A stretch of DNA of 64,000 nt from Ruegeria sediminis (GTDB taxonomy: Bacteria; Pseudomonadota; Alphaproteobacteria; Rhodobacterales; Rhodobacteraceae): NCBI RefSeq assembly GCF_005938215.1, contig NZ_VCPD01000011.1, positions 1-64,000 of the forward strand, written 5' to 3'. The translations under genes and the position numbers were made by a program. Of the stretch, positions 1-64,000 are shown piece after piece. The notes under the pieces were generated by a model that worked only from the letters and a program-made list of their open reading frames with translations, had not been told where the DNA came from and ran no database searches. Position 1 is the stretch's first letter; each line of letters starts with the position of its first letter.

Positions 1-453
1 AGACCAGCGCGCATCAAACAGCGCCCCCGCCTCTCTCAAAACCATAGATGCCGCCGTCTCTCCAGCGTGTCCACCAGGCCTCTCAACCCTACCAGCAACA
101 CCGCAGCGCCGCCGGTGAGGGGCGTTCTAGGCTTTACGAAAGACCTCCGCAAGTGGAAAATCACGAACCGGCTGAATTTTTTGCAGAGATCGAAATATCG
201 TCGCTTTATCAAAATGTTACATGAACAACTAGCGAGTTCCACCGCCACCGAAACAGCACTGTCCGCGTTGCCCCCGAACCATTTACAATGCCCAGACAGG
301 TCCGTCACACCACATATTGTTGGCTACAAGGCACACCACACAAGCGCAGTCGCCCGAGTCGGCGAACATGCGAGTCGCTTGGTAGCCCAAACCCACGTTC
401 AACTGGCTCGAATCCACGTTTGACGAAGGAACATGCGCCCGGACACCCAACCT
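1..453. other. Left-edge stretch without a credible gene
   Basis: Open frames here have no family motif, no convincing ribosome binding site and a base composition (AT-rich around 150-250) unlike the surrounding genes. A minus-strand ATG at 44-46 could begin a gene that runs off the left edge, but only about 15 codons are visible and I cannot support it. Two imperfect copies of a roughly 21-base unit (about 386-427) share the core CCACGTT. The LysR gene ends just to the right. I see no tRNA, terminator or repeat family that would explain the region. Confidence 0.5.
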
Positions 454-1377
454 TCACGGCTTTTGGGCAATTCCGGGCACAGCGAGTTTCGCCATGCTCG
501 CAGCGACTTGATCGAGAAATTGCTTGCCGATGGCCGAAATCGGCCGTCCGCGGACCGTGACGATGACCACGTCCAACAGGATCCGTGGCTCGAACCGGCG
601 CAACACGTAGCCCCGGCGATCATCGCTTGAAAGCGTGAAAGGATCGACGAGCGCCACGCCCAGCCCCTGCTTCACGAGGTTCAGCGCGTTCCGGAACAGA
701 TCGGTATGGCAGCGGATGCGCATGTTCGCCCCTTCCTGATGAAACGCCTCGCGCGCGCGCCGGTACACCATGTGATCTGCGCCCATGACAATGAAGGGCA
801 CATCGTCGAGCAGGCTTGGGGTCAACACGTCGTGGTGGGTCAACGGGCTGTCGTCGGGAACGGCACAGAGTATCTCGAAGAAGAAAGGAACCTGCTCCAG
901 GCCATCATGCCGGACCGGCGGTTCGCATATCCCGATTTCGAACAGGCCGGCGACGACCCATTCCTGGATCTTCGAGGAATATTGCGACTGGAAGGCGATG
1001 CTGAGATTCGGCTTGTCGGCCACGAACCGGGCAATCTGTTCCGGCATGAAGCCAAAGGCCATCGCGTGGCTGGTAGCCACCTGCAATTGACCTGCCTTCT
1101 GGTTCTGCAGGTCCACGACCGCCTGGTTCACGTGGTCGAGGCCGCGAACCACGGTGTCGATCTCGTCGAACAGGACCTTCGCTTCGGGCGTGGGAAGCAA
1201 TCTGCCCCTGTTGCGCTCGAAGAGCTTGAGCTTGGTATGGCGCTCCAACTGGCCCAGCAGATTCGAAACGGCAGGCTGGGATACGCCCAACTGTTCCGCC
1301 GCGCGCGTCACGGTGCCGGTCTCGATGATGGCATGAAATGCCTGGTAGTGGCGGAAATACGAGATCATATCGCCCAT
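454..1377 (-). CDS. LysR-family transcriptional regulator
   Basis: A 307-residue LysR-type regulator. The N-terminal winged helix-turn-helix covers roughly residues 5-65 (core TRAAEQLGVSQPAVS, then LERHTKLKLFERN). The C-terminal two-lobed co-inducer domain follows and includes the usual FGFMPEQIARF and GLGVALVDP-type segments. I chose the ATG at 1377 because AGGA lies about 9 bases upstream; ATG 1383, ATG 1368 or a longer start at 1452 cannot be excluded. It is transcribed divergently from the enolase-superfamily gene at 1470 with about 90 bp between them. That is the classic arrangement for a LysR protein controlling the neighbouring catabolic gene. The ligand is unknown. Confidence 0.9.
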   Translation of the reverse strand: MGDMISYFRHYQAFHAIIETGTVTRAAEQLGVSQPAVSNLLGQLERHTKLKLFERNRGRLLPTPEAKVLFDEIDTVVRGLDHVNQAVVDLQNQKAGQLQVATSHAMAFGFMPEQIARFVADKPNLSIAFQSQYSSKIQEWVVAGLFEIGICEPPVRHDGLEQVPFFFEILCAVPDDSPLTHHDVLTPSLLDDVPFIVMGADHMVYRRAREAFHQEGANMRIRCHTDLFRNALNLVKQGLGVALVDPFTLSSDDRRGYVLRRFEPRILLDVVIVTVRGRPISAIGKQFLDQVAASMAKLAVPGIAQKP

Positions 1378-1396
1378 TATCATTTTTCCTGATGCT

Positions 1397-1414
1397 ATTC
1401 GAAAGAATTCGTAT
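1397..1414. promoter_or_regulatory. Candidate LysR operator (imperfect dyad)
   Basis: ATTCGAA, a 4-base spacer and TTCGTAT form a 7-base dyad with one mismatch. It lies in the divergent spacer between the LysR gene and the enolase-superfamily gene. LysR regulators typically bind interrupted dyads in this position. The site is short, so it is only a candidate. Confidence 0.3.
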
Positions 1415-1469
1415 TTGAAGTGATGCAATTCCATCCCCACACTGACCGGCAAGTTCTGGGGAGGACGGC

Positions 1470-2594
1470 GTGGACTTGCGGCAATGCATCATCGGGTTCG
1501 ACCTGTGGCACTTGGCCCTGCCGGTCGTCTCGGCACGCGATCACGGCATCGGCCGGGTCGAAGGTACGTGCGAAGTCGTCGTTCTGCGGCTGACGGCGGA
1601 GGGCGGCGCGCAGGGGTTCGGAGAAGCCTCGCCCTGGTCCGTCTTCACCGGCACGCCCGAGGCAAGCTATGCAGCTCTGGACCGTTATCTGCGCCCATTG
1701 GTTCAGGGCCGCAGGGTCGGAAACCGTGCCGCGATCATGGCAGACGCCGCCCGCGCGGTGGCGCATTGCACCGAGGCCAAGGCCGCACTGGAAAGCGCGC
1801 TGCTTGACCTTGCCGGGCACATCACCTGCCAGCCCGTCTGGGCGCTGATCGGCGGCAAATGCCGTGACACCATTCCGCTCAGTTGCTCGATCGCCAATCC
1901 GGACTTCGACGCCGATATCGCGCTGATGCAGCGGCTTCGCGAGGACAAGGTCGGGCTGATCAAGCTCAAGACCGGGTTCAAGGATCACGCCTTCGACATC
2001 ATGCGGCTGGAACGCATCGCGCAGGATTTTCCAGAGTTCCGCGTGCGCGTGGACTACAATCAGGGGCTGGAACCCGAACAGGCGATCCCGCAGGTACTGG
2101 ACGTAGCCCGTTTCAAACCCGATTTCATCGAGCAACCCGTGCGCCATCACCATTTCGACGTGATGGCGCGGCTGCGCAATGTGACCGACGTGCCTCTACT
2201 GGCCGACGAGAGCGTTTTCGGCCCCGAGGACATGGTGCGCGCCGCCCGCGAGGGCATCTGCGATGGCGTTTCCGTCAAGATCATGAAAGCCGGCGGCCTG
2301 ACACGCGGCCAGACCGTTGCCCGTATGGCCGCGGCGAACGGGATGACGGCCTATGGCGGTGACATGTTCGAAACGGGGCTGGCGCATCTTGCCGGCACCC
2401 ACATGATCGCGGCGACGCCCGAGATCACCTTGGGCTGTGAATTCTACCAGGCGACCTATTACCTGAAAGAAGACATTCTCGAGACGCCCTTCCAGGTGCG
2501 GGACGGGCAGGTCGTGGTTCCGAACGGACCCGGCCTCGGTGCGCGGCCCGATGTCGGCAAGCTCGACCATTACAACGTGAGGAGGGCGTCGTGA
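1470..2594 (+). CDS. Enolase-superfamily enzyme, muconate cycloisomerase/epimerase type
   Basis: A 374-residue member of the mandelate racemase/muconate lactonizing enzyme group. The catalytic set of the MLE subgroup looks complete: K165-L-K167 at the end of strand 2, metal ligands D195 (DYNQ), E221 (EQP) and D246 (DES), and the opposing base K270 (SVKIMKAGG). An alpha+beta capping domain precedes it and VPNGPGLG lies near the C-terminus. Start is GTG 1470, with a strong GGGGAGGA about 4 bases upstream. Such enzymes abstract the proton alpha to a carboxylate and perform racemisation, epimerisation, cycloisomerisation or syn-elimination, so the reaction cannot be read from sequence alone. The amino-acid catabolic genes nearby favour a racemase or epimerase on an amino-acid-like substrate (inference). 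Confidence 0.85.
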
Positions 2595-2605
2595 GGCGCG
2601 CTGTC

Positions 2606-3121
2606 TCAGTAGGCGGTGGCGGCGCGGGCGGCCTGATCGTATTGGCCGGACATAAGGCGCAGCAGGCTGGAGACGCGGCCGAGCTGTTCGGGTTCGATGC
2701 CGATCTCCTGCATCGCGTCGAGCAGCAGTGTCTCGCGGATCTCGCGGTACCGGGTGCAGGCTGCCACGCCCTCGGTCGTGGCCTCGACGGTCTTTTCCTT
2801 GCCCTGGCGGCCCTCTTTGACCAGTCCCGCCTTGCTCAGCTTCTTGATCGCGTAATTGACCGTGTGCGTGTCTTCGACATTCAGGACGAGGCAGATATCG
2901 GCCAGTTTCTTGGGCTTGTCGCGGTGCCTAACCGTATGCAGCACCAGCACGTCCAGCGAGGACAGGCCCGAATAGCCCGACGCGGCCATGGCCCGCACGG
3001 TCCAGCGAGCGAAGGCGTGGCCGGCTATGATCAAGCCGAATTCGAATTCCGACACTTCCGGAAAGGTTCCCTCAGCAAGATGGGCCGAGGACACGACCGG
3101 GCCGAACGTGGAGTTTGACAT
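2606..3121 (-). CDS. MarR-type winged-helix transcriptional regulator
   Basis: A 171-residue protein with a central winged helix (about residues 50-120). Segments LSSLDVLVLHTVRHRDKPKK, LADICLVLNVEDTHTVNYAI and LVKEGRQGKEKT match the helix, recognition-helix and wing pattern of MarR proteins. It is convergent with the enolase-superfamily gene (11 bases between stops) and divergent from the FAD oxidoreductase gene. A perfect 17-bp palindrome lies 29 bases upstream of its start. The simplest reading is a ligand-responsive repressor of itself and of the downstream oxidoreductase/TRAP/oxoprolinase genes. Its ligand is unknown. Confidence 0.85.
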   Translation of the reverse strand: MSNSTFGPVVSSAHLAEGTFPEVSEFEFGLIIAGHAFARWTVRAMAASGYSGLSSLDVLVLHTVRHRDKPKKLADICLVLNVEDTHTVNYAIKKLSKAGLVKEGRQGKEKTVEATTEGVAACTRYREIRETLLLDAMQEIGIEPEQLGRVSSLLRLMSGQYDQAARAATAY

Positions 3122-3150
3122 GCGACCATCCTATGACTCGCTAGCAACTT

Positions 3151-3167
3151 GTCAACAATTTGTTGAC
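3151..3167. promoter_or_regulatory. Perfect palindrome, probable MarR operator
   Basis: GTCAACA, ATT, TGTTGAC: a perfect 7+3+7 inverted repeat in the divergent spacer between the MarR gene and the FAD oxidoreductase gene. Length and symmetry fit a MarR-family dimer site. Its position would allow one protein to control both directions. Confidence 0.65.
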
Positions 3168-3235
3168 GTTTTGCAAATGTGTGCCATCCTGTCCCGCAAG
3201 GAATCGCTTCTGTGGCCGGACGCCCGTGTGACGCA

Positions 3236-4498
3236 ATGACCGAAAGACCAAAGACCATAGCCATCATAGGCGCCGGGATCGTCGGTGTGTCCACTGCAGT
3301 CTGGCTGCAACGCAACGGGCATCAGGTCATCCTGATCGATCGCAAGGGGCCCGCCGAAGGCACGTCCTTTGGCAACGGCGGCATTCTGGCTTCGTGCTCC
3401 ATCGTGCCGGTCACCGTTCCCGGGCTTTTGCTCAAGGCGCCGAGGATGCTGTTCGATCCCAATCAGCCACTGTTCCTCAAATGGGGCTATCTGCCTCGGC
3501 TGTTGCCCTGGCTGGTGAAGTATCTCGGCAATGCGAATGCACAGGGCGCCAGCCGCACCGCCGCGGCCTTGGCGCCGATCGTGGGCGACAGCCTGCAGGA
3601 CCATCTGGCGCTGGCCGAAGGGACCGGCGCGGAAAAGTGGATCGTGCCCTCGGACTACCTGTATGTCTACAACGACCGCGCTCATTTCCAGGGCGACGCC
3701 TTTGGCTGGGAGTTGCGCCGCAAGCACGGGTTCACCTGGGGCGAGTTGGAAGGCCAGGCGTTCCACGACTACGACCCGGTCTTTGCCGCCGATCTGGGAT
3801 TCGCGGCCCGGCTCAGGAACCACGGGCGCATCACCGATCCGGGACAGTATGTGAAAGACCTGGCCGGCCATGTCCAGTCGCGCGGCGGACAACTCGTCCG
3901 GGCCGATGCCGAGGACATCGTGCGCGAGAACGGCCAGGTCGTGGCGGTGCGGACCGCGGGGCAGAACATCGCCTGCGACGCCGCGGTGATCGCCGCCGGT
4001 GCCTGGTCCAGCCCGCTGGCCCGAAAACTGGGGCTGAACGTGCCTCTCGAATCCGAACGCGGATATCATGTCGAGTTCTGGAATCCGTCGGTCATGCCGA
4101 AATCGCCCGTCATGGTGGCGGCACGCAAATTCGTCGCCACCCCAATGGACGGCCGCCTGCGCCTGGCCGGCGTGGTCGAGTTCGGCGGGACCGACGCCGG
4201 GGCATCGGAGGCCCCAATCGATCTGATGCGCAAGAGTGCCAAGGCGGTCTTCCCGAATCTCGAGGCGGCCGAGGTCACGGAATGGATGGGCCACCGCCCC
4301 GCACCGGCGGATTCAATTCCCGTGATCGGAGAACTGCCCCACATCAAAGGCGCGTATACCGGCTTCGGCCATCATCACATCGGCCTGACGGGCGGCCCCA
4401 AAACCGGGCGCCTTCTGGCCCAACTCATCTCAGGCCAACAGCCGAATATTGACCTGAGCGTCTATTCACCGGCACGCTACACGAAGGCCGGGCAATAA
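3236..4498 (+). CDS. FAD-dependent oxidoreductase, DadA/DAO family (D-amino acid dehydrogenase-like)
   Basis: About 420 residues. The N-terminal ADP-binding fold (TIAIIGAGIVGVSTAVWL, then an acidic residue ending strand 2, VILIDR) begins right after the start, followed by the GTSFGNGGILA signature of DadA-type dehydrogenases. The C-terminal part (MGHRPAPADSIPVIGE, TGFGHHHIGLTGGPKTGR) is also typical. Length matches DadA (about 430). I use ATG 3236; a GTG at 3179 would add residues unlike the family. It likely oxidises a D-amino acid or a secondary (imino) amino acid to an oxo or imino acid, passing electrons to the respiratory chain. It leads the run TRAP transporter - permease - pxpBCA, and the exact substrate is unproven. 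Confidence 0.85.
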   Translation: MTERPKTIAIIGAGIVGVSTAVWLQRNGHQVILIDRKGPAEGTSFGNGGILASCSIVPVTVPGLLLKAPRMLFDPNQPLFLKWGYLPRLLPWLVKYLGNANAQGASRTAAALAPIVGDSLQDHLALAEGTGAEKWIVPSDYLYVYNDRAHFQGDAFGWELRRKHGFTWGELEGQAFHDYDPVFAADLGFAARLRNHGRITDPGQYVKDLAGHVQSRGGQLVRADAEDIVRENGQVVAVRTAGQNIACDAAVIAAGAWSSPLARKLGLNVPLESERGYHVEFWNPSVMPKSPVMVAARKFVATPMDGRLRLAGVVEFGGTDAGASEAPIDLMRKSAKAVFPNLEAAEVTEWMGHRPAPADSIPVIGELPHIKGAYTGFGHHHIGLTGGPKTGRLLAQLISGQQPNIDLSVYSPARYTKAGQ

Positions 4499-4538
4499 GA
4501 TCTGGTAAACAGAAACAACCAACAAGGGAGAGAACAAG

Positions 4539-5513
4539 ATGAAGAAGCTAACACACCTGATGGCCGCAACCGCGCTGACCGCCACGGCGGCAATGCCGGC
4601 GATGGCCGAGAAATGGGACATGCCCATGGCCTACGCGGCGACCAACTTCCACTCCGAAGTCGGCGCGAACTTCGCCAACTGCGTGACCGAGGGCAGCGGC
4701 GGTGCAATCGAAATCGTCACACATCCTTCGGGTTCGCTGTTCGCAGGCAACGAGATCATGCGCGCCGTTCAGACCGGCCAGACCAATATTGGCGAGCGGC
4801 TGCTGTCGGCGCATCAGAACGAGAACCCGATCTACGGCGTCGATTCCATCCCCTTCCTGGTCTCGTCCTTCGACGAACATGAAGCCCTCTGGAAGATCGC
4901 TCAACCCGCCGTGAAGAAGGCGCTGAAAGAGGACAACCTGCACTACCTCTACTCGGTGCCATGGCCGCCGCAGGGTCTGTATTTCAACAAAGAGGTGAAT
5001 TCGGTCGAAGACCTCAAGGGGATCAAGTTTCGCTCCTATTCCACGGCGACCGCCCGCATGGCCGAACTGACCGGCATGTTGCCGGTCCAGGTCGAGGCGG
5101 CGGAACTGTCGCAGGCGCTTGCGACCGGCGTGGCCGAAAGCTTCATCTCGTCGGGCGCGACCGGCTATGACCGAAAGGTATGGGAGCACCTGACCCATTT
5201 CTACGAAGTCGATGCCTGGCTGCCGCGCAACGCCGTGTTCGTGAACATGGACGCCTGGAACGGGCTTGATGATGCGGCCAAGGGCGTGATGACCGACTGC
5301 GCCGCCAAGGCGGCGGAAGAAGGGCTGACCCGATCCAAGGAATACACGCAGTTCACTCTGGACGGCCTCAAGGAAGGCGGCATGACCGTCACCCGCGCGG
5401 GCGATCAGCTGGTCGGCGAACTGCAGGCGATCGGCGAAACCATGACCCAGGAATGGCTTGAAACGGCCGGCGACGAAGGCAGCGCCATCGTCGATACGTA
5501 CAAGAACCAGTGA
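4539..5513 (+). CDS. TRAP transporter substrate-binding protein, DctP family
   Basis: A 324-residue periplasmic solute-binding protein. The N-terminal 23 residues form a Sec signal peptide ending AMPAMA. The mature part shows the DctP fold, including the conserved region around AELTGMLPVQVEAAELSQAL and the GVAESFISSG segment that lines the ligand cleft. An SD-like GGGAGAG sits about 8 bases before ATG 4539. It would capture a carboxylate-bearing substrate and deliver it to the DctQM permease encoded next. Context suggests an amino-acid-like or cyclic amino-acid substrate (inference). Confidence 0.92.
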   Translation: MKKLTHLMAATALTATAAMPAMAEKWDMPMAYAATNFHSEVGANFANCVTEGSGGAIEIVTHPSGSLFAGNEIMRAVQTGQTNIGERLLSAHQNENPIYGVDSIPFLVSSFDEHEALWKIAQPAVKKALKEDNLHYLYSVPWPPQGLYFNKEVNSVEDLKGIKFRSYSTATARMAELTGMLPVQVEAAELSQALATGVAESFISSGATGYDRKVWEHLTHFYEVDAWLPRNAVFVNMDAWNGLDDAAKGVMTDCAAKAAEEGLTRSKEYTQFTLDGLKEGGMTVTRAGDQLVGELQAIGETMTQEWLETAGDEGSAIVDTYKNQ

Positions 5514-5593
5514 CGCGGGCGCGGGCCGGCAAAAACGACCCGGCCCGCCTCGACCCCAACCCGGTTCTTCCCAACCACGAACGGAGTCATGAC

Positions 5594-6124
5594 ATGGCGG
5601 CAGCCCGCGCGCTCCGGCGCCTTCTCGACTTTCTTTACCTGACCGGCGGCGTGATTGCGTCCTTGTTCCTGATCGCCATCCTGGCCTTGATCGTGCTGCA
5701 GATGCTGGCACGCTGGACAGGGCAGGTATTCCCCGGGGCCACCGACTATGCCGGTTACTGCATGGCCGGTGCCTCGTTTTTCGCCTTCGCCTACGCGCTC
5801 AATCACGGCGCGCATATCCGGGTGTCGCTGGTTCTGTCGGCGCTCGGGAGCAAACGCTGGTGGGGCGAGTTGTGGTGCTTTGCCATTGGCAGCGTCATCA
5901 CCACCTGGTTCGCCTGGTATGCAGTCAAGGGCACCTATGTCTCGTGGCGCTGGGAAGAACTGAGCCAGGGTCTTGATGCAACCCCGGTCTGGATCCCGCA
6001 GCTGTCCATGGCGATCGGTGCGATCCTGCTGGCCATCGCCTTCTGGGACCATCTGGCCCGTCTTGTTTTCCTTGGCGATCACGGCATCCGCTCGGACCTG
6101 GTCGACCAGAGCCACGCGGAGTAG
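5594..6124 (+). CDS. TRAP transporter small permease, DctQ family
   Basis: A 176-residue inner-membrane protein with four predicted transmembrane helices (about residues 12-35, 50-70, 95-115 and 138-160) and the DctQ pattern GATDYAGYCMAGASFFAFAY. The frame is open from 5510, but ATG 5594 has GGAG upstream and gives the usual DctQ length. It is the small membrane subunit pairing with DctM. Its stop is separated from the dctM start by only 5 bases, and the dctM SD overlaps the end of this gene, so the two are probably translationally coupled. Confidence 0.9.
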   Translation: MAAARALRRLLDFLYLTGGVIASLFLIAILALIVLQMLARWTGQVFPGATDYAGYCMAGASFFAFAYALNHGAHIRVSLVLSALGSKRWWGELWCFAIGSVITTWFAWYAVKGTYVSWRWEELSQGLDATPVWIPQLSMAIGAILLAIAFWDHLARLVFLGDHGIRSDLVDQSHAE

Positions 6125-6129
6125 CGAGG

Positions 6130-7443
6130 ATGGAACAACTCCTGCCGATCGGAATCTTTCTTTTCGTCCTGTTCATGCTGCTCGGCTCGGGCGTATGGGT
6201 CGGGCTTGCGCTGATGGGCGTGGCCTATGTGGGCATGGACCTTTTCACCACTCGACCTGCGGGCGACGCGATGATCACCAAGGTATGGACCTCGTCCTCG
6301 TCCTGGACGCTGACCGCCTTGCCCCTGTTCATCTGGATGGGCGAAATACTCTACCGAACGCGATTGTCCGAGGACATGTTCCGCGGACTCTCGCCCTGGA
6401 TGGCGCGCCTTCCGGGCGGTCTGGTGCATACCAACATCGTCGGCTGCACGGTCTTTGCCGCCGTATCCGGCTCGTCGGCGGCGACTCTGACCACGGTCGG
6501 CAAGATGTCGATCCCGGAACTCCGCAAGCGCAAATACCCGGAGACCATGGTCATCGGGACGCTGGCCGGGGCGGCGACGCTGGGCCTGATGATCCCGCCT
6601 TCCCTGACGCTGATCGTCTATGGCGTGACCATCAACGAATCGATCACCAAGCTGTTCATGGCCGGCGTCTTTCCCGGCCTGGTGCTGGCGCTGATGTTCA
6701 TGACCTACGTGGCGGTCGTATCCTTCGCGTCCAAGTCCTTCGATCCGCTGCCCGAACCGAAGATGACGCTGGCCGAGAAACTCAGGAACTCGCGCTTTTT
6801 GATCCCGGTCATCTGCCTGATCCTGGTCGTGATCGGCTCGATGTACATGGGCGTCGCGACCGCAACCGAGGCAGCGGCCTTCGGCGTGATCGGCGGGCTG
6901 GTTCTGGCGGCGTCGCAAGGATCGCTGACCTGGGCCACTTTCACCGACAGCCTGATGGGGGCGGTCCGCACCTCGGCGATGATCGCGCTGATCCTAGCGG
7001 GCGCTTCGTTCCTTTCACTTTCGATGGGGTTCACCGGCCTGCCGCGCGGACTGGCCGACCTGATCGCCAGCCTCGAGCTGTCACGGCTGGAACTGCTGAT
7101 GGCGCTCTTGGTCTTCTACATCGTGCTGGGCTGTTTCCTTGACGGCATTTCTTCGGTCGTCCTGACGATGGCGGTGGTCGAGCCGATGATCCGTCAGGCC
7201 GGCATCGACATCATCTGGTTCGGCATCTTCATCGTGGTGGTGGTCGAGATGGCGCAGATCACGCCGCCGATCGGCTTCAACCTGTTCGTGCTGCAGGGCA
7301 TGACCCATCACGAGATGACCTTCATCGCCCGAGCGGCCATCCCGATGTTCCTGATCATGGTGCTGATGGTGTTCGTTCTGATCGCCTTCCCCGAACTCGC
7401 CACCTGGTTGCCGGAGAACATCCGGCAGAGGCCGGGCGGGTGA
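6130..7443 (+). CDS. TRAP transporter large permease, DctM family
   Basis: A 437-residue polytopic membrane protein with about 12 hydrophobic helices. DctM hallmarks include PLFIWMGEILYRT, the AAVSGSSAATLTTVGK segment and GTLAGAATLGLMIPPSLTLIVYG. A second pore-like repeat contains ITPPIGFNLFVLQG. It is the ion-coupled channel subunit of the TRAP importer. GGAG at 6118-6121 serves as its SD. It completes the DctPQM set, and a stem-loop follows the stop codon. Confidence 0.93.
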   Translation: MEQLLPIGIFLFVLFMLLGSGVWVGLALMGVAYVGMDLFTTRPAGDAMITKVWTSSSSWTLTALPLFIWMGEILYRTRLSEDMFRGLSPWMARLPGGLVHTNIVGCTVFAAVSGSSAATLTTVGKMSIPELRKRKYPETMVIGTLAGAATLGLMIPPSLTLIVYGVTINESITKLFMAGVFPGLVLALMFMTYVAVVSFASKSFDPLPEPKMTLAEKLRNSRFLIPVICLILVVIGSMYMGVATATEAAAFGVIGGLVLAASQGSLTWATFTDSLMGAVRTSAMIALILAGASFLSLSMGFTGLPRGLADLIASLELSRLELLMALLVFYIVLGCFLDGISSVVLTMAVVEPMIRQAGIDIIWFGIFIVVVVEMAQITPPIGFNLFVLQGMTHHEMTFIARAAIPMFLIMVLMVFVLIAFPELATWLPENIRQRPGG

Positions 7444-7461
7444 ACCCCGGGAACTGAGACC

Positions 7462-7489
7462 GGTACTGGCCCCGACGCGGGCCAGTACC
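7462..7489 (+). terminator. Stem-loop after dctM (attenuator or mRNA 3' stabiliser)
   Basis: GGTACTGGCCC (7462-7472) pairs perfectly with GGGCCAGTACC (7479-7489) around a 6-base loop. No T-run follows, so it is unlikely to be a strong intrinsic terminator. It separates the TRAP genes from the permease/oxoprolinase genes and may set different expression levels. Confidence 0.5.
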
Positions 7490-7512
7490 CTTCCGCCCCT
7501 CCTCGCTGTTCG

Positions 7513-8436
7513 ATGATCCTGTCTCTGCTCACATTCGTCGCCCGCCACGGCAAGCTCGGGCTGATTGCCGGCCTCGTGGCCGGTATCGCCCTGCCCGGTC
7601 TTGCCGGTGTTCTGCGGTATTGGATCCCCGAAATGGTGGCGTTTCTGCTGTTCCTCACCGCGTTCCGGATCGGTCCGCGGGATACGATCGAAAGCCTCGA
7701 TGCGCTACGTCGCACCGCCACCGCCGCGCTGGTTCTGCAACTCGCCCTGCCGCTGATCTTTCTGGCGCTGCTGGCTTTGATCGGCCTGCCGCTGTCGCCG
7801 CTTGCCCTTGCGGTCGCGCTGATGCTGGCGGCGCCTTCCGTTACCGGCGCGGCAAATTTCGCGATCCTGCTGGGGCATGACCCCGCCCCGGCCCTGCGCC
7901 TGCTGATCCTTGGCACCGCGGTGCTGCCGCTGACCTGCATCCCCGTCTTCGCCCTGCTGCCGCAATTCGGCGCGCTTGCCTCGGTCCTTCAGGCCGCCGC
8001 GCGACTGCTTGCCGTGATCCTGGCCGCCGCGGCATTGGGGTTCGCCTTGCGCCACTGGGGCTTTCCAACGCTCACCGACCGCGGCCGCCGCGCCACGGAC
8101 GGCCTGACCGTGATCGCGCTGGCCATCATCGTCATCGGATTGATGTCCGCCATCCGTCCTGCCTTCGAACGCGATCCGTTCGAGCTGGCCTTCTGGCTCG
8201 CCGCCGCGTTCGGCGTCAATTTCGGGATGCAACTGCTCGCCTTTGCCGTTTTGCGCGCGCGTGGCCGCAAGGATGCGGTGCCCACCGCGATCGTTGCCGG
8301 CAACCGCAATTTCGCACTGTTCTTTGTGGCGCTGCCGCCCGAGACGACCGATCCCCTGCTGATCTTCCTTGGCTGCTACCAGTTCCCGATGTATCTGACC
8401 CCGACCCTGTTGCGGAGGCTCTATGACCCACGCTGA
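7513..8436 (+). CDS. BASS/SBF-like ten-helix membrane transporter
   Basis: A 307-residue membrane protein with about ten hydrophobic helices. It resembles the bile-acid:sodium symporter (SBF/BASS) and arsenite-carrier superfamily: two halves each with a broken-helix segment, one near SVTGAANFAILLGHDP and one near AIVAGNRNFALFFVALP. No strong SD precedes ATG 7513. Its 3' end overlaps pxpB by 14 bases, so it is expected to be co-expressed with the 5-oxoprolinase genes. Direction and substrate are not evident; import of a second substrate or export of a product are both possible. Confidence 0.7.
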   Translation: MILSLLTFVARHGKLGLIAGLVAGIALPGLAGVLRYWIPEMVAFLLFLTAFRIGPRDTIESLDALRRTATAALVLQLALPLIFLALLALIGLPLSPLALAVALMLAAPSVTGAANFAILLGHDPAPALRLLILGTAVLPLTCIPVFALLPQFGALASVLQAAARLLAVILAAAALGFALRHWGFPTLTDRGRRATDGLTVIALAIIVIGLMSAIRPAFERDPFELAFWLAAAFGVNFGMQLLAFAVLRARGRKDAVPTAIVAGNRNFALFFVALPPETTDPLLIFLGCYQFPMYLTPTLLRRLYDPR

Positions 8437-9172
8437 ACCCTTCCCCATGGTGCGCAATGTCGGTCTGGACGGAATGCTCGTGACTTTCGCCGACACGATG
8501 ACCGAACCGTCCAACCGGGCGGCGCTGGCCTTTCGTGGGGCGCTGCAGGACGCGGGTTGGGACGGCGTTCTGGAAACCTCGACCTCGCTGGCTTCGGCCT
8601 ATGTGCGCTTCGATGCGGCCCGACTGCCGCACGGTGAAATCGAGACCCGCCTGCGGGAACTTCTGGCCGCGCGCGACTGGTACGCCGAGGCGCTGCCTCC
8701 GGGTCGCAAGCTGTGGCGCGTGCCGACGGTCTATGGCACCGATCTGGCCCCGCAACTGGACGAGGCCGCCGCGGCCGCGGGGCTTTCGACAGACGAGGCG
8801 ATCAAGCGCCTCAGCCGGACCCGCGTGCGCGTTCTGACCATCGGTTTTGCCCCGGGCCAACCCTATCTCGGCCCGCTGGGGCCCGAGTTCAACATTCCCC
8901 GCTTGCAGGAATTGACCCCGATGGTGCCCGAAGGTGCGCTGGTGCTGGCGATATCGCAATTCGTTCTGTTTTCCGGCCCGACGCCTACCGGCTGGCGCCA
9001 TGTCGGCCAGACCGCCTTTCGCTGCTTCCGCCCGGAAATGGAACAGAGCTTTGCCCTGAACCCCGGCGACGAAATGCTGTTCGAGCCGGTCACCCAAGCC
9101 GAGTTGAAAAGGATCCGAGCGGCAATCGAAGACGGAACTGGCGGCGCGACGTGCGAGGAGATCCCGGCATGA
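8423..9172 (+). CDS. pxpB: 5-oxoprolinase subunit B (PxpB, KipI-like)
   Basis: A 249-residue carboxyltransferase-domain subunit 1 (AHS1) protein. Typical segments are ALAFRGALQ, TSTSLASAYVRFD, TIGFAPGQPYLGPLG and a PTPTGWRHVGQT stretch of the KipI family. With PxpA and PxpC it forms the bacterial ATP-dependent 5-oxoprolinase that opens 5-oxo-L-proline (pyroglutamate) to L-glutamate. A clear GGAGG lies 6-8 bases before ATG 8423, inside the end of the preceding permease gene. The stop overlaps the pxpC start as ATGA, which indicates translational coupling. Confidence 0.93.
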   Translation: MTHAEPFPMVRNVGLDGMLVTFADTMTEPSNRAALAFRGALQDAGWDGVLETSTSLASAYVRFDAARLPHGEIETRLRELLAARDWYAEALPPGRKLWRVPTVYGTDLAPQLDEAAAAAGLSTDEAIKRLSRTRVRVLTIGFAPGQPYLGPLGPEFNIPRLQELTPMVPEGALVLAISQFVLFSGPTPTGWRHVGQTAFRCFRPEMEQSFALNPGDEMLFEPVTQAELKRIRAAIEDGTGGATCEEIPA

Positions 9173-10167
9173 GCCTGATCGTCCGCCGCATCGGCCCCGC
9201 CTGCACGATCCAGGATCAGGGCCGCCAAGGTTATCTGGATCAGGGCCTGTCCCGCTCGGGCGCCGCCGACCTGCTGGCGCTGCACGAGGGGGCGGCGCTG
9301 CTTGGCCAAGACCCGGATCTGGCCGCGCTGGAAATGGCGGGAATGGGCGGTGAGTTCGAGGCTGCCGGCGACATCCGCATCGCCCTGACCGGCGCGCCGA
9401 TGCAGGCCAGCATCGACGGCGGCGCGGTGGTCTGGAACGCCTCGCATCGACTGGCCAAAGGGCAGCGGCTGACCATCGGCGCGGTGTTGAAGGGTGCCTA
9501 TGGCTACCTGCACCTTGGCGGCGGGATCGCAACCGACCCGTTCCTCGGTTCGCGCTCGGTGCATCTGACGGCAAAGGTGGGGCGCGCGGTCGAAGCTGGC
9601 GACACCCTGCCCAACGGCCCCGACAAGGGAGAGGCGGGCAGGAAACTCGTGCCGGCCGATCGGTTCTCCGGCGGTGTGCTGCGCATCGTCGCCAGTTTTC
9701 AAACCTCGCTTTTCGACCAGGCCACCCTGGACCGGTTCACCCGAACGGAATTCAGGCGCGGACCGCGCGCCAACCGGATGGGAATGCAACTGGAAAGCGA
9801 CGGCGCGGGATTCGCGGCCAGGGGGCAGCTCAACATCCTGTCCGAAGTCATCACCCCCGGCGATATCCAGATGACGGGTACCGGGAGCCCCTTCATCCTC
9901 CTGCCCGAGTGCCAGACGACCGGCGGCTATCCCCGCATCGCCACCGTCCTGCCCTGCGACCTGCCCCGTGCCGCCCAAACTCCGGCTGGGGGCGCGATCA
10001 GGTTCCAGTTCGTCACCCTCGACCTGGGGACCGCCCTTCAGGAGGCCTTCGTCCAAGACCTCGCCAGCCTGCGGCGGCGCGTCGAGCCGCTGGTGCGCGC
10101 GCCCCATGACATTCCGGACCTGCTGTCCTACCAATTGATCAGCGGAGTGGTCTCCGCCCAAGACTGA
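9169..10167 (+). CDS. pxpC: 5-oxoprolinase subunit C (PxpC, KipA-like)
   Basis: A 332-residue biotin-dependent-carboxyltransferase-like subunit 2 (AHS2) protein. The family opening (TIQDQGRQGYLDQGLSRSGA), GAYGYLHLGGGI, FLGSRSVHL and the C-terminal LLPECQTTGGYPRIATV are all present. The frame is open from 8713, but ATG 9169 overlaps the pxpB stop and gives the standard length. It is the partner of PxpB in the catalytic complex. pxpA follows after 12 bases. Confidence 0.94.
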   Translation: MSLIVRRIGPACTIQDQGRQGYLDQGLSRSGAADLLALHEGAALLGQDPDLAALEMAGMGGEFEAAGDIRIALTGAPMQASIDGGAVVWNASHRLAKGQRLTIGAVLKGAYGYLHLGGGIATDPFLGSRSVHLTAKVGRAVEAGDTLPNGPDKGEAGRKLVPADRFSGGVLRIVASFQTSLFDQATLDRFTRTEFRRGPRANRMGMQLESDGAGFAARGQLNILSEVITPGDIQMTGTGSPFILLPECQTTGGYPRIATVLPCDLPRAAQTPAGGAIRFQFVTLDLGTALQEAFVQDLASLRRRVEPLVRAPHDIPDLLSYQLISGVVSAQD

Positions 10168-10179
10168 GGAGTTTCACAG

Positions 10180-10941
10180 ATGAGCCGTGTCGATCTGAAC
10201 GCCGATATGGGCGAAAGCTTTGGTCCCTGGAAGATGGGCGACGACGCAAGCCTGTTGAAGATCATCACCTCGGCCAATATCGCCTGCGGGTTCCATGCGG
10301 GCGATCCGGACGTGATGGCGCAGACAATGGCGCTGGCGGCGGAAAACGGTGTGGGCATCGGCGCGCATCCCGGTTTCCCGGACCTGCAAGGGTTTGGCCG
10401 GCGCAACATGAAGGTGCCGCATGACAGCCTGCGCAACCTTGTTCGCTATCAGCTTGGCGCGGCGCGAGGTATGGCCGCCGCCGTCGGCACCAAGGTCCGT
10501 CACCTCAAGCTGCACGGGGCGCTCGCCAACATGTGCTCGGCCGATATCGGCATGGCGCGGGCCTGCTATCAGGGCGCGCTGGACGTGGATCCGGACATCA
10601 TCATCATGGTGCTGGCGGTGACCAAGCAGGAAGAAGCAGTGCGCGATTTGGGTTGCAGATGGGTGGGCGAGATTTTCGCCGACCGCGCCTACAATGACGA
10701 CGGCACGCTCGTCGACCGGTCCCTGCCTGGCGCGGTGATCCACGATCCCGAAGTCGCTGGCCCCCGCATCCTGAACATGGTCCGCGAGGGGGCGATCATC
10801 ACCGAAAGCGGCAAGCGGCTGGAAACATCCATCGATACGATCTGCCTGCATGGCGATGGGCCCACTGCGGTGCAGATTGCCGGGTCGGTTCGCAAGCATC
10901 TGATCGACGGCGGGATCGAAGTCACGCAGTTCTTGCGCTGA
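10180..10941 (+). CDS. pxpA: 5-oxoprolinase subunit A (PxpA, LamB/YcsF family)
   Basis: A 253-residue LamB/YcsF protein. Diagnostic stretches are VDLNADMGESFGPWKMGDD, ITSANIACGFHAGDP, GIGAHPGFPDLQGFGRRNM, a KLHGALANMCSAD region and the closing ICLHGDGPTAVQIA. The histidines and acidic residues fit the TIM-like deacetylase-related barrel of this family. With PxpBC it makes ATP-dependent 5-oxoprolinase, converting pyroglutamate to glutamate. It is last in the run. No intrinsic terminator is visible before the adenylyl cyclase gene 107 bases downstream. Confidence 0.94.
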   Translation: MSRVDLNADMGESFGPWKMGDDASLLKIITSANIACGFHAGDPDVMAQTMALAAENGVGIGAHPGFPDLQGFGRRNMKVPHDSLRNLVRYQLGAARGMAAAVGTKVRHLKLHGALANMCSADIGMARACYQGALDVDPDIIIMVLAVTKQEEAVRDLGCRWVGEIFADRAYNDDGTLVDRSLPGAVIHDPEVAGPRILNMVREGAIITESGKRLETSIDTICLHGDGPTAVQIAGSVRKHLIDGGIEVTQFLR

Positions 10942-11048
10942 GGAAGCGAATTCCGGCGCCCGAGCAGGGACTTGCAGGATCGAACGCCGCCGATTTCGGA
11001 ACGCGGCCGCGACATGTGGTAATCTGACTTCCTGAACTGGGGGCAAAG

Positions 11049-12323
11049 ATGTCGCGGCTTGTTCAAGGCGGGCGCCGGCTTCTGGATCTTGGCGTCCGAA
11101 ACCGGGATTTCGCGCAGGATCGGCGCTTGCGGATCCTCAATGCGGTTGCCGTGCTCGCCGCGTTGATCTCGCTGCTCTACTGTTCCTTCTACGCGGTCTA
11201 CGACTGGCGCCATTTTTGGCGGGAGATCGCGTTCCTTCCGTTGATGGCCTTGCTCTACACTTCGGTTCTGTATTTCACCCGACTCGGGCGCGCGACCTTC
11301 GCGATGTGGTACCTCGTCAGCGTCGCCTTGTTCCACCTGGGCGTGATCTCGTGGATGCTCGGTCCGGAATCCGGTTCCCTGAGTTATCTTCTGATCGTGC
11401 CGTTCGTGCTGGCGCTTTTGATGGGCGAAAACGACCGGTTTTCGGTGTGGCCGATAGCTGTGGCCGTCGGTGTGCTTTTCGTGTTGGTGAGTTTGAGCGT
11501 CCAATCCGGCAGCATCACCTCGCTGCCCCAACGCGTCCAGATTTGGATATTTCTCGTCAATTCCTTCGGCGCGATATTCCTGTCCTGCGTCGTTGCCGTG
11601 TTTTTCCGCTGGCTGATCCAGGTAACCGAAAGCGAACTCGACGCGGAACGACGGCGCAGCGACAGGCTGTTGCATGCGATCCTGCCGGGCTCGGTCGTGC
11701 CACAGTTGAAGGCGGACCGCCGCAAGGTCATCGCGCAGGACATTCCCGGTGCGACGGCTGTCTTTGCCGATATCGTCGGTTTCACCGGATGGGCGCTGCG
11801 CACACCGCCGGACGAGGTCGTCGCCGAGCTCAACCGGATCTTCAGCCGGATCGACAAGCTGTGCGGCAACAGGAAGCTGGAAAAGATCAAGACGATCGGT
11901 GACGCTTATTTCGCCGTCTGCGGTGCGCCGGACGAAATGCCCGAACACGCGGAACGGGTTGCGGATTTCGCCCTCGACCTGATGGCAGAAGCCGAAAATT
12001 GGGACTCAGCGACCCTGCCGAAGCTGCGGTTCCGCATCGCGATCGCGTCGGGCCCCATGGTCGCAGGGGTCATCGGCCGCACCAAATTCGCCTATGACGT
12101 CTGGGGAAACACGATCAACCTGGCCTCGCGGATCGAGGAGCATTGCAATCCCGGCGAGATCCTGATTTCGGCGGCGACCGACGCGGCCCTGCCGGTTCGG
12201 TTTGTCCGCGAGGCCAAGGGGCCCTTCGACATTCGCGATCAGGGACCGACGGAATTGTTTCGGTTGATTTCGAGGACCGAAAAGAAAGGCCGCGCTTTGG
12301 AGGCGCGGCCAGCAAGTCCGTGA
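11049..12323 (+). CDS. Membrane-bound class III adenylyl cyclase
   Basis: A 424-residue protein with six predicted transmembrane helices (roughly residues 30-190) in front of a class III cyclase domain (about 225-410). Catalytic residues look complete: metal-binding D241 (FADIVGFT) and D285 (TIGDAY), the base-selecting lysine in EKIKTIGD with D350 (YDVWG), and N357/R361 in the transition-state helix. The lysine/aspartate pair predicts ATP rather than GTP as substrate. The six-helix domain recalls membrane sensory anchors of other bacterial cyclases, but I see no known sensor motif. It is convergent with the DD-carboxypeptidase gene, whose terminator lies inside the end of this frame. Confidence 0.9.
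   Translation: MSRLVQGGRRLLDLGVRNRDFAQDRRLRILNAVAVLAALISLLYCSFYAVYDWRHFWREIAFLPLMALLYTSVLYFTRLGRATFAMWYLVSVALFHLGVISWMLGPESGSLSYLLIVPFVLALLMGENDRFSVWPIAVAVGVLFVLVSLSVQSGSITSLPQRVQIWIFLVNSFGAIFLSCVVAVFFRWLIQVTESELDAERRRSDRLLHAILPGSVVPQLKADRRKVIAQDIPGATAVFADIVGFTGWALRTPPDEVVAELNRIFSRIDKLCGNRKLEKIKTIGDAYFAVCGAPDEMPEHAERVADFALDLMAEAENWDSATLPKLRFRIAIASGPMVAGVIGRTKFAYDVWGNTINLASRIEEHCNPGEILISAATDAALPVRFVREAKGPFDIRDQGPTELFRLISRTEKKGRALEARPASP
12278..12310 (-). terminator. Intrinsic terminator of dacC, inside the cyclase 3' end
   Basis: Read on the minus strand, GGCCGCGC and GCGCGGCC pair around a 7-base loop (12288-12310), followed by TTTCTTTTCG. This is a standard intrinsic terminator about 28 bases after the DD-carboxypeptidase stop. 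It lies within the last codons of the convergent adenylyl cyclase gene. Confidence 0.75.
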
Positions 12324-12337
12324 GTGTGTGCCGGGCC

Positions 12338-13789
12338 TCAGGAGGGCCCGATCATGAAACAGGTCACGTTCCGCGCGATGAGGCGGCGGCAGGCCAGGTC
12401 GGCCTGTTCGCGGGTCATGCCCTGGAACGTCGCTTCGTAGCCGCGCGAACTCTGGTTCACCTTGCGCAGCGTTCCGTCCAGCGTGGTCATTTCCGCCAGC
12501 GCGGTTCTCAGCAGGATCTTTTCGGCTTCGTACCGGGACGTGTAGCGGCCGACGTTGATTCCCCACAGATGCCCGCCCGAGGTGGATAGTCGCGTAACGA
12601 CCTCCTGTTCGGGTTCCGGCTTCGCCTGCGGTTCGGGCTGGGCGGCGGTCTCAACCGATGCGAGCACCAGGTTTTCCGGGCGCAAGGCGGGGCGGGTGTC
12701 GGCGGATTCTACCGGCGGCGCGGTCGGCGTCACGTCAGCGGCGGCGATCGCCGCTTCGATGCCGGCCTGGATGCGCGTGCCGTTCTCTGCGGCGGTTTCG
12801 ACGACGGCGCTGGCGACCTGAACCGTCGCTCCGGCGCCCGGCCGCAGGATCGGGCGCAGGCTCCGCTCGGGGGCTGCAGCCAGTTGCGTTGCGTCGGACG
12901 TCGCACCCTCGATACCCGTGTTGCCTGCGTATAGCGGCCGGTCGGGCCTGCGGATCGGGGCCCGTGACGGTGCCTTGCGGAACCCGAGATCCAGAAGTTC
13001 GGCTACCTTGGCATTGCGCGAAGCGCCGGACTTGCCGCCGAAGACGGTCGCGATGATGCGCTCGTCGCCGCGCTTGGCCGAGGCCACCAGGTTGAATCCG
13101 GCTGCGCGGGTGTAACCGGTCTTGATGCCGTCCGCGCCCTTGTAGGCCTCCAGCAGACGGCGGTTGGTGTTTGGAACCGTCTTGATCCCGGCATGGGTCG
13201 ATTGCCGCGAGAACAGGTTGTAGTACTGCGGATAGTCATAAAGAAGGTGCCGTCCCAGCGTCGTCATGTCCCGCGCCGAGGACAGATGCCCCTCTTCCGT
13301 CAAGCCGTGCGCGTTCTTGAACGTGGTGCGTGTCATGCCCATGGCGCGCGCAGTCCGCGTCATCCGGCGGGCGAACGCGGCCTCGGATCCGCTGATGGCG
13401 ATACCTATTGCGGTGGCGGCGTCATTGGCCGATTTCACTGCCGCCGCGCGGATCAGATAGCGGAACGCGATCGTCTGGCCTGTTCTCAGACCCAGTTTGG
13501 ATGGCGGTTCGGAAGCCGCATGTTGCGTGATGCGCACCGGCGTATCCAGAGTGATCTCGCCGTTCCGCACCGCCTCGAAGGCGATGTAGAGCGTCATCAT
13601 CTTGGTAAGCGACGCCGGGTGCAGCCGGGTGTCGGCGTTATGGGAATGCAAAACTTCGCCCGTGCGCGCATCGATCACCATCGCCGCGTAGGGCGCCGCT
13701 GCCACGGCCAGCGGCATCCAAACGAAAAGCCACAGGAAAGTTAATAGGTATAGGCCCACACGGGCCGGAACTGTCCGCCGAACCTGCAC
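12338..13789 (-). CDS. D-alanyl-D-alanine carboxypeptidase (peptidase S11) with SPOR domain
   Basis: 483 residues. An N-terminal signal or anchor (residues 12-32) precedes the penicillin-binding domain, with S60-L-T-K63 (nucleophile motif), S120-A-N122 and K223-T-G225 all intact. A long Ala/Pro/Glu-rich linker (about 275-400) leads to a C-terminal SPOR domain (about 405-480), which usually binds denuded septal peptidoglycan. The enzyme should trim the terminal D-Ala of peptidoglycan stem peptides in the periplasm, probably at the division site. Start is GTG 13789 with GAGG about 8-9 bases upstream. The combination is DacC/DacA-like; the exact paralogue is not assigned. Confidence 0.92.
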   Translation of the reverse strand: MQVRRTVPARVGLYLLTFLWLFVWMPLAVAAAPYAAMVIDARTGEVLHSHNADTRLHPASLTKMMTLYIAFEAVRNGEITLDTPVRITQHAASEPPSKLGLRTGQTIAFRYLIRAAAVKSANDAATAIGIAISGSEAAFARRMTRTARAMGMTRTTFKNAHGLTEEGHLSSARDMTTLGRHLLYDYPQYYNLFSRQSTHAGIKTVPNTNRRLLEAYKGADGIKTGYTRAAGFNLVASAKRGDERIIATVFGGKSGASRNAKVAELLDLGFRKAPSRAPIRRPDRPLYAGNTGIEGATSDATQLAAAPERSLRPILRPGAGATVQVASAVVETAAENGTRIQAGIEAAIAAADVTPTAPPVESADTRPALRPENLVLASVETAAQPEPQAKPEPEQEVVTRLSTSGGHLWGINVGRYTSRYEAEKILLRTALAEMTTLDGTLRKVNQSSRGYEATFQGMTREQADLACRRLIARNVTCFMIGPS

Positions 13790-14042
13790 GATCTTTGCCT
13801 CTGTCTGCCTCGCGCCGCCGGGTTTTCCCGGTCGGCTTGATCAAATTTATTAGGAGAACCGTAGCATAGTGCCGCGACAAAAGAAACCGGAAGCTGCCTT
13901 GGCGGACCATCAAACTTTGCCTTGAACACCACAATATCTTGATCGCCGGTGTGCGCGTGACGCTAGACCAAGGAAAATGGCCAAAAAACGGCGCAGCCCG
14001 GTAGGATTTCTGGATTGTGGCGCGCAACTGCAACAGATGCCG

Positions 14043-14744
14043 TCACGACAGGGACCGAACCAGATCCGCCAACCCGCCCAGATCCGGCAACTCGCGATAG
14101 CGCCGACTGTCCACTGGCGCTTCGGCGTGCTCGACTTCCCAGACCAGCCCGTGCGGCACGTAAACTCCCCAACTGCCGGCCTGGATCGCGGCCACGACAT
14201 CCGAGCGCATCGAGTTTCCCACCATCATGGCCCGCTCCGCGCCATCGCCGTAACGGGCGAAAACCGAAGCATAAACATCGGGCGTTTTCTCGGACACGAT
14301 CTCGACAGCGGAGAACACCTCCCCCAGGCCCGATTGTGCCAGTTTGCGCTCCTGATCGATCAGGTCACCCTTCGTGACAAGGACGATCCGATGGGTGGCC
14401 GCCACTGCCTCGACCGCCTCGCGCGCATGCGGCAACAACTCGATCGGATGGGCCAGCATCTCCTGCCCGGCCTCGATCAGTCGCCGGATCACCGAAGCCG
14501 GCACGCGGTCCTGCGTCACCTCGATCGCGGTTTCGATCATCGACAGCGTGAACCCCTTGATCCCGTATCCATAGTGCCGGATGTTGCGCTTCTCGGCCGC
14601 CAGCAGACGCTCCATCAGGTGATCCTTTTCGGCGTGGTCCGCCAGCAGATCCGCGAAATGCGCCTGGGTCAGTTGGAAGAAGCGTTCGTTGTGCCAGAGC
14701 GTGTCGTCGGCATCGAAACCGACGGTCGTGAGCATTTGTCCCAT
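14043..14744 (-). CDS. HAD-superfamily hydrolase
   Basis: A 233-residue haloacid dehalogenase-like phosphatase. Motif I is FDADDTLWHN (nucleophile D11, acid/base D13), motif II is LVTKGD, the motif III lysine lies in VSEKTPD and motif IV is VGNSMRSDVVAA. A helical cap domain sits between motifs I and II. A second ATG at 14735 is a possible alternative start. It is divergent from clpS across about 90 bp. The substrate is unknown; the family includes phosphoglycolate and nucleotide phosphatases. Confidence 0.85.
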   Translation of the reverse strand: MGQMLTTVGFDADDTLWHNERFFQLTQAHFADLLADHAEKDHLMERLLAAEKRNIRHYGYGIKGFTLSMIETAIEVTQDRVPASVIRRLIEAGQEMLAHPIELLPHAREAVEAVAATHRIVLVTKGDLIDQERKLAQSGLGEVFSAVEIVSEKTPDVYASVFARYGDGAERAMMVGNSMRSDVVAAIQAGSWGVYVPHGLVWEVEHAEAPVDSRRYRELPDLGGLADLVRSLS

Positions 14745-14836
14745 CCCGATATCGCCCGCTTTCTCTTTTCACCCGATGCGCTAAGGTTATATAAGCGCCG
14801 TCACAAACCGAACCCTGAAACGGACTATCGCGCAAA

Positions 14837-15178
14837 ATGGTCTTAGAACCCCTGATGATGTCGGACAACCCGGACGAGGATGACAAGACCTCGGTCCTCG
14901 TGCAGACACGTCCGAAGACGAAGCGCCCGCCGCTCTACAAGGTTCTGCTGTTGAATGACGACTACACACCGATGGAGTTCGTGGTGCACGTGCTGGAACG
15001 GTTCTTCGGCATGAACCACGCGCAGGCGTTCGAGATCATGCTGACCGTCCACAAGAAAGGCGTAGCCGTGGTGGGCGTGTTCAGCCACGAGATCGCCGAG
15101 ACCAAGGTCGGCCAGGTGATGGATTTCGCCCGCCGCCACCAGCACCCCCTGCAATGCACCATGGAAAGGGAGGATTGA
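14837..15178 (+). CDS. clpS: ATP-dependent Clp protease adaptor ClpS
   Basis: 113 residues. The ClpS core contains the N-degron pocket signature [20 protein letters not shown], then [16 protein letters not shown] and the closing [15 protein letters not shown]. ClpS delivers substrates with destabilising N-terminal residues to ClpA/ClpP. The charged, flexible N-terminus (about residues 1-30) is the part that engages ClpA. ATG 14858, giving MSDNPDEDD, is an equally plausible start. Many genomes place clpA beside clpS, but no clpA gene is present here. Confidence 0.93.
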
Positions 15179-15257
15179 GGCGCTTGCCGCTTCATCCCGG
15201 ACCGCGACGCGCGCCAAAGAGACCGTCCCGAGCTTTGCTGAATATCTGGAACACCCG

Positions 15258-16223
15258 ATGTCCCCTCGCCTGAGCCTCGCATTGGAAAGCGGCCTTGAAC
15301 TGTCCGAGCCGCTTTCGGTTCTGCTGCCGGGAACCGATCACGACCTGTCGGCGCTGCCGCGCACGGCCGAGGTGGTGCAGCCGTTCAAACCCTTTCACGA
15401 TCACTTCGCGGCGCAGGGCTTCTCCGTGACGGCGGCATCCGACAAGCCGTGCCATGATGCGATCGTGTTTCTGCCGCGTGCCAAGGCGCTCGCCCGCGCG
15501 CTGGTTCAACAGGCCTGTGCCCGGGCCTCGGGCACGGTCGTGGTGGACGGCGCCAAGACCGATGGCGTGGACAGTCTGCTGAGGGACATCCGCAAGCGCG
15601 TCTCGGTCGAGGGACCGATCGCGAAGGCGCATGGCAAGATCTTCTGGTTCGAATCGGACGCCGCCGCCTTCGCCGACTGGGCCGCGCCGGAGCGGCAGCA
15701 GGTGGACGGTTTCCGGACTGCGCCCGGCGTCTTTTCCGCCGACGGCATCGATCCGGCCTCGGAACTGCTGCTGACCGCACTTCCCGACAAGCTTGGCCGC
15801 AGCGTCGCCGATCTCGGCGCCGGTTGGGGCTTCCTGTCGGCCCGTCTCCAGTCGAACGCGCGAATCGAAACCCTGCATCTTGTCGAGGCGGATCATACCG
15901 CCCTGAGTTGCGCCCGGTTCAACGTTCAGGACCCGCGCGCGCACTTCCACTGGGCCGACGCTCTGACCTGGAAAGCGCCAGAACCCGTGGACACGGTGGT
16001 CATGAACCCGCCCTTCCACACCTCGCGCAGCGCCGATCCCGGTCTGGGCCAGGGATTCATTGCTGCCGCCGCGCGCAACCTCACCAGGGCCGGCCAGCTC
16101 TGGATGGTCGCCAACCGCCACCTGCCCTATGAAACCGCCTTGTCGGAAGCTTTCGGTGCCGTCGAAGAGGTCGCCGGAGACAATCGGTTCAAGGTGTTTC
16201 ACGCCTCTCGCCCCCGCCGGTGA
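15258..16223 (+). CDS. Class I SAM methyltransferase, RsmC-like
   Basis: A 321-residue protein with the two-domain layout of RsmC. A divergent N-terminal Rossmann-like half (about 1-150) is followed by a catalytic half with SAM motif I VADLGAGWGFLSA, acidic VEADHTAL, and the N6/N2-methyltransferase tetrapeptide NPPF in VVMNPPFHTSR. RsmC methylates the exocyclic amine of a guanine in 16S rRNA (G1207 in E. coli), and an rRNA methyltransferase role is likely. The end LWMVANRHLPYE fits the family. It follows clpS by about 80 bp and may share its transcript. Confidence 0.85.
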   Translation: MSPRLSLALESGLELSEPLSVLLPGTDHDLSALPRTAEVVQPFKPFHDHFAAQGFSVTAASDKPCHDAIVFLPRAKALARALVQQACARASGTVVVDGAKTDGVDSLLRDIRKRVSVEGPIAKAHGKIFWFESDAAAFADWAAPERQQVDGFRTAPGVFSADGIDPASELLLTALPDKLGRSVADLGAGWGFLSARLQSNARIETLHLVEADHTALSCARFNVQDPRAHFHWADALTWKAPEPVDTVVMNPPFHTSRSADPGLGQGFIAAAARNLTRAGQLWMVANRHLPYETALSEAFGAVEEVAGDNRFKVFHASRPRR

Positions 16224-16260
16224 TCCCGGCTAACCTGCGCCGCAAATCAGGAGGAAACAC

Positions 16261-17061
16261 ATGTCCTTTTCCATCGCAGGCAAGACCGCGATCGTCACCG
16301 GGGGCGCCAATGGCATCGGGTTGGCCATCGGCCGGCATTTTGCGGATGCCGGGGCCAATGTCATGTTCGTCGACATGGACGAGAAACGGCTGGTCGATGA
16401 ATTGGGAGATCAGGTCGAAGACGGGAATGTCCGGTATTTCGCCGGCGATCTGCGCGAAAAGCTGACCATCGCCAATCTGCTCTCTGCAACCATCGACGCC
16501 TTCGATCAGGTGGACATACTGGTGAACGGTGCAAGGCAGGTCATTCCGTCCGATCCATTGGATCTCGAGGACGACTCGGTGCGTATCCTGCTGAACCAGA
16601 ATCTTTTGCCGGCCCTGCGGCTCAGCCAGCTGGTCGCGAAACGGATGATCAAGCAGGCAGCAAACGGAGACGAGGCTCCGGGCGGGTCGATCATCAACCT
16701 GTCCTCCATCGCGGCGCGCCGGACCCATCCCGATCTGATGGCCTATTCCGTATCCACCTCGGCGCTGGACCAGATGACGCGGTCGCTTGCCGTATCGCTC
16801 GCGACCAAGCGCATCCGCGTCAACGCGATTGCCTTCGGCTCGGTCATGAGCGCGTCGCTCCAGTCCACCCTCAAGGACAACCGCGCCTTTCGCGAGGACA
16901 TCGAGAAACACACGCCGCTGTCCCGCATCGCCGCGCCGACCGAACTGGCCGAGACCGCGCAATTCCTGGCCTCCGATGCCTCGGGCTTCATGACCGGCCA
17001 GATCCTGACCCTCGACGGCGGCCGCACCCTGCTCGACCCGGTCGCAGCGCCCGCGCATTGA
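16261..17061 (+). CDS. Short-chain dehydrogenase/reductase lacking the catalytic lysine
   Basis: A 266-residue SDR. The cofactor motif TGGANGIG (residues 13-20), acidic D38/D40, a variant NNAG motif (VNGAR, 88-92), Ser148/149 (INLSS) and Y162 are present. The canonical YxxxK is YSVST, so the catalytic lysine position 166 is threonine, with downstream SAL preserved. SD AGGAGG is 7 bases before ATG 16261. The C-terminus FMTGQILTLDGGRTL is classic. It immediately precedes hemF. Either the enzyme is catalytically altered or it has become a binding protein; this is inferred from the one residue. Confidence 0.9.
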   Translation: MSFSIAGKTAIVTGGANGIGLAIGRHFADAGANVMFVDMDEKRLVDELGDQVEDGNVRYFAGDLREKLTIANLLSATIDAFDQVDILVNGARQVIPSDPLDLEDDSVRILLNQNLLPALRLSQLVAKRMIKQAANGDEAPGGSIINLSSIAARRTHPDLMAYSVSTSALDQMTRSLAVSLATKRIRVNAIAFGSVMSASLQSTLKDNRAFREDIEKHTPLSRIAAPTELAETAQFLASDASGFMTGQILTLDGGRTLLDPVAAPAH

Positions 17062-17115
17062 TCGCCACAAAGCGCGCTCCGCAAGGCAAGGCCATCTTCT
17101 GGAAGGACCCGAAAC

Positions 17116-18009
17116 ATGACCGATCCGTATAGCGCCGAAAAATCCTCCGCCGCCGCCTGGTTCCGGCAACTCCGCGACGACATCGTGGCGGCTTTCGAGG
17201 CGCTCGAGGACAGTCACGAAACCGGGCCGTTTTCCGACGCCGAACCGGGCCGTTTCCAGCTGACCGAGACCAAGCGCCAATCGGATGACGGTTCGGACGC
17301 GGGCGGCGGGCTCATGTCGGTCATGCGCGGCGGGCGGGTGTTCGAGAAGGTCGGCGTGAATGTCTCGACCGTCTACGGCACTCTGGGCGAGCGTGCGCAG
17401 AACGCCATGGCCGCGCGCAAAGGCATCCCTGGAATGCGCGAGGATCCGCGATTCTGGGCCTCGGGCATCAGCCTTGTCGCCCATATGCAGAACCCGCATG
17501 TCCCGGCGGTCCACATGAACACCCGCATGTTCTGGACGCCGCATGCCTGGTGGTTCGGCGGCGGCTCCGACCTGAACCCGTGCATCGAGTATGCCGAGGA
17601 CACGTCCCATTTCCACGCCACGCAGAAGGCGCATCTGGACCCGCACGGACCGGGACACTATCCGCGCCTAAAGGAATGGGCCGATGAATATTTCTACATC
17701 CCGCATCGCAAGCGCGCGCGCGGCGTCGGCGGGATTTTCATGGACGACTACTGCACGAACGACTGGCAGGCGGATTTCGCCCTGACGCAGGACATCGGCC
17801 GCGCCTTCCTGCCCGCATTCCTGCCCTTGGTCGAAAGACGGCGGGTACAGGCGTTCAGTGATCGGGACAAGGACACCCAACTGATCCACCGGGGACTTTA
17901 TGCGGAATACAACCTGGTCTACGACCGCGGCACCAAGTTCGGCCTGGAAACCGGTCACGATCCCGACGCCGTGCTGATGAGCCTGCCGCCGCTGGCGAAA
18001 TGGGTCTGA
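17116..18009 (+). CDS. hemF: Aerobic coproporphyrinogen III oxidase
   Basis: 297 residues, almost the length of E. coli HemF (299). Recognisable family stretches are GGGLMSVMRGGRVFEKVGVN, HMQNPHVPAVHMNTRMFW, FGGGSDLNPCIEY, RARGVGGIFMDD and the end YNLVYDRGTKFGLETG. It oxidatively decarboxylates coproporphyrinogen III to protoporphyrinogen IX using O2, in haem and, where present, bacteriochlorophyll synthesis. It follows the SDR by 54 bases and probably shares its transcript. It is convergent with a small secreted-protein gene, with only 3 bases between the stops. Confidence 0.96.
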   Translation: MTDPYSAEKSSAAAWFRQLRDDIVAAFEALEDSHETGPFSDAEPGRFQLTETKRQSDDGSDAGGGLMSVMRGGRVFEKVGVNVSTVYGTLGERAQNAMAARKGIPGMREDPRFWASGISLVAHMQNPHVPAVHMNTRMFWTPHAWWFGGGSDLNPCIEYAEDTSHFHATQKAHLDPHGPGHYPRLKEWADEYFYIPHRKRARGVGGIFMDDYCTNDWQADFALTQDIGRAFLPAFLPLVERRRVQAFSDRDKDTQLIHRGLYAEYNLVYDRGTKFGLETGHDPDAVLMSLPPLAKWV

Positions 18010-18012
18010 GCC

Positions 18013-18426
18013 CTATTTCAGCCAAATCTCGTCGGCGGTGTTGTCATAGCAGTAGTTCTGCGCCATCGACGCGGACATGTTGTCCCCGACGCGCTTGACC
18101 GTCACGGTGAAACCCGGCGTGGTGTCCGCACCCGCCGGGGGCTTCAGTGAAAATTTGACCCCTTTCCGGCCCGGCTCCGAAACGGATGGACCTTCCGCCT
18201 GCCACAGATACACCCTCTGCGTGGCCGGGGTTCTCAGTACCCGGATCGCGTAATCCCCTGCCCCGCACCAATAATCCCTTGGAACGGTTCCGAAGTAGTT
18301 CACCACCTCGAAGACGCCGCTTCCCAAATCATAGACCTGGGCCCGGTTCCACGCCCGGAACGCCGAAGCCACGCCGGGCACGAGGATCAGGGCCGACAAT
18401 ACCGCCACTTTCGCAATGCTCTTCAT
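18013..18426 (-). CDS. Small secreted protein of unknown function
   Basis: 137 residues with a clear Sec signal peptide (about 1-22, ending ASA). The mature part holds AWNRAQVYDLGSGVFEVV, WCGAGDYA and NYCYDNTADEIWLK. There are two cysteines, one in each of the last two stretches, which could form a periplasmic disulfide. I recognise no enzymatic motif. It is convergent with hemF. Purpose unknown; probably a lineage-restricted periplasmic protein. Confidence 0.75.
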   Translation of the reverse strand: MKSIAKVAVLSALILVPGVASAFRAWNRAQVYDLGSGVFEVVNYFGTVPRDYWCGAGDYAIRVLRTPATQRVYLWQAEGPSVSEPGRKGVKFSLKPPAGADTTPGFTVTVKRVGDNMSASMAQNYCYDNTADEIWLK

Positions 18427-18677
18427 GAATGTCTCCCGAAAATCCTTTGCTCTTGCAGTATAGAATAGGCCAGTTGTGCGGTCAGGCCAGACCCATGTTG
18501 CGGCTACGCTCCTACGGACCTTAACCGTGTTTCATTCGGTTCAGACGAAATGGGCGACTGTGCGAGGAAGGCATGACGGACCGAAGGCCACCCGGATGAT
18601 CTTGCGAGAGTTCGAGGCCGGGACATTGGCGTGAACCATGAACCGCCGCTGATCATCGATCAGAGCAACGGTCACGT

Positions 18678-19775
18678 TCAGGTGTCGATGACCCGGCCAC
18701 CGATGTCTTCCGGTGCGATGGCCACGGTCTTGATCACGGCATGACACTTCATGCCTTGCCGCAATCCCAGCGCCTCGGACGAACGTCTGGTGATGCGCGC
18801 CAGGATCATCCCCGCGCGCGTCTGCACCGAAACGATGGCGCCGGGGCCTTCGCCGGAGCGTATGCCCAGAACCGTGCCCTGAAGGACATTGAGCGCGGAC
18901 AATCCATCGGGTTTTCGGTTCGCCAGAATGACCTCCTGCGCGGCGATGCGGATCCGCACCGTTTCGCCTGGTCGGTGCGGGATACGCGGCAAAAACAGGT
19001 GATCGCCCCCGGCCTCAAGCTCGGTCAGGCCGTCGGCGTGATGAGCGTGGACGCGCGCCTGCAACACGGCGCCGACCGCCCGCACGCCCGCAGGGGCAAC
19101 TGCCGGATCGGACAGGACCTCGGCCGCCGGGCCATGCCGGACGGCCTTGCCGTCCTGCAGGGCCACGACCGAAGTCGCAAGCCGTGCCACCTCGGCCGCC
19201 GAATGCGTGACGTAAAGGATCGGAACCGAGACCTCGTCGCGCAGGCGCTCGAAATAGGGCAGGATCTCGGCCTTGCGGGCATCATCAAGCGCCGCCAACG
19301 GCTCGTCCGCCAGAATCAGTTGCGGGCTGGCCAGCAGCGCGCGGCCAATGGCGACGCGCTGCTTTTCCCCACCCGACAACAGTGCGGGCCGTCGGTCCAG
19401 CAGATGTCCGATGCCCAGCATCTCGACGACCTTGTCGCGGTTTTCACGATGCGCGCCGCGCGGCGCGAACCAGCCGCCATATGCGAGGTTCTGGCGGACG
19501 GTCAGGTGCGGAAACAGACGTCCTTCCTGAAAGATATAGCCCAAACGGCGCCGATGCGGCGGCAACCAGCGCCCCCGTTCGGTATCGAACAGAACCCAGT
19601 CTCCGACGGCCACCCGCCCGGCATCCGGCCTCAGCAACCCGGCAACGGCGTTGACGATGGTTGTCTTGCCAGAGCCGGACCGGCCGAACAGCACCGTGAC
19701 GCCTGGTGGCGCGTCGAAGGCCACGTCCAGCTCCATGTCCGGAAGCCGGTGAGACAGCTTTACCGACAGGCTCAT
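18678..19775 (-). CDS. modC: Molybdate ABC transporter ATP-binding protein ModC
   Basis: 365 residues. An ABC ATPase domain carries Walker A GRSGSGKTT (about 31-39), Q-loop IFQEGRLFPHLTV, signature LLSGGEKQR, Walker B LILADEPLAAL and switch VTHS. After about residue 290 comes a molybdate-binding TOBE-type domain (LNVLQGTVLGI ... LRQGMKCHAVIK). That domain and the modAB genes identify ModC rather than another ATPase. Its start overlaps the modB stop by 4 bases. It powers periplasmic molybdate uptake. Confidence 0.95.
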   Translation of the reverse strand: MSLSVKLSHRLPDMELDVAFDAPPGVTVLFGRSGSGKTTIVNAVAGLLRPDAGRVAVGDWVLFDTERGRWLPPHRRRLGYIFQEGRLFPHLTVRQNLAYGGWFAPRGAHRENRDKVVEMLGIGHLLDRRPALLSGGEKQRVAIGRALLASPQLILADEPLAALDDARKAEILPYFERLRDEVSVPILYVTHSAAEVARLATSVVALQDGKAVRHGPAAEVLSDPAVAPAGVRAVGAVLQARVHAHHADGLTELEAGGDHLFLPRIPHRPGETVRIRIAAQEVILANRKPDGLSALNVLQGTVLGIRSGEGPGAIVSVQTRAGMILARITRRSSEALGLRQGMKCHAVIKTVAIAPEDIGGRVIDT

Positions 19776-20464
19776 GTGCCTGCCACCCGCGCCGCGGCGC
19801 GGCGTCCCACCACCTCCGACAGCAACAGCGCGCCCATCGCGACCACGATCGAAACGATCACGAGGCGCAGCGCGGCGGGTTCACCGCCCGGCACCTGCAA
19901 AAAGGCGTAGACCGCCGAAGGAAGCGTCTGCGTCTGGCCCGGAATGTTGGATACAAAGGTAATGGTCGCGCCGAACTCCCCCATCGCCTTGGCAAAGCCG
20001 AGGATACCCCCTGCTATGATGCCCGGCAGGATCATCGGCAGCGTCACGGTGAGGAACACCAGAGGACGCGGCGCTCCGAGCGTCGCCCCCGCCTGTTCCA
20101 GCTTGGGATCCACTGCCTCGATCGACAGGCGGATGGCGCGGACCATGAGCGGAAAGGCCATAATGCCCGCGGCCAGGGCGGCGCCGGTCCAGCGGAAAGC
20201 GAACACGATGCCGACCTGCGCCAGCAGGCTGCCCACCGGGCCTTGCGTGCCGAAGGTCATGAGCAGCAGGTACCCCGTCACCACTGGCGGCAGGATCAGC
20301 GGCAGATGCACCAGCCCGTTCAGGATGGGCCGCCCCGGAAACCGCCAGCGCGCCAGCGCATAGGCGACGAAGACGCCGAAGGGCAGCGACACGACCGTAG
20401 CCCAGAACGACACGCGCAAGGACAGCATGAGCGCGCTCCACTCCTCGGGTCCCAACCAGCCCAT
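19772..20464 (-). CDS. modB: Molybdate ABC transporter permease ModB
   Basis: About 230 residues with five or six hydrophobic helices and the permease EAA-type loop around IEAVDPKLEQAGATLGA. The ModB-type stretches LPLILPPVVTGYLLL and GEFGATITFVSNIPGQTQT are present. The open frame extends to 20521, but ATG 20464 sits 4 bases after the modA stop and gives the usual length. It forms the membrane channel between ModA and ModC. Confidence 0.94.
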   Translation of the reverse strand: MGWLGPEEWSALMLSLRVSFWATVVSLPFGVFVAYALARWRFPGRPILNGLVHLPLILPPVVTGYLLLMTFGTQGPVGSLLAQVGIVFAFRWTGAALAAGIMAFPLMVRAIRLSIEAVDPKLEQAGATLGAPRPLVFLTVTLPMILPGIIAGGILGFAKAMGEFGATITFVSNIPGQTQTLPSAVYAFLQVPGGEPAALRLVIVSIVVAMGALLLSEVVGRRAAARVAGT

Positions 20465-20468
20465 GCTC

Positions 20469-21248
20469 TCACTCCCCGGGCAGGGTGAAACCCTGCTCCA
20501 AAAACACATCCTGGGCGGCATCGCCCTGCAGAAAAGCCAGAAATTCCAGCGCGGCGGCCGGGCCGTTCACGATAGCAGCCGCAGGATAGACGATGGGAGG
20601 GTGCGAGCCGGCCGGGAACCGGCCAATGACCTGCACACGGCCTTCGGCCATCGCGTCCGAGGCGTAGACGATCCCCAGAGGCGCGGCGCCGCTGGCGACC
20701 AGCGCCAGCGCCGCCCGCACATTGTCCGTCTGGGCCACGCTGTCTTTCACCTTTGCCCACAGCCCGAAGTGTTCCAGCGCCGCCTTGCCATAGATACCCG
20801 CCGGGACCGCATCCACCAGAGCCATTGCCAGACGACCGCCGCCGAGCCGCGCCATAAGGTCGAAGCCGGGTCCCATCGTTTCGACCGGATCGGCGTTCGG
20901 CCCGCCGATCAGGACAAGGCTGTTGCCCAGCAGATCGACCCGGGTTCCCGGATCGATCCTCCCGTCCGCCTCGAGCACGTCCATCCATTCCCGATTGGCA
21001 GAAAGGAACAGATGCGCCGGAGCGCCAAGTTGGATCTGGCGCGCCAAAACCGAGGAACCCGCATAGGACACCGTGACCTCATGCCCGCTCGCCGCCCCGA
21101 ACTCCGCCGCAATCCGGTCCAGAGCCGTTTTCAGGCTGGCCGCCGCGAATACCAGAACCTCGTCGGCGCTGGCCCGCGCCGGAGCGGCCAGAAGGGCAAA
21201 AACGACAAGCGCGGCGGCGCAAAAGCGGCTGGCGCGGGAGAACATCAT
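20469..21248 (-). CDS. modA: Molybdate-binding periplasmic protein ModA
   Basis: 259 residues. A signal peptide (about 1-28) precedes ADEVLVFAAASLKTALDRIA, the ModA opening with the oxyanion-binding serine. VSYAGSSVLARQIQLGAPAH supplies the second anion-binding loop and GAAPLGIVYASDA lies near the C-terminus. It captures molybdate or tungstate for ModBC. First gene of modABC on the minus strand. A Mo-box-like dyad lies just upstream, between it and modE. Confidence 0.95.
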   Translation of the reverse strand: MMFSRASRFCAAALVVFALLAAPARASADEVLVFAAASLKTALDRIAAEFGAASGHEVTVSYAGSSVLARQIQLGAPAHLFLSANREWMDVLEADGRIDPGTRVDLLGNSLVLIGGPNADPVETMGPGFDLMARLGGGRLAMALVDAVPAGIYGKAALEHFGLWAKVKDSVAQTDNVRAALALVASGAAPLGIVYASDAMAEGRVQVIGRFPAGSHPPIVYPAAAIVNGPAAALEFLAFLQGDAAQDVFLEQGFTLPGE

Positions 21249-21264
21249 GGGGCATCCAGAGACA

Positions 21265-21290
21265 TCGTTATGTTTCTTCGGGAATATCGA
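21265..21290. promoter_or_regulatory. Mo-box-like dyad upstream of modA
   Basis: TCGTTAT (21265-21271) and ATATCGA (21284-21290) form an interrupted inverted repeat with one mismatch between half-sites. ATCGTTAT/ATATCGA half-sites resemble the Mo-boxes bound by ModE/MopA-type regulators in purple bacteria. It lies in the short modE-modA gap, directly upstream of modA. Confidence 0.45.
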
Positions 21291-21313
21291 AACCGCATGG
21301 CTACAGGCAAGGT

Positions 21314-21685
21314 CTAATTTTCATCGCCGCGTATCCGCAACATGCCCTGAAGCCGCGCGATGTGTTCTTCCGCAGCCTTTTGCGCCTCGTCCTCGAGGCT
21401 GCGATACCCGGACAGGACCGCTTTGCCGGTTTCCGTCAACGTTGCGCCACCACCGCTGGCGCCGCCCCGCGTGCTGAGTACCACCGGTTCGTTGAACATC
21501 GCGTTCATCGTCTCGACCAATTGCCACGCGCGCTTGTAACTCATCCCCATCTCGCGGCCCGCCGCGGCGATCGAGCCGGTGTTGGAAATGCGCTCCAGAA
21601 GCTCGGCCTTTCCCGGCCCGATCATCTCATCCTCGCTGAACACGATGCGCAGCCGGAATCTGGGATTTGGATAGCGGCGGTTCAT
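21314..21685 (-). CDS. modE: ModE-family molybdenum regulator, DNA-binding domain only
   Basis: 123 residues. FSEDEMIGPGKAELLERI, then SNTGSIAAAGREMGMSYKR and AWQLVETMN form the ModE/LysR-like winged helix, followed by the GGASGGGATLTETGKAVL wing typical of the family. The C-terminal MOP/TOBE molybdate-sensing domains of E. coli ModE (about 260 residues) are absent. The frame is open from 22033, but upstream codons look non-coding, so I use ATG 21685 (ATG 21700 is an alternative). It is expected to regulate modABC. How it senses molybdate without a MOP domain is unclear. Confidence 0.85.
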   Translation of the reverse strand: MNRRYPNPRFRLRIVFSEDEMIGPGKAELLERISNTGSIAAAGREMGMSYKRAWQLVETMNAMFNEPVVLSTRGGASGGGATLTETGKAVLSGYRSLEDEAQKAAEEHIARLQGMLRIRGDEN

Positions 21686-21890
21686 GGCGCGTCGTCGCAT
21701 TGCGTGTTCGGCATCGTCTGTCAGTTGGATAGATTGGGTCCTGTTCTCGGGATCGATTGGTAACGCGAGGTGCTGCCTGGGTCCATCGCGACGGCCGTTC
21801 CCAAAAAGCAGCGGGCGATGCTCGCGCAGGTTAATCTCAAAAAAGCCGTCCGGCCGTAAGACGCATTGGCGAACGCAGCGCCGCGGCCTC

Positions 21891-22883
21891 CTAGCGATTG
21901 ACCAGCACCGCAGCCCCAGACAACCGGCCCTGTCGCAATCTGTCAATGGCGGTGTTGGCGTCTTCCAGCCGGAACTTCTCGATTTCTGTCCGGATACCGG
22001 CGCTGGCGACGATCCGGAAGAACTCTTCGCCATCCTTGCGGGTCAGGTTCGCGACCGATTTCACGGCCCTCTCTCCCCAGAGGATGTCATAAGGAAACTG
22101 CGGGATGTCGCTCATGTGGATGCCGCCACAGACGACCACGCCCCCTTTTCGCGTCGCGCGGAGGGCGGCGGGCACCAATCCTCCAACGGGCGCGAACAGG
22201 ATCGCCGCATCCAGAGGCTCCGGCGCGGGCTGATCCGAGCCCCCCGCCCAGTCGGCCCCCATTCGCAGGGCAAAGGACTGCGCCTCGGCGTCGCCGGGCC
22301 TGGTAAAGGCCAGGACACGGCGGCCTTCCCATTTGGCCACCTGGGCGACGATATGGGCCGCGGCACCGAAGCCATAGATCCCGATCGTTTGCGCATCTCC
22401 GGCAAAGCGCAATGACCTGTGGCCGATCAGCCCGGCACACAGCAGCGGCGCCAATTCGGCGCTGTCCGGCCCATCGGGCATCGCGAATACGTAACGGGCA
22501 TCGGCAACGCAATATTCGGCATACCCCCCGTCGCGCGTGTAGCCGGTAAACAGCGGTGCGTCGCAGAGGTTTTCGGACTCGTGCAGGCAATAATGACAAC
22601 AGCCGCAGGTTCGTCCGAGCCACGGCACCCCGACGCGCAGTCCCGGCGCAAGTGCGTCGGCGGCGTTGCTTTCCACGACCTTTCCCACGATCTCATGCCC
22701 GAGGATCAGGGGCAGTTTCGGCTCGGTCAGATCGCCGTCGATGACATGCAGGTCGGTCCGGCATACACCGCAGGCGTCAATCCGGATCAGCACCTCGCCC
22801 GGCGCAGGATCCGGCCGCGGAACTTCGGACAACATCAGCGGCTGCCCCTGCTCCGTCAGGAGCATCGCGCGCATGGTGCCCAT
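21891..22883 (-). CDS. Zinc-dependent alcohol dehydrogenase (medium-chain family)
   Basis: 330 residues. Catalytic zinc ligands C39 (DACGVCRTDLH) and H62 (ILGHEIVG) are present, and so is the four-cysteine structural zinc lobe (CGCCHYCLHESENLC). The nucleotide-binding domain contains IGIYGFGAAAHIVAQ, a variant of GxGxxG. It most resembles AdhA/AdhP-type dehydrogenases with a short coenzyme lobe. It lies 51 bases after the P-type ATPase gene on the same strand, so the two could share a transcript. Alcohol substrate not determinable. Confidence 0.88.
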   Translation of the reverse strand: MGTMRAMLLTEQGQPLMLSEVPRPDPAPGEVLIRIDACGVCRTDLHVIDGDLTEPKLPLILGHEIVGKVVESNAADALAPGLRVGVPWLGRTCGCCHYCLHESENLCDAPLFTGYTRDGGYAEYCVADARYVFAMPDGPDSAELAPLLCAGLIGHRSLRFAGDAQTIGIYGFGAAAHIVAQVAKWEGRRVLAFTRPGDAEAQSFALRMGADWAGGSDQPAPEPLDAAILFAPVGGLVPAALRATRKGGVVVCGGIHMSDIPQFPYDILWGERAVKSVANLTRKDGEEFFRIVASAGIRTEIEKFRLEDANTAIDRLRQGRLSGAAVLVNR

Positions 22884-22934
22884 GCTGTTTCCCCTTTCTG
22901 CACCGGGCTGCGACCGGCCGCGGTCAGATGCACT

Positions 22935-25577
22935 TTACCGCAGGAACAGTCGTCTGGTCACGAGGATCACAGCAGCTGGCGCGCTGCCCGCAACCAGGAT
23001 CGTCGCCCACCCTTCCAGATCGGGCGGCTGGATGCCCAGAACGTCGGACAGTGGCGGCAGGTAGGTTCCGGCCAGCATCAATCCGGTGCTGAAGAACACG
23101 GCGAACCAGACATAGCCATTCCGGGTGATTTCGCTGGAGAACAGCGCCTCGCCGCGCGGGTACATGACGAACACGAACAGAAGCTGCGCGATGCAGATCG
23201 TCAGGAACGCCACCCCGGTCGCTGTCTCAACCCCCGACCGCACCAGTTCGATCAGGAAGGCACCGAAAGCGCACAGGCCGATCAGGGCGCCCTCGGCGAC
23301 AATCCCTTTCCACCGGCGCCGGGTGACGAGCGGTTCGTCCGGCCGCCGCGGCGCAACGCGCATCACGTCCCGCGCCCCTTCGCCCATGCCCAAGGCAATT
23401 GCGGGGAAGATATCGGTGATCAGGTTCAGGAACAGGATCTGCAAGGGCGTCAGCGGCATCGGCACACCGGCAAGCATCGCAACCGCGATCAGGGCGATTT
23501 CGCTGAGATTGCAGGTGAACAGGTAGCGCACGAACATCCGGATGTTGGAATAGACGATGCGGCCTTGCCGCATCGCCTCGACGATCGACCCAAAGGCATC
23601 GTCCCGCAGAATGATGTCCGAGGCTTCCGCCGCGACCTGCGTTCCGCGCTTGCCCATGGCAATGCCGATATCGGCCTTTTGGAGCGCCGGCGCATCGTTG
23701 ACCCCGTCGCCGGTCATTGCGACGATCGAGTTGTTTTGCTGGTGCAAGGCAACCAGCGTCAGTTTCTCCCGCGGCGGAACCCGGGCGAAGACGTCGATCC
23801 CGAGCAGTTCCTGCGCGGCCTCGGGCAACTCGCGCGCCTGGGCCAGTTCGACCCCGTCCGAGACGTGAACATCATGCCCTTTGACGAGCCCGACCTCGCT
23901 GGCGATCTTGCGGGCGGTCTCCTTGTGGTCGCCGGTCACCATGATCACCCGGACCCCGGCCCGCAGGCAGTCGGCGATCGCTGCGGGGACCTCCGGCCTT
24001 GCGGGATCCTGTAGCCCGACGAACCCGATCAGCGTCAGTTCCGAATAGACTTGCTCGTCATCCGCATCGTCACGCTGGGCAAGCCCCAGCATCCGCAATC
24101 CGGTCGCGCCTGCCGCCTCGATCCGCGCCTCGATGTCGCGCCGCAGATCCGACGTCAACTTGATTTCCCCGTTAGCGCCGAGGACACGGGTCGATGCCGC
24201 CAGCACGGCCTCGGGCGCCCCTTTGACATGCACCCTCGTCCCGGCCTCGTCGGCATTCACGGTCGCCATCATCTTGATGTCCGGATCGAAGGCGATGCTT
24301 CTTTGCCGCGGGCAGGTCCGACCAACGGCCACGGGATCCAACCCCATGTCATTTGCGGCGCGCAGCAACGCGACCTCCATCGGATCGCCTTCACTGTCAT
24401 CGTGAGACGGGCCAAGAACCGCGTCGTTGCACAAAACCATCGTTCTGATCGCGGCTTCGACCTGCGGTGGTTTTTTCTTTTCCGACACCTCTTCAGTCCG
24501 GATCTCGCCATCGGAGAACAGCAGCAGTTCGACGCTCATCCTGTTTTCGGTCAGCGTGCCGGTCTTGTCGGTCAGGAGGATGTTGGTCGATCCCAGCGTC
24601 TCGACGGCCGAAAGCCGGTTGATCAGGACGTTCCGGGCCGCCATCCGCCACATGCCGCGCGCCAGAGAAAGCGTGGCGACGATCGGCAGGCCCTCGGGCA
24701 CCGCTGCAACGGCCAGCGCGATCGCGGTTTCCAGCATCTCGAACAGCGGGCGGCCGGTGAAGACGCCGGCCGCCGCGATAGCGATCGAAACCGCCAGAGC
24801 GGCCAAGGCCAGATGCCACCCCAGTTGCGCCAGCCGCTCTTCCAGTGGGCTGCTCTCGGCCTCGGCCCCAGCAACCATTTCCGTGATTTCGCCAAGCTGG
24901 GTCCGGCTGCCGGTCGCGGCGGTTATCGCGACGGCGTTGCCCCTGGTCACCGAAGTGCCGCGAAAGACCATGTTGCGGCGATCGGCAAGCGGAACCGTCC
25001 GCCCGATGGCCTCGGTCGATTTGGCGACTGGAACCGACTCCCCGGTCAGCGTCGACTCATCGGTGTGCAGATCCACCGACGAGAGCAGCCGCAGATCCGC
25101 CGGAACAACATCCCCCGCTTCCAACAGCACGATGTCCCCCGGAACGAGATCGTCGGCGTCGACGCGGATCTCGCGCCCCGCCCGGCGGACCCGAGCCGTC
25201 GTCCGCGTGAGTTTGCGCAGCGCGTCCATCGACGTCGCCGCGCGCGCCTCGGTGAAAAAACCGATCAATGTGTTGATGACCAGGACCACAACAATCGCGA
25301 CGCCCTCTGCGACGTCGCCCAGCCAGAAGGAAAGGGCCGCGGCGGCAAACAAGAGCCAAACGACGGCGCCGCGGAACTGGTTGACCAGGATCCGCCAATA
25401 CGAGGTCCGCCGCCACGTGCCGATCTCGTTGGTTCCGTACTCGGCGCGCCGAACGGCGGCTTCGTTTTCGGAAAGCCCTTGCTCCGGGTCGACCCGTAGC
25501 GCGTCGAGCACCCACTCCTTCGACCGCACGTAGGCTGTGTTGGCGTGATCTCCGTCTGTAGTGCCGCCGTTTTTCAT
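22935..25577 (-). CDS. P-type cation-transporting ATPase (P2, calcium-pump-like)
   Basis: About 880 residues. Motifs in order: TLTGES actuator loop (about 176-181), M4 AVPEGLP (about 292-298), phosphorylation site DKTGTLT (D337), KGAPEA nucleotide-binding loop, MVTGDHKETA, hinge TGDGVNDAPALQKADIGIAM and M6 NLITDIFPAIALG. N-terminal 'cation ATPase N' and C-terminal 'cation ATPase C' regions are both present. PEGLP plus NxxTD in M6 points to the P2A/P2B calcium-pump group, but the ion is not certain. I use ATG 25577 (the frame is open from 25631). Confidence 0.9.
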   Translation of the reverse strand: MKNGGTTDGDHANTAYVRSKEWVLDALRVDPEQGLSENEAAVRRAEYGTNEIGTWRRTSYWRILVNQFRGAVVWLLFAAAALSFWLGDVAEGVAIVVVLVINTLIGFFTEARAATSMDALRKLTRTTARVRRAGREIRVDADDLVPGDIVLLEAGDVVPADLRLLSSVDLHTDESTLTGESVPVAKSTEAIGRTVPLADRRNMVFRGTSVTRGNAVAITAATGSRTQLGEITEMVAGAEAESSPLEERLAQLGWHLALAALAVSIAIAAAGVFTGRPLFEMLETAIALAVAAVPEGLPIVATLSLARGMWRMAARNVLINRLSAVETLGSTNILLTDKTGTLTENRMSVELLLFSDGEIRTEEVSEKKKPPQVEAAIRTMVLCNDAVLGPSHDDSEGDPMEVALLRAANDMGLDPVAVGRTCPRQRSIAFDPDIKMMATVNADEAGTRVHVKGAPEAVLAASTRVLGANGEIKLTSDLRRDIEARIEAAGATGLRMLGLAQRDDADDEQVYSELTLIGFVGLQDPARPEVPAAIADCLRAGVRVIMVTGDHKETARKIASEVGLVKGHDVHVSDGVELAQARELPEAAQELLGIDVFARVPPREKLTLVALHQQNNSIVAMTGDGVNDAPALQKADIGIAMGKRGTQVAAEASDIILRDDAFGSIVEAMRQGRIVYSNIRMFVRYLFTCNLSEIALIAVAMLAGVPMPLTPLQILFLNLITDIFPAIALGMGEGARDVMRVAPRRPDEPLVTRRRWKGIVAEGALIGLCAFGAFLIELVRSGVETATGVAFLTICIAQLLFVFVMYPRGEALFSSEITRNGYVWFAVFFSTGLMLAGTYLPPLSDVLGIQPPDLEGWATILVAGSAPAAVILVTRRLFLR

Positions 25578-25780
25578 CCGGAACCGCCGCAATTGATCGC
25601 TGTTGCGCCTGACGACATGCATCTCAGGCACCTGTCGGGACCACTATTCACACTTGCGGCGGGCGAACACACTGACACAGATCATGAAACGGACCACCGG
25701 ACCCGCGCACGGCAAAAGTCGGAACTGTTCGGAGGGGAAAGACATCGGGCATGGTTTCACCCGATGATTTCAGTACCAAG

Positions 25781-25857
25781 TGGCGGACCGAGGAGGATTC
25801 GAACCCCCGACCCCTTGATTCGTAGTCAAGTACTCTATCCAGCTGAGCTATCGGTCC
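25781..25857 (-). tRNA. tRNA-Arg (anticodon ACG)
   Basis: The minus strand folds as a 77-nt tRNA. Acceptor GGACCGA pairs with TCGGTCC; TA positions 8-9 precede the D arm GCTCAGCTGGATAGAGT; the anticodon arm CTTGACTACGAATCAAG carries ACG; the T arm is GGGGGTTCGAATCCTCC. Discriminator G and an encoded CCA end the gene. ACG is the wobble-modified (ICG) arginine isoacceptor. Confidence 0.97.
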
Positions 25858-25871
25858 GCTTGGTGAGGGGC

Positions 25872-25900
25872 TATTTAGACGCAGCGCAGGGGGGGCGCAA
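25872..25900 (-). promoter_or_regulatory. Probable sigma70-type promoter of tRNA-Arg
   Basis: On the minus strand, TTGCGC (25895-25900), a 17-base spacer and TAAATA (25872-25877) lie about 15 bases upstream of the tRNA 5' end. Spacing is optimal. The spacer is rich in C. Confidence 0.55.
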
Positions 25901-25920
25901 CCCGATTCTTCAAAATTCTT

Positions 25921-27306
25921 TCAAAAAGTCCAGTCGCCTTTGGGAAGCCTTATTTCAAAGGTCGTTCCCTCTGGTCCGGTCCGTTTCAGCAGCAATTCGC
26001 CACCGTGGCCGCGCACCAGTTCCGACGCGATGGCAAGGCCCAGCCCCGCGCCGCCCTTGCGGACGCCGCCCTGAAACGGGGTGAATAGGTTTTGCTGCGC
26101 CTTGGGCGGCAGGCCCTGCCCGGTATCGCGCACCTCGATGCACCAGGCGGTCTCCTGATCCTCGGCCGCAACGGTGATCTGACCCGGTATGTTGGTGACC
26201 TCCAGAGCCTGCCGCGCGTTCCGGACCAGGTTCATGATCACGCGGAACAGCTGCTCGGGGTCCGCGCGCACCACCATCTCGTCGGGCACTTCGTTGACGA
26301 ACTCGATGTCCGAACTGTCGAGCGCCAGGCTCTCGCTGGCCAGCACGTCCTGGGCGACGTCGCGCAACCGGACCATGGTCAGGGTCGGCGCCGGTTCCTC
26401 GGCCCTTCCGAAGGCCAGCGTGCTCTCGCACAGCGACACGGCCCGGGTGATCGAACTGACCAGCTTGGGCGCCATGCGGCGCACCAGCGGGTCCTCGCTC
26501 GCCTCGATCCGGTCGGTAAAGAGCTGCGCCGAAGTCAGGATGTTGCGCAGGTCATGGCTGACCTTGGCCACGGCCGAGCCCAACTGCGCCAGCCGCTCGC
26601 GCTGTTTCAGGGCATGTGTCAGTTCCGTCTGCAGCAACTGCAGCGCCTCTTCGGCTTCGCGCAGTTCGGTCACCCCGGCGCGGGGCTGAATGATGCCGCG
26701 CGCATCCTCCGGGGCGCGGGCATAGCGTTGCATGTAGCCGACGACGCCCTTGATCGGACGCACGAGAAAGGCCCGCACGGCGAGGAACAGCAGAAAGGCG
26801 GTGATCACCGAGATCACCAGCGACAGCCAGAAGATGCGCACGCCATAGTCGAACATGGCCGCGCGCAGCGGTTCGGTCTCCATCGTCACTTCGATCAGAA
26901 GGCCGGCGCCACGAACCGGCTCGCCGATCACCCGGACGATCTCGTTTCCGGGGGTGAAGAACTGTTTCACGGCATCGCGGATCAGGACCCAGGGCGATGC
27001 CCTGCGCAGATCGAACGTGTCCGAAATCTGGCCCGGGATCGGCGAGGCCAGCATCAATTGCCGCACCTCGTCGCGCCGCAGCACCACGTTGTAGACCCCC
27101 GCATTCGCCAGCAGCTCGGCCTCGAGCTCATCGGCCAGCATGTCGTCGGCCAACAGCGCCAGCGAGGCGATCTGGGCGCGTTCCAGCCGATCGAGCAGGA
27201 AATCCTCTCGGAAACGGGCGATGGACGGGACGAAGATCAGCACTTCGGCCAACATCACGAAGACCGTGGTCAGGATCAGGAATCGGCCTGACAGCGTGTT
27301 CAGCAT
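25921..27306 (-). CDS. Membrane sensor histidine kinase (orphan)
   Basis: 461 residues. One transmembrane helix (about 8-29) and a second (about 157-180) flank a periplasmic sensor region of about 125 residues. A HAMP-like linker follows, then the dimerisation helix with phospho-acceptor H251 (VSHDLRNILTSAQL), N-box MNLVRNARQAL, G1 DTGQGLP, F-box and G2 KGGAGLGLAIA. No response regulator lies next to it. It is 15 bases downstream of the flavoprotein gene on the same strand, so it may be co-expressed with that redox pair. The signal is unknown. Confidence 0.9.
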   Translation of the reverse strand: MLNTLSGRFLILTTVFVMLAEVLIFVPSIARFREDFLLDRLERAQIASLALLADDMLADELEAELLANAGVYNVVLRRDEVRQLMLASPIPGQISDTFDLRRASPWVLIRDAVKQFFTPGNEIVRVIGEPVRGAGLLIEVTMETEPLRAAMFDYGVRIFWLSLVISVITAFLLFLAVRAFLVRPIKGVVGYMQRYARAPEDARGIIQPRAGVTELREAEEALQLLQTELTHALKQRERLAQLGSAVAKVSHDLRNILTSAQLFTDRIEASEDPLVRRMAPKLVSSITRAVSLCESTLAFGRAEEPAPTLTMVRLRDVAQDVLASESLALDSSDIEFVNEVPDEMVVRADPEQLFRVIMNLVRNARQALEVTNIPGQITVAAEDQETAWCIEVRDTGQGLPPKAQQNLFTPFQGGVRKGGAGLGLAIASELVRGHGGELLLKRTGPEGTTFEIRLPKGDWTF

Positions 27307-27321
27307 CGGCTCCTTTCCCGG

Positions 27322-28740
27322 TCAGGAAACCCAGCGCTGGACGAACCTGACCACTCGTTTAACCATTTGATTCTCAAACAGCCTCGGCGAGAAATATGCG
27401 CCCGCCACGCGTTTGTTAAGCTCTCCGACCGTCGGATAGGGCGAAACCATCGCCGCGATCTGGCTCATCTTGAGATTATTGGCCAAGGCCAGCGACCACA
27501 AGTTGATCAGTTCACCGGCCTGATGCCCCACGATTGTGACGCCCACCGGGCGCCCCTTGACGACCATGACCTTGATGAAGCCGGGTATTATACGCTCGGC
27601 CACCGCCCGGTCGTTGTGCTGATAGTCGAAACGCGCGATTTCGGTCCCGTCGCCATGCCGCGCGCGCGCCTCGGCCTCAGTCAGGCCCACCTGCGCCAGT
27701 TCGGGATCGGTATAGGTGGCGCGGGGGATGTGGCCGGTGCTGGCCTTTGACGGCAGACCGAACAGAGCCGAGCGGATGACGATCCCGGCGTGATAGCCCG
27801 CAACGTGGGTGAACTGCAGCCCACCGGCTACGTCGCCAATCGCATAGACCCGGCGGTTCGTCGTGCGCAGCGACGCGTCAACCCGGATCCCCGTCCGGGT
27901 CGTCTCGATACCCGCTGCCTCCAGGTTCAGCCGGTCGATGTTCGGCTTGCGCCCCACCGCCAGCAGCAGATGCGTGCCCGCGAAGTCCTGCCCGTCCTTC
28001 GTCGCAACTTCGACCGAGCCGGCCTGACCGCCGATCCGGGCGACCATGGCCTTTTCGACGATCTCGACGCCCTCGTCACGCAAAGTCTGCAGAACCACGT
28101 CCGCCGCCTCGGGGTCATCCTGCCCAAGCGCCTTTTCCCCTTCGATGACCGTGACCCGGCACCCCAGCCGGACATGCGCCTGCGCCATCTCCATCCCGAT
28201 GGGGCCGCCACCGACGATCAACAGGTGTTCCGGCTTCTCGCGCAGGTCGAAGAGGGTTTCATTGGTCAGGTAGGGTACTGCGTCCAGGCCGGGGATCGGC
28301 GGCACCATGGGGGAAGACCCCGTCGCTATCACGATGCGTCGGGCCGAGATCACGTGCTCGCCCGCCTGCACTTCGGTCGGCGAGATGAACTGCCCGTAAT
28401 CGCGGACCACCCGCACGCCGAATCCTTCGAACCGTTCCTGGCTGTCCATCGGTGCGATCTGCGCGATGACGTCCCGCACGTGTTCCATGGCGACGGCATA
28501 GTCCACCTGCGGCGTCACGCCCGCCACACCGAACACCGAGGAATGAGCCTGGGCATGAGCGGCCTTGCCGCTGGCGATCAGCGCCTTCGAGGGAACACAG
28601 CCGTAGTTGAGGCAATCGCCGCCCATCTCGCTGCCTTCAAGCAGAACAACGTCGGCGCCCATCTGGCTTGCGCCCGCAGCGACCGAAAGGCCCCCTGACC
28701 CGGCGCCAATGACCAGGATGTCGGTTCTTATCCGTTCCAT
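27322..28740 (-). CDS. FAD pyridine nucleotide-disulfide oxidoreductase (mercuric-reductase/Lpd-like)
   Basis: 472 residues. FAD motif DILVIGAGSGGLSVA, redox-active disulfide GGDCLNYGCVPSKALI, NADH motif LLIVGGGPIGMEMAQ, second FAD motif VYAIGDVAGG and a dimerisation domain with the usual TDPELAQVGLTEAEA. It lacks the N-terminal mercury-binding domain, and no MerA-type C-terminal Cys pair is seen (the end is FENQMVKRVVRFVQRWVS), so mercury reduction is unlikely. It sits 3 bases after the TVP38/TMEM64 gene. TVP38 proteins and this type of flavoprotein are a recurrent pair in proteobacteria. Substrate unknown. Confidence 0.85.
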   Translation of the reverse strand: MERIRTDILVIGAGSGGLSVAAGASQMGADVVLLEGSEMGGDCLNYGCVPSKALIASGKAAHAQAHSSVFGVAGVTPQVDYAVAMEHVRDVIAQIAPMDSQERFEGFGVRVVRDYGQFISPTEVQAGEHVISARRIVIATGSSPMVPPIPGLDAVPYLTNETLFDLREKPEHLLIVGGGPIGMEMAQAHVRLGCRVTVIEGEKALGQDDPEAADVVLQTLRDEGVEIVEKAMVARIGGQAGSVEVATKDGQDFAGTHLLLAVGRKPNIDRLNLEAAGIETTRTGIRVDASLRTTNRRVYAIGDVAGGLQFTHVAGYHAGIVIRSALFGLPSKASTGHIPRATYTDPELAQVGLTEAEARARHGDGTEIARFDYQHNDRAVAERIIPGFIKVMVVKGRPVGVTIVGHQAGELINLWSLALANNLKMSQIAAMVSPYPTVGELNKRVAGAYFSPRLFENQMVKRVVRFVQRWVS

Positions 28741-28743
28741 CGC

Positions 28744-29475
28744 TCAAACCCCGTTCCGGCCGCGCAGGATCCTGACGACGATCGGCAACGCCGCCAGCGC
28801 ACAAAGCCCCAGGATCGGGCCGATCACAAAGGGTTCCCACAACAGCGACACATCCGGTGTACCGCCCCGGTCAAACACGCCGCCCAGCCCGACGCCGATC
28901 CAGGTGTAGACGATGCCGCCGGGGATTATGCCCAGCGCGGTGGTCAGCAGGAAGTTGCGGAACTTCACCCCGACCAGCGCCGGCACCAGATTGGCAACGA
29001 AAAAGGGCACGACCGGCACCAGCCGCATCAAGAACAGAACCGGAATTTCGTTCTCCCGTAACCTGTCCTTGAGCTTCTTCACGGTTCCTTCCGACGCCTC
29101 CAGACGCGCCGTCAGAACTTCGCCGAGACCGGCGCGCGCGGCCAGGAATATCAGCGTGGCCCCGACGGTGGCGGCAGTCACGTTGAACAAAGTGCCCGCG
29201 AACAGGCCGAAGAGGAACCCGCCGGTCATCGAAGCGACGGCCGCGCCCGGAAGCGAGAATGCGACGATCAGGATGTAGGTGACGATGAAGGATCCCGCCA
29301 GGGCCCAGTAATTGACGTCACGCCAGGCCAGAAGCGCCTCGCGGTTGTCGCGCAGCATTTCGAAGGTCAGGTAATCCCCGAGCGTGAAGAACCCGATGAC
29401 GGCGACGACGAGAATCACCGTCAGCGGTATGTGGCGGGCCAGCCCGCGCCGGGGCGTGTGCGTCATGTCGCTCAT
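28744..29475 (-). CDS. TVP38/TMEM64 (VTT-domain) membrane protein
   Basis: About 243 residues with five or six hydrophobic helices and the VTT signature: FSLPGAAVASMTGGFLFGLF, a polar helix after ARAGLGEVLTARLE, then FLMRLVPVVPFFVANLVPALVGVKFRNFLL. Members are thought to act as lipid scramblases or as membrane-homeostasis factors. The frame is open to 29550; ATG 29475 is a reasonable start, with 29502 and 29466 as alternatives. It leads the minus-strand run VTT protein - flavoprotein - histidine kinase and is divergent from rpmH. Confidence 0.85.
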   Translation of the reverse strand: MSDMTHTPRRGLARHIPLTVILVVAVIGFFTLGDYLTFEMLRDNREALLAWRDVNYWALAGSFIVTYILIVAFSLPGAAVASMTGGFLFGLFAGTLFNVTAATVGATLIFLAARAGLGEVLTARLEASEGTVKKLKDRLRENEIPVLFLMRLVPVVPFFVANLVPALVGVKFRNFLLTTALGIIPGGIVYTWIGVGLGGVFDRGGTPDVSLLWEPFVIGPILGLCALAALPIVVRILRGRNGV

Positions 29476-29674
29476 TTTCGTGTTCTGCTCGTCCGGGTCC
29501 ATCCTGCTTTCAACATGCGCCGCGCCGACGCCAAGCAACAGTGACTTCACGACGGGTTGAAGTCCGCCCCGTCAAATGTGAGTGTTTCCTCCCGCCAGGA
29601 ACAGTTTTGAAACCTTTGCGCTGCCATGCGCGCTGTTTTTGTTGCAAAACGTGGTGAAACACCGTTCAGGGGGT

Positions 29675-29703
29675 TTGACTTACCCCGAACTTGCCAGTAG
29701 AGG
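29675..29703 (+). promoter_or_regulatory. Probable sigma70-type promoter of rpmH
   Basis: TTGACT (29675-29680), a 17-base spacer and TAGAGG (29698-29703), about 70 bases upstream of the rpmH start. Good -35 box and spacing, imperfect -10 box. It would drive rpmH-rnpA-yidD. Confidence 0.5.
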
Positions 29704-29773
29704 ACGGGCTTCGAACACCACGGGCAGGCGAATCCGCGCCGCACCCCGACCGCAAGAGATTGGAGACGGAGCG

Positions 29774-29908
29774 ATGAAACGCACCTATCAGCCTTCGAAC
29801 CTGGTTCGCAAACGCCGCCACGGTTTCCGCGCGCGCATGGCCACCAAGGCCGGCCGCAAGATCCTGAACGCTCGCCGCGCACGCGGCCGCAAGTCGCTGA
29901 GCGCGTAA
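29774..29908 (+). CDS. rpmH: 50S ribosomal protein L34
   Basis: 44 residues, the standard size. The sequence opens [19 protein letters not shown] and ends ARGRKSLSA, an almost invariant L34. Start ATG 29774 follows GGAG; the frame is open further upstream but has no L34 homology there. First gene of the classical rpmH-rnpA-yidD-yidC cluster found near the origin in many bacteria. Confidence 0.98.
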
Positions 29909-29935
29909 GCCGCCCACCGACACGTTCTGACGTTT

Positions 29936-30361
29936 ATGACGCCGCCGGAGGCCTCTGTGGATGGCACTGACCAGCCCGGGGAAACGCCCCCGGCGGCGTC
30001 CGTTTGCGCGCCCGTTTCCCTGACGGTCCTGCAAAAGAGGTCCGATTTCCTCAAGGCCGCCCGGGCGCGGCGCCAAGGCACCGCATCGATGATGGTGCAG
30101 GCGCGCAGACGCGATCGGGATGAGGCCGAGGGCATCCGCGTGGGCTTCACCTGCTCCAAGAAGGTCGGCAACGCCGTCGCCAGAAACCGCGCCAAGCGCC
30201 GCCTGCGCGAAGCGGCGCGCGCGGTACTGCCACGCGACGGCCGGCCCGGCTGGGACTACGTTCTGATCGGCAAGGCCGGGGCCACCGCCGAGCGCCCGTT
30301 CAACGCGTTGCTCGACGATCTCCGCTACGCCCTTCGCAAGCTGCACGGCGACCGGAAATGA
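29936..30361 (+). CDS. rnpA: Ribonuclease P protein component
   Basis: 141 residues. After a non-conserved N-terminal extension (about 28 residues) comes the RnpA core: LQKRSDFLKAARARR, VGFTCSKKVGNAVARNRAKRRLREAARAV and a basic C-terminus. VGNAVARNRAKRRLRE is the RNA-binding RNR signature. It is the protein cofactor of the RNase P ribozyme that matures tRNA 5' ends. It lies 27 bases after rpmH and overlaps yidD by ATGA. Confidence 0.96.
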   Translation: MTPPEASVDGTDQPGETPPAASVCAPVSLTVLQKRSDFLKAARARRQGTASMMVQARRRDRDEAEGIRVGFTCSKKVGNAVARNRAKRRLREAARAVLPRDGRPGWDYVLIGKAGATAERPFNALLDDLRYALRKLHGDRK

Positions 30362-30612
30362 CACTGTTGGCTCATATCCTTGCCTTGCCGGTCCGCGCCT
30401 ATCGGCTGGTCTTCAGCCCCTGGGTCGGCTTCAACTGCCGCTATCAGCCGACCTGCTCGGCCTACGCGCTTGAAGCGCTGGAGAAACACGGCGCGGTCAA
30501 GGGCGCCTGGTTGGCCGCCAGGCGGATCGGGCGGTGCCATCCCCTGGGCGGCGACGGGTACGACCCGGTCCCCGATCCCGATAGCGGCACGCGCTCCGGC
30601 AAACCCGGTTGA
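30358..30612 (+). CDS. yidD: Membrane protein insertion efficiency factor YidD
   Basis: 84 residues. Contains the YidD core PVRAYRLVFSPWVGFNCRY, QPTCSAYALEALEKHGAVKG, and the closing RIGRCHPLGGDGYDPVP, with its conserved cysteines. It is a small amphipathic inner-membrane-associated protein that aids YidC-dependent insertion. Its start codon overlaps the rnpA stop by 4 bases. In many genomes yidC follows directly; here three other genes intervene. Confidence 0.96.
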   Translation: MTLLAHILALPVRAYRLVFSPWVGFNCRYQPTCSAYALEALEKHGAVKGAWLAARRIGRCHPLGGDGYDPVPDPDSGTRSGKPG

Positions 30613-30656
30613 CGCCGCACTTTCGGCTTCCTTTCCGTTTGTGACGACCCGTCAGT

Positions 30657-30695
30657 CTTGACCCGCTTTGCCTGAGCCCGAAAGCTTCGGTCAAG
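30657..30695. promoter_or_regulatory. Nested inverted repeat upstream of aidB
   Basis: CTTGACC (30657-30663) and GGTCAAG (30689-30695) are perfect reverse complements. Inside them GCTTT (30665-30669) pairs with AAAGC (30681-30685). The structure ends 16 bases before the aidB start. It could fold in the 5' leader or be an operator; the first TTGACC also reads as a -35 box. Confidence 0.35.
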
Positions 30696-30711
30696 CAATC
30701 TCGAGGTCGCC

Positions 30712-32337
30712 ATGCCGTCATCAGCCCGAAACACGCTGCCCACGCACGAGGTCCTGAACCAGCCACCGGAACGCGGAGATTGCGACCTGTGGGCGGCCGA
30801 CCCGGTACTCCGGGCGAATGTCGCCGCCGCGAACGGTCAGGCGGAACCGCTTGCCATCTATGGCGCCACCCTGGGGCGTACCGAGATGCGCGAGGCCGGA
30901 AGGGACGCGAACCGGCATCTTCCGGAACTGAAGCTTTTCGACCGTGGCGGGCGGCGGCTCGACGAGGTCCGGTTTCACCCGGCCTACCATCGCCTGATGG
31001 AGGTCAGCCAGTCCGCAGGTTATGCCGCCGTGGCATGGGAAGGTGCCCCGGGCGGGCACGTCACCCATGCCGCCATGATCTACCTCGCCAGCCAGGTTGA
31101 GCCCGGTCATTGCTGCCCGATGACCATGACCTACGCGGCGATTCCCGCGCTCGCCGCCAACCGGAAGATTGCGGCAACCTGGCAACCGAAGCTCATGGCC
31201 CGCAGCTACGATCCCTCGATCCGGCCCATAGCGGAAAAGCAAAGCGCGACGCTTGGTATGGCGATGACCGAAAAGCAGGGCGGCTCGGATGTTCGGGCCA
31301 ATACCACGGTCGCCGTGCGCGACGGCGATCACTGGCGGCTCAAAGGCCACAAGTGGTTCTGTTCCGCTCCGATGTCCGACGGGTTCCTGACCCTGGCGCA
31401 GGCTCCCGGCGGGCTGACCTGTTTCCTGTTGCCCCGCTGGCTGGATGACGAGCGCAACGCCATCCACCTGATGCGGCTCAAGGACAAGCTGGGCAACCGG
31501 TCCAATGCCTCGTCCGAAGTCGAGTTTCACGACGCCCTGGCCTATCAGCTCGGCGACGAAGGCGCGGGCGTACGCACGATCATCGAAATGGTGCATCATA
31601 CCCGGCTCGACACCGCCCTGGCGCCCGCCGGATTGATGCGCGCGGCGCTTGCCGAGGCGCATCACTGGGTCAGCCACCGCAGCGCCTTTCAGCGCCGTCT
31701 GATCGACCAACCGCTGATGCGCTCGGTTCTGGCAGACCTCGTGCTGGACTGGGAAGGCGCGCTCACGCTTGGACTACGGGTCGCGCAGGCCTTTGACAGC
31801 GAAACCGCCGAAGAGCGCGCCTTTGCCCGCATCGGCGTGGCGCTGGCCAAGTTTCTTGCCAACAAGCGCTGCCCCGTCGTGACGGTCGAAGCGATGGAGA
31901 TTCTGGGGGGCATGGGCTATGTCGAGGATACCCCCCTTCCCATGATCTACCGCGAGGCGCCGCTGAACGGGATCTGGGAAGGGTCGGGCAACGTGATCTG
32001 TCTGGATATCCTGCGCAGCCTCGCCCGCGATCCCCTGGCCGCCGATACCCTGCGCGCCGAATTGCGGGCTTCGGCCGGTGCCGATCATCGTTATGACGCG
32101 GCGCTGAAGGCTCACGAGGACCGCTGGTCAAGCCTGCCGCCCGAGGCCGAGGCGCGCTGGTTCGCGGAACGCACCGCGCTGCTGCTGACGGCCTCGCTTT
32201 TGCTGCGCCGTTCGCCCGCCGCGGTCGCCGACGCCTTCATCGCCACCCGGATCGCAGGCGAAAGCGGCCGGATCAGCGGATCGCTCGGCGCAGGTGACGT
32301 AAGCGGCATTCTCGCGCGCCTTGGCCCCGCGTCCTGA
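30712..32337 (+). CDS. aidB: AidB-type acyl-CoA dehydrogenase (DNA alkylation response protein)
   Basis: 541 residues, the same length as E. coli AidB as I remember it. Shared stretches include LPTHEVLNQPPER, GRRLDEVRFHPAYHRLM, CPMTMTYAAIPAL, GMAMTEKQGGSDVRANTT, HKWFCSAPMSDGFLTLAQ, RLKDKLGNRSNASSEVEFHDA, MEILGGMGYVEDTPLP and EAPLNGIWEGSGNV. AidB is an FAD protein of the acyl-CoA dehydrogenase fold that binds DNA and is part of the adaptive response to alkylation; its catalytic reaction is not settled. It sits between yidD and ttcA with no ada/alk gene in view, so its regulation may differ from E. coli. Confidence 0.93.
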   Translation: MPSSARNTLPTHEVLNQPPERGDCDLWAADPVLRANVAAANGQAEPLAIYGATLGRTEMREAGRDANRHLPELKLFDRGGRRLDEVRFHPAYHRLMEVSQSAGYAAVAWEGAPGGHVTHAAMIYLASQVEPGHCCPMTMTYAAIPALAANRKIAATWQPKLMARSYDPSIRPIAEKQSATLGMAMTEKQGGSDVRANTTVAVRDGDHWRLKGHKWFCSAPMSDGFLTLAQAPGGLTCFLLPRWLDDERNAIHLMRLKDKLGNRSNASSEVEFHDALAYQLGDEGAGVRTIIEMVHHTRLDTALAPAGLMRAALAEAHHWVSHRSAFQRRLIDQPLMRSVLADLVLDWEGALTLGLRVAQAFDSETAEERAFARIGVALAKFLANKRCPVVTVEAMEILGGMGYVEDTPLPMIYREAPLNGIWEGSGNVICLDILRSLARDPLAADTLRAELRASAGADHRYDAALKAHEDRWSSLPPEAEARWFAERTALLLTASLLLRRSPAAVADAFIATRIAGESGRISGSLGAGDVSGILARLGPAS

Positions 32338-32375
32338 CCCTTGCCCGGTCGGGGGAACTCTTGTAGAGGCGGGCC

Positions 32376-33269
32376 ATGTTCGACGAACCCGACGATATCC
32401 ACCCGCTCTTTGCCGGCGCGCCCTCTACGACCGAGTTCAAGAAGCTGCGCAAGCGCATCGTGCGCCATACGCGCGAGGCTATCGAGCAGTATGGCATGGT
32501 CGATCGTGGAGTGCAGGACAAGGATGCGCCCATACCCCGTTGGCTCGTCTGCCTGTCGGGCGGCAAGGACAGCTATACCCTGCTGGCGGTGCTGCACGAG
32601 CTGCAATGGCGCGGGTTGCTGCCGGTAGAACTTCTGGCCTGCAACCTCGACCAGGGCCAGCCGGGGTTTCCGGCGACCGTGCTGCCCGAGTTCCTCGAAC
32701 GCATGGGCGTGCCGCACCGGATCGAGTATCAGGACACCTATTCGGTCGTGGTCGACAAGGTTCCGCAGGGGCGCACCTATTGCGCCCTGTGCTCGCGCCT
32801 GCGGCGCGGAAACCTGTACCGCATCGCACGCGAAGAAGGCTGTACCGCGGTGGTCCTGGGGCATCACCGCGACGACATTCTGGAAACCTTCTTCATGAAC
32901 CTGTTCCACGGCGGCCGACTGGCGACCATGCCGCCCAAGCTGGTGAACGAAGAGGGCGACTTGTTCGTCTATCGCCCCCTCGCGCATGTGTCCGAAGCGG
33001 ATTGCGAGAAATTCGCCAGCGCGATGAACTATCCCATCATACCCTGCGACCTCTGCGGCAGTCAGGACGGGTTGCAGCGCCAGCAGGTGAAACAGATCCT
33101 CGATCAGTGGGAGAAGAACGCGCCGGGCCGCCGTCAGGTCATGTTCCGCGCCCTGACGAATGCGCGGCCATCGCATCTGCTTGACCCGAAGCTTTTCGAT
33201 TTCCAGGGGCTGACCCTTGGTCCCGGCAAAAGTTCCGAGAAATCCGCAGAAATTCCGCAGTTGCGTTAA
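32376..33269 (+). CDS. ttcA: tRNA 2-thiocytidine(32) synthetase TtcA
   Basis: 297 residues. The PP-loop [10 protein letters not shown] binds ATP, and the two paired cysteine motifs [10 protein letters not shown] and CDLCGSQ are present. These supply ligands for the [4Fe-4S] cluster needed to thiolate cytidine 32. [16 protein letters not shown] is also diagnostic. The enzyme makes s2C32 in certain tRNAs. It is 38 bases after aidB on the same strand and may be co-transcribed. Confidence 0.95.
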
Positions 33270-33330
33270 CGTCCGGCTCACGAAAGGCCCCTAGGGTTGG
33301 TCCGAGCGATCCTCGCCCAACCAAAGGCCC

Positions 33331-34881
33331 ATGAGACCGATGCGGAACATCTCGCTGTTCACCCGATTTCGTGACCGGTTCGTCCCCATCCTGACGGGGC
33401 CGCCGATCCTCGCCTTTCTTCCCGCCGTTTCGCTGGGCGCCTTCTGGCTTGGTGGTGAAACCGCCTTGCTGCTGACGGCGCTGGGGTTGCCATTGCTGTT
33501 CGCGGCCGTCGGCGCCTTGGACATTTGGCCCGCCTCGGGCCGGGCGACGCGCGACAGGGTCACCGGCCTGATTCAGCGGGACGAGTTTTTGACGGCAATG
33601 ACCCGCCTGCACCGCGAAGCGGCCGTTTCAGGGCAGCGTTCCGCCTGTTTCGTCATCGCGCTGGACCAGATTCGCGAAATAGAAGAACGGCACGGGCAGT
33701 TGGCGGTGGACATGATCGCCCAACGCAGCAGCGAACGGATTACCGCCGCAGTCCGGCGTGGCGACATCGCCGCCCGTTTCGATCACGATCGGTTTGCCGT
33801 CTGCCTTTCGCCGGTGCCCCAGCTTGAGCTTGAGCACTGCATCCAACTGGCCGGCCGAATCCAGGCCGCGATCGAGGACCCGATCATCCTGAACGGGATC
33901 ACCGTTTATGTCTCCTGCTCGGTCGGGTTCTGCCTGCACGGCCGTGCGCCCGGCAACGACGCCGACGGTTGGTTGGACGCGACGCTTGCCGCGTTGGGAG
34001 ATGCGAAACAGATCGGCCCCTCCACCATTCGCGCCTATTCCGCGGCGTCGCGCCGCGCCGGACGCCTCCGCACCGATCTGCGCAACGACATCCGCAATGC
34101 TCTTGATACGGGGCAGATCGTACCCTGGTTCCAGCCGCAGGTTTCGACCGATACCGGCAAGGTGACGGGATTCGAGGCGCTGGCCCGCTGGGTCCATCCC
34201 ACGCGCGGCGTGCTTGGGCCGGACACGTTTCTACAAATCGTCGAGGAAACCGGCCTGGTCGAGCGCCTTGGCCAGGTCATTCGCCACCACGCGCTGGGCG
34301 CGTTGAAATCCTGGGACGAGGCCGGGATGCGCATTCCCCGGGTCAGCGTGAATTTCGCGGCGGAGGAGTTGCGCAGTCCCGGGCTGGTCGATCGCATTCA
34401 GTGGGAACTCGACCGGGTCGACCTGCGCCCGGATCGGCTATGCGTCGAGATTCTCGAAACCGTCTTCGACAAGGCGCCAGACGACGTCATCGCCCGAAAT
34501 GTTGCCGGTTTGGCCGCATCGGGGTGCCGGATCGATCTGGACGACTTCGGGACCGGCCACGCTTCGATCGCCTCGCTCAGGCGTTTCGACGTTTCGAGGA
34601 TCAAGATCGACCGGTCCTTCGTCAAGCGGGCGGACCGGGACCCGAAACAGCAACAGCTTGTCGGCGCCATTCTGACGATGGCCGAGCAGTTGAACCTGGA
34701 AACGCTGGCCGAAGGCGTTGAAACGACCGGCGAACATGCGCTGCTGGCGCAATTGGGCTGCGGTCATGTGCAGGGGTTCGGGATCGCAGGCCCGATGCCG
34801 TTCGAACACACCCTCCACTGGATTGCGGAACACGAAAAAAACCTTGGCAGGACGCCGTCGATCGGACACAAGACGGGTTGA
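33331..34881 (+). CDS. Degenerate GGDEF plus EAL-domain protein (probable c-di-GMP phosphodiesterase)
   Basis: 516 residues. Two N-terminal hydrophobic helices (about 23-65) anchor it. A GGDEF-like domain (about 75-235) has DHDRF (151-155) in place of GGDEF, so cyclase activity is unlikely. The EAL domain (about 245-500) keeps E282-A-L (FEALARW), NFAAEELRS, the second acid in ILETV, the D404/D405 pair (DDFGTG), K426 (IKIDRSF), E461 (EGVET) and QGFG. It should hydrolyse c-di-GMP; the degenerate domain may bind GTP and regulate. It lies between ttcA and yidC. Confidence 0.9.
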   Translation: MRPMRNISLFTRFRDRFVPILTGPPILAFLPAVSLGAFWLGGETALLLTALGLPLLFAAVGALDIWPASGRATRDRVTGLIQRDEFLTAMTRLHREAAVSGQRSACFVIALDQIREIEERHGQLAVDMIAQRSSERITAAVRRGDIAARFDHDRFAVCLSPVPQLELEHCIQLAGRIQAAIEDPIILNGITVYVSCSVGFCLHGRAPGNDADGWLDATLAALGDAKQIGPSTIRAYSAASRRAGRLRTDLRNDIRNALDTGQIVPWFQPQVSTDTGKVTGFEALARWVHPTRGVLGPDTFLQIVEETGLVERLGQVIRHHALGALKSWDEAGMRIPRVSVNFAAEELRSPGLVDRIQWELDRVDLRPDRLCVEILETVFDKAPDDVIARNVAGLAASGCRIDLDDFGTGHASIASLRRFDVSRIKIDRSFVKRADRDPKQQQLVGAILTMAEQLNLETLAEGVETTGEHALLAQLGCGHVQGFGIAGPMPFEHTLHWIAEHEKNLGRTPSIGHKTG

Positions 34882-35007
34882 TTTATGCCGTTCCGCGGGC
34901 GGACAACGCCAATTACACCGGAATTCGGGGCTGAATCTGCTTGACCTTTCGGGCTGCACTCTGTTGAACCCACCGGTGTCTTCCAATGCAGAAGGTGGCT
35001 GTCCCAG

Positions 35008-36837
35008 ATGGACGATCAGAACAAGAATCTCATCCTCGCAACCGCGCTCAGCTTTCTCGTGATCCTTGTTTGGTTCGTGCTGTTCCCTCCCCCGGAACCG
35101 AGCACCCAAGCAGAGGACACCACGATCAGCGCCACCGAAGGTGAAACGGTTCAGACGCCGAAAGCAGTTGGACCCGCCGAAGGCGGCGGCAGCGCTCCTG
35201 TCACGGCAGAAGCCGCGCCCGAGACCCAGGCGCCGCGGGTTCAGATCGACACGCCGCGCCTGACCGGCAGCCTGTCGCTGTCGGGTGGCCGGATCGACAA
35301 GCTGTCGCTCAAGGATTACCGCGTGTCGCTGGCCAAGGACTCGAAGATCGTCGAGCTTCTGTCGCCGGTCGGTTCGCAATCCGCCTATTACGCCCTGTAC
35401 GGCTGGGCGCCCGGTGCGGGTCTGAAGGCCACCGACGTGCCAGGCCCCAACACGTTGTGGAGCCTTGAACAGGGCGAAACCCTTGGCGTGGACAGCCCCA
35501 TCACCCTGGTCTGGGACAATGGCAACGGCCTGACCTTCCGCCGCACCATCTCGGTGGACGAAAACTACATGTTCACCGTGACCCAGTCGGTCGAGAACGC
35601 GACGCAGGCCGAAGTGGGCATGGCCCCCTACGGCATCCTGGCGCGCCACGGCGTCGGCGAAGACGCCGAACTGCCGGAACTGAAGAACTTCTTCATCCTG
35701 CACGAAGGCGTCATCGGCATGACCGACGGCACCCTTTCCGAAATAGACTACGACGATGTGCGGGATTTCGACGTCCATCCGAACGAGCGCGCGCAGGCCG
35801 AGGTATTCCAGGTCAAGCAAGACGGCTGGATCGGCTTCACCGACCACTACTGGATGACCACGCTGATTCCCGAGCCGGGATCGGCCTTCCGGGCGGCGGC
35901 GAAATACGACGACCGCCGCAAGATCTACCAGACCGAAACCGTGCTGCCGACGCTGACCGTCCCGGCGGGCGAATCCGCGCAAGTCACCACGCGCCTGTTC
36001 GCAGGCGCCAAGGAATGGGAAACCATCCGCGAATACCAGGCCGAGGGCGTCCTGAAATTCATCGACAGCATCGACTGGGGCTGGTTCTTCTTCCTGACCA
36101 AGCCAATCTTCTGGCTGCTGCACAACCTCAATCAGCTGATCGGCAACATGGGCTGGTCGATCATCGGCCTTACCCTGATCATCAAGGCGATCCTGTTCCC
36201 GCTGGCCTTCAAATCCTACGTCTCGATGGCGAAGATGAAGGAACTGCAGCCGCAGATGGAGGCCCTGAAGGAAGCCGCCGGCGACGACCGCCAGAAGATG
36301 CAGCAGGGCATGATGGAACTGTACAAGAAGGAAAAGGTGAACCCCGCTTCGGGCTGTCTGCCAATCCTCCTGCAGATCCCTATCTTCTTCTCTCTCTACA
36401 AGGTGATCTTCGTCACCATCGAACTGCGCCAGGCTCCGTGGTTCGGCCCCTTCCAAGACCTTAGTGCGCCTGACCCGACCTCGATCATGAATTTCTTCGG
36501 CTGGATGCCCTGGGCCGGTCCCGAGCCGGGCTCGCTGATGGCGACCATCTTCATCGGCATCCTGCCGATCCTGCTGGGCGTCTCGATGTGGCTGCAGCAG
36601 AAGCTCAATCCGGCGCCGACCGACGCCACACAGGCGATGATCTTCGCTTGGATGCCATGGGTGTTCATGTTCATGCTGGGCAGCTTCGCCAGCGGGCTGG
36701 TCGTGTACTGGATCGCGAACAACACGATCACCTTCACGCAGCAGTACCTGATCATGCGCAGCCAGGGCTACACGCCCGACGTGTTCGGCAACATCAAGTC
36801 CGGCTTCAAGCGGACGCCCAAGACGGGCGGCAAATGA
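35008..36837 (+). CDS. yidC: Membrane protein insertase YidC
   Basis: 609 residues. One N-terminal transmembrane helix (about 8-26), a large periplasmic domain (about 60-350) with the beta-sandwich of Gram-negative YidC, then the conserved core. WFFFLTKPIFWLLH, IIKAILFPLAFKSYVSMAKM, a coiled cytoplasmic loop, PASGCLPILLQIPIFFSLY and the last helices ending around VYWIANNTITFTQQYLIMR are all visible. It inserts and folds inner-membrane proteins, alone or with SecYEG. Its stop overlaps the MOSC-gene start by ATGA. Confidence 0.97.
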   Translation: MDDQNKNLILATALSFLVILVWFVLFPPPEPSTQAEDTTISATEGETVQTPKAVGPAEGGGSAPVTAEAAPETQAPRVQIDTPRLTGSLSLSGGRIDKLSLKDYRVSLAKDSKIVELLSPVGSQSAYYALYGWAPGAGLKATDVPGPNTLWSLEQGETLGVDSPITLVWDNGNGLTFRRTISVDENYMFTVTQSVENATQAEVGMAPYGILARHGVGEDAELPELKNFFILHEGVIGMTDGTLSEIDYDDVRDFDVHPNERAQAEVFQVKQDGWIGFTDHYWMTTLIPEPGSAFRAAAKYDDRRKIYQTETVLPTLTVPAGESAQVTTRLFAGAKEWETIREYQAEGVLKFIDSIDWGWFFFLTKPIFWLLHNLNQLIGNMGWSIIGLTLIIKAILFPLAFKSYVSMAKMKELQPQMEALKEAAGDDRQKMQQGMMELYKKEKVNPASGCLPILLQIPIFFSLYKVIFVTIELRQAPWFGPFQDLSAPDPTSIMNFFGWMPWAGPEPGSLMATIFIGILPILLGVSMWLQQKLNPAPTDATQAMIFAWMPWVFMFMLGSFASGLVVYWIANNTITFTQQYLIMRSQGYTPDVFGNIKSGFKRTPKTGGK

Positions 36838-37571
36838 GCGGGACGGTCACCGGCCTCTGGCGGCACCCGATCAAGGCGCATGGCCGCGAGGCACTTGAGG
36901 CGGTGACCATGACCCCCGGGCAGACCATGCCCGGGGATCGCGTTTGGGCGGTCGCGCACGAGAAATCGGATGCGGACGGTATGCAATGGGAACGCTGCAC
37001 CAATTTCACGCGCGCGGCGGGATCGCCGCAACTCATGGCAATCTCCGCCCGTACCGACGGCGATCGGATCGTCCTGATGCATCCCGGGCGTCCGGACCTG
37101 ACCTTCAACCCCGATCATGACACGCGGTCGTTTCTTGATTGGGTCGCCCCGCTGATGCCCGAGGGACGCGCGGCCCCTGCCCGCATCCTCCGTGTCCCGG
37201 GCGTCGGCATGACGGACAGCGACTGGCCTTCGGTGACGCTCTGCAACATGGCCTCTCACCGGGCGGTGCAACAGAAAGCGGGCCTGCCGCTCTCCATCCA
37301 TCGCTGGCGCGGAAACATCTGGTTCGACGGCCTGCCGGTCTGGGAGGAGTTCGACTGGATCGGCCGGGACATCCGGATCGGCGGGGCGGTGTTCCGGGTT
37401 CGCGAGCGCACGACACGGTGCCTGGCCACCGCGGCCAATCCCGAAACCGGGCTCCGCGATGTCGATACGCTGGCAACGCTTGAGACCTGGGGCCATCAGG
37501 ATTTCAGCGTTAAGGCCGAAGTAGTCCAGGGCGGTGAAATCCGCGTCGGTGACAAGGTGGAACCACTATGA
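36834..37571 (+). CDS. MOSC-domain protein
   Basis: 245 residues. The N-terminal beta-barrel (VTGLWRHPIKAHGREAL), MPGDRVWAV and the C-terminal MOSC core (HRWRGNIWFDGLPVWEEFDWIGRDI, then RTTRCLATAANPETGLRD) with its single conserved cysteine are clear. MOSC proteins carry molybdenum cofactor or sulfur to targets and include relatives of the mARC/YcbX enzymes. The start overlaps yidC by ATGA, and the stop overlaps engB by ATGA. The conserved position between yidC and engB is typical of Rhodobacteraceae. Substrate unknown. Confidence 0.9.
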   Translation: MSGTVTGLWRHPIKAHGREALEAVTMTPGQTMPGDRVWAVAHEKSDADGMQWERCTNFTRAAGSPQLMAISARTDGDRIVLMHPGRPDLTFNPDHDTRSFLDWVAPLMPEGRAAPARILRVPGVGMTDSDWPSVTLCNMASHRAVQQKAGLPLSIHRWRGNIWFDGLPVWEEFDWIGRDIRIGGAVFRVRERTTRCLATAANPETGLRDVDTLATLETWGHQDFSVKAEVVQGGEIRVGDKVEPL

Positions 37572-38221
37572 CCACTCTGCCCTTTCCCATAGCCGAAGAA
37601 CCCGATGCGGCGGCGCTCGAAGCCGGGCGCAAGCTGTTCGCCGGCCAGTCCGAGTTCGTCAAGGGCGTCGTCGCCATGTCCGGCCTGCCCGCTCCCGACC
37701 GGCTCGAGGTGTGTTTCGCCGGCCGCTCGAACGTGGGCAAATCAAGCCTCATCAATGCGCTGACCGGCACCAAGGGGCTTGCCCGCGCCTCCAACACGCC
37801 CGGGCGGACGCAGGAGATCAACTATTTCACCCAAGGCCCAAGCCTCTACCTGGTCGACCTGCCCGGCTACGGCTACGCCAACGCGCCGGTCAAGGTGGTC
37901 GAGAAATGGCAAAAGCTGCTGAAGCAATATCTCGGCGGTCGGCAGACCCTGCGCCGCGCCTTCGTGCTGATCGATTCCCGTCACGGCGTGAAGGCGGTGG
38001 ATGACGAGATCATGAAACTGCTGGACAGCAGCGCGGTCACCTTTCAATGCGTGCTGACCAAGGCCGACAAGGTGAAAGCCAAGGAACGTGAAAAGGTGCT
38101 GGACCAGGTCCGAAAGGCGCTGGCCAAACACCCGGCCGCCTTCCCCGAGATCGTCCTGACCTCTTCGGAACAGGGCGACGGCATTCCGACGCTGAGGTCG
38201 ATCATCGCCCATCTGGAATAA
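37568..38221 (+). CDS. engB: Ribosome biogenesis GTPase EngB (YihA/YsxC)
   Basis: 217 residues. G1 FAGRSNVGKSSLINAL, G2 around TPGRTQEINYF, G3 DLPGYGYA, G4 LTKADK and a C-terminal LTSSEQGDGI (G5) mark an EngB-type GTPase. It assists assembly of the 50S subunit. Its start overlaps the MOSC gene by ATGA. Length is typical. Confidence 0.96.
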   Translation: MTTLPFPIAEEPDAAALEAGRKLFAGQSEFVKGVVAMSGLPAPDRLEVCFAGRSNVGKSSLINALTGTKGLARASNTPGRTQEINYFTQGPSLYLVDLPGYGYANAPVKVVEKWQKLLKQYLGGRQTLRRAFVLIDSRHGVKAVDDEIMKLLDSSAVTFQCVLTKADKVKAKEREKVLDQVRKALAKHPAAFPEIVLTSSEQGDGIPTLRSIIAHLE

Positions 38222-38323
38222 CCGGTCGCTGTTCCCGCCGCAGCCAAGCGACGCATTTCGCCCGATCCGGACTTGGCAGTTCCGCGCAAAGGCCCTAACA
38301 CGGGTCGTCAAAGGGACACAGCC

Positions 38324-39187
38324 ATGAAGACACAGGACATGAACCGGGACTGGATCGCCACTGCTGCCACGCTGAGCAGCGCCCTGCCCTATCTGCAGCG
38401 TTACGACGGGGCAATCGTTGTCATCAAGCTCGGCGGTCACGCCATGGGCAGCGACGAGGCGATGGAAAGCTTCGCCCGCGACGTCGTGTTGCTGCGGCAT
38501 GTCGGCGTCAACCCGGTGGTCGTGCACGGCGGCGGCCCCATGATCAACGCGATGCTCAAGAAGCTGGACATCCAGTCGGAATTCGTGAACGGCAAACGGG
38601 TGACGGACCAGGCCACGGTCGAGGTGGTCGAGATGGTTCTTTCGGGCGTCGTCAACAAGCGCATCGTGCAGGCGATCAACGCGCAGGGCGGCACCGCGGT
38701 GGGTCTGTCCGGCAAGGACGCCAATCTGATGATCTGCGATCAGACGGACAGTTCGCTGGGCTTTGTCGGCACCCCGTCCGAGATGAACCCGAAACTGCTG
38801 CAGGACCTCTTCGCGCATGACGTGATCCCGGTGATCGCCCCCCTGGGCGCGGGCCGGAACGGCGAAACCTTCAACATCAACGGCGACACCGCCGCCGGCG
38901 CCATCGCCGCCGCGCTCAAGGCCGACCGGCTGTTGCTGCTGACCGATGTGTCCGGCGTCAAGAATGCCGCCGGCGAAGTCGTGACCGAACTCAAGGCCGG
39001 ACAGATCCGTGAAATGACCCGTGAGGGCACGATCGCGGGCGGCATGATCCCCAAGACCGAAACCGCGCTGGACGCGCTGCACAGCGGCGTTCGGGCCGTG
39101 GTCATTCTGGACGGGCGCGCGCCGAATGCGGTTTTGCTGGAACTGTTCACCGAACACGGCGCCGGTTCGCTGATCCGGCCCGACTGA
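38324..39187 (+). CDS. argB: Acetylglutamate kinase
   Basis: 287 residues. [11 protein letters not shown] (phosphate-binding lysine), [11 protein letters not shown], the FVNGKRVTD segment, [16 protein letters not shown], a [15 protein letters not shown] substrate loop and [14 protein letters not shown] define ArgB. It phosphorylates N-acetylglutamate, the second step of arginine synthesis. ATG 38324 is chosen: the frame opens earlier at 38273 but without homology. A short hairpin, ACAAGC/GCTTGT at 39198-39213, follows the stop and might be a weak terminator. Confidence 0.96.
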
Positions 39188-39244
39188 CGCCTTCGTGACA
39201 AGCGCGGGCTTGTGATTTGATGTCACATGCCCAACTGTGAATGT

Positions 39245-40039
39245 ATGGAGCAAGAAACCGTCATTCGCCTGGCCGTATTTCTGGGTCTGTTCGCCGTCTT
39301 CGCGGTGGCCGAGTCCTTTTCCCCGCGCCGGCCTCGCCAATATGACCGGCGCCGTCGCTGGCTCACCAACCTGTCGATCACTGTCTTGAATACGCTGACG
39401 CTCAGGGCGATGGCGATAGGCGTTCCTTTGCTGGCTGTCGGCGCTGCCATCGATGCAGGGCAGAAGGGTTGGGGCCTTTTCAACCATCTGGACTGGCCCG
39501 GTTGGATCGAGGTCACGCTGTCGGTCCTGATCCTCGACTTCGCCATCTGGGCGCAGCATCTGGTCACCCACAAGGTCCCGATACTGTGGCGGTTGCACCG
39601 GGTGCACCATGCGGACCGCGACATGGACGTGACCACGGCGGTTCGGTTCCACCCGGTCGAGATCGCGCTATCCATGCTTTTGAAGATCGGTTTGGTCTAC
39701 CTGCTGGGTCCCAGCGCGCTTGCCGTCGTGCTTTTCGAGATCGTGCTGAACGGAACCGCTCTCTTCACCCATTCGAATCTGAAACTCCCCCTTGCCGTGG
39801 ACGCGGTGTTGCGTAGGATTCTGGTGACGCCGGACATGCATCGGGTGCACCATTCGTTGCTGCGTAAGGAACATGACAGCAACTATGGTTTTGCATTGTC
39901 GATCTGGGACCGGATGATGGGAACCTACGTGGCGCAACCGGGAAAGGGGCATGACGACATGACCATTGGCCTTGAATGGCAGGATGACCGCCCGACGCGG
40001 CTGGGGTGGAGCCTGTCGCTGCCGTTCCGAAAAAAATGA
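39245..40039 (+). CDS. Sterol desaturase/fatty acid hydroxylase-family membrane enzyme
   Basis: About 264 residues with four hydrophobic helices. The di-iron histidine boxes HLVTH, HRLHHVHH-like HRVHHAD and HRVHHSLLRKEHDSNYG place it in the fatty-acid-hydroxylase superfamily. Members hydroxylate or desaturate lipids with O2. ATG 39227 is an alternative start; no strong SD supports either. The stop overlaps the following 4Fe-4S protein gene by ATGA. Function in this organism is not known; ornithine or hopanoid lipid modification would be possible (inference). Confidence 0.8.
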   Translation: MEQETVIRLAVFLGLFAVFAVAESFSPRRPRQYDRRRRWLTNLSITVLNTLTLRAMAIGVPLLAVGAAIDAGQKGWGLFNHLDWPGWIEVTLSVLILDFAIWAQHLVTHKVPILWRLHRVHHADRDMDVTTAVRFHPVEIALSMLLKIGLVYLLGPSALAVVLFEIVLNGTALFTHSNLKLPLAVDAVLRRILVTPDMHRVHHSLLRKEHDSNYGFALSIWDRMMGTYVAQPGKGHDDMTIGLEWQDDRPTRLGWSLSLPFRKK

Positions 40040-40701
40040 GTTACGGCGAAGTCGAGGCGGCCGCAAAAGGGGCCGGGTTGATCGTGATGGGCGCGCTGCA
40101 TCCGCGGACAAGCGGCGCCAGGGGGCTGAAAGGCGGCACCCTGATCCTGCTTGGCGCCGGGTCCGGGTTTTGGCCCATTCTTCAGGCTGCGCCCGAGTGG
40201 CGCGACGGCAAGCCCGATCCCGTCGACCGCTGGTCCAGCCGCGTCGTGGGTTCCATCGCCGCGGCCTTTGGCGCCGAGGCGCGCTTTCCGTTCGGTGGCC
40301 CTCCCTATGATCCGTTCATCGACTGGGCGCTGAAATCCGGCCGCGCCTTCCTCAGCCCGGTCGGAGCCATGGTGCACGACACCGTGGGGATGATGATCTC
40401 ATACCGGGGCGCGCTGCATTTCGCGGATGAATTCGTCATACCTCGTACCGACGCTGCCTCGCCCTGCCTGGCCTGTTCCGAGCCCTGCGCCACGGCCTGT
40501 CCGGTGGGGGCGCTGAATGCGGATTCGTTCTATGACGTCGCGGCCTGCCATCGCCATCTGGATACGCCCGAGGGCAGTTCCTGCATGACCGGCGGCTGCG
40601 CCGCCCGCCTGGCCTGCCCGGTCAGTGCGGGTGCGGGCCGCCACCCCGAGCAATCCGCCCACCACATGAAGGCCTTTCATCCGTCATGCCCCGCACTCTG
40701 A
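40036..40701 (+). CDS. 4Fe-4S ferredoxin-like protein
   Basis: 221 residues. One 4Fe-4S-binding motif lies at CLACSEPCATACPVGA, with further cysteines at CHRHL, CMTGGCAARLACP. An N-terminal domain of about 130 residues has SPVGAMVHDTVGMMISYRGAL and other stretches resembling epoxyqueuosine-reductase or corrinoid-ferredoxin relatives. It could supply electrons to the upstream hydroxylase-family enzyme, with which it overlaps by 4 bases, but that is inference. It also overlaps the sixA start by 16 bases. Confidence 0.75.
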   Translation: MSYGEVEAAAKGAGLIVMGALHPRTSGARGLKGGTLILLGAGSGFWPILQAAPEWRDGKPDPVDRWSSRVVGSIAAAFGAEARFPFGGPPYDPFIDWALKSGRAFLSPVGAMVHDTVGMMISYRGALHFADEFVIPRTDAASPCLACSEPCATACPVGALNADSFYDVAACHRHLDTPEGSSCMTGGCAARLACPVSAGAGRHPEQSAHHMKAFHPSCPAL

Positions 40702-41183
40702 TCCTGATCCGGCACGCAAAGTCCAGTTGGGACGACTTGACTCTGGACGACCATGACCGCCCGCTGAACAAGCGCGGCCGCAGGTCGGCGGAGGCGATCG
40801 GGGCCTGGTTGAAACGGAAAGGATGGCTGCCGGACGAGGTTCTAAGCTCGACCTCCGTCCGCACGCGGGAAACCTGGGCGAGGATGGCGCTGGATGTGGA
40901 CAAGGTCACCTTCACCGGCGATCTCTACCACGCCTCGCCTGAGGAGACGTTGTCGCTGCTTTCTGAAGCGAAAGGCGATACGGTTCTCCTGCTCGGTCAC
41001 AATCCCGGTTTCGCCGAATTCGCGGGTGAGATCGTGGACGAAGCACCGATGCACGCGCGGTTCTTCGATTTCCCGACCTGCGCGACGGCCGTAATCCGGT
41101 TCGACATCGACGATTGGCGGGATGTGAAGTGGCACAGCGGAGAGGCGGTGGATTTCGTCATCCCGCGCGAACTTCTGAAATAG
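40686..41183 (+). CDS. sixA: SixA-type histidine phosphatase
   Basis: 165 residues of the histidine phosphatase (phosphoglycerate-mutase-like) clan. It opens with LILIRHAKSSWDD, where the RHA histidine is the phospho-acceptor, and has RPLNKRGRR, the SSTSVRTRETW stretch and a second active-site histidine in LLLGHNPGFAEFA. SixA removes phosphate from phosphohistidine of HPt domains. It overlaps the preceding 4Fe-4S gene by 16 bases, and a GC-rich hairpin follows within 3 bases of its stop. Confidence 0.85.
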   Translation: MPRTLILIRHAKSSWDDLTLDDHDRPLNKRGRRSAEAIGAWLKRKGWLPDEVLSSTSVRTRETWARMALDVDKVTFTGDLYHASPEETLSLLSEAKGDTVLLLGHNPGFAEFAGEIVDEAPMHARFFDFPTCATAVIRFDIDDWRDVKWHSGEAVDFVIPRELLK

Positions 41184-41208
41184 AAAAGGCGGGGCAAGTC
41201 CCCGCCTT
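41182..41208 (-). terminator. Terminator of aapJQMP, shared with sixA
   Basis: AAGGCGGGG (41186-41194) and CCCCGCCTT (41200-41208) form a 9-bp stem with a 5-base loop. On the minus strand it is followed by TTTTCTATTT, which fits an intrinsic terminator about 40 bases after the aapP stop. A second GC-rich hairpin, GGGGC/GCCCC (41227-41239), lies between aapP and it. Confidence 0.7.
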
Positions 41209-41247
41209 CACTCTTTCTGCAGCTTAGGGGCTTGGCCCCATCCTGCT

Positions 41248-42039
41248 TCAGTGACCCAGGATCTGGCTGAGGAACAGCTTGGTCCGTTCGCTCTTCGGGT
41301 TGTTGAAGAACTCTTCCGGCTCGTTCTGCTCCACGATCTGGCCGGCATCCATGAAAATCACGCGGTTCGCGACCTGACGGGCGAAACCCATCTCGTGCGT
41401 CACGCAAAGCATGGTCATGCCTTCCTCGGCCAGTTCGATCATGGTGTCGAGCACCTCCTTGATCATTTCCGGGTCCAGCGCCGAGGTCGGTTCATCGAAC
41501 AGCATGATGCGGGGCATCATGCAGAGCGACCGGGCGATGGCCACGCGCTGCTGCTGACCGCCGGACAGCTGGCCGGGGTACTTGTCGGCCTGTTCCGGGA
41601 TCTTCACCTTTTCCAGGAAGTGCATTGCGCGCTCCTCGGCCTCCTTGCGGGGCGTCTTGCGAACCCAGATCGGGGCCAGCGTGCAGTTTTCCAGGATGGA
41701 CAGGTGCGGGAACAGGTTGAAGTGCTGGAACACCATCCCGACCTCGGACCGGATCTTGTCGATGTTCTTGAGGTCGTTCGACAGCTCGGTTCCATCGACG
41801 ACGATCTTGCCCTGCTGGTGTTCCTCCAGCGCGTTGATGCAGCGGATCAGGGTGGACTTGCCCGAGCCCGACGGGCCGGCGATCACGATCCGCTCGCCCC
41901 GGTTGACCGTCAGGTTGATGTCGCGCAGCACGTGGAAGGCCCCGTACCACTTGTTCATGTTGTTGATTTCGATGGCGACCTCGTCGCTCACCTGCATCTT
42001 CGATCGGTCGATTTCGCGTTCTACGGAAAGTTGTGACAT
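41248..42039 (-). CDS. aapP: General L-amino acid ABC transporter ATP-binding protein AapP
   Basis: 263 residues. Walker [12 protein letters not shown]-loop [17 protein letters not shown], signature [14 protein letters not shown], Walker [12 protein letters not shown] and the switch histidine in VTHEMGF are complete. Sequence type is that of polar-amino-acid importers such as AapP, GlnQ and GltL. The frame is open to 42120; ATG 42039 has AGGAGG about 6-8 bases upstream. It lies 10 bases after aapM, last in the aapJQMP operon. Confidence 0.95.
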
Positions 42040-42049
42040 TGGGCCCTCC

Positions 42050-43357
42050 TCAGCGATGGCCGGTGTGGAGCTTGCGCTCCAGATACATGGAATAGCGGGA
42101 CATGCCGAAGCAGAAGGCAAAGAACAGCAGGGCGATGAAGCCGTAGAGTTCCCAGACGATGCCGTTCCAGTTGGCGTCCGCGCGGATTGCGTTGGACAGG
42201 CCCAGAGGGTCCAGAAGCCCGATGATCGAGACCAGCGTGGTGTCCTTGAAGACCCCGATGAAGGTCGACACGATGCCCGGGATCGAGATCTTGAGCGCCT
42301 GCGGCATGATGATCAGCCGTTGCGACTGCCAGTAGTTGAGGCCGAGCGAGTCCGCCCCCTCGTACTGGCCGCGCGGCAAGGCGGCGAGACCGCCGCGGAT
42401 CACCTCGGCCATGTAGGCCGCGGCAAACAGCGTCACCATGATCAGCACCCGCAGGATGATGTCGAAATTGGTCCCGGGCGGCAGGAACAGGTTCAGCAGG
42501 GTCGATGCCACGAACAACAACGTGATCAGCGGAACGCCCCGGATGAACTCGATGAAACCCACGCAGATATATTTCACGATCAGCAGATCGGACTGGCGCC
42601 CCAGCGCCAGCACGATGCCCAGCGGCAGCGAACAGGCGATGGCGACGACGCCGATGGTGATCGACAGCATGAAGCCCCCGAACTTGCGGCTTTCGACCGG
42701 TTCGATCCCAATGGCCGCGATGGAGTCCATCGCTCCGACAAAGTAGCTGGACAGGACAAGCCACCAGATCAACGCAACGAGAGCGCCCGCAATGAAACCC
42801 AGCAGGGTGCTCATCGCCTTGCTGACCGCGTTGAATGCCGCCCAACCCAGAACGAAGCCCAACAGCGCCGCGACGGGTGCCCAGATCGTTCCGCCCCAAA
42901 GAAGCCAGGGGAAGATGAACGGGTAGAGCGCCGAGAAGATCAGCAGTTTCGAGGGCACCTTGTCGGAAAACAGCACCGGTGCCAGCGCCACGCCCAGCAG
43001 GACGAAGGCCGCGATGGGACGCCAATAAAGATGCTCGGGGTAGAAGCCGAAGATCAGCTGTATCCAGCGTTCGTGGATCACCCCCCAGCAGGCGCCGGCG
43101 TAGTGTCCTTCGCGGCCCAGCGCGTGCAGGATCTCGCGGCATTCCGCCAGCGAGCCCGAATCCCAGGTCGGCGAGATCACCCACGGGACGAGACCGGCCA
43201 GTACCTTGAAGATAAAGTACAGCGACAGAACCGTCAGCAGGCTGTTGAACCAGTTCGAGAACAGGTTGTGCCTTACCCAGCCGATTGCGCCCACTTCGGA
43301 TACGGGCGGCTCCTGCTCGGGGAGCATCTCGGTACGGACATATCCAATGTCAGACAT
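42050..43357 (-). CDS. aapM: General L-amino acid ABC transporter permease AapM
   Basis: 435 residues, long for an amino-acid permease but typical of AapM/BztC. Several N-terminal helices lead to a C-terminal binding-protein-dependent transport domain. Its [19 protein letters not shown] segment and the EAA loop [26 protein letters not shown] contact the ATPase. It pairs with AapQ as the heterodimeric channel. The gap to aapQ is 1 base. Confidence 0.94.
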
Positions 43358-43358
43358 C

Positions 43359-44627
43359 TCAACGCTCCTTCAGTTTTACGGATTCGTTGTACCAGTTCAT
43401 TATCGCCGAGATGGTCAGCGAGATGGACAGGTACACAAGCATCAGCAGCAGAACGCATTCCAGTTCGCGGCCGGTCTGGTTCATCGTGATGCCGCCAAGC
43501 GTGCCGGTGATGTCCATGTAGCCCACGGCGATCGCCAGCGACGAGTTCTTGGTCAGGTTGAGATAGTTCGAGATCAACGGCGGAATGATCACCCGCAGCG
43601 CCTGCGGCAGTATCACGAGGCTCATGATCCGGTTCGGACGCAGACCCAGCGCCGCCGCAGCCTCGGACTGGCCCTTCGAGATGGCCATGATGCCGGCGCG
43701 TACGATTTCGGCGATGAATGCCGCCGTATATAGCGACAAGGCCAGCCACAGCGCGATCAGCGAGTTGCGCAAATGCGTGCCGCCCGAAAAGTTGAAGCCC
43801 TTGAGTTCGGGATAGCCGAGGTGGAAACCCAGCAGCGCAAGAAGAAGGGCCAGTGGAACGACCACCACGCCCAGCCGTTGCCACCACGTCACCGGACGAT
43901 CGCCGGTCTTTTCCTGAATGGCGTCGGCGCGGTGCTTGATCCAGTTGGAGATCCAGATGCTGACGCCAAGAACGACAAGGATCGCCATCAGGTCCAGGCT
44001 GACGTCGAAACGCAGGCTGGACTCACCGAACAGATGAATGTTGCCCAGGCTGTTGGAAAACAGCGGTTCGGGGACGTAGACGCCGCGGTTGGTCACGGCG
44101 ACGGCTTCGCCCAGGACCATGCTGGCCTCGGGGTTGTCTCCTCTGAATGCCCGGGGCGCCGGCAGCGTTTCGATCAGGATCGCCATGATGAAGACGATCC
44201 ACAGAAGAACCGGCACGTTGCGGAACATTTCCACGTAGACGGTCATCAGGCGCGCGACGATCCAGTTGTGCGACAGGCGCAGCACGCCGATCACCACACC
44301 CAGAACGGTTGCGGTGATGCAGCCGAGAACCGCGACAACCAGGGTATTGAGCAATCCGACGAAAGCGGCCCTGAGATGGGTGTCGCGCGACGTGTATTCG
44401 AGCAGGCGCTGGTTGATGTCGTAGCTGGCCGGTTCTCCGAAAAAGCCGAACTCGACCGGTTTGCCCAGCGCCTCGAGGTTCTGGATTGTGTTGCTGATGA
44501 TCCAGGCTGCCAGAAGCATGAAACCGATCAGTGCTATGACCTGAATGGTCGCAGACCGGTACCGCGTATCGTAAAGGAGCATGGACAGCCGGAACTGCTC
44601 CTTCGGCGGGTCAGAAAAAGTCGTCAT
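43359..44627 (-). CDS. aapQ: General L-amino acid ABC transporter permease AapQ
   Basis: 422 residues, as expected for AapQ/BztB. It has an N-terminal helix at about 35-50, a large non-conserved middle with a periplasmic part, and a HisM-like core. The core contains YVEMFRNVPVLLWIVFIM and the EAA loop AEIVRAGIMAISKGQSEAAAALGL. It forms the channel with AapM. It is separated from aapJ by about 130 bp carrying a strong stem-loop, which should give more binding protein than permease. Confidence 0.94.
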   Translation of the reverse strand: MTTFSDPPKEQFRLSMLLYDTRYRSATIQVIALIGFMLLAAWIISNTIQNLEALGKPVEFGFFGEPASYDINQRLLEYTSRDTHLRAAFVGLLNTLVVAVLGCITATVLGVVIGVLRLSHNWIVARLMTVYVEMFRNVPVLLWIVFIMAILIETLPAPRAFRGDNPEASMVLGEAVAVTNRGVYVPEPLFSNSLGNIHLFGESSLRFDVSLDLMAILVVLGVSIWISNWIKHRADAIQEKTGDRPVTWWQRLGVVVVPLALLLALLGFHLGYPELKGFNFSGGTHLRNSLIALWLALSLYTAAFIAEIVRAGIMAISKGQSEAAAALGLRPNRIMSLVILPQALRVIIPPLISNYLNLTKNSSLAIAVGYMDITGTLGGITMNQTGRELECVLLLMLVYLSISLTISAIMNWYNESVKLKER

Positions 44628-44718
44628 GACCTATGTATATCCCCGTGACATCCCGGTTCATTCTCGGGCGGGGTTTGCCCCCGCTCCCACAGACCGGGTC
44701 TGTTGTTTGTAAGGATGC

Positions 44719-44749
44719 AAAAAGGGCGCAGGTTGCCCTGCGCCCTTTT
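44719..44749 (-). terminator. Stem-loop between aapJ and aapQ (partial terminator)
   Basis: GGGCGCAGG (44724-44732) and CCTGCGCCC (44737-44745) pair around a 4-base loop, and T/A runs on both sides extend the stem. On the minus strand five T residues follow. It lies about 11-40 bases after the aapJ stop and upstream of aapQ, as expected for an attenuator or mRNA-stabilising hairpin. Confidence 0.75.
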
Positions 44750-44759
44750 CGCGGGTTTC

Positions 44760-45776
44760 TTAGCGGAACGGCGGCGAGTACAGCAGACCGCCATCGGTCC
44801 ACTGGGCGTTCAGACCGCGCGCCAGACCGATCGGAGTGTTCTCACCGATGTTCTGTGCGAAGATCTCGCCAAAGTTGCCGCCCGCCTTGATGGCGCGCAT
44901 GGCCCATTGGTTGTCGAGGCCCAGCATTTCGCCCAGCGTGCCTTCGGTGCCGAGGATCCGGTTGATTTCCGGGTTGTCGGTGCCAGCGGCCATCTCGTCG
45001 ATATTGGCCGACGTGATGCCGTACTCTTCGGCCGAGATCAGCGCGTTCAGGGTCCAGCGAACCACGTCGCCCCACTCGTTGTCGCCGTGCCGGACCAGCG
45101 GGCCCAGCGGCTCTTTCGAGATGATTTCGGGCAGCAGCACGTGATCGCCCGGGTTTTCGAAGGTGGCGCGGGTTGCGGCCAGACCGGACGCGTCGGTGGT
45201 GTACACGTCACATGCACCGGCCAGGTACTGCTGCTGCGCTTCGGCGTTGGTTTCGATCGGAACCGGCTCGTAGCTGATGTTGTTCGAGCGGAAGAAGTCC
45301 GCCAGGTTCAGCTCGGTGGTGGTGCCGGTCTGGATGCACACGGTCGCGCCGTCCAGTTCCTTGGCCGAGGACACGCCCAGCGACTTGGGAACCATGAAAC
45401 CCTGACCATCGTAGTAGTTGACGCCCACGAATTCGAACTTCAGGTCCACGTCGCGGCTGAAGGTCCAGGTGGTGTTGCGCGCCAGCATGTCGACCTCGCC
45501 CGAGGCCAGAGCGGTGAAGCGGGTCTTGCCCGTGGTCGGCACGAACTCGACTGCGTTGGCATCGCCCAGAACGGCCGCTGCAACTGCGCGGCACACGGCC
45601 ACGTCAAAACCTTTCCACTCCCCATTCGCATCCGGCGCAGCAAAGCCGACCAGACCGGTGGTCACACCACAGTTCAGCTTGCCACGTGCCTTGACGTCGT
45701 CCGCCGTTCCAGCCGCAGCAACCCCTGCTGCAAGACCGGCAACAGTGGCCGCGCCCAAAAATACGGTTTTTTTCAT
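44760..45776 (-). CDS. aapJ: General L-amino acid ABC transporter binding protein AapJ
   Basis: 338 residues, close to the usual 341. A signal peptide (about 1-22, ending AAAGTA or nearby) precedes KARGKLNCGVTTGLVGFAAPDANGEWKGFDVAVCRAVAAAVLG, shortened here only in description. It keeps the amino-acid-binding arginine and aspartate in TTGKTRFTALASGEVDML and TDASGLAA. The start is ATG 45776, with GAGG 5-8 bases upstream. A TTGACG box at 45904-45909 on the minus strand may be part of its promoter. It binds polar amino acids in the periplasm for AapQMP. Confidence 0.95.
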   Translation of the reverse strand: MKKTVFLGAATVAGLAAGVAAAGTADDVKARGKLNCGVTTGLVGFAAPDANGEWKGFDVAVCRAVAAAVLGDANAVEFVPTTGKTRFTALASGEVDMLARNTTWTFSRDVDLKFEFVGVNYYDGQGFMVPKSLGVSSAKELDGATVCIQTGTTTELNLADFFRSNNISYEPVPIETNAEAQQQYLAGACDVYTTDASGLAATRATFENPGDHVLLPEIISKEPLGPLVRHGDNEWGDVVRWTLNALISAEEYGITSANIDEMAAGTDNPEINRILGTEGTLGEMLGLDNQWAMRAIKAGGNFGEIFAQNIGENTPIGLARGLNAQWTDGGLLYSPPFR

Positions 45777-45985
45777 TTTTACCTCTTCCTGATTTTCCGT
45801 CCTTGAAAGAAACGGTTCTGCCGGCATTCCCTCATGCCGGAAAGGTTACCGAAAAGGTGTCTCCCCTTTCGTGGCCCCAAGTTTGGGCGCAATCACAAAC
45901 AAACGTCAAGAGCAGTATCAGGGAAATAGAAAATCCCCCGCACGGCGCTTACCCTTGGTCACCCATCAATTGCGCCAATCGCATT

Positions 45986-46693
45986 TCATTGTGACATGTC
46001 GAAGAAACGTTTGGCGTGCAAAAAGGCCCGGCGCTTTATTTCCGCGTGTGCGCTCGCCTCTTCGTCCTCGCCCCACTGCTCTTCCTGCCAGAGTTCATCG
46101 AGACGCGACATGCGCCAGATCTCGTCCGCATCGCGCCAGTCCTGCGCCGCGGCGAAGCCGAGCACCAGCGAGCCCGACAGGCTGACCAGATCGTGAAAGG
46201 CGGCAAGTTGAAATTCGCTCATCTCGTGAACGCGGCGGCGCAATTCGGCCAGGGCTGCCGGGGACTGCGGTTGATGCACGACGCCCGCCACAGGGAAAAG
46301 CCTTGCACCCAAGGCTTCGGCCGCCCAATCAAGCGCCGGGTCCCATTGTTCGGTCTGCCGTTCGATCAGGGAAGCCGGGCGTTCGGCGCGGTAGCAGACA
46401 AGATCCGAATCGCCGTAGGCGGCCAGCATTTCCGCCACTTCGGAATGCTGGTGCCGGACCTTGTCGATCGCCGCGTTGGCAGACCGGGTGAAAGGCATGG
46501 TGCCCGGATCGACCACCTTTTCCTGCGCGCCCCACTCCACCGAGATCGCCTCGGCCAAGGCGCGGGTGGGCAGGGTCAGCGCCGCCTTGGCCGGTGTCTT
46601 GACGCGGCGCCCGTCAAGTTCGACCGTGAAGCCCTCGTCGGTCTCGACGACGGCGCTCATCTTCCAGAAGCGTTTCGGTTTCCAGTCGCTCAT
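45986..46693 (-). CDS. ATP12-family ATP synthase assembly chaperone
   Basis: 235 residues. KPKRFWKMSAVVETDEGFTV, VELDGRRVKTPAKAAL, a central AIDKV...LVCYRAERPASLIERQ region and WDPALDWAAEALGA identify the ATP12 family. In mitochondria, Atp12 helps assemble the F1 alpha subunit. Alphaproteobacteria, the source of mitochondria, carry the same family. The frame opens at 46801, but ATG 46693 gives the normal N-terminus and lies 4 bases after the HAD-gene stop. It ends the minus-strand run crcB-rluC-HAD-atp12. Confidence 0.88.
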   Translation of the reverse strand: MSDWKPKRFWKMSAVVETDEGFTVELDGRRVKTPAKAALTLPTRALAEAISVEWGAQEKVVDPGTMPFTRSANAAIDKVRHQHSEVAEMLAAYGDSDLVCYRAERPASLIERQTEQWDPALDWAAEALGARLFPVAGVVHQPQSPAALAELRRRVHEMSEFQLAAFHDLVSLSGSLVLGFAAAQDWRDADEIWRMSRLDELWQEEQWGEDEEASAHAEIKRRAFLHAKRFFDMSQ

Positions 46694-46697
46694 TCTT

Positions 46698-47369
46698 TCA
46701 GTTCCAGAGTTTCTCCAGCGCCGGGGGCAACTGGTCGAACGCATCGATGATCGAGGCCGCATCCGCCAGGGCCGTCGTGCTGTGGTATCCCCAACTGACA
46801 CCGATCCCCGTCACGCCAGCGGCCTTGGCCATTTCCATGTCGAAACTGGTGTCGCCGATCATGACGGTGGATGCCGGCTCGGCCCCGGTCTCGGCCCGGG
46901 CCGTGTCGATCATCGACGGGTGCGGTTTCGACGGATGGTGATCGGCAACCTGCCGGGTGACGAAATACCCCTCCAGCCCGTGCGCCTCCAGCAGGGCGTC
47001 GAGCCCCCGCTGCGACTTGCCGGTCGCCACGCCCAGAAGGTTCCCGGGCTCGGAATGCAAGGCCCGCAGCACGTCAAGCGCGCCCGGGTAAAGCGGCGAA
47101 CTGGCAGCCCCCTGGGCCACGCGCTGCGCGTGATAGGCTTCCTTGTAGGCCTCGACCAGCCTGCCCTGCACCGATGCGCCTTGCTCCGACGCCAGCCGCG
47201 CCATCGCGTGAGGCAGCGACAGGCCGACGACCGACAGTACCCGTGCGCGTTCAGGAACAGGCAGGGACAGGCCATCAAAAGCGGCTGACATGGCGGATAC
47301 GATGCTGCCCTGGCTGTCGACCAGGGTGCCGTCCACGTCGAACAGGATCAGCCGCTGGGACGCGCTCAT
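46698..47369 (-). CDS. HAD-superfamily phosphatase, phosphoglycolate-phosphatase-like
   Basis: 223 residues. Motif I is ILFDVDGTLVDSQGSI (nucleophile in DVDGT), motif II is LGVATGKS, motif III lysine in HHPSKPHPSM and motif IV VMIGDTSFDMEMAKAAG. An alpha-helical C1 cap follows motif I. Gph-like proteins remove phosphate from 2-phosphoglycolate. The start overlaps the rluC stop by ATGA. Substrate not certain from sequence. Confidence 0.87.
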   Translation of the reverse strand: MSASQRLILFDVDGTLVDSQGSIVSAMSAAFDGLSLPVPERARVLSVVGLSLPHAMARLASEQGASVQGRLVEAYKEAYHAQRVAQGAASSPLYPGALDVLRALHSEPGNLLGVATGKSQRGLDALLEAHGLEGYFVTRQVADHHPSKPHPSMIDTARAETGAEPASTVMIGDTSFDMEMAKAAGVTGIGVSWGYHSTTALADAASIIDAFDQLPPALEKLWN

Positions 47370-48409
47370 TGCAGTTCCTCGAACGGATCGTCGGCGGCCA
47401 GATCCTCGGTCCAGCCGAACGTGTCCCAGCTGTCCTTCATGTGTTCCGGCAGCGGAGCGGTGACCGTCACCACTTTGCGCGTCACGGGATGTTCAAAGGA
47501 CAACCGCCTTGCGTGCAGGTGCAGCTTCTTGCTGATGATCCCGCCCAGTTGCGCCCCCCAGCCGTCACCGAGGTTTTCCTGCCCCGACCCGCCATACTTG
47601 CCGTCGCCGATGATCGGATGGCCGATCCCCGCCATATGCGCCCGCAGCTGGTGGGTGCGCCCGGTAACAGGCTCCATCGCCACCCACGCGGCACGCCCTG
47701 CGACCCGGTAAAGCGTCGCGTAAAGCGTATGCGCCCGTTTTGCTCCCGGCGTGCTGTCGACCTCGTTCAGGTGAATGGCGATCATCTTTTCGCCCTCGCC
47801 CTGCTTGCCGTGGCCCGGCGCCTTGACGAGCCCGGTCTTGATCTCGCCCAGGTAGGGCGTCGGCACGCCGGCGACCAGCGCCCAATAGATCTTGCGGGTG
47901 TTGCGGTGGCGGAAGGCGGCGGTCAAGCCCTTGGCCGCCTCGCGCGTCCGCGCCAGCAGCAGCACGCCGGAAGTGTCCTTGTCGAGGCGATGCACCAGGC
48001 GCGGGTTCTCGTCCTGTCCGAACCGCAGCGCCTCGGACAGGCCGTCCACATGCCGGGTCTGGCCGCTGCCGCCTTGCACCGGCAGGCCGGCAGGCTTGTT
48101 CAGCGCCAGCACGTGATCGTCGCGATAGATCACGCAGGACTGGATCATCTTCGCGTCCGCATCCGAAACGCGCGGCTTGTCCGGCAAAGGCTTGTGTTCG
48201 GCATCCGGCAGGGGCGGCACGCGCACGACCTGCCCGGCCTCGAGCCGGGTCGAGGCCTTGACGCGCCCGCCATCGACCCGCAATTCGCCCTTGCGGCACA
48301 TCTTTTCGATCCTGCCCTGCGCCACGTGCGGAAACATCCGGCGCAGCCAGCGATCAAGGCGCTGGTCTCCGTCCTCGGCCCCGACCGTTATCATCTGAAC
48401 GCCGCTCAT
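47366..48409 (-). CDS. rluC: RluC/RluD-type 23S rRNA pseudouridine synthase
   Basis: 347 residues. An N-terminal S4 RNA-binding domain (about 15-75: RLDRWLRRMFPHVAQGRIEK and KASTRLEAGQVV) leads into the pseudouridine synthase core. The catalytic aspartate lies in PRLVHRLDKDTSGVLLLA, then the RKIYWALVAG stretch and TGRTHQLRAHMA. RluC makes pseudouridines in 23S rRNA. ATG 48409 overlaps the crcB stop as ATGA, which decides the start over the TTG 48415 of the longer frame. Confidence 0.92.
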   Translation of the reverse strand: MSGVQMITVGAEDGDQRLDRWLRRMFPHVAQGRIEKMCRKGELRVDGGRVKASTRLEAGQVVRVPPLPDAEHKPLPDKPRVSDADAKMIQSCVIYRDDHVLALNKPAGLPVQGGSGQTRHVDGLSEALRFGQDENPRLVHRLDKDTSGVLLLARTREAAKGLTAAFRHRNTRKIYWALVAGVPTPYLGEIKTGLVKAPGHGKQGEGEKMIAIHLNEVDSTPGAKRAHTLYATLYRVAGRAAWVAMEPVTGRTHQLRAHMAGIGHPIIGDGKYGGSGQENLGDGWGAQLGGIISKKLHLHARRLSFEHPVTRKVVTVTAPLPEHMKDSWDTFGWTEDLAADDPFEELQ

Positions 48410-48786
48410 GCCCAAATCCCCCGCGCCACGAACAGGCCCGCAGCCAATGCCGCCAGCGACAAGCCAACGGACAATCCAACATAAAGCGCCGCATATCCCA
48501 CGGCGCCGCGTTCATAAAGCGTCACCGCTTCTAGCGAGAAGGCGGAAAAAGTGGTGAACCCGCCCATCAGCCCTGTCACGACAAGCGGGCTCAGGTGGTG
48601 CAACTCGCGATGCGCCGCGGCCACGACGAAAATGCCCATCAGGAATGACCCGACGACATTGACGAGGATGATCGCCACCGGAAAATCCTGCGGGCCAAGG
48701 ACGCGGAAAACGCCCATGCCCGTCAGATACCGGAGCGTCGCCCCGACCGCGCCGCCAAGCGCCACTTGCAGAACCGAAGAAAACAT
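48406..48786 (-). CDS. crcB: Fluoride exporter CrcB/Fluc
   Basis: 126 residues with four hydrophobic helices. GGAVGATLRYL, NVVGSFLMG, and the pore signature TGLMGGFTTFSAFSLE with its conserved phenylalanines and threonine are present. It forms a dimeric fluoride channel that exports fluoride. I see no fluoride-riboswitch sequence in the short upstream region. Its stop overlaps the rluC start by ATGA. Confidence 0.94.
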   Translation of the reverse strand: MFSSVLQVALGGAVGATLRYLTGMGVFRVLGPQDFPVAIILVNVVGSFLMGIFVVAAAHRELHHLSPLVVTGLMGGFTTFSAFSLEAVTLYERGAVGYAALYVGLSVGLSLAALAAGLFVARGIWA

Positions 48787-48869
48787 GGCGCTCCTGTCGC
48801 GCGGGCGGGCGGGGATGTCAAGTTGTGCGCAGATTTTCGGACCACAAACCGGGGATTGACCGCGCGGGC

Positions 48870-50180
48870 TCAGGTGTTTCTCTGGGCGCGCAGCTTAGCG
48901 AAATACTCCAGCCGTTTCTTCAACTCGCGCTCGAACCCCCGTTCGACGGGCTGGTAGAGCACCGGGCGCTTCACGCCGTCCGGGAAGTAGTTCTGCCCGG
49001 AAAACCCGTCCTCGGCGTCGTGGTCATAGGCATAGCCCGCGCCGTATCCTTGGTCCTTCATCAGCGAGGTCGGCGCGTTCAGGATGTGCTTGGGCGGCGG
49101 CTCGCTGCCCGTCTGCTTGGCCAGTTTCATCGCAGCCTTGTATCCGACATAGGCCCCGTTCGATTTCGGCGCCAGCGCCAGATAGACCAGCGCCTGCGCC
49201 AGCGCCAGTTCGCCCTCGGGCGAGCCGAGACGTTCGTAGGTTTCCCAGGCGTGCAGGCAGATCGTCTGCGCCTGAGGATCCGCCAACCCGATATCCTCGA
49301 CCGCCATCCGGGTGATCCGGCGGGCCAGGTAGCGCGGATCCTCGCCCCCCGTCAGCATCCGCGCGAACCAGTAGAGCGCCGCGTCCGGATCTGAGCCGCG
49401 CACGGATTTGTGCAGCGCCGAGATCAGGTTGTAGTGCTCGTCGCCGGACTTGTCGTACTTCGCCGCCCGCCGCATCAACCGGTTGGACAGCGCCTCGGTG
49501 CCGAGCGGGTCCTCGACCTTCCAGGCCGCCACCTGTTCGACGAGGTTCAGAAGCGCCCGCCCGTCCCCGTCAGCCATCTCCTGCAACGCGTCGCGGGCCG
49601 CCGGCATCAGGGGCAGCGCGCGGCCCAACTCCTTTTCGGCGCGCTGGGTCAGCCGCTCCAGATCGGCAAGGCCCAGCCGTTCGAGCACCAGCACTTGCGC
49701 CCGGCTGAGGAGTGCGGCGTTCAGTTCAAAGGACGGGTTCTCGGTCGTGGCGCCCACCAGAAGGATGGTGCCGTCCTCCATGTGCGGCAGGAACCCGTCC
49801 TGCTGCGCCTTGTTGAAGCGATGGATTTCGTCCACGAACAGCAGCGTGCCCTGCCCGTTCCGGCGACGGATTTTTGCGGCCTCGAACACTTTCTTGAGTT
49901 CGGGAACGCCGGTGAAGATCGCGCTGATCTGCACGAAATGCAGATCCGTTTCCTGCGCCAGCAGCCGGGCGATGGTGGTCTTGCCGACGCCGGGCGGCCC
50001 CCAGAAGATCAGGCTCGACAGGCTGCCCGACGACAGCATCACGCCCAAGGGCGCATCCGGGCCGAGGACCTGTTCCTGCCCGATCACCTCGCCGAGGGTC
50101 TTGGGGCGCAGCCGGTCGGCCAGGGGCCGGGGCGGTTCGGCCGATGGCGTCGTCGCGCCGGTGTCGAACAGGTCCGCCAT
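48870..50180 (-). CDS. rarA: Replication-associated recombination protein A (RarA/MgsA)
   Basis: 436 residues. An AAA+ ATPase with Walker A GPPGVGKTTIARLLA, Walker B LLFVDEIHRFNKAQQD, sensor 1 TTENPSFELN and the AAA+ family's PLADRLRPKTLGEVIGQ opening. The C-terminal MgsA/RarA domain carries the KSVRGSDPDAALYW and YLARRITRMAVEDIGLADP stretches. RarA acts at stalled replication forks with the clamp-loader fold. It starts 3 bases after the DegP-protease stop, so both genes are probably expressed together. Confidence 0.94.
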   Translation of the reverse strand: MADLFDTGATTPSAEPPRPLADRLRPKTLGEVIGQEQVLGPDAPLGVMLSSGSLSSLIFWGPPGVGKTTIARLLAQETDLHFVQISAIFTGVPELKKVFEAAKIRRRNGQGTLLFVDEIHRFNKAQQDGFLPHMEDGTILLVGATTENPSFELNAALLSRAQVLVLERLGLADLERLTQRAEKELGRALPLMPAARDALQEMADGDGRALLNLVEQVAAWKVEDPLGTEALSNRLMRRAAKYDKSGDEHYNLISALHKSVRGSDPDAALYWFARMLTGGEDPRYLARRITRMAVEDIGLADPQAQTICLHAWETYERLGSPEGELALAQALVYLALAPKSNGAYVGYKAAMKLAKQTGSEPPPKHILNAPTSLMKDQGYGAGYAYDHDAEDGFSGQNYFPDGVKRPVLYQPVERGFERELKKRLEYFAKLRAQRNT

Positions 50181-50183
50181 GGC

Positions 50184-51566
50184 TCAGATCCGGAACCGCA
50201 GCGAAACCCACTGCCCGCGGCGCTGCAGGTCCATCCGGATCCAGCGGCCCGGATTGGTCAACGCCGCGCGCACCTCGGCGGGGCTTTCCACGGCCTTGCC
50301 GTTCACTGCACCCAATACGTCACCGGGCTGCAACCCGGCGCGTGCGCCGAAAGGCCCGGCATCCAGAACCACGACGCCCGCAAGCGACAGCGGCAGGCCC
50401 ATGCGCGAGATCACCGCCGGATTGGCCCGCGCCACGGTCAGCCCCGGCAGAACCGTTCGGTCGTCCAGCACGGTCTCTTCCGCCGGGGGAACGTCCGGCG
50501 CTTCGATCATCGCCACTTCAAGCTGCTCGCGCGCGCCGTTTCGCAACCGCGTCATGGTCGTGACGCCGCCGATCCCGGCGACGGACATGCGGAACTTCAT
50601 CTCGGAGGGCGAGTTTACCTCCTCGCCGTCCACATGGGTGATCACGTCACCCACGCGGAACCCGGCCTTGGCGATCGGGCTTTCCGGATGCAGGTCGGAA
50701 ATCACCACGCCTTCGGGCAGCGCCAGGCCAAGCGACTCGGCAATGTCGGCGTTCATCGGCTGTCCTGCGATGCCGGCCCACGGGCGCACGAAACTCTCGT
50801 TCCCGGCGCGCGCCTGCCGCAGGAACTCGGCCACAAGGTTGGCCGGGATCGCGAAGCCGATCCCGTTCGAGCCGCCCGAGCGGCTGAGGATGGAGGTGTT
50901 GATGCCGATCAGATCGCCGTTCACGTCGATCAGCGCGCCGCCGGAGTTGCCCGGGTTGATCGGCGCATCGGTCTGAATGAAATAGCCGCGCGCATTGCCC
51001 GTGGCCGTACCCGAACGCGCCAGCCCCGAGATGATACCCGACGACACGGTCTGGCCGACCCCGAAGGGGTTGCCGATGGCCAGCGCCAGTTCTCCGACCT
51101 CGACGTGATCGGAATCGCGCAGGTTCAGATGCGGCAGCCCGTCGGCCCCTTCGAGCCGCAGGATGGCGATGTCGCTTTCTTCGTCGCCCAGCACGACCTC
51201 GGCCGTGAATTCGCGGCGGTCCGTCGTGACCACCTGGATCTCCGTGGCCATGCCGACCACGTGGTAGTTCGAAACCACGTAGCCGTCCTCGGACAGGATC
51301 ACGCCCGAACCCAGCGAGTTCTGCACCCGTGGCCGGGGCGTTCCGAAATCGCCGCCGAAGAAATCCCGGAAGAACGGATCCGAGAACAACGGGTTGGACC
51401 GGCCCGGCCGGATGATCCTGGCGTAGATGTTGACCACGGCCGGCGCCGCCTGTTTCACCACCGGTGCGAAGCCCAACGAGATCTCGGCCTGCGATTGAGG
51501 CACGCGGGTTTCAGCAAGGGCGGGGGCGGCTGCAAGGCCCAGAGTGATCAGCAGGATGCGGAACAT
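50184..51566 (-). CDS. DegP/DegQ-type periplasmic serine protease with two PDZ domains
   Basis: 460 residues with a signal peptide (about 1-18, ending ALA). The trypsin-like domain shows the triad: His in VVSNYHVVGM, Asp in DEESDIAILRLE, Ser in INPGNSGGALI. PDZ1 follows after about residue 265 and PDZ2 at about 375-460. The FGVGQTVSSGIISGLAR stretch is also typical. It degrades or refolds misfolded envelope proteins. The frame is open to 51845, but ATG 51566 gives the signal peptide. rarA follows after 3 bases. Confidence 0.92.
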   Translation of the reverse strand: MFRILLITLGLAAAPALAETRVPQSQAEISLGFAPVVKQAAPAVVNIYARIIRPGRSNPLFSDPFFRDFFGGDFGTPRPRVQNSLGSGVILSEDGYVVSNYHVVGMATEIQVVTTDRREFTAEVVLGDEESDIAILRLEGADGLPHLNLRDSDHVEVGELALAIGNPFGVGQTVSSGIISGLARSGTATGNARGYFIQTDAPINPGNSGGALIDVNGDLIGINTSILSRSGGSNGIGFAIPANLVAEFLRQARAGNESFVRPWAGIAGQPMNADIAESLGLALPEGVVISDLHPESPIAKAGFRVGDVITHVDGEEVNSPSEMKFRMSVAGIGGVTTMTRLRNGAREQLEVAMIEAPDVPPAEETVLDDRTVLPGLTVARANPAVISRMGLPLSLAGVVVLDAGPFGARAGLQPGDVLGAVNGKAVESPAEVRAALTNPGRWIRMDLQRRGQWVSLRFRI

Positions 51567-51741
51567 GTCTCTTCCTTCGGATTGGCCCCTCATATGCGGG
51601 CTGAAAGGGGCGATTGCAAGCGGGGCCGCGCCGCGCCGAAGCCTCGCGGCTTGCCCCCAGTCCTCATGCTGTGGATGATGGTGGGCAGGGTTCGTGAAAA
51701 CCCGGACCCGAAGAACGATTTGCGGCAAAGGGGGAATGGAC

Positions 51742-52197
51742 ATGGTGAAACTGACGAAGGGCGCGTGGATCGTCGTTGCCGACGCCAACAAGGCCCTGCT
51801 GCTGCGCAACCTGGTGGAATACCCCGCCCCGAGCTTTGAAGTCATCGCGGAACATGTGCCGACCGTGGGCGCCGAGGACCTGAAACCGTCCGGCCAGTCG
51901 GGCCGGCGCGCGGACGGGGGACCGAACCAGAAAACGGCGGTGACCGAACCGCACTGGCAGGAGGATGCGCGCGACCGCTTTGCGGCGGAACTGGCCGGTC
52001 TGCTCTATTCCCGCGCTCACAAGGGCGCTTTCGATGATCTGGTTCTCGTGGCCTCGCCAAAGGTGCTGGGCGCGCTGCGCGGCCTGCTGCACCAGGAAGT
52101 GACGAACAGGGTCGTTGCCGAAATCCCCAAGGACCTGACCAACCATCCGGTCGCGAAGCTGGAAAAGCTGATCAAGGCCGAGATGGACGCGATGTAG
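51742..52197 (+). CDS. Host-attachment family protein
   Basis: 151 residues. VKLTKGAWIVVADANKALLLRN opens a family of 'required for attachment to host cells' proteins, an RNase-H/eRF1-like fold, and LVLVASPKVLGALRGLLHQEV, KDLTNHPVAKLEKLI close it. GGGGGA 6 bases before ATG 51742 decides the start over ATG 51736. The family is named after a plant-attachment mutant in Agrobacterium; its biochemical role is unknown. It is convergent with the rplQ end. Confidence 0.8.
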   Translation: MVKLTKGAWIVVADANKALLLRNLVEYPAPSFEVIAEHVPTVGAEDLKPSGQSGRRADGGPNQKTAVTEPHWQEDARDRFAAELAGLLYSRAHKGAFDDLVLVASPKVLGALRGLLHQEVTNRVVAEIPKDLTNHPVAKLEKLIKAEMDAM

Positions 52198-52229
52198 GCC
52201 GCACGCGGTCGGAACGCCACCGTCTGCAA

Positions 52230-52260
52230 AGAAAAACCCCCGCTCGGCAAGGAGCGGGGG
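52230..52260 (-). terminator. Intrinsic terminator of the rplQ operon
   Basis: CCCCCGCTC (52237-52245) and GAGCGGGGG (52252-52260) form a 9-bp stem with a 6-base loop. On the minus strand it is followed by TTTTTCTTTG. It lies about 30 bases after the rplQ stop and ends the ribosomal/rpoA transcript. Confidence 0.9.
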
Positions 52261-52289
52261 TCGATCCGAAACCCTGAAGGGCGCCGGAA

Positions 52290-52715
52290 TTATTCTTCGT
52301 CGGCAGCCGCTTCTTCGGCAGCGACGCGGGCCTTGTCGGCGGCGCCCTTGGCGTCGATGTCGCGGTCGACGAATTCGATGATCGCCATCGGCGCCATGTC
52401 GCCATAGCGGAAACCGGCCTTCAGGATACGGACATAGCCGCCCTGACGGTCCGCGTAACGGGGGCCCAGAACCTCGAACAGCTTGGCGACGTCCTTGTCC
52501 TCTTTCAACTGGGCTGCGGCCTGGCGGCGGGCGTGCAGGTCGCCGCGCTTGCCGAGGGTGATCAGCTTTTCGATGATCGGGCGCAGTTCCTTGGCCTTGG
52601 GCAGGGTGGTCTTGATCTGTTCGTGCTCGATGAGCGAGCCGGCCATGTTGGAGAACAGGGCCTTGCGGTGCTCATGGGTACGGTTCAGGCGGCGATAGCC
52701 ACGTGCATGACGCAT
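52290..52715 (-). CDS. rplQ: 50S ribosomal protein L17
   Basis: 141 residues. [60 protein letters not shown] and a [22 protein letters not shown] segment identify L17. The C-terminus has an acidic Ala/Glu extension ([10 protein letters not shown]) that is common in alphaproteobacteria. It is last in the alpha operon, after rpoA, and a strong terminator follows. Confidence 0.97.
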
Positions 52716-52812
52716 TTTTCAGTTCCTTCTTTCGCGTTTTGCTTTGTCCGGCCTCCGATGCGTGTCAGAGGCTCTCCTTGGGGCGGGATTGCCCATATCT
52801 TCCGACTTGTAC

Positions 52813-52884
52813 GCCCCGCGCGGGGCGGGATGTCCGTTTTGTACACGCCTTCCCAGAGGCGGTCGGGCGGGGTTTCACCCCGCC
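52813..52884. repeat. Palindromic repeats in the rpoA-rplQ spacer
   Basis: GCCCCGCGCGGGGC at 52813-52826 is a perfect 14-base palindrome, and GGCGGGGT/ACCCCGCC (52866-52884) is a perfect 8-bp stem around a 3-base loop. They resemble the GC-rich elements in the rplR-rpsE spacer. They lengthen the usually short rpoA-rplQ gap to about 175 bp. Confidence 0.7.
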
Positions 52885-52890
52885 GCAACC

Positions 52891-53907
52891 TCAGAACGCG
52901 TCTTCGAATTTCTTCGCCAGATCCTCGATGTTGTCCGGCGGCCAGTCCTCGACATCCATGCCGAGGTGCAGGCCCATGCCCGACAGCACTTCCTTGATCT
53001 CGTTCAGCGACTTGCGGCCGAAGTTCGGGGTGCGGAGCATCTCGGCTTCGGTCTTCTGGATCAGGTCGCCGATGTAGACGATGTTGTCGTTCTTCAGGCA
53101 GTTCGCCGAACGCACCGACAGTTCCAGCTCGTCCACCTTCTTGAGCAGCAGCGGGTTGAACTCCAGCCCGTCGTCCTCGTCCTGGCGGCCGGCGGCTTCG
53201 GGCTCGTCGAAGTTGACGAAGATCGACAGCTGGTCCTGCAGGATGCGCGCGGCGAAGGCCAGCGCGTCCTCGGGGGTGATCGAGCCGTCGGTTTCGATCT
53301 TGAGCGTCAGCTTGTCATAGTCCAGAACCTGGCCTTCGCGGGTCGGCTGCACGTCATAGGCGACCTTCTTGACCGGCGAATAGATCGCGTCGATCGGGAT
53401 CAGGCCGATGGGCGCGTCCTCGGGCTTGTTCTTTTCGGCCGAGACATAGCCCTTGCCGGTGTTGACGGTCAGTTCCATGAACAGGTCGGCGCCGTCGTCC
53501 AGGTGGCAGATGACGTGATCGCGGTTCAGGACCTCGATGCCGTTGCTTTCGCTGATGTCGCCGGCGGTGACGACCGCGGGACCCTTGGCGTTGATCGACA
53601 GGCGCTTGGGCCCTTCGACTTCCATGCGCAGGGCGACCTGCTTGAGGTTCAGGATGATGTCGGTGACGTCTTCGCGGACACCGGCGACCGAGGAGAACTC
53701 GTGCAGCACGTTGTCGATCTGGACGCTGGTGATGGCCGCGCCTTGCAGCGAGCTCATCAGAACGCGGCGCAGCGCGTTGCCGAGCGTCAGGCCAAAGCCG
53801 CGCTCCAGCGGTTCGGCGACCAGCGTCGCCTGGCGTGCGGGATCGTTGCCCGGCTTGCCGTCAAGCTGGGTCGGTTTGATCAATTCTGCCCAATTCTTGT
53901 GGATCAT
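52891..53907 (-). CDS. rpoA: RNA polymerase alpha subunit
   Basis: 338 residues. The N-terminal domain ([39 protein letters not shown]) dimerises and binds beta and beta'. The C-terminal domain (about 265-330: [37 protein letters not shown]) binds UP elements and regulators. ATG 53907 is the standard start; the open frame continues to 53970. It follows rpsK by about 120 bp and precedes rplQ. Confidence 0.98.
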
Positions 53908-54026
53908 GTAATCCCTCCATTCCTGTCCGCGCCCCATGACCGGAGAAGGTGCAGACGCCCGAGGTTTCAAAACGGCGAACCGGGACCGCGCGCAAAGACA
54001 CGGTCCCAGCCTGATTTTTCGGTCGC

Positions 54027-54416
54027 TTAGACGCGGCGGCGCTTCGGCGGGCGGCAGCCGTTGTGGGCGATCGGGGTCACGTCGCGGATCGACGTGATGT
54101 TGAAGCCCACTGCGGCCAGGGCGCGCAGCGCCGATTCACGACCCGAACCGGGGCCCTGAACTTCGACTTCCAGCGTCTTGACGCCATGTTCCTGCGCCTT
54201 GCGGCCGGCATCTTCGGCGGCCATCTGGGCGGCGTAGGGGGTCGATTTCCGCGATCCCTTGAAGCCCATCGTGCCGGCGGACGACCACGAAATGGCGTTG
54301 CCCTGCACATCCGAGATCAGGATCTTGGTGTTGTTGAAGGTCGAGTTCACATGGGCGACGCCCGATGCGATGTTCTTGCGCTCTTTGCGCTTGGTGCGTG
54401 TCTTTTCGCGTGCCAT
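54027..54416 (-). CDS. rpsK: 30S ribosomal protein S11
   Basis: 129 residues. [59 protein letters not shown] and the invariant ending [19 protein letters not shown] are S11. It sits in the platform of the 30S subunit. It follows rpsM by 14 bases in the alpha operon. Confidence 0.98.
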
Positions 54417-54430
54417 CGGTCAGACCCTCC

Positions 54431-54799
54431 TTACTTCTTCTTGCCCGCGATCGGCTTTGCGGGGCCTTTGCGGGTGCGAGCGTTGGTGTGGGTGCGCTGA
54501 CCGCGAACCGGCAGGTTGCGGCGGTGACGCAGACCGCGGTAGCAGCCCAGGTCCATCAGGCGCTTGATGTTCATCTGCACTTCGCGGCGCAGGTCGCCTT
54601 CGACGGTGTAGTTGGCGTCGATATGCTCGCGGATGGCCAGAACTTCGGCGTCGCTGAGTTCGTTGACCCGGCGGCTCTGCTCGATGCCGACGGCGTCGCA
54701 GATCGCCTTGGCCGAGGTGTTGCCGATACCGGTGATGTAGGTGAGGGCGATGGGTACCCGCTTGGCAGTCGGGATGTTTACGCCGGCAATACGTGCCAC
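54431..54799 (-). CDS. rpsM: 30S ribosomal protein S13
   Basis: 122 residues. [39 protein letters not shown], a helix-two-turn-helix region, and the C-terminal [20 protein letters not shown] are S13. It contacts the P-site tRNA and the head of 30S. It starts about 200 bp after adk; no rpmJ gene is seen in the gap, which instead carries a short CGGGA/TCCCG hairpin (54912-54925). Confidence 0.98.
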
Positions 54800-55000
54800 G
54801 TGTCACTTTCCTTTCGTTGCGGTTCCGTAACTCCAGAACCTTTTTTCACAACGCTTGACCGTGGCAGTGTGGCCAGAGGGTCCAGCATTTGTACGAGGTA
54901 GTCCTGGCACACGGGACGAATCCCGCATGCGCGGTTGATTCCCATTGGGGATGTGGGTCGATATGGGCTTTTGGACCTGCCGTCAAGCCCCCACCCTGAA

Positions 55001-55642
55001 TCAGCCCAGAATGGCCTCGATCGAGGCAGTGACTTCCTTGATGTCGGCCAGGCCGTTGACCGGGCGCAGGTCGCCCTTGGCGTAGTAATAGCCGATCAGC
55101 GGCGAGGTCTTCTTGTAGTATTCCATCAGGCGCGTGCGCAGGCTTTCCTCGTTGTCGTCGGCGCGCCGCACCATCTCGGTGCCGCCGCACTGGTCGCAGA
55201 CGCCCGGGGTTTTCGTCGGCTTGGTCTCGTCGTGATAGACCTCGCCGCAATTGCCGCAGGTGAAGCGGCCGGTAATGCGCCTGACCAGCGCCTCGTCATC
55301 GACGCGCATCTCGATCACCGTGTGCAGCGACTGGCCCAGCTTGGCCAGCAGCGCCGCCAGCGCGTCGGCCTGGGCCAGCGTGCGGGGAAAGCCGTCGAAG
55401 ATGAAGCCGGCGCCGGCCTCGGAGGTCAGCCTTTCCTCGATCAGGCCGATGACGATCTCGTCGGTGACGAGATTGCCGGCGTCCATGATCTCGGCGACCT
55501 TCTTGCCCATCTCGGTGCCCGAGGTCTTGGCCTCGCGCAGCATGTCGCCGGTGCTCAGCTGGATCATGCCGCGCGTCTCGACCAGGTGCCGCGCCTGTGT
55601 GCCCTTGCCCGCGCCCGGGGGTCCAAGAAGAATGATGTTCAT
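55001..55642 (-). CDS. adk: Adenylate kinase with four-cysteine LID
   Basis: 213 residues. P-loop [16 protein letters not shown]-binding STGDMLREA and the [14 protein letters not shown] stretch are present. The LID is the long form with [13 protein letters not shown] and [11 protein letters not shown], two CxxC pairs that bind zinc (or another metal) in related enzymes. E. coli Adk lacks this cluster. It converts AMP and ATP to two ADP. It overlaps secY by ATGA, as in other spc/alpha clusters. Confidence 0.97.
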
Positions 55643-57003
55643 CGGCGCGCCGGTCCCTTCCTGCCGCGTTTCTTGCCCTTGCCGCGCAGCTGGGACTTTT
55701 CGATCAGCCCCTCGTATTGATGCGCGAGCAGGTGGCTCTGGACCTGCTGGATGGTGTCCATGGTCACCGACACGATGATCAGGACCGAGGTGCCGCCGAA
55801 ATAGAACGGGATGGCGAACTGGCCGCGCAGGATCTCGGGCAGCAGGCAGACGGCGGCCAGATAGGCCGAGCCCAGCACCAGCACGCGGTTGACCACGTAT
55901 TCCAGGTACTCGGAGGTCTTCTTGCCCGGGCGGATGCCGGGGACGAAGCCGTTCTGCTTTTTCAGGTTGTCGGCCACGTCATCGGGTTTGAACGACACGT
56001 TGAACGTGTAGAAATAGGCGAAGAACACGATCATCGAGGCGAAGAACAGCAGGTAGAGCGGCTGGCCGGGGCCGAAATTGGCCAGGAGCCAGGACATCAC
56101 CGGGCCGCTGGCCGCCCCCGAGGAGAAGGTCGAGATGGTGACCGGCAGCAGCAGCAGCGAGCTGGCGAAGATCGCCGGGATCACGCCCGCCGGGTTGACC
56201 TTGACCGGCAGGTGGCTGGAGCCGCCGTCATAGACCTTCATCCCGACCTGGCGGCGCGGGTACTGGATGTGGATCTTGCGCAGGGCGCGCTCCATGAACA
56301 CAACGAAGGTGATGACCGCGATCACCATGACGATGACGCCGACGATAACGGCGGGGCTGATCGCGCCCGAACGGCCGGAGGCGAAGAACTGCGCCAGCGC
56401 GGCGGGAACCTCGGCGATGATGCCGACGAAGATGATCAGCGAGATGCCGTTGCCGATGCCGCGCGCGGTGATCTGTTCGCCCAGCCACATCAGGAACATG
56501 GTGCCGCCGACCAGCGTGATCATGGTCGAGAAGCGGAAATAGAGACCCGGATCGGTGGCCAGATCGCCCGATTCCAGCGACACGGCAAGACCGTAGGCCT
56601 GCACGGTGGCCAGCGCCACGGTGCCGAAGCGGGTGTACTGGTTGATCTTCTTGCGGCCCTGTTCGCCCTCTTTCTTGAGCTGTTCGAGCGCGGGAACCAT
56701 CGAGGTCAGCAGCTGCACGATGATCGAGGCCGAGATGTAGGGCATGATGCCGAGGGCGAAGATGCCCATGCGCCCCAACGCGCCGCCGGTGAACATCGAA
56801 ACCATGCCGCCGATGCCCTGCCCCGCCTGCTCCATGAACTCGCGCAGCGCCTGACCGTCGATACCCGGCACCGGAATGAAGGTGCCGAGGCGGTAGACGA
56901 TCAACAGACCCAGCGTGAACAGGATGCGGTTGCGCAGATCGGTGGCTTTGCCAAGGGCGGACCAGCTTGTGTTGGCCGCCATTTGTTCTGCTGCTGATAC
57001 CAT
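55639..57003 (-). CDS. secY: Preprotein translocase subunit SecY
   Basis: 454 residues with ten predicted helices. [19 protein letters not shown] and the plug helix, [40 protein letters not shown] and [20 protein letters not shown] (cytoplasmic loop that contacts SecA and the ribosome) are diagnostic. It forms the central protein-conducting channel. The basic C-terminus [13 protein letters not shown] is lineage-typical. It follows rplO by about 110 bp and overlaps adk by 4 bases. Confidence 0.97.
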
Positions 57004-57112
57004 AAATCGGTCTCTCTTATGAAAACGCCGCCCGAAACCGTTTTCCGGCTCGGGCGGCGTCTTGGAAAACTCTGAGGTCTATGTAAGCGGGACTTGGCCC
57101 GCTCACAAGCGC

Positions 57113-57586
57113 TTACTCTGCCGCAGCGGCTTTTGTGACCTTCAGTGAACCGCCCGCTTTCTCGACTGCCTCGACGGCAGCTTTCGAGGCGCCGGTCACT
57201 TCCAGGTTCACCTTGGCCGAGATTTCGCCCTTGGCGAGGATGCGCACGCCGTCCAGCTTGCGGCGCACCAGGCCGCTGGCGACCAGCGCGTCCTCGGTGA
57301 TCGCGGATTTGGCGTCCAGCTTGCCGGCGTCGACGAACTTCTGGATCAGGCCCAGGTTGATGACGGCGAATTCCTTGCGGTTCGGCTTGTTGAAGCCGCG
57401 CTTGGGCAGACGCTGGTAGAGCGGCATCTGGCCGCCTTCGTAGCCGTTGATGGCCACGCCCGAGCGGGATTTCTGACCCTTGATACCACGGCCGCCCATC
57501 TTGCCCTTGCCCGAGCCGGGGCCCCGGCCAACGCGGGTTTTCTTGGGCGCGGCGCCCGGATTGTCACGCAGTTCGTGAAGTTTCAT
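57113..57586 (-). CDS. rplO: 50S ribosomal protein L15
   Basis: 157 residues. [40 protein letters not shown], the [20 protein letters not shown] segment and the C-terminal domain are L15. The frame is open to 57637, but ATG 57586 has AGGAG upstream and the L15 N-terminus. Unusually, rpmD is not just upstream: about 3.3 kb with three unrelated genes intervenes, and rplO has its own promoter-like sequence. Confidence 0.98.
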
Positions 57587-57684
57587 GTCGCTTCTCCTAA
57601 GCCGGATGTGACCCCCGAAGCGTGATGGGCCAAACACGGCGTTTCTTGGTTTTTGATTCTTGTGGCGCTGTCGTCCACCGGGGG

Positions 57685-57713
57685 CGTATAGACCCAGTCC
57701 AAGGATGGTTCAA
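57685..57713 (-). promoter_or_regulatory. Probable sigma70-type promoter of rplO-secY-adk
   Basis: On the minus strand, TTGAAC (57708-57713), a 17-base spacer and TATACG (57685-57690) form a good promoter about 100 bases upstream of the rplO start. The optimal spacing and the break in the operon just upstream make it likely to drive rplO through rplQ. It lies within the divergent spacer between rplO and the cyclase gene. Confidence 0.65.
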
Positions 57714-57783
57714 GGGGTATGCCGCCCGGAGGCGAACGGCAATTGCCCAGGACACCGGCCGATTCCGTGCTAGATTCCCCCAC

Positions 57784-58953
57784 ATGGGCTGGAAACTGGA
57801 CAAGGTCATCGACTGGGTGCTTTCGGAAGGCCGGATGCTGCCCGACCTCGATCACGTCGTCGGCGGGCTGGGAAAGGCCATGCTGGAGGCCGAGGCGCCG
57901 ATCTGGCGGATCCGCCTTGCCATCCGCACCGTGCATCCGCTGGTGACCGCGCTGAGCTCGGCCTGGGAACGGGACAGCGGCAAGATCGACAGCGTCGCCG
58001 CCAGCCACGGGCTGGACCAGCGCCAGGAATTCATCGGCAGCCCGCTGGCGCGGATCGCGGAAACCGGCAGACCGCTGCGGAAATCGCTGACCGATCTCAC
58101 CGACGCGGATCACGTCGCCTATCACGAACTGCGCGAACGCGGCGCCACCGACTATTTCGGCCTGCCTCTCAGGTTCGTCGGCGAAGGCGGCGGCGTGCTG
58201 GTCTTCGTGTCCGACCGCACGGAGGGGTTCTCCGACCAAGACATCGCCGGGTTCGGAAAGATCGGCGCCGCCATCACCCCGATCGTCGAGGTGCACCGGC
58301 TGCGGAACCTGTCGCTGGCGGTGGCCGAAGCCTATCTCGGCCCGCGCACCGGGCGGCGGGTGGTCGGCGGGCAGATCACCCGGGGCGATATCGACCGGAT
58401 CGAGGCGGCAATCCTGATCAGCGACATCCGCGACTGGACCGGGCTGAACGCGCGGCTGCCGGTCGAAGAGACCGTCGCGCTGGCGAACCGGTATTTCGAG
58501 GTCATCGACGCGGCCGTGACCGGGCATGGGGGCGAGATCCTCAAGTTCATCGGCGACGGCGTGCTGGCCATCTTTCCGGCCGAACCCGACATGCGCTCGG
58601 CCTGCCGCCGCGCGCTGAGCGCCGCCCGGGCCGCGCTGGCGGCGGTGCCGCAATCCGAGCTTCGATACGGGGTCGGGCTGCATTGCGGCAGCGTGCTATA
58701 CGGGAACATCGGCTCGGAGGCGCGGCTGGACTTCACCGTGCTCGGCCAGGCCGTGAACATCGCGGCGCGGATCGAGGCGCTGTGCGGCACGACCGGCCAG
58801 CCGGCGATCTATTCGCAGGACTTCGCGGAGATGCTGGAGACCGAGCACCTGCGTCTGGGGGCGTTTCCGCTGAAGGGACTGGACGCCCCGGCGCAGCTGT
58901 TCGCACCGGTTGCCGCCGAACCGGCCAAACCCCCGACCGAACAAATCTATTGA
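57784..58953 (+). CDS. Class III adenylyl/guanylyl cyclase (soluble)
   Basis: 389 residues. A GAF-like N-terminal region (about 40-180) leads into a class III cyclase domain (about 205-360). Catalytic residues: metal ligands D214 (LISDIRDWT) and D258 (FIGDGV), lysine K254 (ILKFIGD), T318 in the second base-selecting position (LDFTVLG), N325 and R329 (QAVNIAARIE). The lysine/threonine pair occurs in many bacterial adenylyl cyclases. It is transcribed opposite to the ribosomal genes and lies in the break between rpmD and rplO. The frame is open from 57622, but ATG 57784 gives the known architecture. Confidence 0.87.
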   Translation: MGWKLDKVIDWVLSEGRMLPDLDHVVGGLGKAMLEAEAPIWRIRLAIRTVHPLVTALSSAWERDSGKIDSVAASHGLDQRQEFIGSPLARIAETGRPLRKSLTDLTDADHVAYHELRERGATDYFGLPLRFVGEGGGVLVFVSDRTEGFSDQDIAGFGKIGAAITPIVEVHRLRNLSLAVAEAYLGPRTGRRVVGGQITRGDIDRIEAAILISDIRDWTGLNARLPVEETVALANRYFEVIDAAVTGHGGEILKFIGDGVLAIFPAEPDMRSACRRALSAARAALAAVPQSELRYGVGLHCGSVLYGNIGSEARLDFTVLGQAVNIAARIEALCGTTGQPAIYSQDFAEMLETEHLRLGAFPLKGLDAPAQLFAPVAAEPAKPPTEQIY

Positions 58954-59219
58954 CATCGGGCCGGACAGGCCGCATACGCCCCCGGTGCCATGTCTGCGGC
59001 GTGAGCAGACCGCGCGTCGGTTCCCTGGTGAACCCGGACTGCGCTGCACCTCAATCTCGACAAGACTGATACCCAGATCACGCGGGGGTCGGCGTGACGG
59101 AGCGCAGGGCCAGAACCGGCGTTGCAGCCCGTCCCGGAAACCAAGCGCGGCGCCGTTCGGGCCGTGCAACGACATCCGTGCGGCTGGCAAGGCCGTCACA
59201 AGAACAAGGAAGACGGTCT

Positions 59220-60431
59220 TTGGACTTCAACATGCTGGGGCTGACGCCCCGTTTCATCGCCAATCTCGAAACGCTCGGAATTTCCGAGCCCACACCGATC
59301 CAGAAGCAGGCCATCCCCCACGCCATGAACGGGCGTGACGTCATGGGGCTGGCACAGACCGGCACCGGCAAGACGCTGGCCTTTGGCCTGCCCATCCTGA
59401 TGGCGCTGATCCGGCAGGAGGGCAGACCCGCCCCCAAATCGGCGCGCGGCCTGGTGCTGGCGCCGACCCGCGAACTGGCCAAGCAGATCTCGGACAACCT
59501 GCGCGCCTATTGCGACGGCACCTCGATCCGGGTCGACCTGGTGGTCGGCGGGGTGTCGATGGGGCCGCAGATCAACCGCCTGAACCGCGGCACCGACCTG
59601 CTGGTGGCGACGCCGGGCCGGCTGATCGACCTGCTGGAGCGCAAGGCGGTGCGGCTGGACCGGACCGGGTTCCTGGTCCTCGACGAGGCCGACCAGATGC
59701 TGGACCTGGGCTTCATCCATGCGCTGCGCAAGATCGCGCCGCTGCTGCCCAAGGATCGGCAGACCATGCTGTTCTCGGCCACCATGCCCAAGCAGATGGC
59801 CGAGATCGCCGCGACCTATCTGAACAACCCGGTCCGGGTCGAGACCACGCCTCCGGGCAAGCCGGCGGACAAAATCACCCAGGGCGTGCATTTCGTGGCG
59901 CAGGCCGAGAAATCGGCGCTGCTGATCGAAATGCTGGACGGCCATCGCGACGAGCTGGCGCTGGTCTTTGCCCGCACCAAGCACGGGGCCGAGCGGCTGA
60001 TGAAGGCGCTGGACCGGGCGGGCTTTGCCGCCGGGGCGATCCACGGGAACAAGTCGCAGGGCCAGAGGGACCGGGCGCTGCAGATGTTCCGGGACGGCAA
60101 GCTGCGGGTGCTGGTGGCCACCGATGTCGCGGCGCGCGGCATCGACATTCCCGACGTGCGCCACGTCTACAACTACGATCTGCCGAACGTGCCCGACAAC
60201 TATGTGCACCGGATCGGGCGCACCGCGCGGGCGGGCCGCGACGGCCGCGCCGTGGCGCTGTGCTCTCCGGCGGAAATGTCGGAGCTGCGCGCGATCCAGA
60301 AGACCATGGCGCGCGACATCCCGGTGCTGGGCGGCCGTCCCTGGACGGTGGAAGAGCCCAAGGCGCCCAGGAAACAGCAGACCCGGCGGCGCCGCCCGAA
60401 CCGCGGGCGGCCCCGCGCCAAGGCCGCATGA
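59220..60431 (+). CDS. DEAD-box ATP-dependent RNA helicase
   Basis: 403 residues. Motifs in order: Q motif GISEPTPIQKQAIPHAM, I AQTGTGKT, Ia PTRELAKQ, GG, Ib TPGRL, II VLDEAD, III SATM, IV, V ATDVAARGID and VI HRIGRTARAG. A basic C-terminal tail (RRRRPNRGRPRAK) is present. I choose TTG 59220, preceded by AGGAAG at the right spacing, because the family begins with (M)DFNMLGLTPRF; ATG 59232 is the alternative. It resembles RhlE-type helicases of ribosome assembly or cold response. It lies in the insertion within the ribosomal operon, with a terminator following. Confidence 0.93.
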   Translation: MDFNMLGLTPRFIANLETLGISEPTPIQKQAIPHAMNGRDVMGLAQTGTGKTLAFGLPILMALIRQEGRPAPKSARGLVLAPTRELAKQISDNLRAYCDGTSIRVDLVVGGVSMGPQINRLNRGTDLLVATPGRLIDLLERKAVRLDRTGFLVLDEADQMLDLGFIHALRKIAPLLPKDRQTMLFSATMPKQMAEIAATYLNNPVRVETTPPGKPADKITQGVHFVAQAEKSALLIEMLDGHRDELALVFARTKHGAERLMKALDRAGFAAGAIHGNKSQGQRDRALQMFRDGKLRVLVATDVAARGIDIPDVRHVYNYDLPNVPDNYVHRIGRTARAGRDGRAVALCSPAEMSELRAIQKTMARDIPVLGGRPWTVEEPKAPRKQQTRRRRPNRGRPRAKAA

Positions 60432-60440
60432 ACGCAGAAA

Positions 60441-60467
60441 GCGCCCCGAAATCGGGGCGCTTTTTTT
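60441..60467 (+). terminator. Intrinsic terminator of the DEAD-box helicase gene
   Basis: GCGCCCCG (60441-60448), loop AAAT and CGGGGCGC (60453-60460), followed by seven T residues. It lies 10 bases after the stop. Read on the minus strand it is followed by TTTCTG, so it may also end the DUF1127 transcript. Confidence 0.92.
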
Positions 60468-60498
60468 CGGCCGGTTCGTTCAGCGGACGCTTGCCGCG

Positions 60499-60714
60499 TC
60501 AGTCGCAGTAGACATGGGCGCGGGCGAGGTCCGCGATGTCGCAGCGCCGGACGCCGATGTCGTTGAGTTCGCGATCGGTGAGACCCTGCAGTTCGGCATA
60601 GGTGCGGTTGTATTCGGCCGCGCGTGCGCGCGCCTGTTTCACGTCCTCGACGAAGGCGCGGATGCGGGCGCCGAGGTTGAAACCGGTGTGCGGGATGTTC
60701 GATACATGTGCCAT
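60499..60714 (-). CDS. DUF1127 small protein
   Basis: 71 residues. The DUF1127/YjiS-like core, with a basic amphipathic helix and the ending YAELQGLTDRELNDIGVRRCDI, is clear. Members are small, basic and often stress-induced; some bind RNA in alphaproteobacteria. ATG 60714 has GAAAGGAAAA upstream; the frame opens farther out, without homology. It lies between the helicase gene and rpmD, in the insertion in the ribosomal cluster. Its function here is unknown. Confidence 0.85.
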   Translation of the reverse strand: MAHVSNIPHTGFNLGARIRAFVEDVKQARARAAEYNRTYAELQGLTDRELNDIGVRRCDIADLARAHVYCD

Positions 60715-60878
60715 TTGTTTTCCTTTCTCGGACCGGGGCGCATTCCCCGGAAATCGTTCTGGTTTTCCTGTCCTGGAACGGCGGAGATAAGGACCGCGGC
60801 GGCGGCCGGCAACGGGCGTTTCGGTCTGGCCGCCATGCGTTTTCGTCATGGCGCGTTTCGTGGGCGCAACCGGCGCAC

Positions 60879-60910
60879 AAAAAAAACGCCCCCGGTTTCC
60901 CGAGGGCGTT
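60879..60910 (-). terminator. Intrinsic terminator after rpmD
   Basis: On the minus strand an 11-bp stem (60885-60895 with 60900-60910, one G-U pair) is closed by a 4-base loop and followed by six to eight T residues. It lies 27 bases after the rpmD stop. A terminator here is unexpected in the spc operon and ends the upstream half of the ribosomal supercluster. Confidence 0.88.
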
Positions 60911-60936
60911 CGTCAGTTCGGATCGTTGAACCGCGC

Positions 60937-61125
60937 TCAGCCGCGTTCTTCGATGATCTTCACCAGATGCGGGATCTTGTTGACCATGCCGCGGACCGAG
61001 GGGGTGTCCTCGAGCTCGCGGGTCTTGTGCATCTTGTTCAGGCCCAGGCCGATCAGGGTTGCGCGCTGCTCGGCGGGGCGGCGGATCGGCGAGCCGATCT
61101 GCTTGACGACGATGGTTTTTGCCAT
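60937..61125 (-). CDS. rpmD: 50S ribosomal protein L30
   Basis: 62 residues. [40 protein letters not shown] and [18 protein letters not shown] are L30. It follows rpsE by 12 bases. In the standard spc operon rplO comes next; here a terminator and an insertion separate it from rplO. Confidence 0.97.
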
Positions 61126-61137
61126 GGTGACGTCTCC

Positions 61138-61719
61138 TTACGCTTCTTCGGCGACTTGCGCCGATGCGGCCGGTGCGTCGTCCCGCTTGGGCAGGATGTC
61201 GGCGACCTTCTTGCCGCGGCGTGCCGCGACCGAACGCGGGCTCTGCTCTTTCTGCAGGCCGTTGATGGTGGCGCGGATCATGTTGTAGGGGTTCGAGCTG
61301 CCCAGCGACTTGGACACGACGTCCTTGACGCCCAGCATTTCGAACACGGCGCGCATCGGACCACCGGCGATGATACCGGTACCTTCCGGCGCGGTGCGCA
61401 TGACGACCTTGCCGGCGCCGTGGCGGCCGGTCATGTCGTGGTGCAGGGTGCGGCCTTCGCGAAGCTGCACGCGGATCATCTGGCGCTTGGCCTGCTCGGT
61501 GGCCTTGCGGATGGCCTCGGGCACTTCTTTCGCCTTGCCCTTGCCAAAGCCGACGCGGCCCTTCTGGTCGCCGACGACCACCAGAGCGGCGAAGCCGAAG
61601 CGCTTGCCACCTTTGACGGTTTTCGACACACGGTTGATCGCGACGAGACGATCTGCGAATTCCGGTGTCGCTTCCTCGCGGTCGCGGCCACGGCCCCGAC
61701 GCTGTTCACGTTCTGCCAT
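61138..61719 (-). CDS. rpsE: 30S ribosomal protein S5
   Basis: 193 residues. [40 protein letters not shown], the RPAP-like [20 protein letters not shown] and the C-terminal [12 protein letters not shown] are S5. The frame is open to 61827, but ATG 61719 is the family start. It follows rplR by about 170 bp, an unusually long spacer that holds several palindromic repeats. Confidence 0.97.
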
Positions 61720-61794
61720 TCGGCATTCCTTTCTCTGTGGCGCCCGGCGCCGTTTGTACAATCGCAGTGAGCCGCATGGCTCCCCGATCATCGA

Positions 61795-61881
61795 GGCGGG
61801 CGGACCCGCCTTCCTGTTGCGTCGCAAGGCGGGGTGAACCCCGCCCTACAGAGTTGCGGCAAGGCGGGGATTCACCCCGCC
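61795..61881. repeat. Three palindromic repeats in the rplR-rpsE spacer
   Basis: Three stem-loops lie in 87 bp: GGCGGG/CCCGCC (61795-61810), GGCGGGGT/ACCCCGCC (61828-61845) and GGCGGGG/CCCCGCC (61863-61881). The last two are preceded by nearly identical GTTGCG..GCAAGGCGGGG sequence, so they look like tandem copies of one element with a period of about 35. They resemble those in the rpoA-rplQ spacer. Confidence 0.75.
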
Positions 61882-61887
61882 GCGCCG

Positions 61888-62247
61888 TCAGATCTTGAGG
61901 CCACCTTCACGCGCGGCGTCGGCCAGGGCCTTCACCTTGCCGTGGAACAGGAAGCCGCCACGATCGAAATAGGCCTCTTCGACGCCGGCCTTCTTGGCGC
62001 GCTCGGCGATCGCCGCGCCCACCTTGGTGGCCGCTTCGACGTTGTTCTTGCCGACGACGCCCAGATCCTTTTCGAGCGTCGAGGCCGAGGCCAGGGTCAC
62101 GCCGCGAACGTCGTCGATCAGCTGGACGCTGATGTTCTTGTTCGACCGGTGCACCGACAGGCGCGGACGGCCTGCGTTGACCTTGCGAAGTTTGTTCCGA
62201 ACGCGCAGGCGGCGCTTCAGAAACAGGGTGCGTTTGCTGCTTGCCAT
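61888..62247 (-). CDS. rplR: 50S ribosomal protein L18
   Basis: 119 residues. [54 protein letters not shown] and the end [20 protein letters not shown] are L18. It binds 5S rRNA. ATG 62247 is the family start; the open frame continues to 62343. It follows rplF by 11 bases. Confidence 0.97.
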
Positions 62248-62258
62248 ATCTAGCGTCC

Positions 62259-62792
62259 TTACTTCTTCTTGCCTTCCTTGCGGAAGATGAACTCGCCCTT
62301 GTAGCGGATGCCCTTGCCCTTGTAGGGCTCGGGACGGCGCCATTCGCGGATCTTGGCCGCGACTTCGCCGACGAGCTGTTGGTCGGTGCCTTCGACGACG
62401 ATCTCGGTCTGCTTCGGCGCGGTGATGGTGACACCTTCCGGAGCGACGTAATCGACGTCATGGCTGTAGCCCAGGTTCAGCTTCAGGGTGTTGCCCTGCA
62501 TCTGCGCCCGGTAGCCCACGCCCTGGATCTCGAGCTCTTTCTTGAAGCCCTCGGTCACGCCGGTCACAAGGTTGGCGACCATGGTGCGGCTCATGCCCCA
62601 CTGCTGGCGCGCGCGCTTGGACGATCCGCGCGGATCGATCTTGACCACGTTGTCCTCGACCGTGAGGGTCACGTCGTCGGTGGCGGTGAAGCTGCGGGTG
62701 CCCTTGGGGCCCTTCACTTCGATGGTCTGGCCGGACACAGTGGCGGAAACGCCGCTGGGCAGCTCGACCGGTTTCTTACCAATACGAGACAT
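62259..62792 (-). CDS. rplF: 50S ribosomal protein L6
   Basis: 177 residues, standard length. [40 protein letters not shown], the [20 protein letters not shown] stretch and the C-terminal [20 protein letters not shown] are L6. It follows rpsH by 12 bases and precedes rplR, the normal spc order. Confidence 0.98.
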
Positions 62793-62804
62793 TTCCAGAC
62801 CTCC

Positions 62805-63197
62805 TTAGAAGACGGTGCAGAGCACTTCGCCGCCAACGTTGTTGGAGCGCGCGTTCTGGTCCGACATCACACCTTTCGGAGTGCTGACAATCGACACGCC
62901 CAGACCCTGACGGACCTGCGGAATGTCCTTGACGGCCATGTAGACGCGACGGCCGGGCTTGGAAACCCGCTTGAGCTCGCGAATGACAGGTTCGCCTTCG
63001 TAGTATTTCAGGCTGATCTCGATGGCCGGGTGACCGTTTTCGCCGGTCACTTTTTCATAGCCACGGATGTAGCCTTCGTCCGCCAGCACGTCCAGAACCC
63101 AGGCGCGCAGCTTCGACGCGGGGGTGATGACGGTGCTCTTGCCGCGCATTTGCGCGTTGCGGATGCGGGTGAGCATATCGCCGATAGGATCGTTCAT
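62805..63197 (-). CDS. rpsH: 30S ribosomal protein S8
   Basis: 130 residues. [40 protein letters not shown], and the C-terminal [20 protein letters not shown] are S8. It binds the central domain of 16S rRNA and, in E. coli, represses the spc operon. It follows rpsN by 12 bases. Confidence 0.98.
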
Positions 63198-63209
63198 CTC
63201 AATCTCTCC

Positions 63210-63515
63210 TTACCAGCTCGATTTCACCATGCCGGGGATCTGGCCGGCAGATCCCAGGTCGCGCAGCATGATCCGGCTGACCTTGAGCTTACGGTAGTAA
63301 GCGTGCGGACGGCCGGTGAGCTGGCAGCGGTTGTGAAGGCGGGTCGCCGAGCTGTTGCGCGGCAGTTTCGCCAGTTTCAGACGCGCCTTGAAACGCTCTT
63401 CCATCGGGCGGCTTTCGTCATTCGCGATCTCTTTCAGCTCGGCGCGCTTCGCGGCGTATTTTGCCACCAGGCGCTCGCGCTTCTTCTCGCGCTCGATCAT
63501 TGCTTTTTTAGCCAT
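63210..63515 (-). CDS. rpsN: 30S ribosomal protein S14 (zinc-independent type)
   Basis: 101 residues. [40 protein letters not shown] and the ending [15 protein letters not shown] are S14. The single cysteine and the length of 101 identify the long C-minus form, which does not need zinc. It lies 18 bases after rplE. Confidence 0.98.
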
Positions 63516-63533
63516 GTCTATTCCTCCCGGCGC

Positions 63534-64000
63534 TTACGCGTTGAACGGCATGTTGAATTGCTTCAACAGTGCCTTTCCTTCAGCGTCGGTTTTCGCTGTG
63601 GTGGCAATTACGATGTCCATGCCCCAGACCTCGTCGACCTTGTCGAAGTCGATCTCGGGGAACACGATGTGCTCTTTCAGGCCCATGGCGAAGTTGCCGC
63701 GGCCGTCGAACGAGGGTTTCACACCGCGGAAGTCACGCACGCGCGGCAGCGCGATGGTGATCAGACGGTCCAGGAATTCGTACATCCGGTCGCCGCGCAG
63801 GGTCACCTTGGCGCCCAGCGGCATTTCTTCGCGGACGCGGAAGCCTGCGATCGACTTCTTCGCCTTGGTCGAAACGGCCTTTTGACCAGCGATGGCGGTC
63901 AGATCCTCGACAGCCGACTTGGCTTTCTTGGAATCCTTCACCGCCTCGGAACCGCAGCCGATGTTCAGAACGATCTTCTCCAGCTTGGGGATCTGCATCT
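63534..64000 (-). CDS. rplE: 50S ribosomal protein L5 (partial, 5' end outside window)
   Basis: The visible C-terminal 155 or so residues contain [16 protein letters not shown]-type sequence ([14 protein letters not shown]), [39 protein letters not shown] and a [18 protein letters not shown] end, all L5. L5 is usually about 180-187 residues, so some 30 residues lie beyond the right edge; the ATG at 63998 is internal. It binds 5S rRNA and precedes rpsN in the spc operon. Confidence 0.97.

Follow-up and report, generated by a model that had tools for sequence, protein, structure and literature searches.

The window analysed here is a stretch of 64,000 nucleotides from Ruegeria sediminis (contig NZ_VCPD01000011.1). 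On its minus strand, rpmD (uL30; 60937-61125; TIGR01308, 85.8 bits) closes an upstream unit with the order rplE-rpsN-rpsH-rplF-rplR-rpsE-rpmD, and rplO (uL15; 57113-57586; TIGR01071 rplO_bact, 149.9 bits) opens a downstream one, rplO-secY-adk-rpsM-rpsK-rpoA-rplQ. The start of rplE lies outside the window. Family search identified rpsE, rpmD, rplO, secY, adk, rpsM, rplQ and the three genes that lie between the units, and rplE-rpsN-rpsH-rplF-rplR, rpsK and rpoA were recognised from the translated sequences of their open reading frames (ORFs). The original prediction, that the spc operon is interrupted between rpmD and rplO with this arrangement of genes and strands, was thereby borne out: instead of being adjacent and co-transcribed, the two genes are separated by a gap of 3,350 bp (57587-60936) that holds a terminator and a promoter.

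The gap carries, as cargo, a gene for a DUF1127 small protein (60499-60714, minus strand; PF06568, 4e-13) and two genes on the plus strand, encoding a RhlE-like DEAD-box RNA helicase (59232-60431; assigned by Pfam/NCBIfam) and a protein with a class III adenylate/guanylate cyclase domain (57784-58953; Pfam PF00211, Guanylate_cyc, 1.8e-10). A terminator-like hairpin is found on the plus strand 3' of the helicase gene (60438-60467).

Signals separating the two units

Both signals proposed originally are present on the minus strand. Downstream of rpmD, an intrinsic terminator with a 12-pair stem and a T run occupies positions 60879-60911; such a terminator was detected at 69 of 79 rpmD ends, compared to 2.4% of shuffles, in a count that omits locus L005, whose contig ends after rpmD. 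Upstream of rplO, a -35 box (TTGAAC, 57708-57713) is separated by a 17-nt spacer from a -10 box (TATACG, 57685-57690), and from the position of the latter the rplO transcript is predicted to start near 57677. A generic sigma-70 scan of the window sequence did not flag this promoter (0 found, 0.7 expected from shuffles), and it is therefore unremarkable in the window sequence alone. That it is more than chance follows from comparison, since TTG-N16..18-TAT was found at the same place in 105 of 112 unique rplO leaders, the window included, against 2.3% of shuffled windows (seven short-gap loci, duplicates, and leaders with N or fewer than 260 nt upstream were omitted). A promoter-like element was also noticed before secY, and could uncouple the later genes from the rplO leader.

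Previous work on Ruegeria pomeroyi DSS-3 has described inserted, co-transcribed genes and a predicted Rho-independent terminator at the same locus (PMC3305630). RT-PCR in that organism revealed no transcript running from rpmD into the inserted genes, nor from these into rplO (PMC3305630). Together with the conserved terminator and promoter, this result supports separate transcription of the two halves, as had been proposed. That description concerns one strain in the context of gene re-annotation, and the section consulted mentions neither an order-wide pattern nor a leader (PMC3305630).

Distribution of the split and turnover of its cargo

We compared rpmD-rplO spacing in 81 genomes, the one analysed here plus 80 picked from 244 Rhodobacterales genomes, mostly one per genus and with diverged ones included. 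After leaving out seven genomes with the two genes on different contigs and one (G039) with them on opposite strands, gaps ranged from 90 to 20,547 bp with a median of 1,404 bp (73 genomes), whereas they measured 2-174 bp in 107 of 107 genomes from other alphaproteobacterial families (114 genomes sampled, less two that belonged to the own family and five in which one or both genes were missing). In this marine bacterial order, the ribosomal-protein operon is thus usually cut in two at a single fixed place. An assembly join as the source of the gap was rejected as very unlikely: splits of this kind turn up all through the order, and 8 of 11 further genomes of the genus have a DUF1127 gene at most 1.5 kb upstream of rplO.

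Homologues of the inserted genes were looked for in relatives, as the original prediction had proposed. Besides the DUF1127 gene, a helicase homologue (72-78% identical) was present 3' of rpmD in 5 of the 80 named loci; the cyclase gene had no homologue in any of these 80, nor, in the remaining loci, any at a distance of up to 1.5 kb from rplO. The regulation looks older than the cargo of the window, since the cyclase gene was found at none of the compared loci. Among split genomes the cargo differs nearly everywhere. As 181 of 204 cargo clusters were singletons (by mechanical ORF calls, some of which are not genes), genes appear to come and go at a fixed site that was split beforehand. No integrase or transposase was present among the best 25 of 115 families in 110 of the 253 called cargo ORFs, the 110 being drawn from the 146 longest after near-duplicates and some shorter ones had been removed by hand; mobile elements may have contributed to the cargo, with no sign of them among the families listed.

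Structure and conservation of the rplO leader

The 3' domain of the rplO leader (57587-57640, minus strand, as are all its elements) combines a putative pseudoknotted hairpin with the ribosome-binding site (RBS). As delimited by alignment and sequence, the outer helix P1 pairs GCCG (57637-57640) with CGGC (57601-57604), and the inner helix P2 pairs TGGCCC (57627-57632) with GGGTCA (57609-57614). The hairpin loop CGCTTC (57617-57622) is complementary to GAAGCG (57589-57594), which lies between the Shine-Dalgarno sequence AGGAG (57594-57598) and the ATG of rplO. A further hairpin, P0 (57663-57677), is predicted at the 5' end as deduced from the -10 box; 104 of 104 leader 5' segments fold into a hairpin of some kind, a raw count made without a shuffle control. 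The leader hairpin was also considered as an intrinsic terminator or attenuator and rejected, given that the Shine-Dalgarno sequence rather than a T run follows P1.

A perfect complement of at least 6 nt between loop and RBS was present in 118 of 118 unique leaders compared to 13% of shuffled hairpins; locus L072, whose GCTG P1 left it unparsed, was omitted from this count and its complement counted separately. In an alignment of 51 diverse leaders, changes on both sides that preserved pairing were observed for 6 of 6 pairs of P2 and 7 of 7 aligned pairs of the pseudoknot. The covariation score of the latter (0.221, against a shuffle mean of 0.074) was reached by 0 of 500 shuffles, its number of pair types was matched by 3 of 500, and its four core pairs held in 203 of 204 cells. 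Most of P1 (three of four pairs) and the junction TCCGG were invariant in these leaders, and P1 is therefore uninformative on pairing. The RBS side is itself conserved and one helix is common to most leaders, so that only a minority of lineages contribute to the covariation. Those with an altered RBS carry a matching loop, the diverged loops GTCCTG, GACGCAT and TGACGC facing CAGGAC, ATGCGTC and GCGTCA, respectively; in a swap test, standard hairpins sometimes equalled the cognate hairpin in matching a variant RBS. The predicted energy was about -10.5 kcal/mol for the pseudoknot helix and about -17.6 for the hairpin (mean z -1.5). Folded alone with pseudoknots disallowed, the whole leader of the window preferred other pairings (z -0.17), and of 105 leaders only 62 included P1 in their minimum-energy fold.

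The model of this domain, CM R1, recovered a single site in the genome analysed here at E up to 0.001 (57584-57642, 79.1 bits) and matched 239 of 244 Rhodobacterales genomes. All 114 matches whose position relative to rplO was checked ended on its ATG (111 on the G, three one base short). As for the five genomes without a match, four have a diverged leader with compensating changes in the pseudoknot, and the fifth gave no rplO match. Nine genomes that have short gaps and lack the TTG-TAT promoter also carry the leader, so that leader and split are separate things. Two of these nine are apparently basal in the order, in a tree with weak support (0.55) at that point. The set of rplO plus secY sequences excluded 19 of 159 loci without full copies of both genes, G227 among them, as well as identical rows.

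Across the class sample, R1 matched 3 of 192 genomes, all of the own family, under stricter filters that also miss diverged copies. A broader model, R2, gave 56-69 bits in the three family genomes. Outside the family it matched 28 genomes weakly (at most 30.4 bits, E up to 0.05), and never at rplO in the 15 of these 28 with a known rplO position. In the own genome R2 produced two weak second matches of at most 23 bits, and its best match in 60 outgroup sequences upstream of rplO (of 107 genomes with both genes) was 15.4 bits (E 0.006, locus L175), ending at the start codon. A leader common to other Alphaproteobacteria was consequently rejected; among the sampled genomes it is found only in Rhodobacterales.

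Searches against Rfam 15 returned only tRNA at or above the gathering score for the whole window, no match on the leader at E up to 5, and just an L2 leader elsewhere in 14 loci of relatives. A SECIS_1 match below the gathering score (34.2 bits, threshold 35), on the strand opposite a hairpin that precedes secY, was put down to chance. When the 23S region of one relative was searched crudely as text, one CCGNG..TCCGG stretch and no clear rRNA mimic emerged; in the own draft genome there was no 23S match. Titles and abstracts of the open literature (subscription papers and preprints being outside its scope) on L15/rplO leaders, on spc and Rhodobacterales, and on start sites contained no description of this leader, whose pseudoknot is apparently undescribed so far.

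A candidate translational operator and its rivals

In our view, the rplO leader is likely to be a translational operator that governs rplO, and perhaps the genes behind it, in a probably autogenous manner, at a split with its own terminator and promoter. In most Rhodobacterales, the spc operon stops at rpmD with an intrinsic terminator, and the second unit has its own promoter, perhaps with a further one before secY; the space between would be permissive, with ordinary chromosomal genes being gained and lost there. The second unit's mRNA would open with the leader, in whose 3' domain the loop of a hairpin made up of P1, an internal loop and P2 would pair with some 6-8 nt of the spacer that separates Shine-Dalgarno sequence and AUG. 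Formation of the pseudoknot should block initiation by the 30S subunit or trap it at rplO, and melting would permit translation. Excess product of the unit would most likely stabilise the pseudoknot in an autogenous feedback, with uL15 as a first guess for the ligand. What the comparisons establish directly is the split, the conservation of terminator and promoter, the place of the leader and the covariation of P2 and pseudoknot; repression, autogeny, the ligand and the reach of the control along the operon are inferred. Only tentatively do we extend this proposal to an undescribed, order-wide and uL15-responsive operator that controls the whole unit from rplO to rplQ, that originated, at the base of Rhodobacterales, in a still unbroken spc operon and that, by making the downstream half self-regulating, allowed the split and its gap of changing genes.

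The original prediction had instead invoked a recent 3.3-kb insertion in this lineage that broke a co-transcribed operon, with a new terminator and promoter evolving as repair. The presence of the cyclase gene at no other compared locus would agree with it. We reject this history as most improbable, because split, terminator and promoter recur across the order whatever the cargo, and because cargo clusters are mostly singletons; short of many independent splits among the sampled genomes, the distribution contradicts it. That the complementarity of loop and RBS is incidental, a conserved spacer meeting by chance a conserved protein-binding loop, is very unlikely too: most leaders do share the same two strands, but the double compensatory changes, the shuffles and the matching loops of lineages with a changed RBS speak against coincidence.

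Two further readings accept the pseudoknot. It might be a constitutive feature of the rplO RBS that sets the rate of translation or standby binding and is perhaps unfolded by ribosomal protein S1, with neither protein ligand nor feedback. The lack of a known ligand, the separability of leader and split, and the crude search that gave no obvious rRNA mimic would all suit such a role; we regard it as rather unlikely, given that P2 and the pseudoknot are kept by compensatory changes and that the near-invariant P1 and TCCGG look like a recognition site. Alternatively, and somewhat more plausibly, though still as a minority view, the ligand could be a protein other than uL15, encoded later in the unit (S13, S11 or L17) or elsewhere (S4, working in trans as it does at the alpha operon of E. 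coli). The unit holds four ribosomal protein genes (rplO, rpsM, rpsK and rplQ), and in E. coli repression of the alpha mRNA by S4 involves a pseudoknot that covers the RBS of the first cistron (PMC10931766); against it stands the position of the leader, which abuts rplO in every genome compared.

In E. coli, rpoA belongs to the alpha operon. The mRNA of that operon is controlled by S4 (PMC10931766), and a lack of S8 control over rpoA, as originally suggested, would therefore make no contrast with E. coli. Up to rpmD, and from rplO to secY, the S8-controlled spc operon of E. coli agrees with the locus studied here in gene content and order (PMC10931766); it lacks the break at rpmD/rplO with its terminator, promoter and leader, whereas here the downstream part continues into alpha-operon genes. 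The candidate operator resembles those of E. coli rpsO (S15) and of the alpha operon (PMC10931766) in placing a pseudoknot at the RBS of a ribosomal protein mRNA, and differs from them in its gene, in belonging to no described Rfam family and in a hairpin loop that would pair with the spacer between Shine-Dalgarno sequence and AUG. Like the 20 r-leader motifs reported by Eckert and Weinberg (2020; PMC7247131), it is a covarying, lineage-restricted and presumably 5'-UTR structure lying directly upstream of a ribosomal protein gene; it differs in having no Rfam 15 match and in its restriction, among the genomes sampled, to Rhodobacterales.

Collectively, these results provide, for a large bacterial order, a candidate operator that is specified to the base and precedes uL15, SecY and RpoA. 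Should it prove autogenous, the protein served by this r-leader would be one absent from the 20 entries in Table 1 of PMC7247131, which do not include bacterial L15/rplO. The separability of leader and split makes the breakage of a very conserved operon testable through living lineages, and the rplO leader looks like a new feedback switch for ribosome production.

Extent and content of the rpmD/rplO gap

Sequence inspection and family searches confirmed the order and strands of the genes, as well as the positions of the gap, the terminator and the promoter, given in the original prediction of a split spc operon, with 3,350 bp between rpmD (60937..61125, minus strand) and rplO (57113..57586, minus strand). 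Comparison with relatives bore out the unusual spacing and showed the split to be a trait of the order Rhodobacterales. Among 80 loci of relatives gathered with rpsE as bait, the majority from Rhodobacterales genera, 66 contained both genes, 196 to 7,727 bp apart; the other 14 had no rplO in the fetched DNA, seven with at least 9.7 kb after rpmD and seven ending sooner. A second, non-randomly drawn sample comprised 81 genomes of the order (our own and 80 picked out of 244) from 72 genera. Both genes were on one contig and strand in 73 of them (spacing 90 to 20,547 bp, median 1,404) and on separate contigs in seven. On contig C4 of genome G039 (locus L147) they are on opposite strands, 52 kb apart, with the rplO leader intact. 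In contrast, the spacing was 2-174 bp (median 43) in all 107 other alphaproteobacterial families that had both genes, a base obtained from 114 sampled genomes after subtracting two of the own family and five lacking one or both gene matches. An independent terminator-like hairpin was seen by eye in the 105-bp spacing of one such outgroup genome (G253, locus L181).

The gaps of the rpsE-bait loci yielded 253 mechanically called ORFs, part of which will be non-genes, in 204 clusters including 181 singletons. Scanning of 110 longer ORFs gave 115 Pfam families, none with more than four members, and the 25 families shown included no integrase or transposase. Of the three genes predicted to be inserted in the window, two had homologues in relatives: DUF1127 genes recur, and 8 of 11 other genomes in the genus have one at most 1.5 kb upstream of rplO; a helicase gene 72-78% identical to ours follows rpmD in 5 of the 80 loci. 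The class III cyclase-domain gene was found in none of the 80 loci, and in the further loci compared it did not turn up in the 1.5 kb around rplO. We infer that the gap looks like a permissive site and not like a spot at which one particular element inserts. In Ruegeria sp. 6PALISEP08, an opposite-strand ORF downstream of rpmD (L041:13167-13463) resembles ribosomal protein L23 (rplW) by sequence reading, which suggests that the S10 cluster may have been rearranged at this site.

Transcription signals at the boundaries and before secY

An intrinsic terminator was found 3' of rpmD in 69 of 79 loci of relatives, as against 2.4% of shuffles. The rplO promoter was unflagged by a generic promoter scan of the window, whose sequence alone gives it little meaning; it becomes convincing only through comparison with relatives, where TTG-N16..18-TAT occurred in 105 of 112 unique leaders (2.3% of shuffles), with a 17-nt spacer in 103 and the -10 box TATACG in 90 of these 105. 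A G+C-rich stretch follows the -10 box, as is often the case in stringently controlled promoters. Where the rplO mRNA is predicted to start, there is a small GTGG..CCAC-type hairpin followed by an A-rich linker (57663-57677, minus strand; same place in relatives), perhaps a 5' stability element; by raw count, all 104 of the 5' segments folded can form a hairpin of some kind. The predicted interruption of transcription from rpmD to rplO agrees with RT-PCR in Ruegeria pomeroyi DSS-3, where, according to PMC3305630, two genes at this site share a transcript and reactions reaching to rpmD or rplO gave no product. This directly supports the boundaries in a relative, a strain other than that of the window.

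Between rplO and secY we observed TTG..TACAT boxes (57080-57108, minus strand), present in 117 of 123 loci; 116 of these 117 elements have a length of exactly 28 nt. The pattern was unmatched in six loci (L031, L043 and L071, and the diverged L123, L142 and L143). The spacer is a covarying inverted repeat, with 89% of cells paired across 90 unique sequences versus 33-59% when slid. The element resembles a secY promoter and a hairpin together. A conserved G+C hairpin just before secY (57025-57070, minus strand) has a loop, GGAAAAC, complementary to an upstream GTTTTCC; it is possibly a second pseudoknotted leader, for secY, and the complementarity is broken in several relatives. Scanning the rplO-secY intergenic region for terminators gave hits in 20 of 64 loci.

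A candidate r-leader upstream of rplO

The rplO leader ends in a hairpin (P1/P2) and the ribosome-binding site (RBS; 57587..57640, minus strand). The predicted pseudoknot strand runs in the window from the last G of the Shine-Dalgarno to -3, and reaches further in relatives. Each of the 67 leaders in the first round, 66 from relatives plus that of the window, showed a perfect complement of at least 6 nt between the RBS and a stretch further upstream, usually the hairpin loop. For 118 unique leaders the maximal loop-RBS complement was at least 6 nt in every case, versus 13% of shuffled hairpins, and the four positions from -6 to -3 relative to the start codon were paired in 117-118, each showing two or three types of Watson-Crick pair. 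RNAalifold recovered P1 and P2, with double changes in five of nine pairs.

When 51 diverse leaders were aligned with MAFFT, blind to structure, double changes occurred in 7/7 pseudoknot pairs (27 doubly changed cells versus 7.9 in shuffles) and 6/6 pairs of P2; P1 had three invariant pairs. The pseudoknot covariation score (0.221 versus 0.074) was reached by none of 500 shuffles, and the pair-type count of 12 was reached by three. Pairing dropped from 88% to 27-54% with the partner slid by 1-3 columns, a control that leans towards the structure because the same sequences had served for placing the strands by eye.

A covariance model of the leader, R1, matched 239 of 244 genomes of the order, only once in our own, and all 114 matches compared with an rplO coordinate lie on the rplO start. 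The five without a match were G191, where no rplO was found, and four genomes with diverged copies: G110 and G227 (loop GACGCAT facing ATGCGTC), G141 (TGACGC facing GCGTCA) and G231 (GTCCTG facing CAGGAC). Further variants pair GTCGCA with TGCGAC (L126, L133, L136 and L138; 4 of 118 unique leaders) or TTTGCTTC with GAAGCAAA (L012 and L014, two MAGs). Swapping hairpins and RBSs, with complement matches below 4 scored 0, was supportive but not clean: the G110 and G227 hairpins averaged 1.15 nt with standard RBSs versus 7-8 with their own, the gain was small for L117 (an average of 5.15 versus 6), and single standard partners reached 5-7 for most variants.

Within 60 of the 107 outgroup rplO upstreams, no pseudoknot leader was seen by eye and a broader model, R2, gave nothing above 15.4 bits. 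The leader had no Rfam match, either in the window or in loci of 14 relatives, the 20 r-leaders of PMC7247131 include none for bacterial L15, and the literature searched yielded no description. We regard it as a candidate r-leader of the RBS-pseudoknot type, outside any named family. RF03142 (L2-Alphaproteobacteria r-leader) was observed several kb upstream of rpsE in five relatives, at L007:1628-1701, L031:1023-1145, L047:2340-2406, L064:2366-2434 and L080:2733-2794, so that the ribosomal cluster has more than one leader.

History and possible function of the leader

Leader and split are separate things. The gap was at most 178 bp in 9 of the 73 own-order genomes, and all nine have the pseudoknot leader and none the TTG-17-TAT promoter. 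In an L15+SecY tree (135 sequences, 125 from the order), G141 and G110 were sister to the other 123 order members with a support of 0.55, a weakly supported basal placement; a 122-member clade without these two and G011 had a support of 1.0, and the short-gap genomes in the tree other than G141 and G110 were nested among split ones. The simplest history is that the leader arose first in an intact operon, followed by the split with its terminator and promoter, and later by cargo exchange and occasional re-closure.

Predicted leader energies were adequate; folded alone, the leader also takes competing folds, which could be an off state or an argument against the model. Such a pseudoknot would hardly be compatible with a 30S subunit that is initiating, which makes repression the natural reading, or else entrapment of the kind that PMC10931766 describes for Escherichia coli S15 and S4. 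The S13, S11 and L17 genes are further downstream, behind the promoter-like element before secY, which may uncouple them. Since the leader directly precedes rplO, uL15 would be the first candidate ligand.
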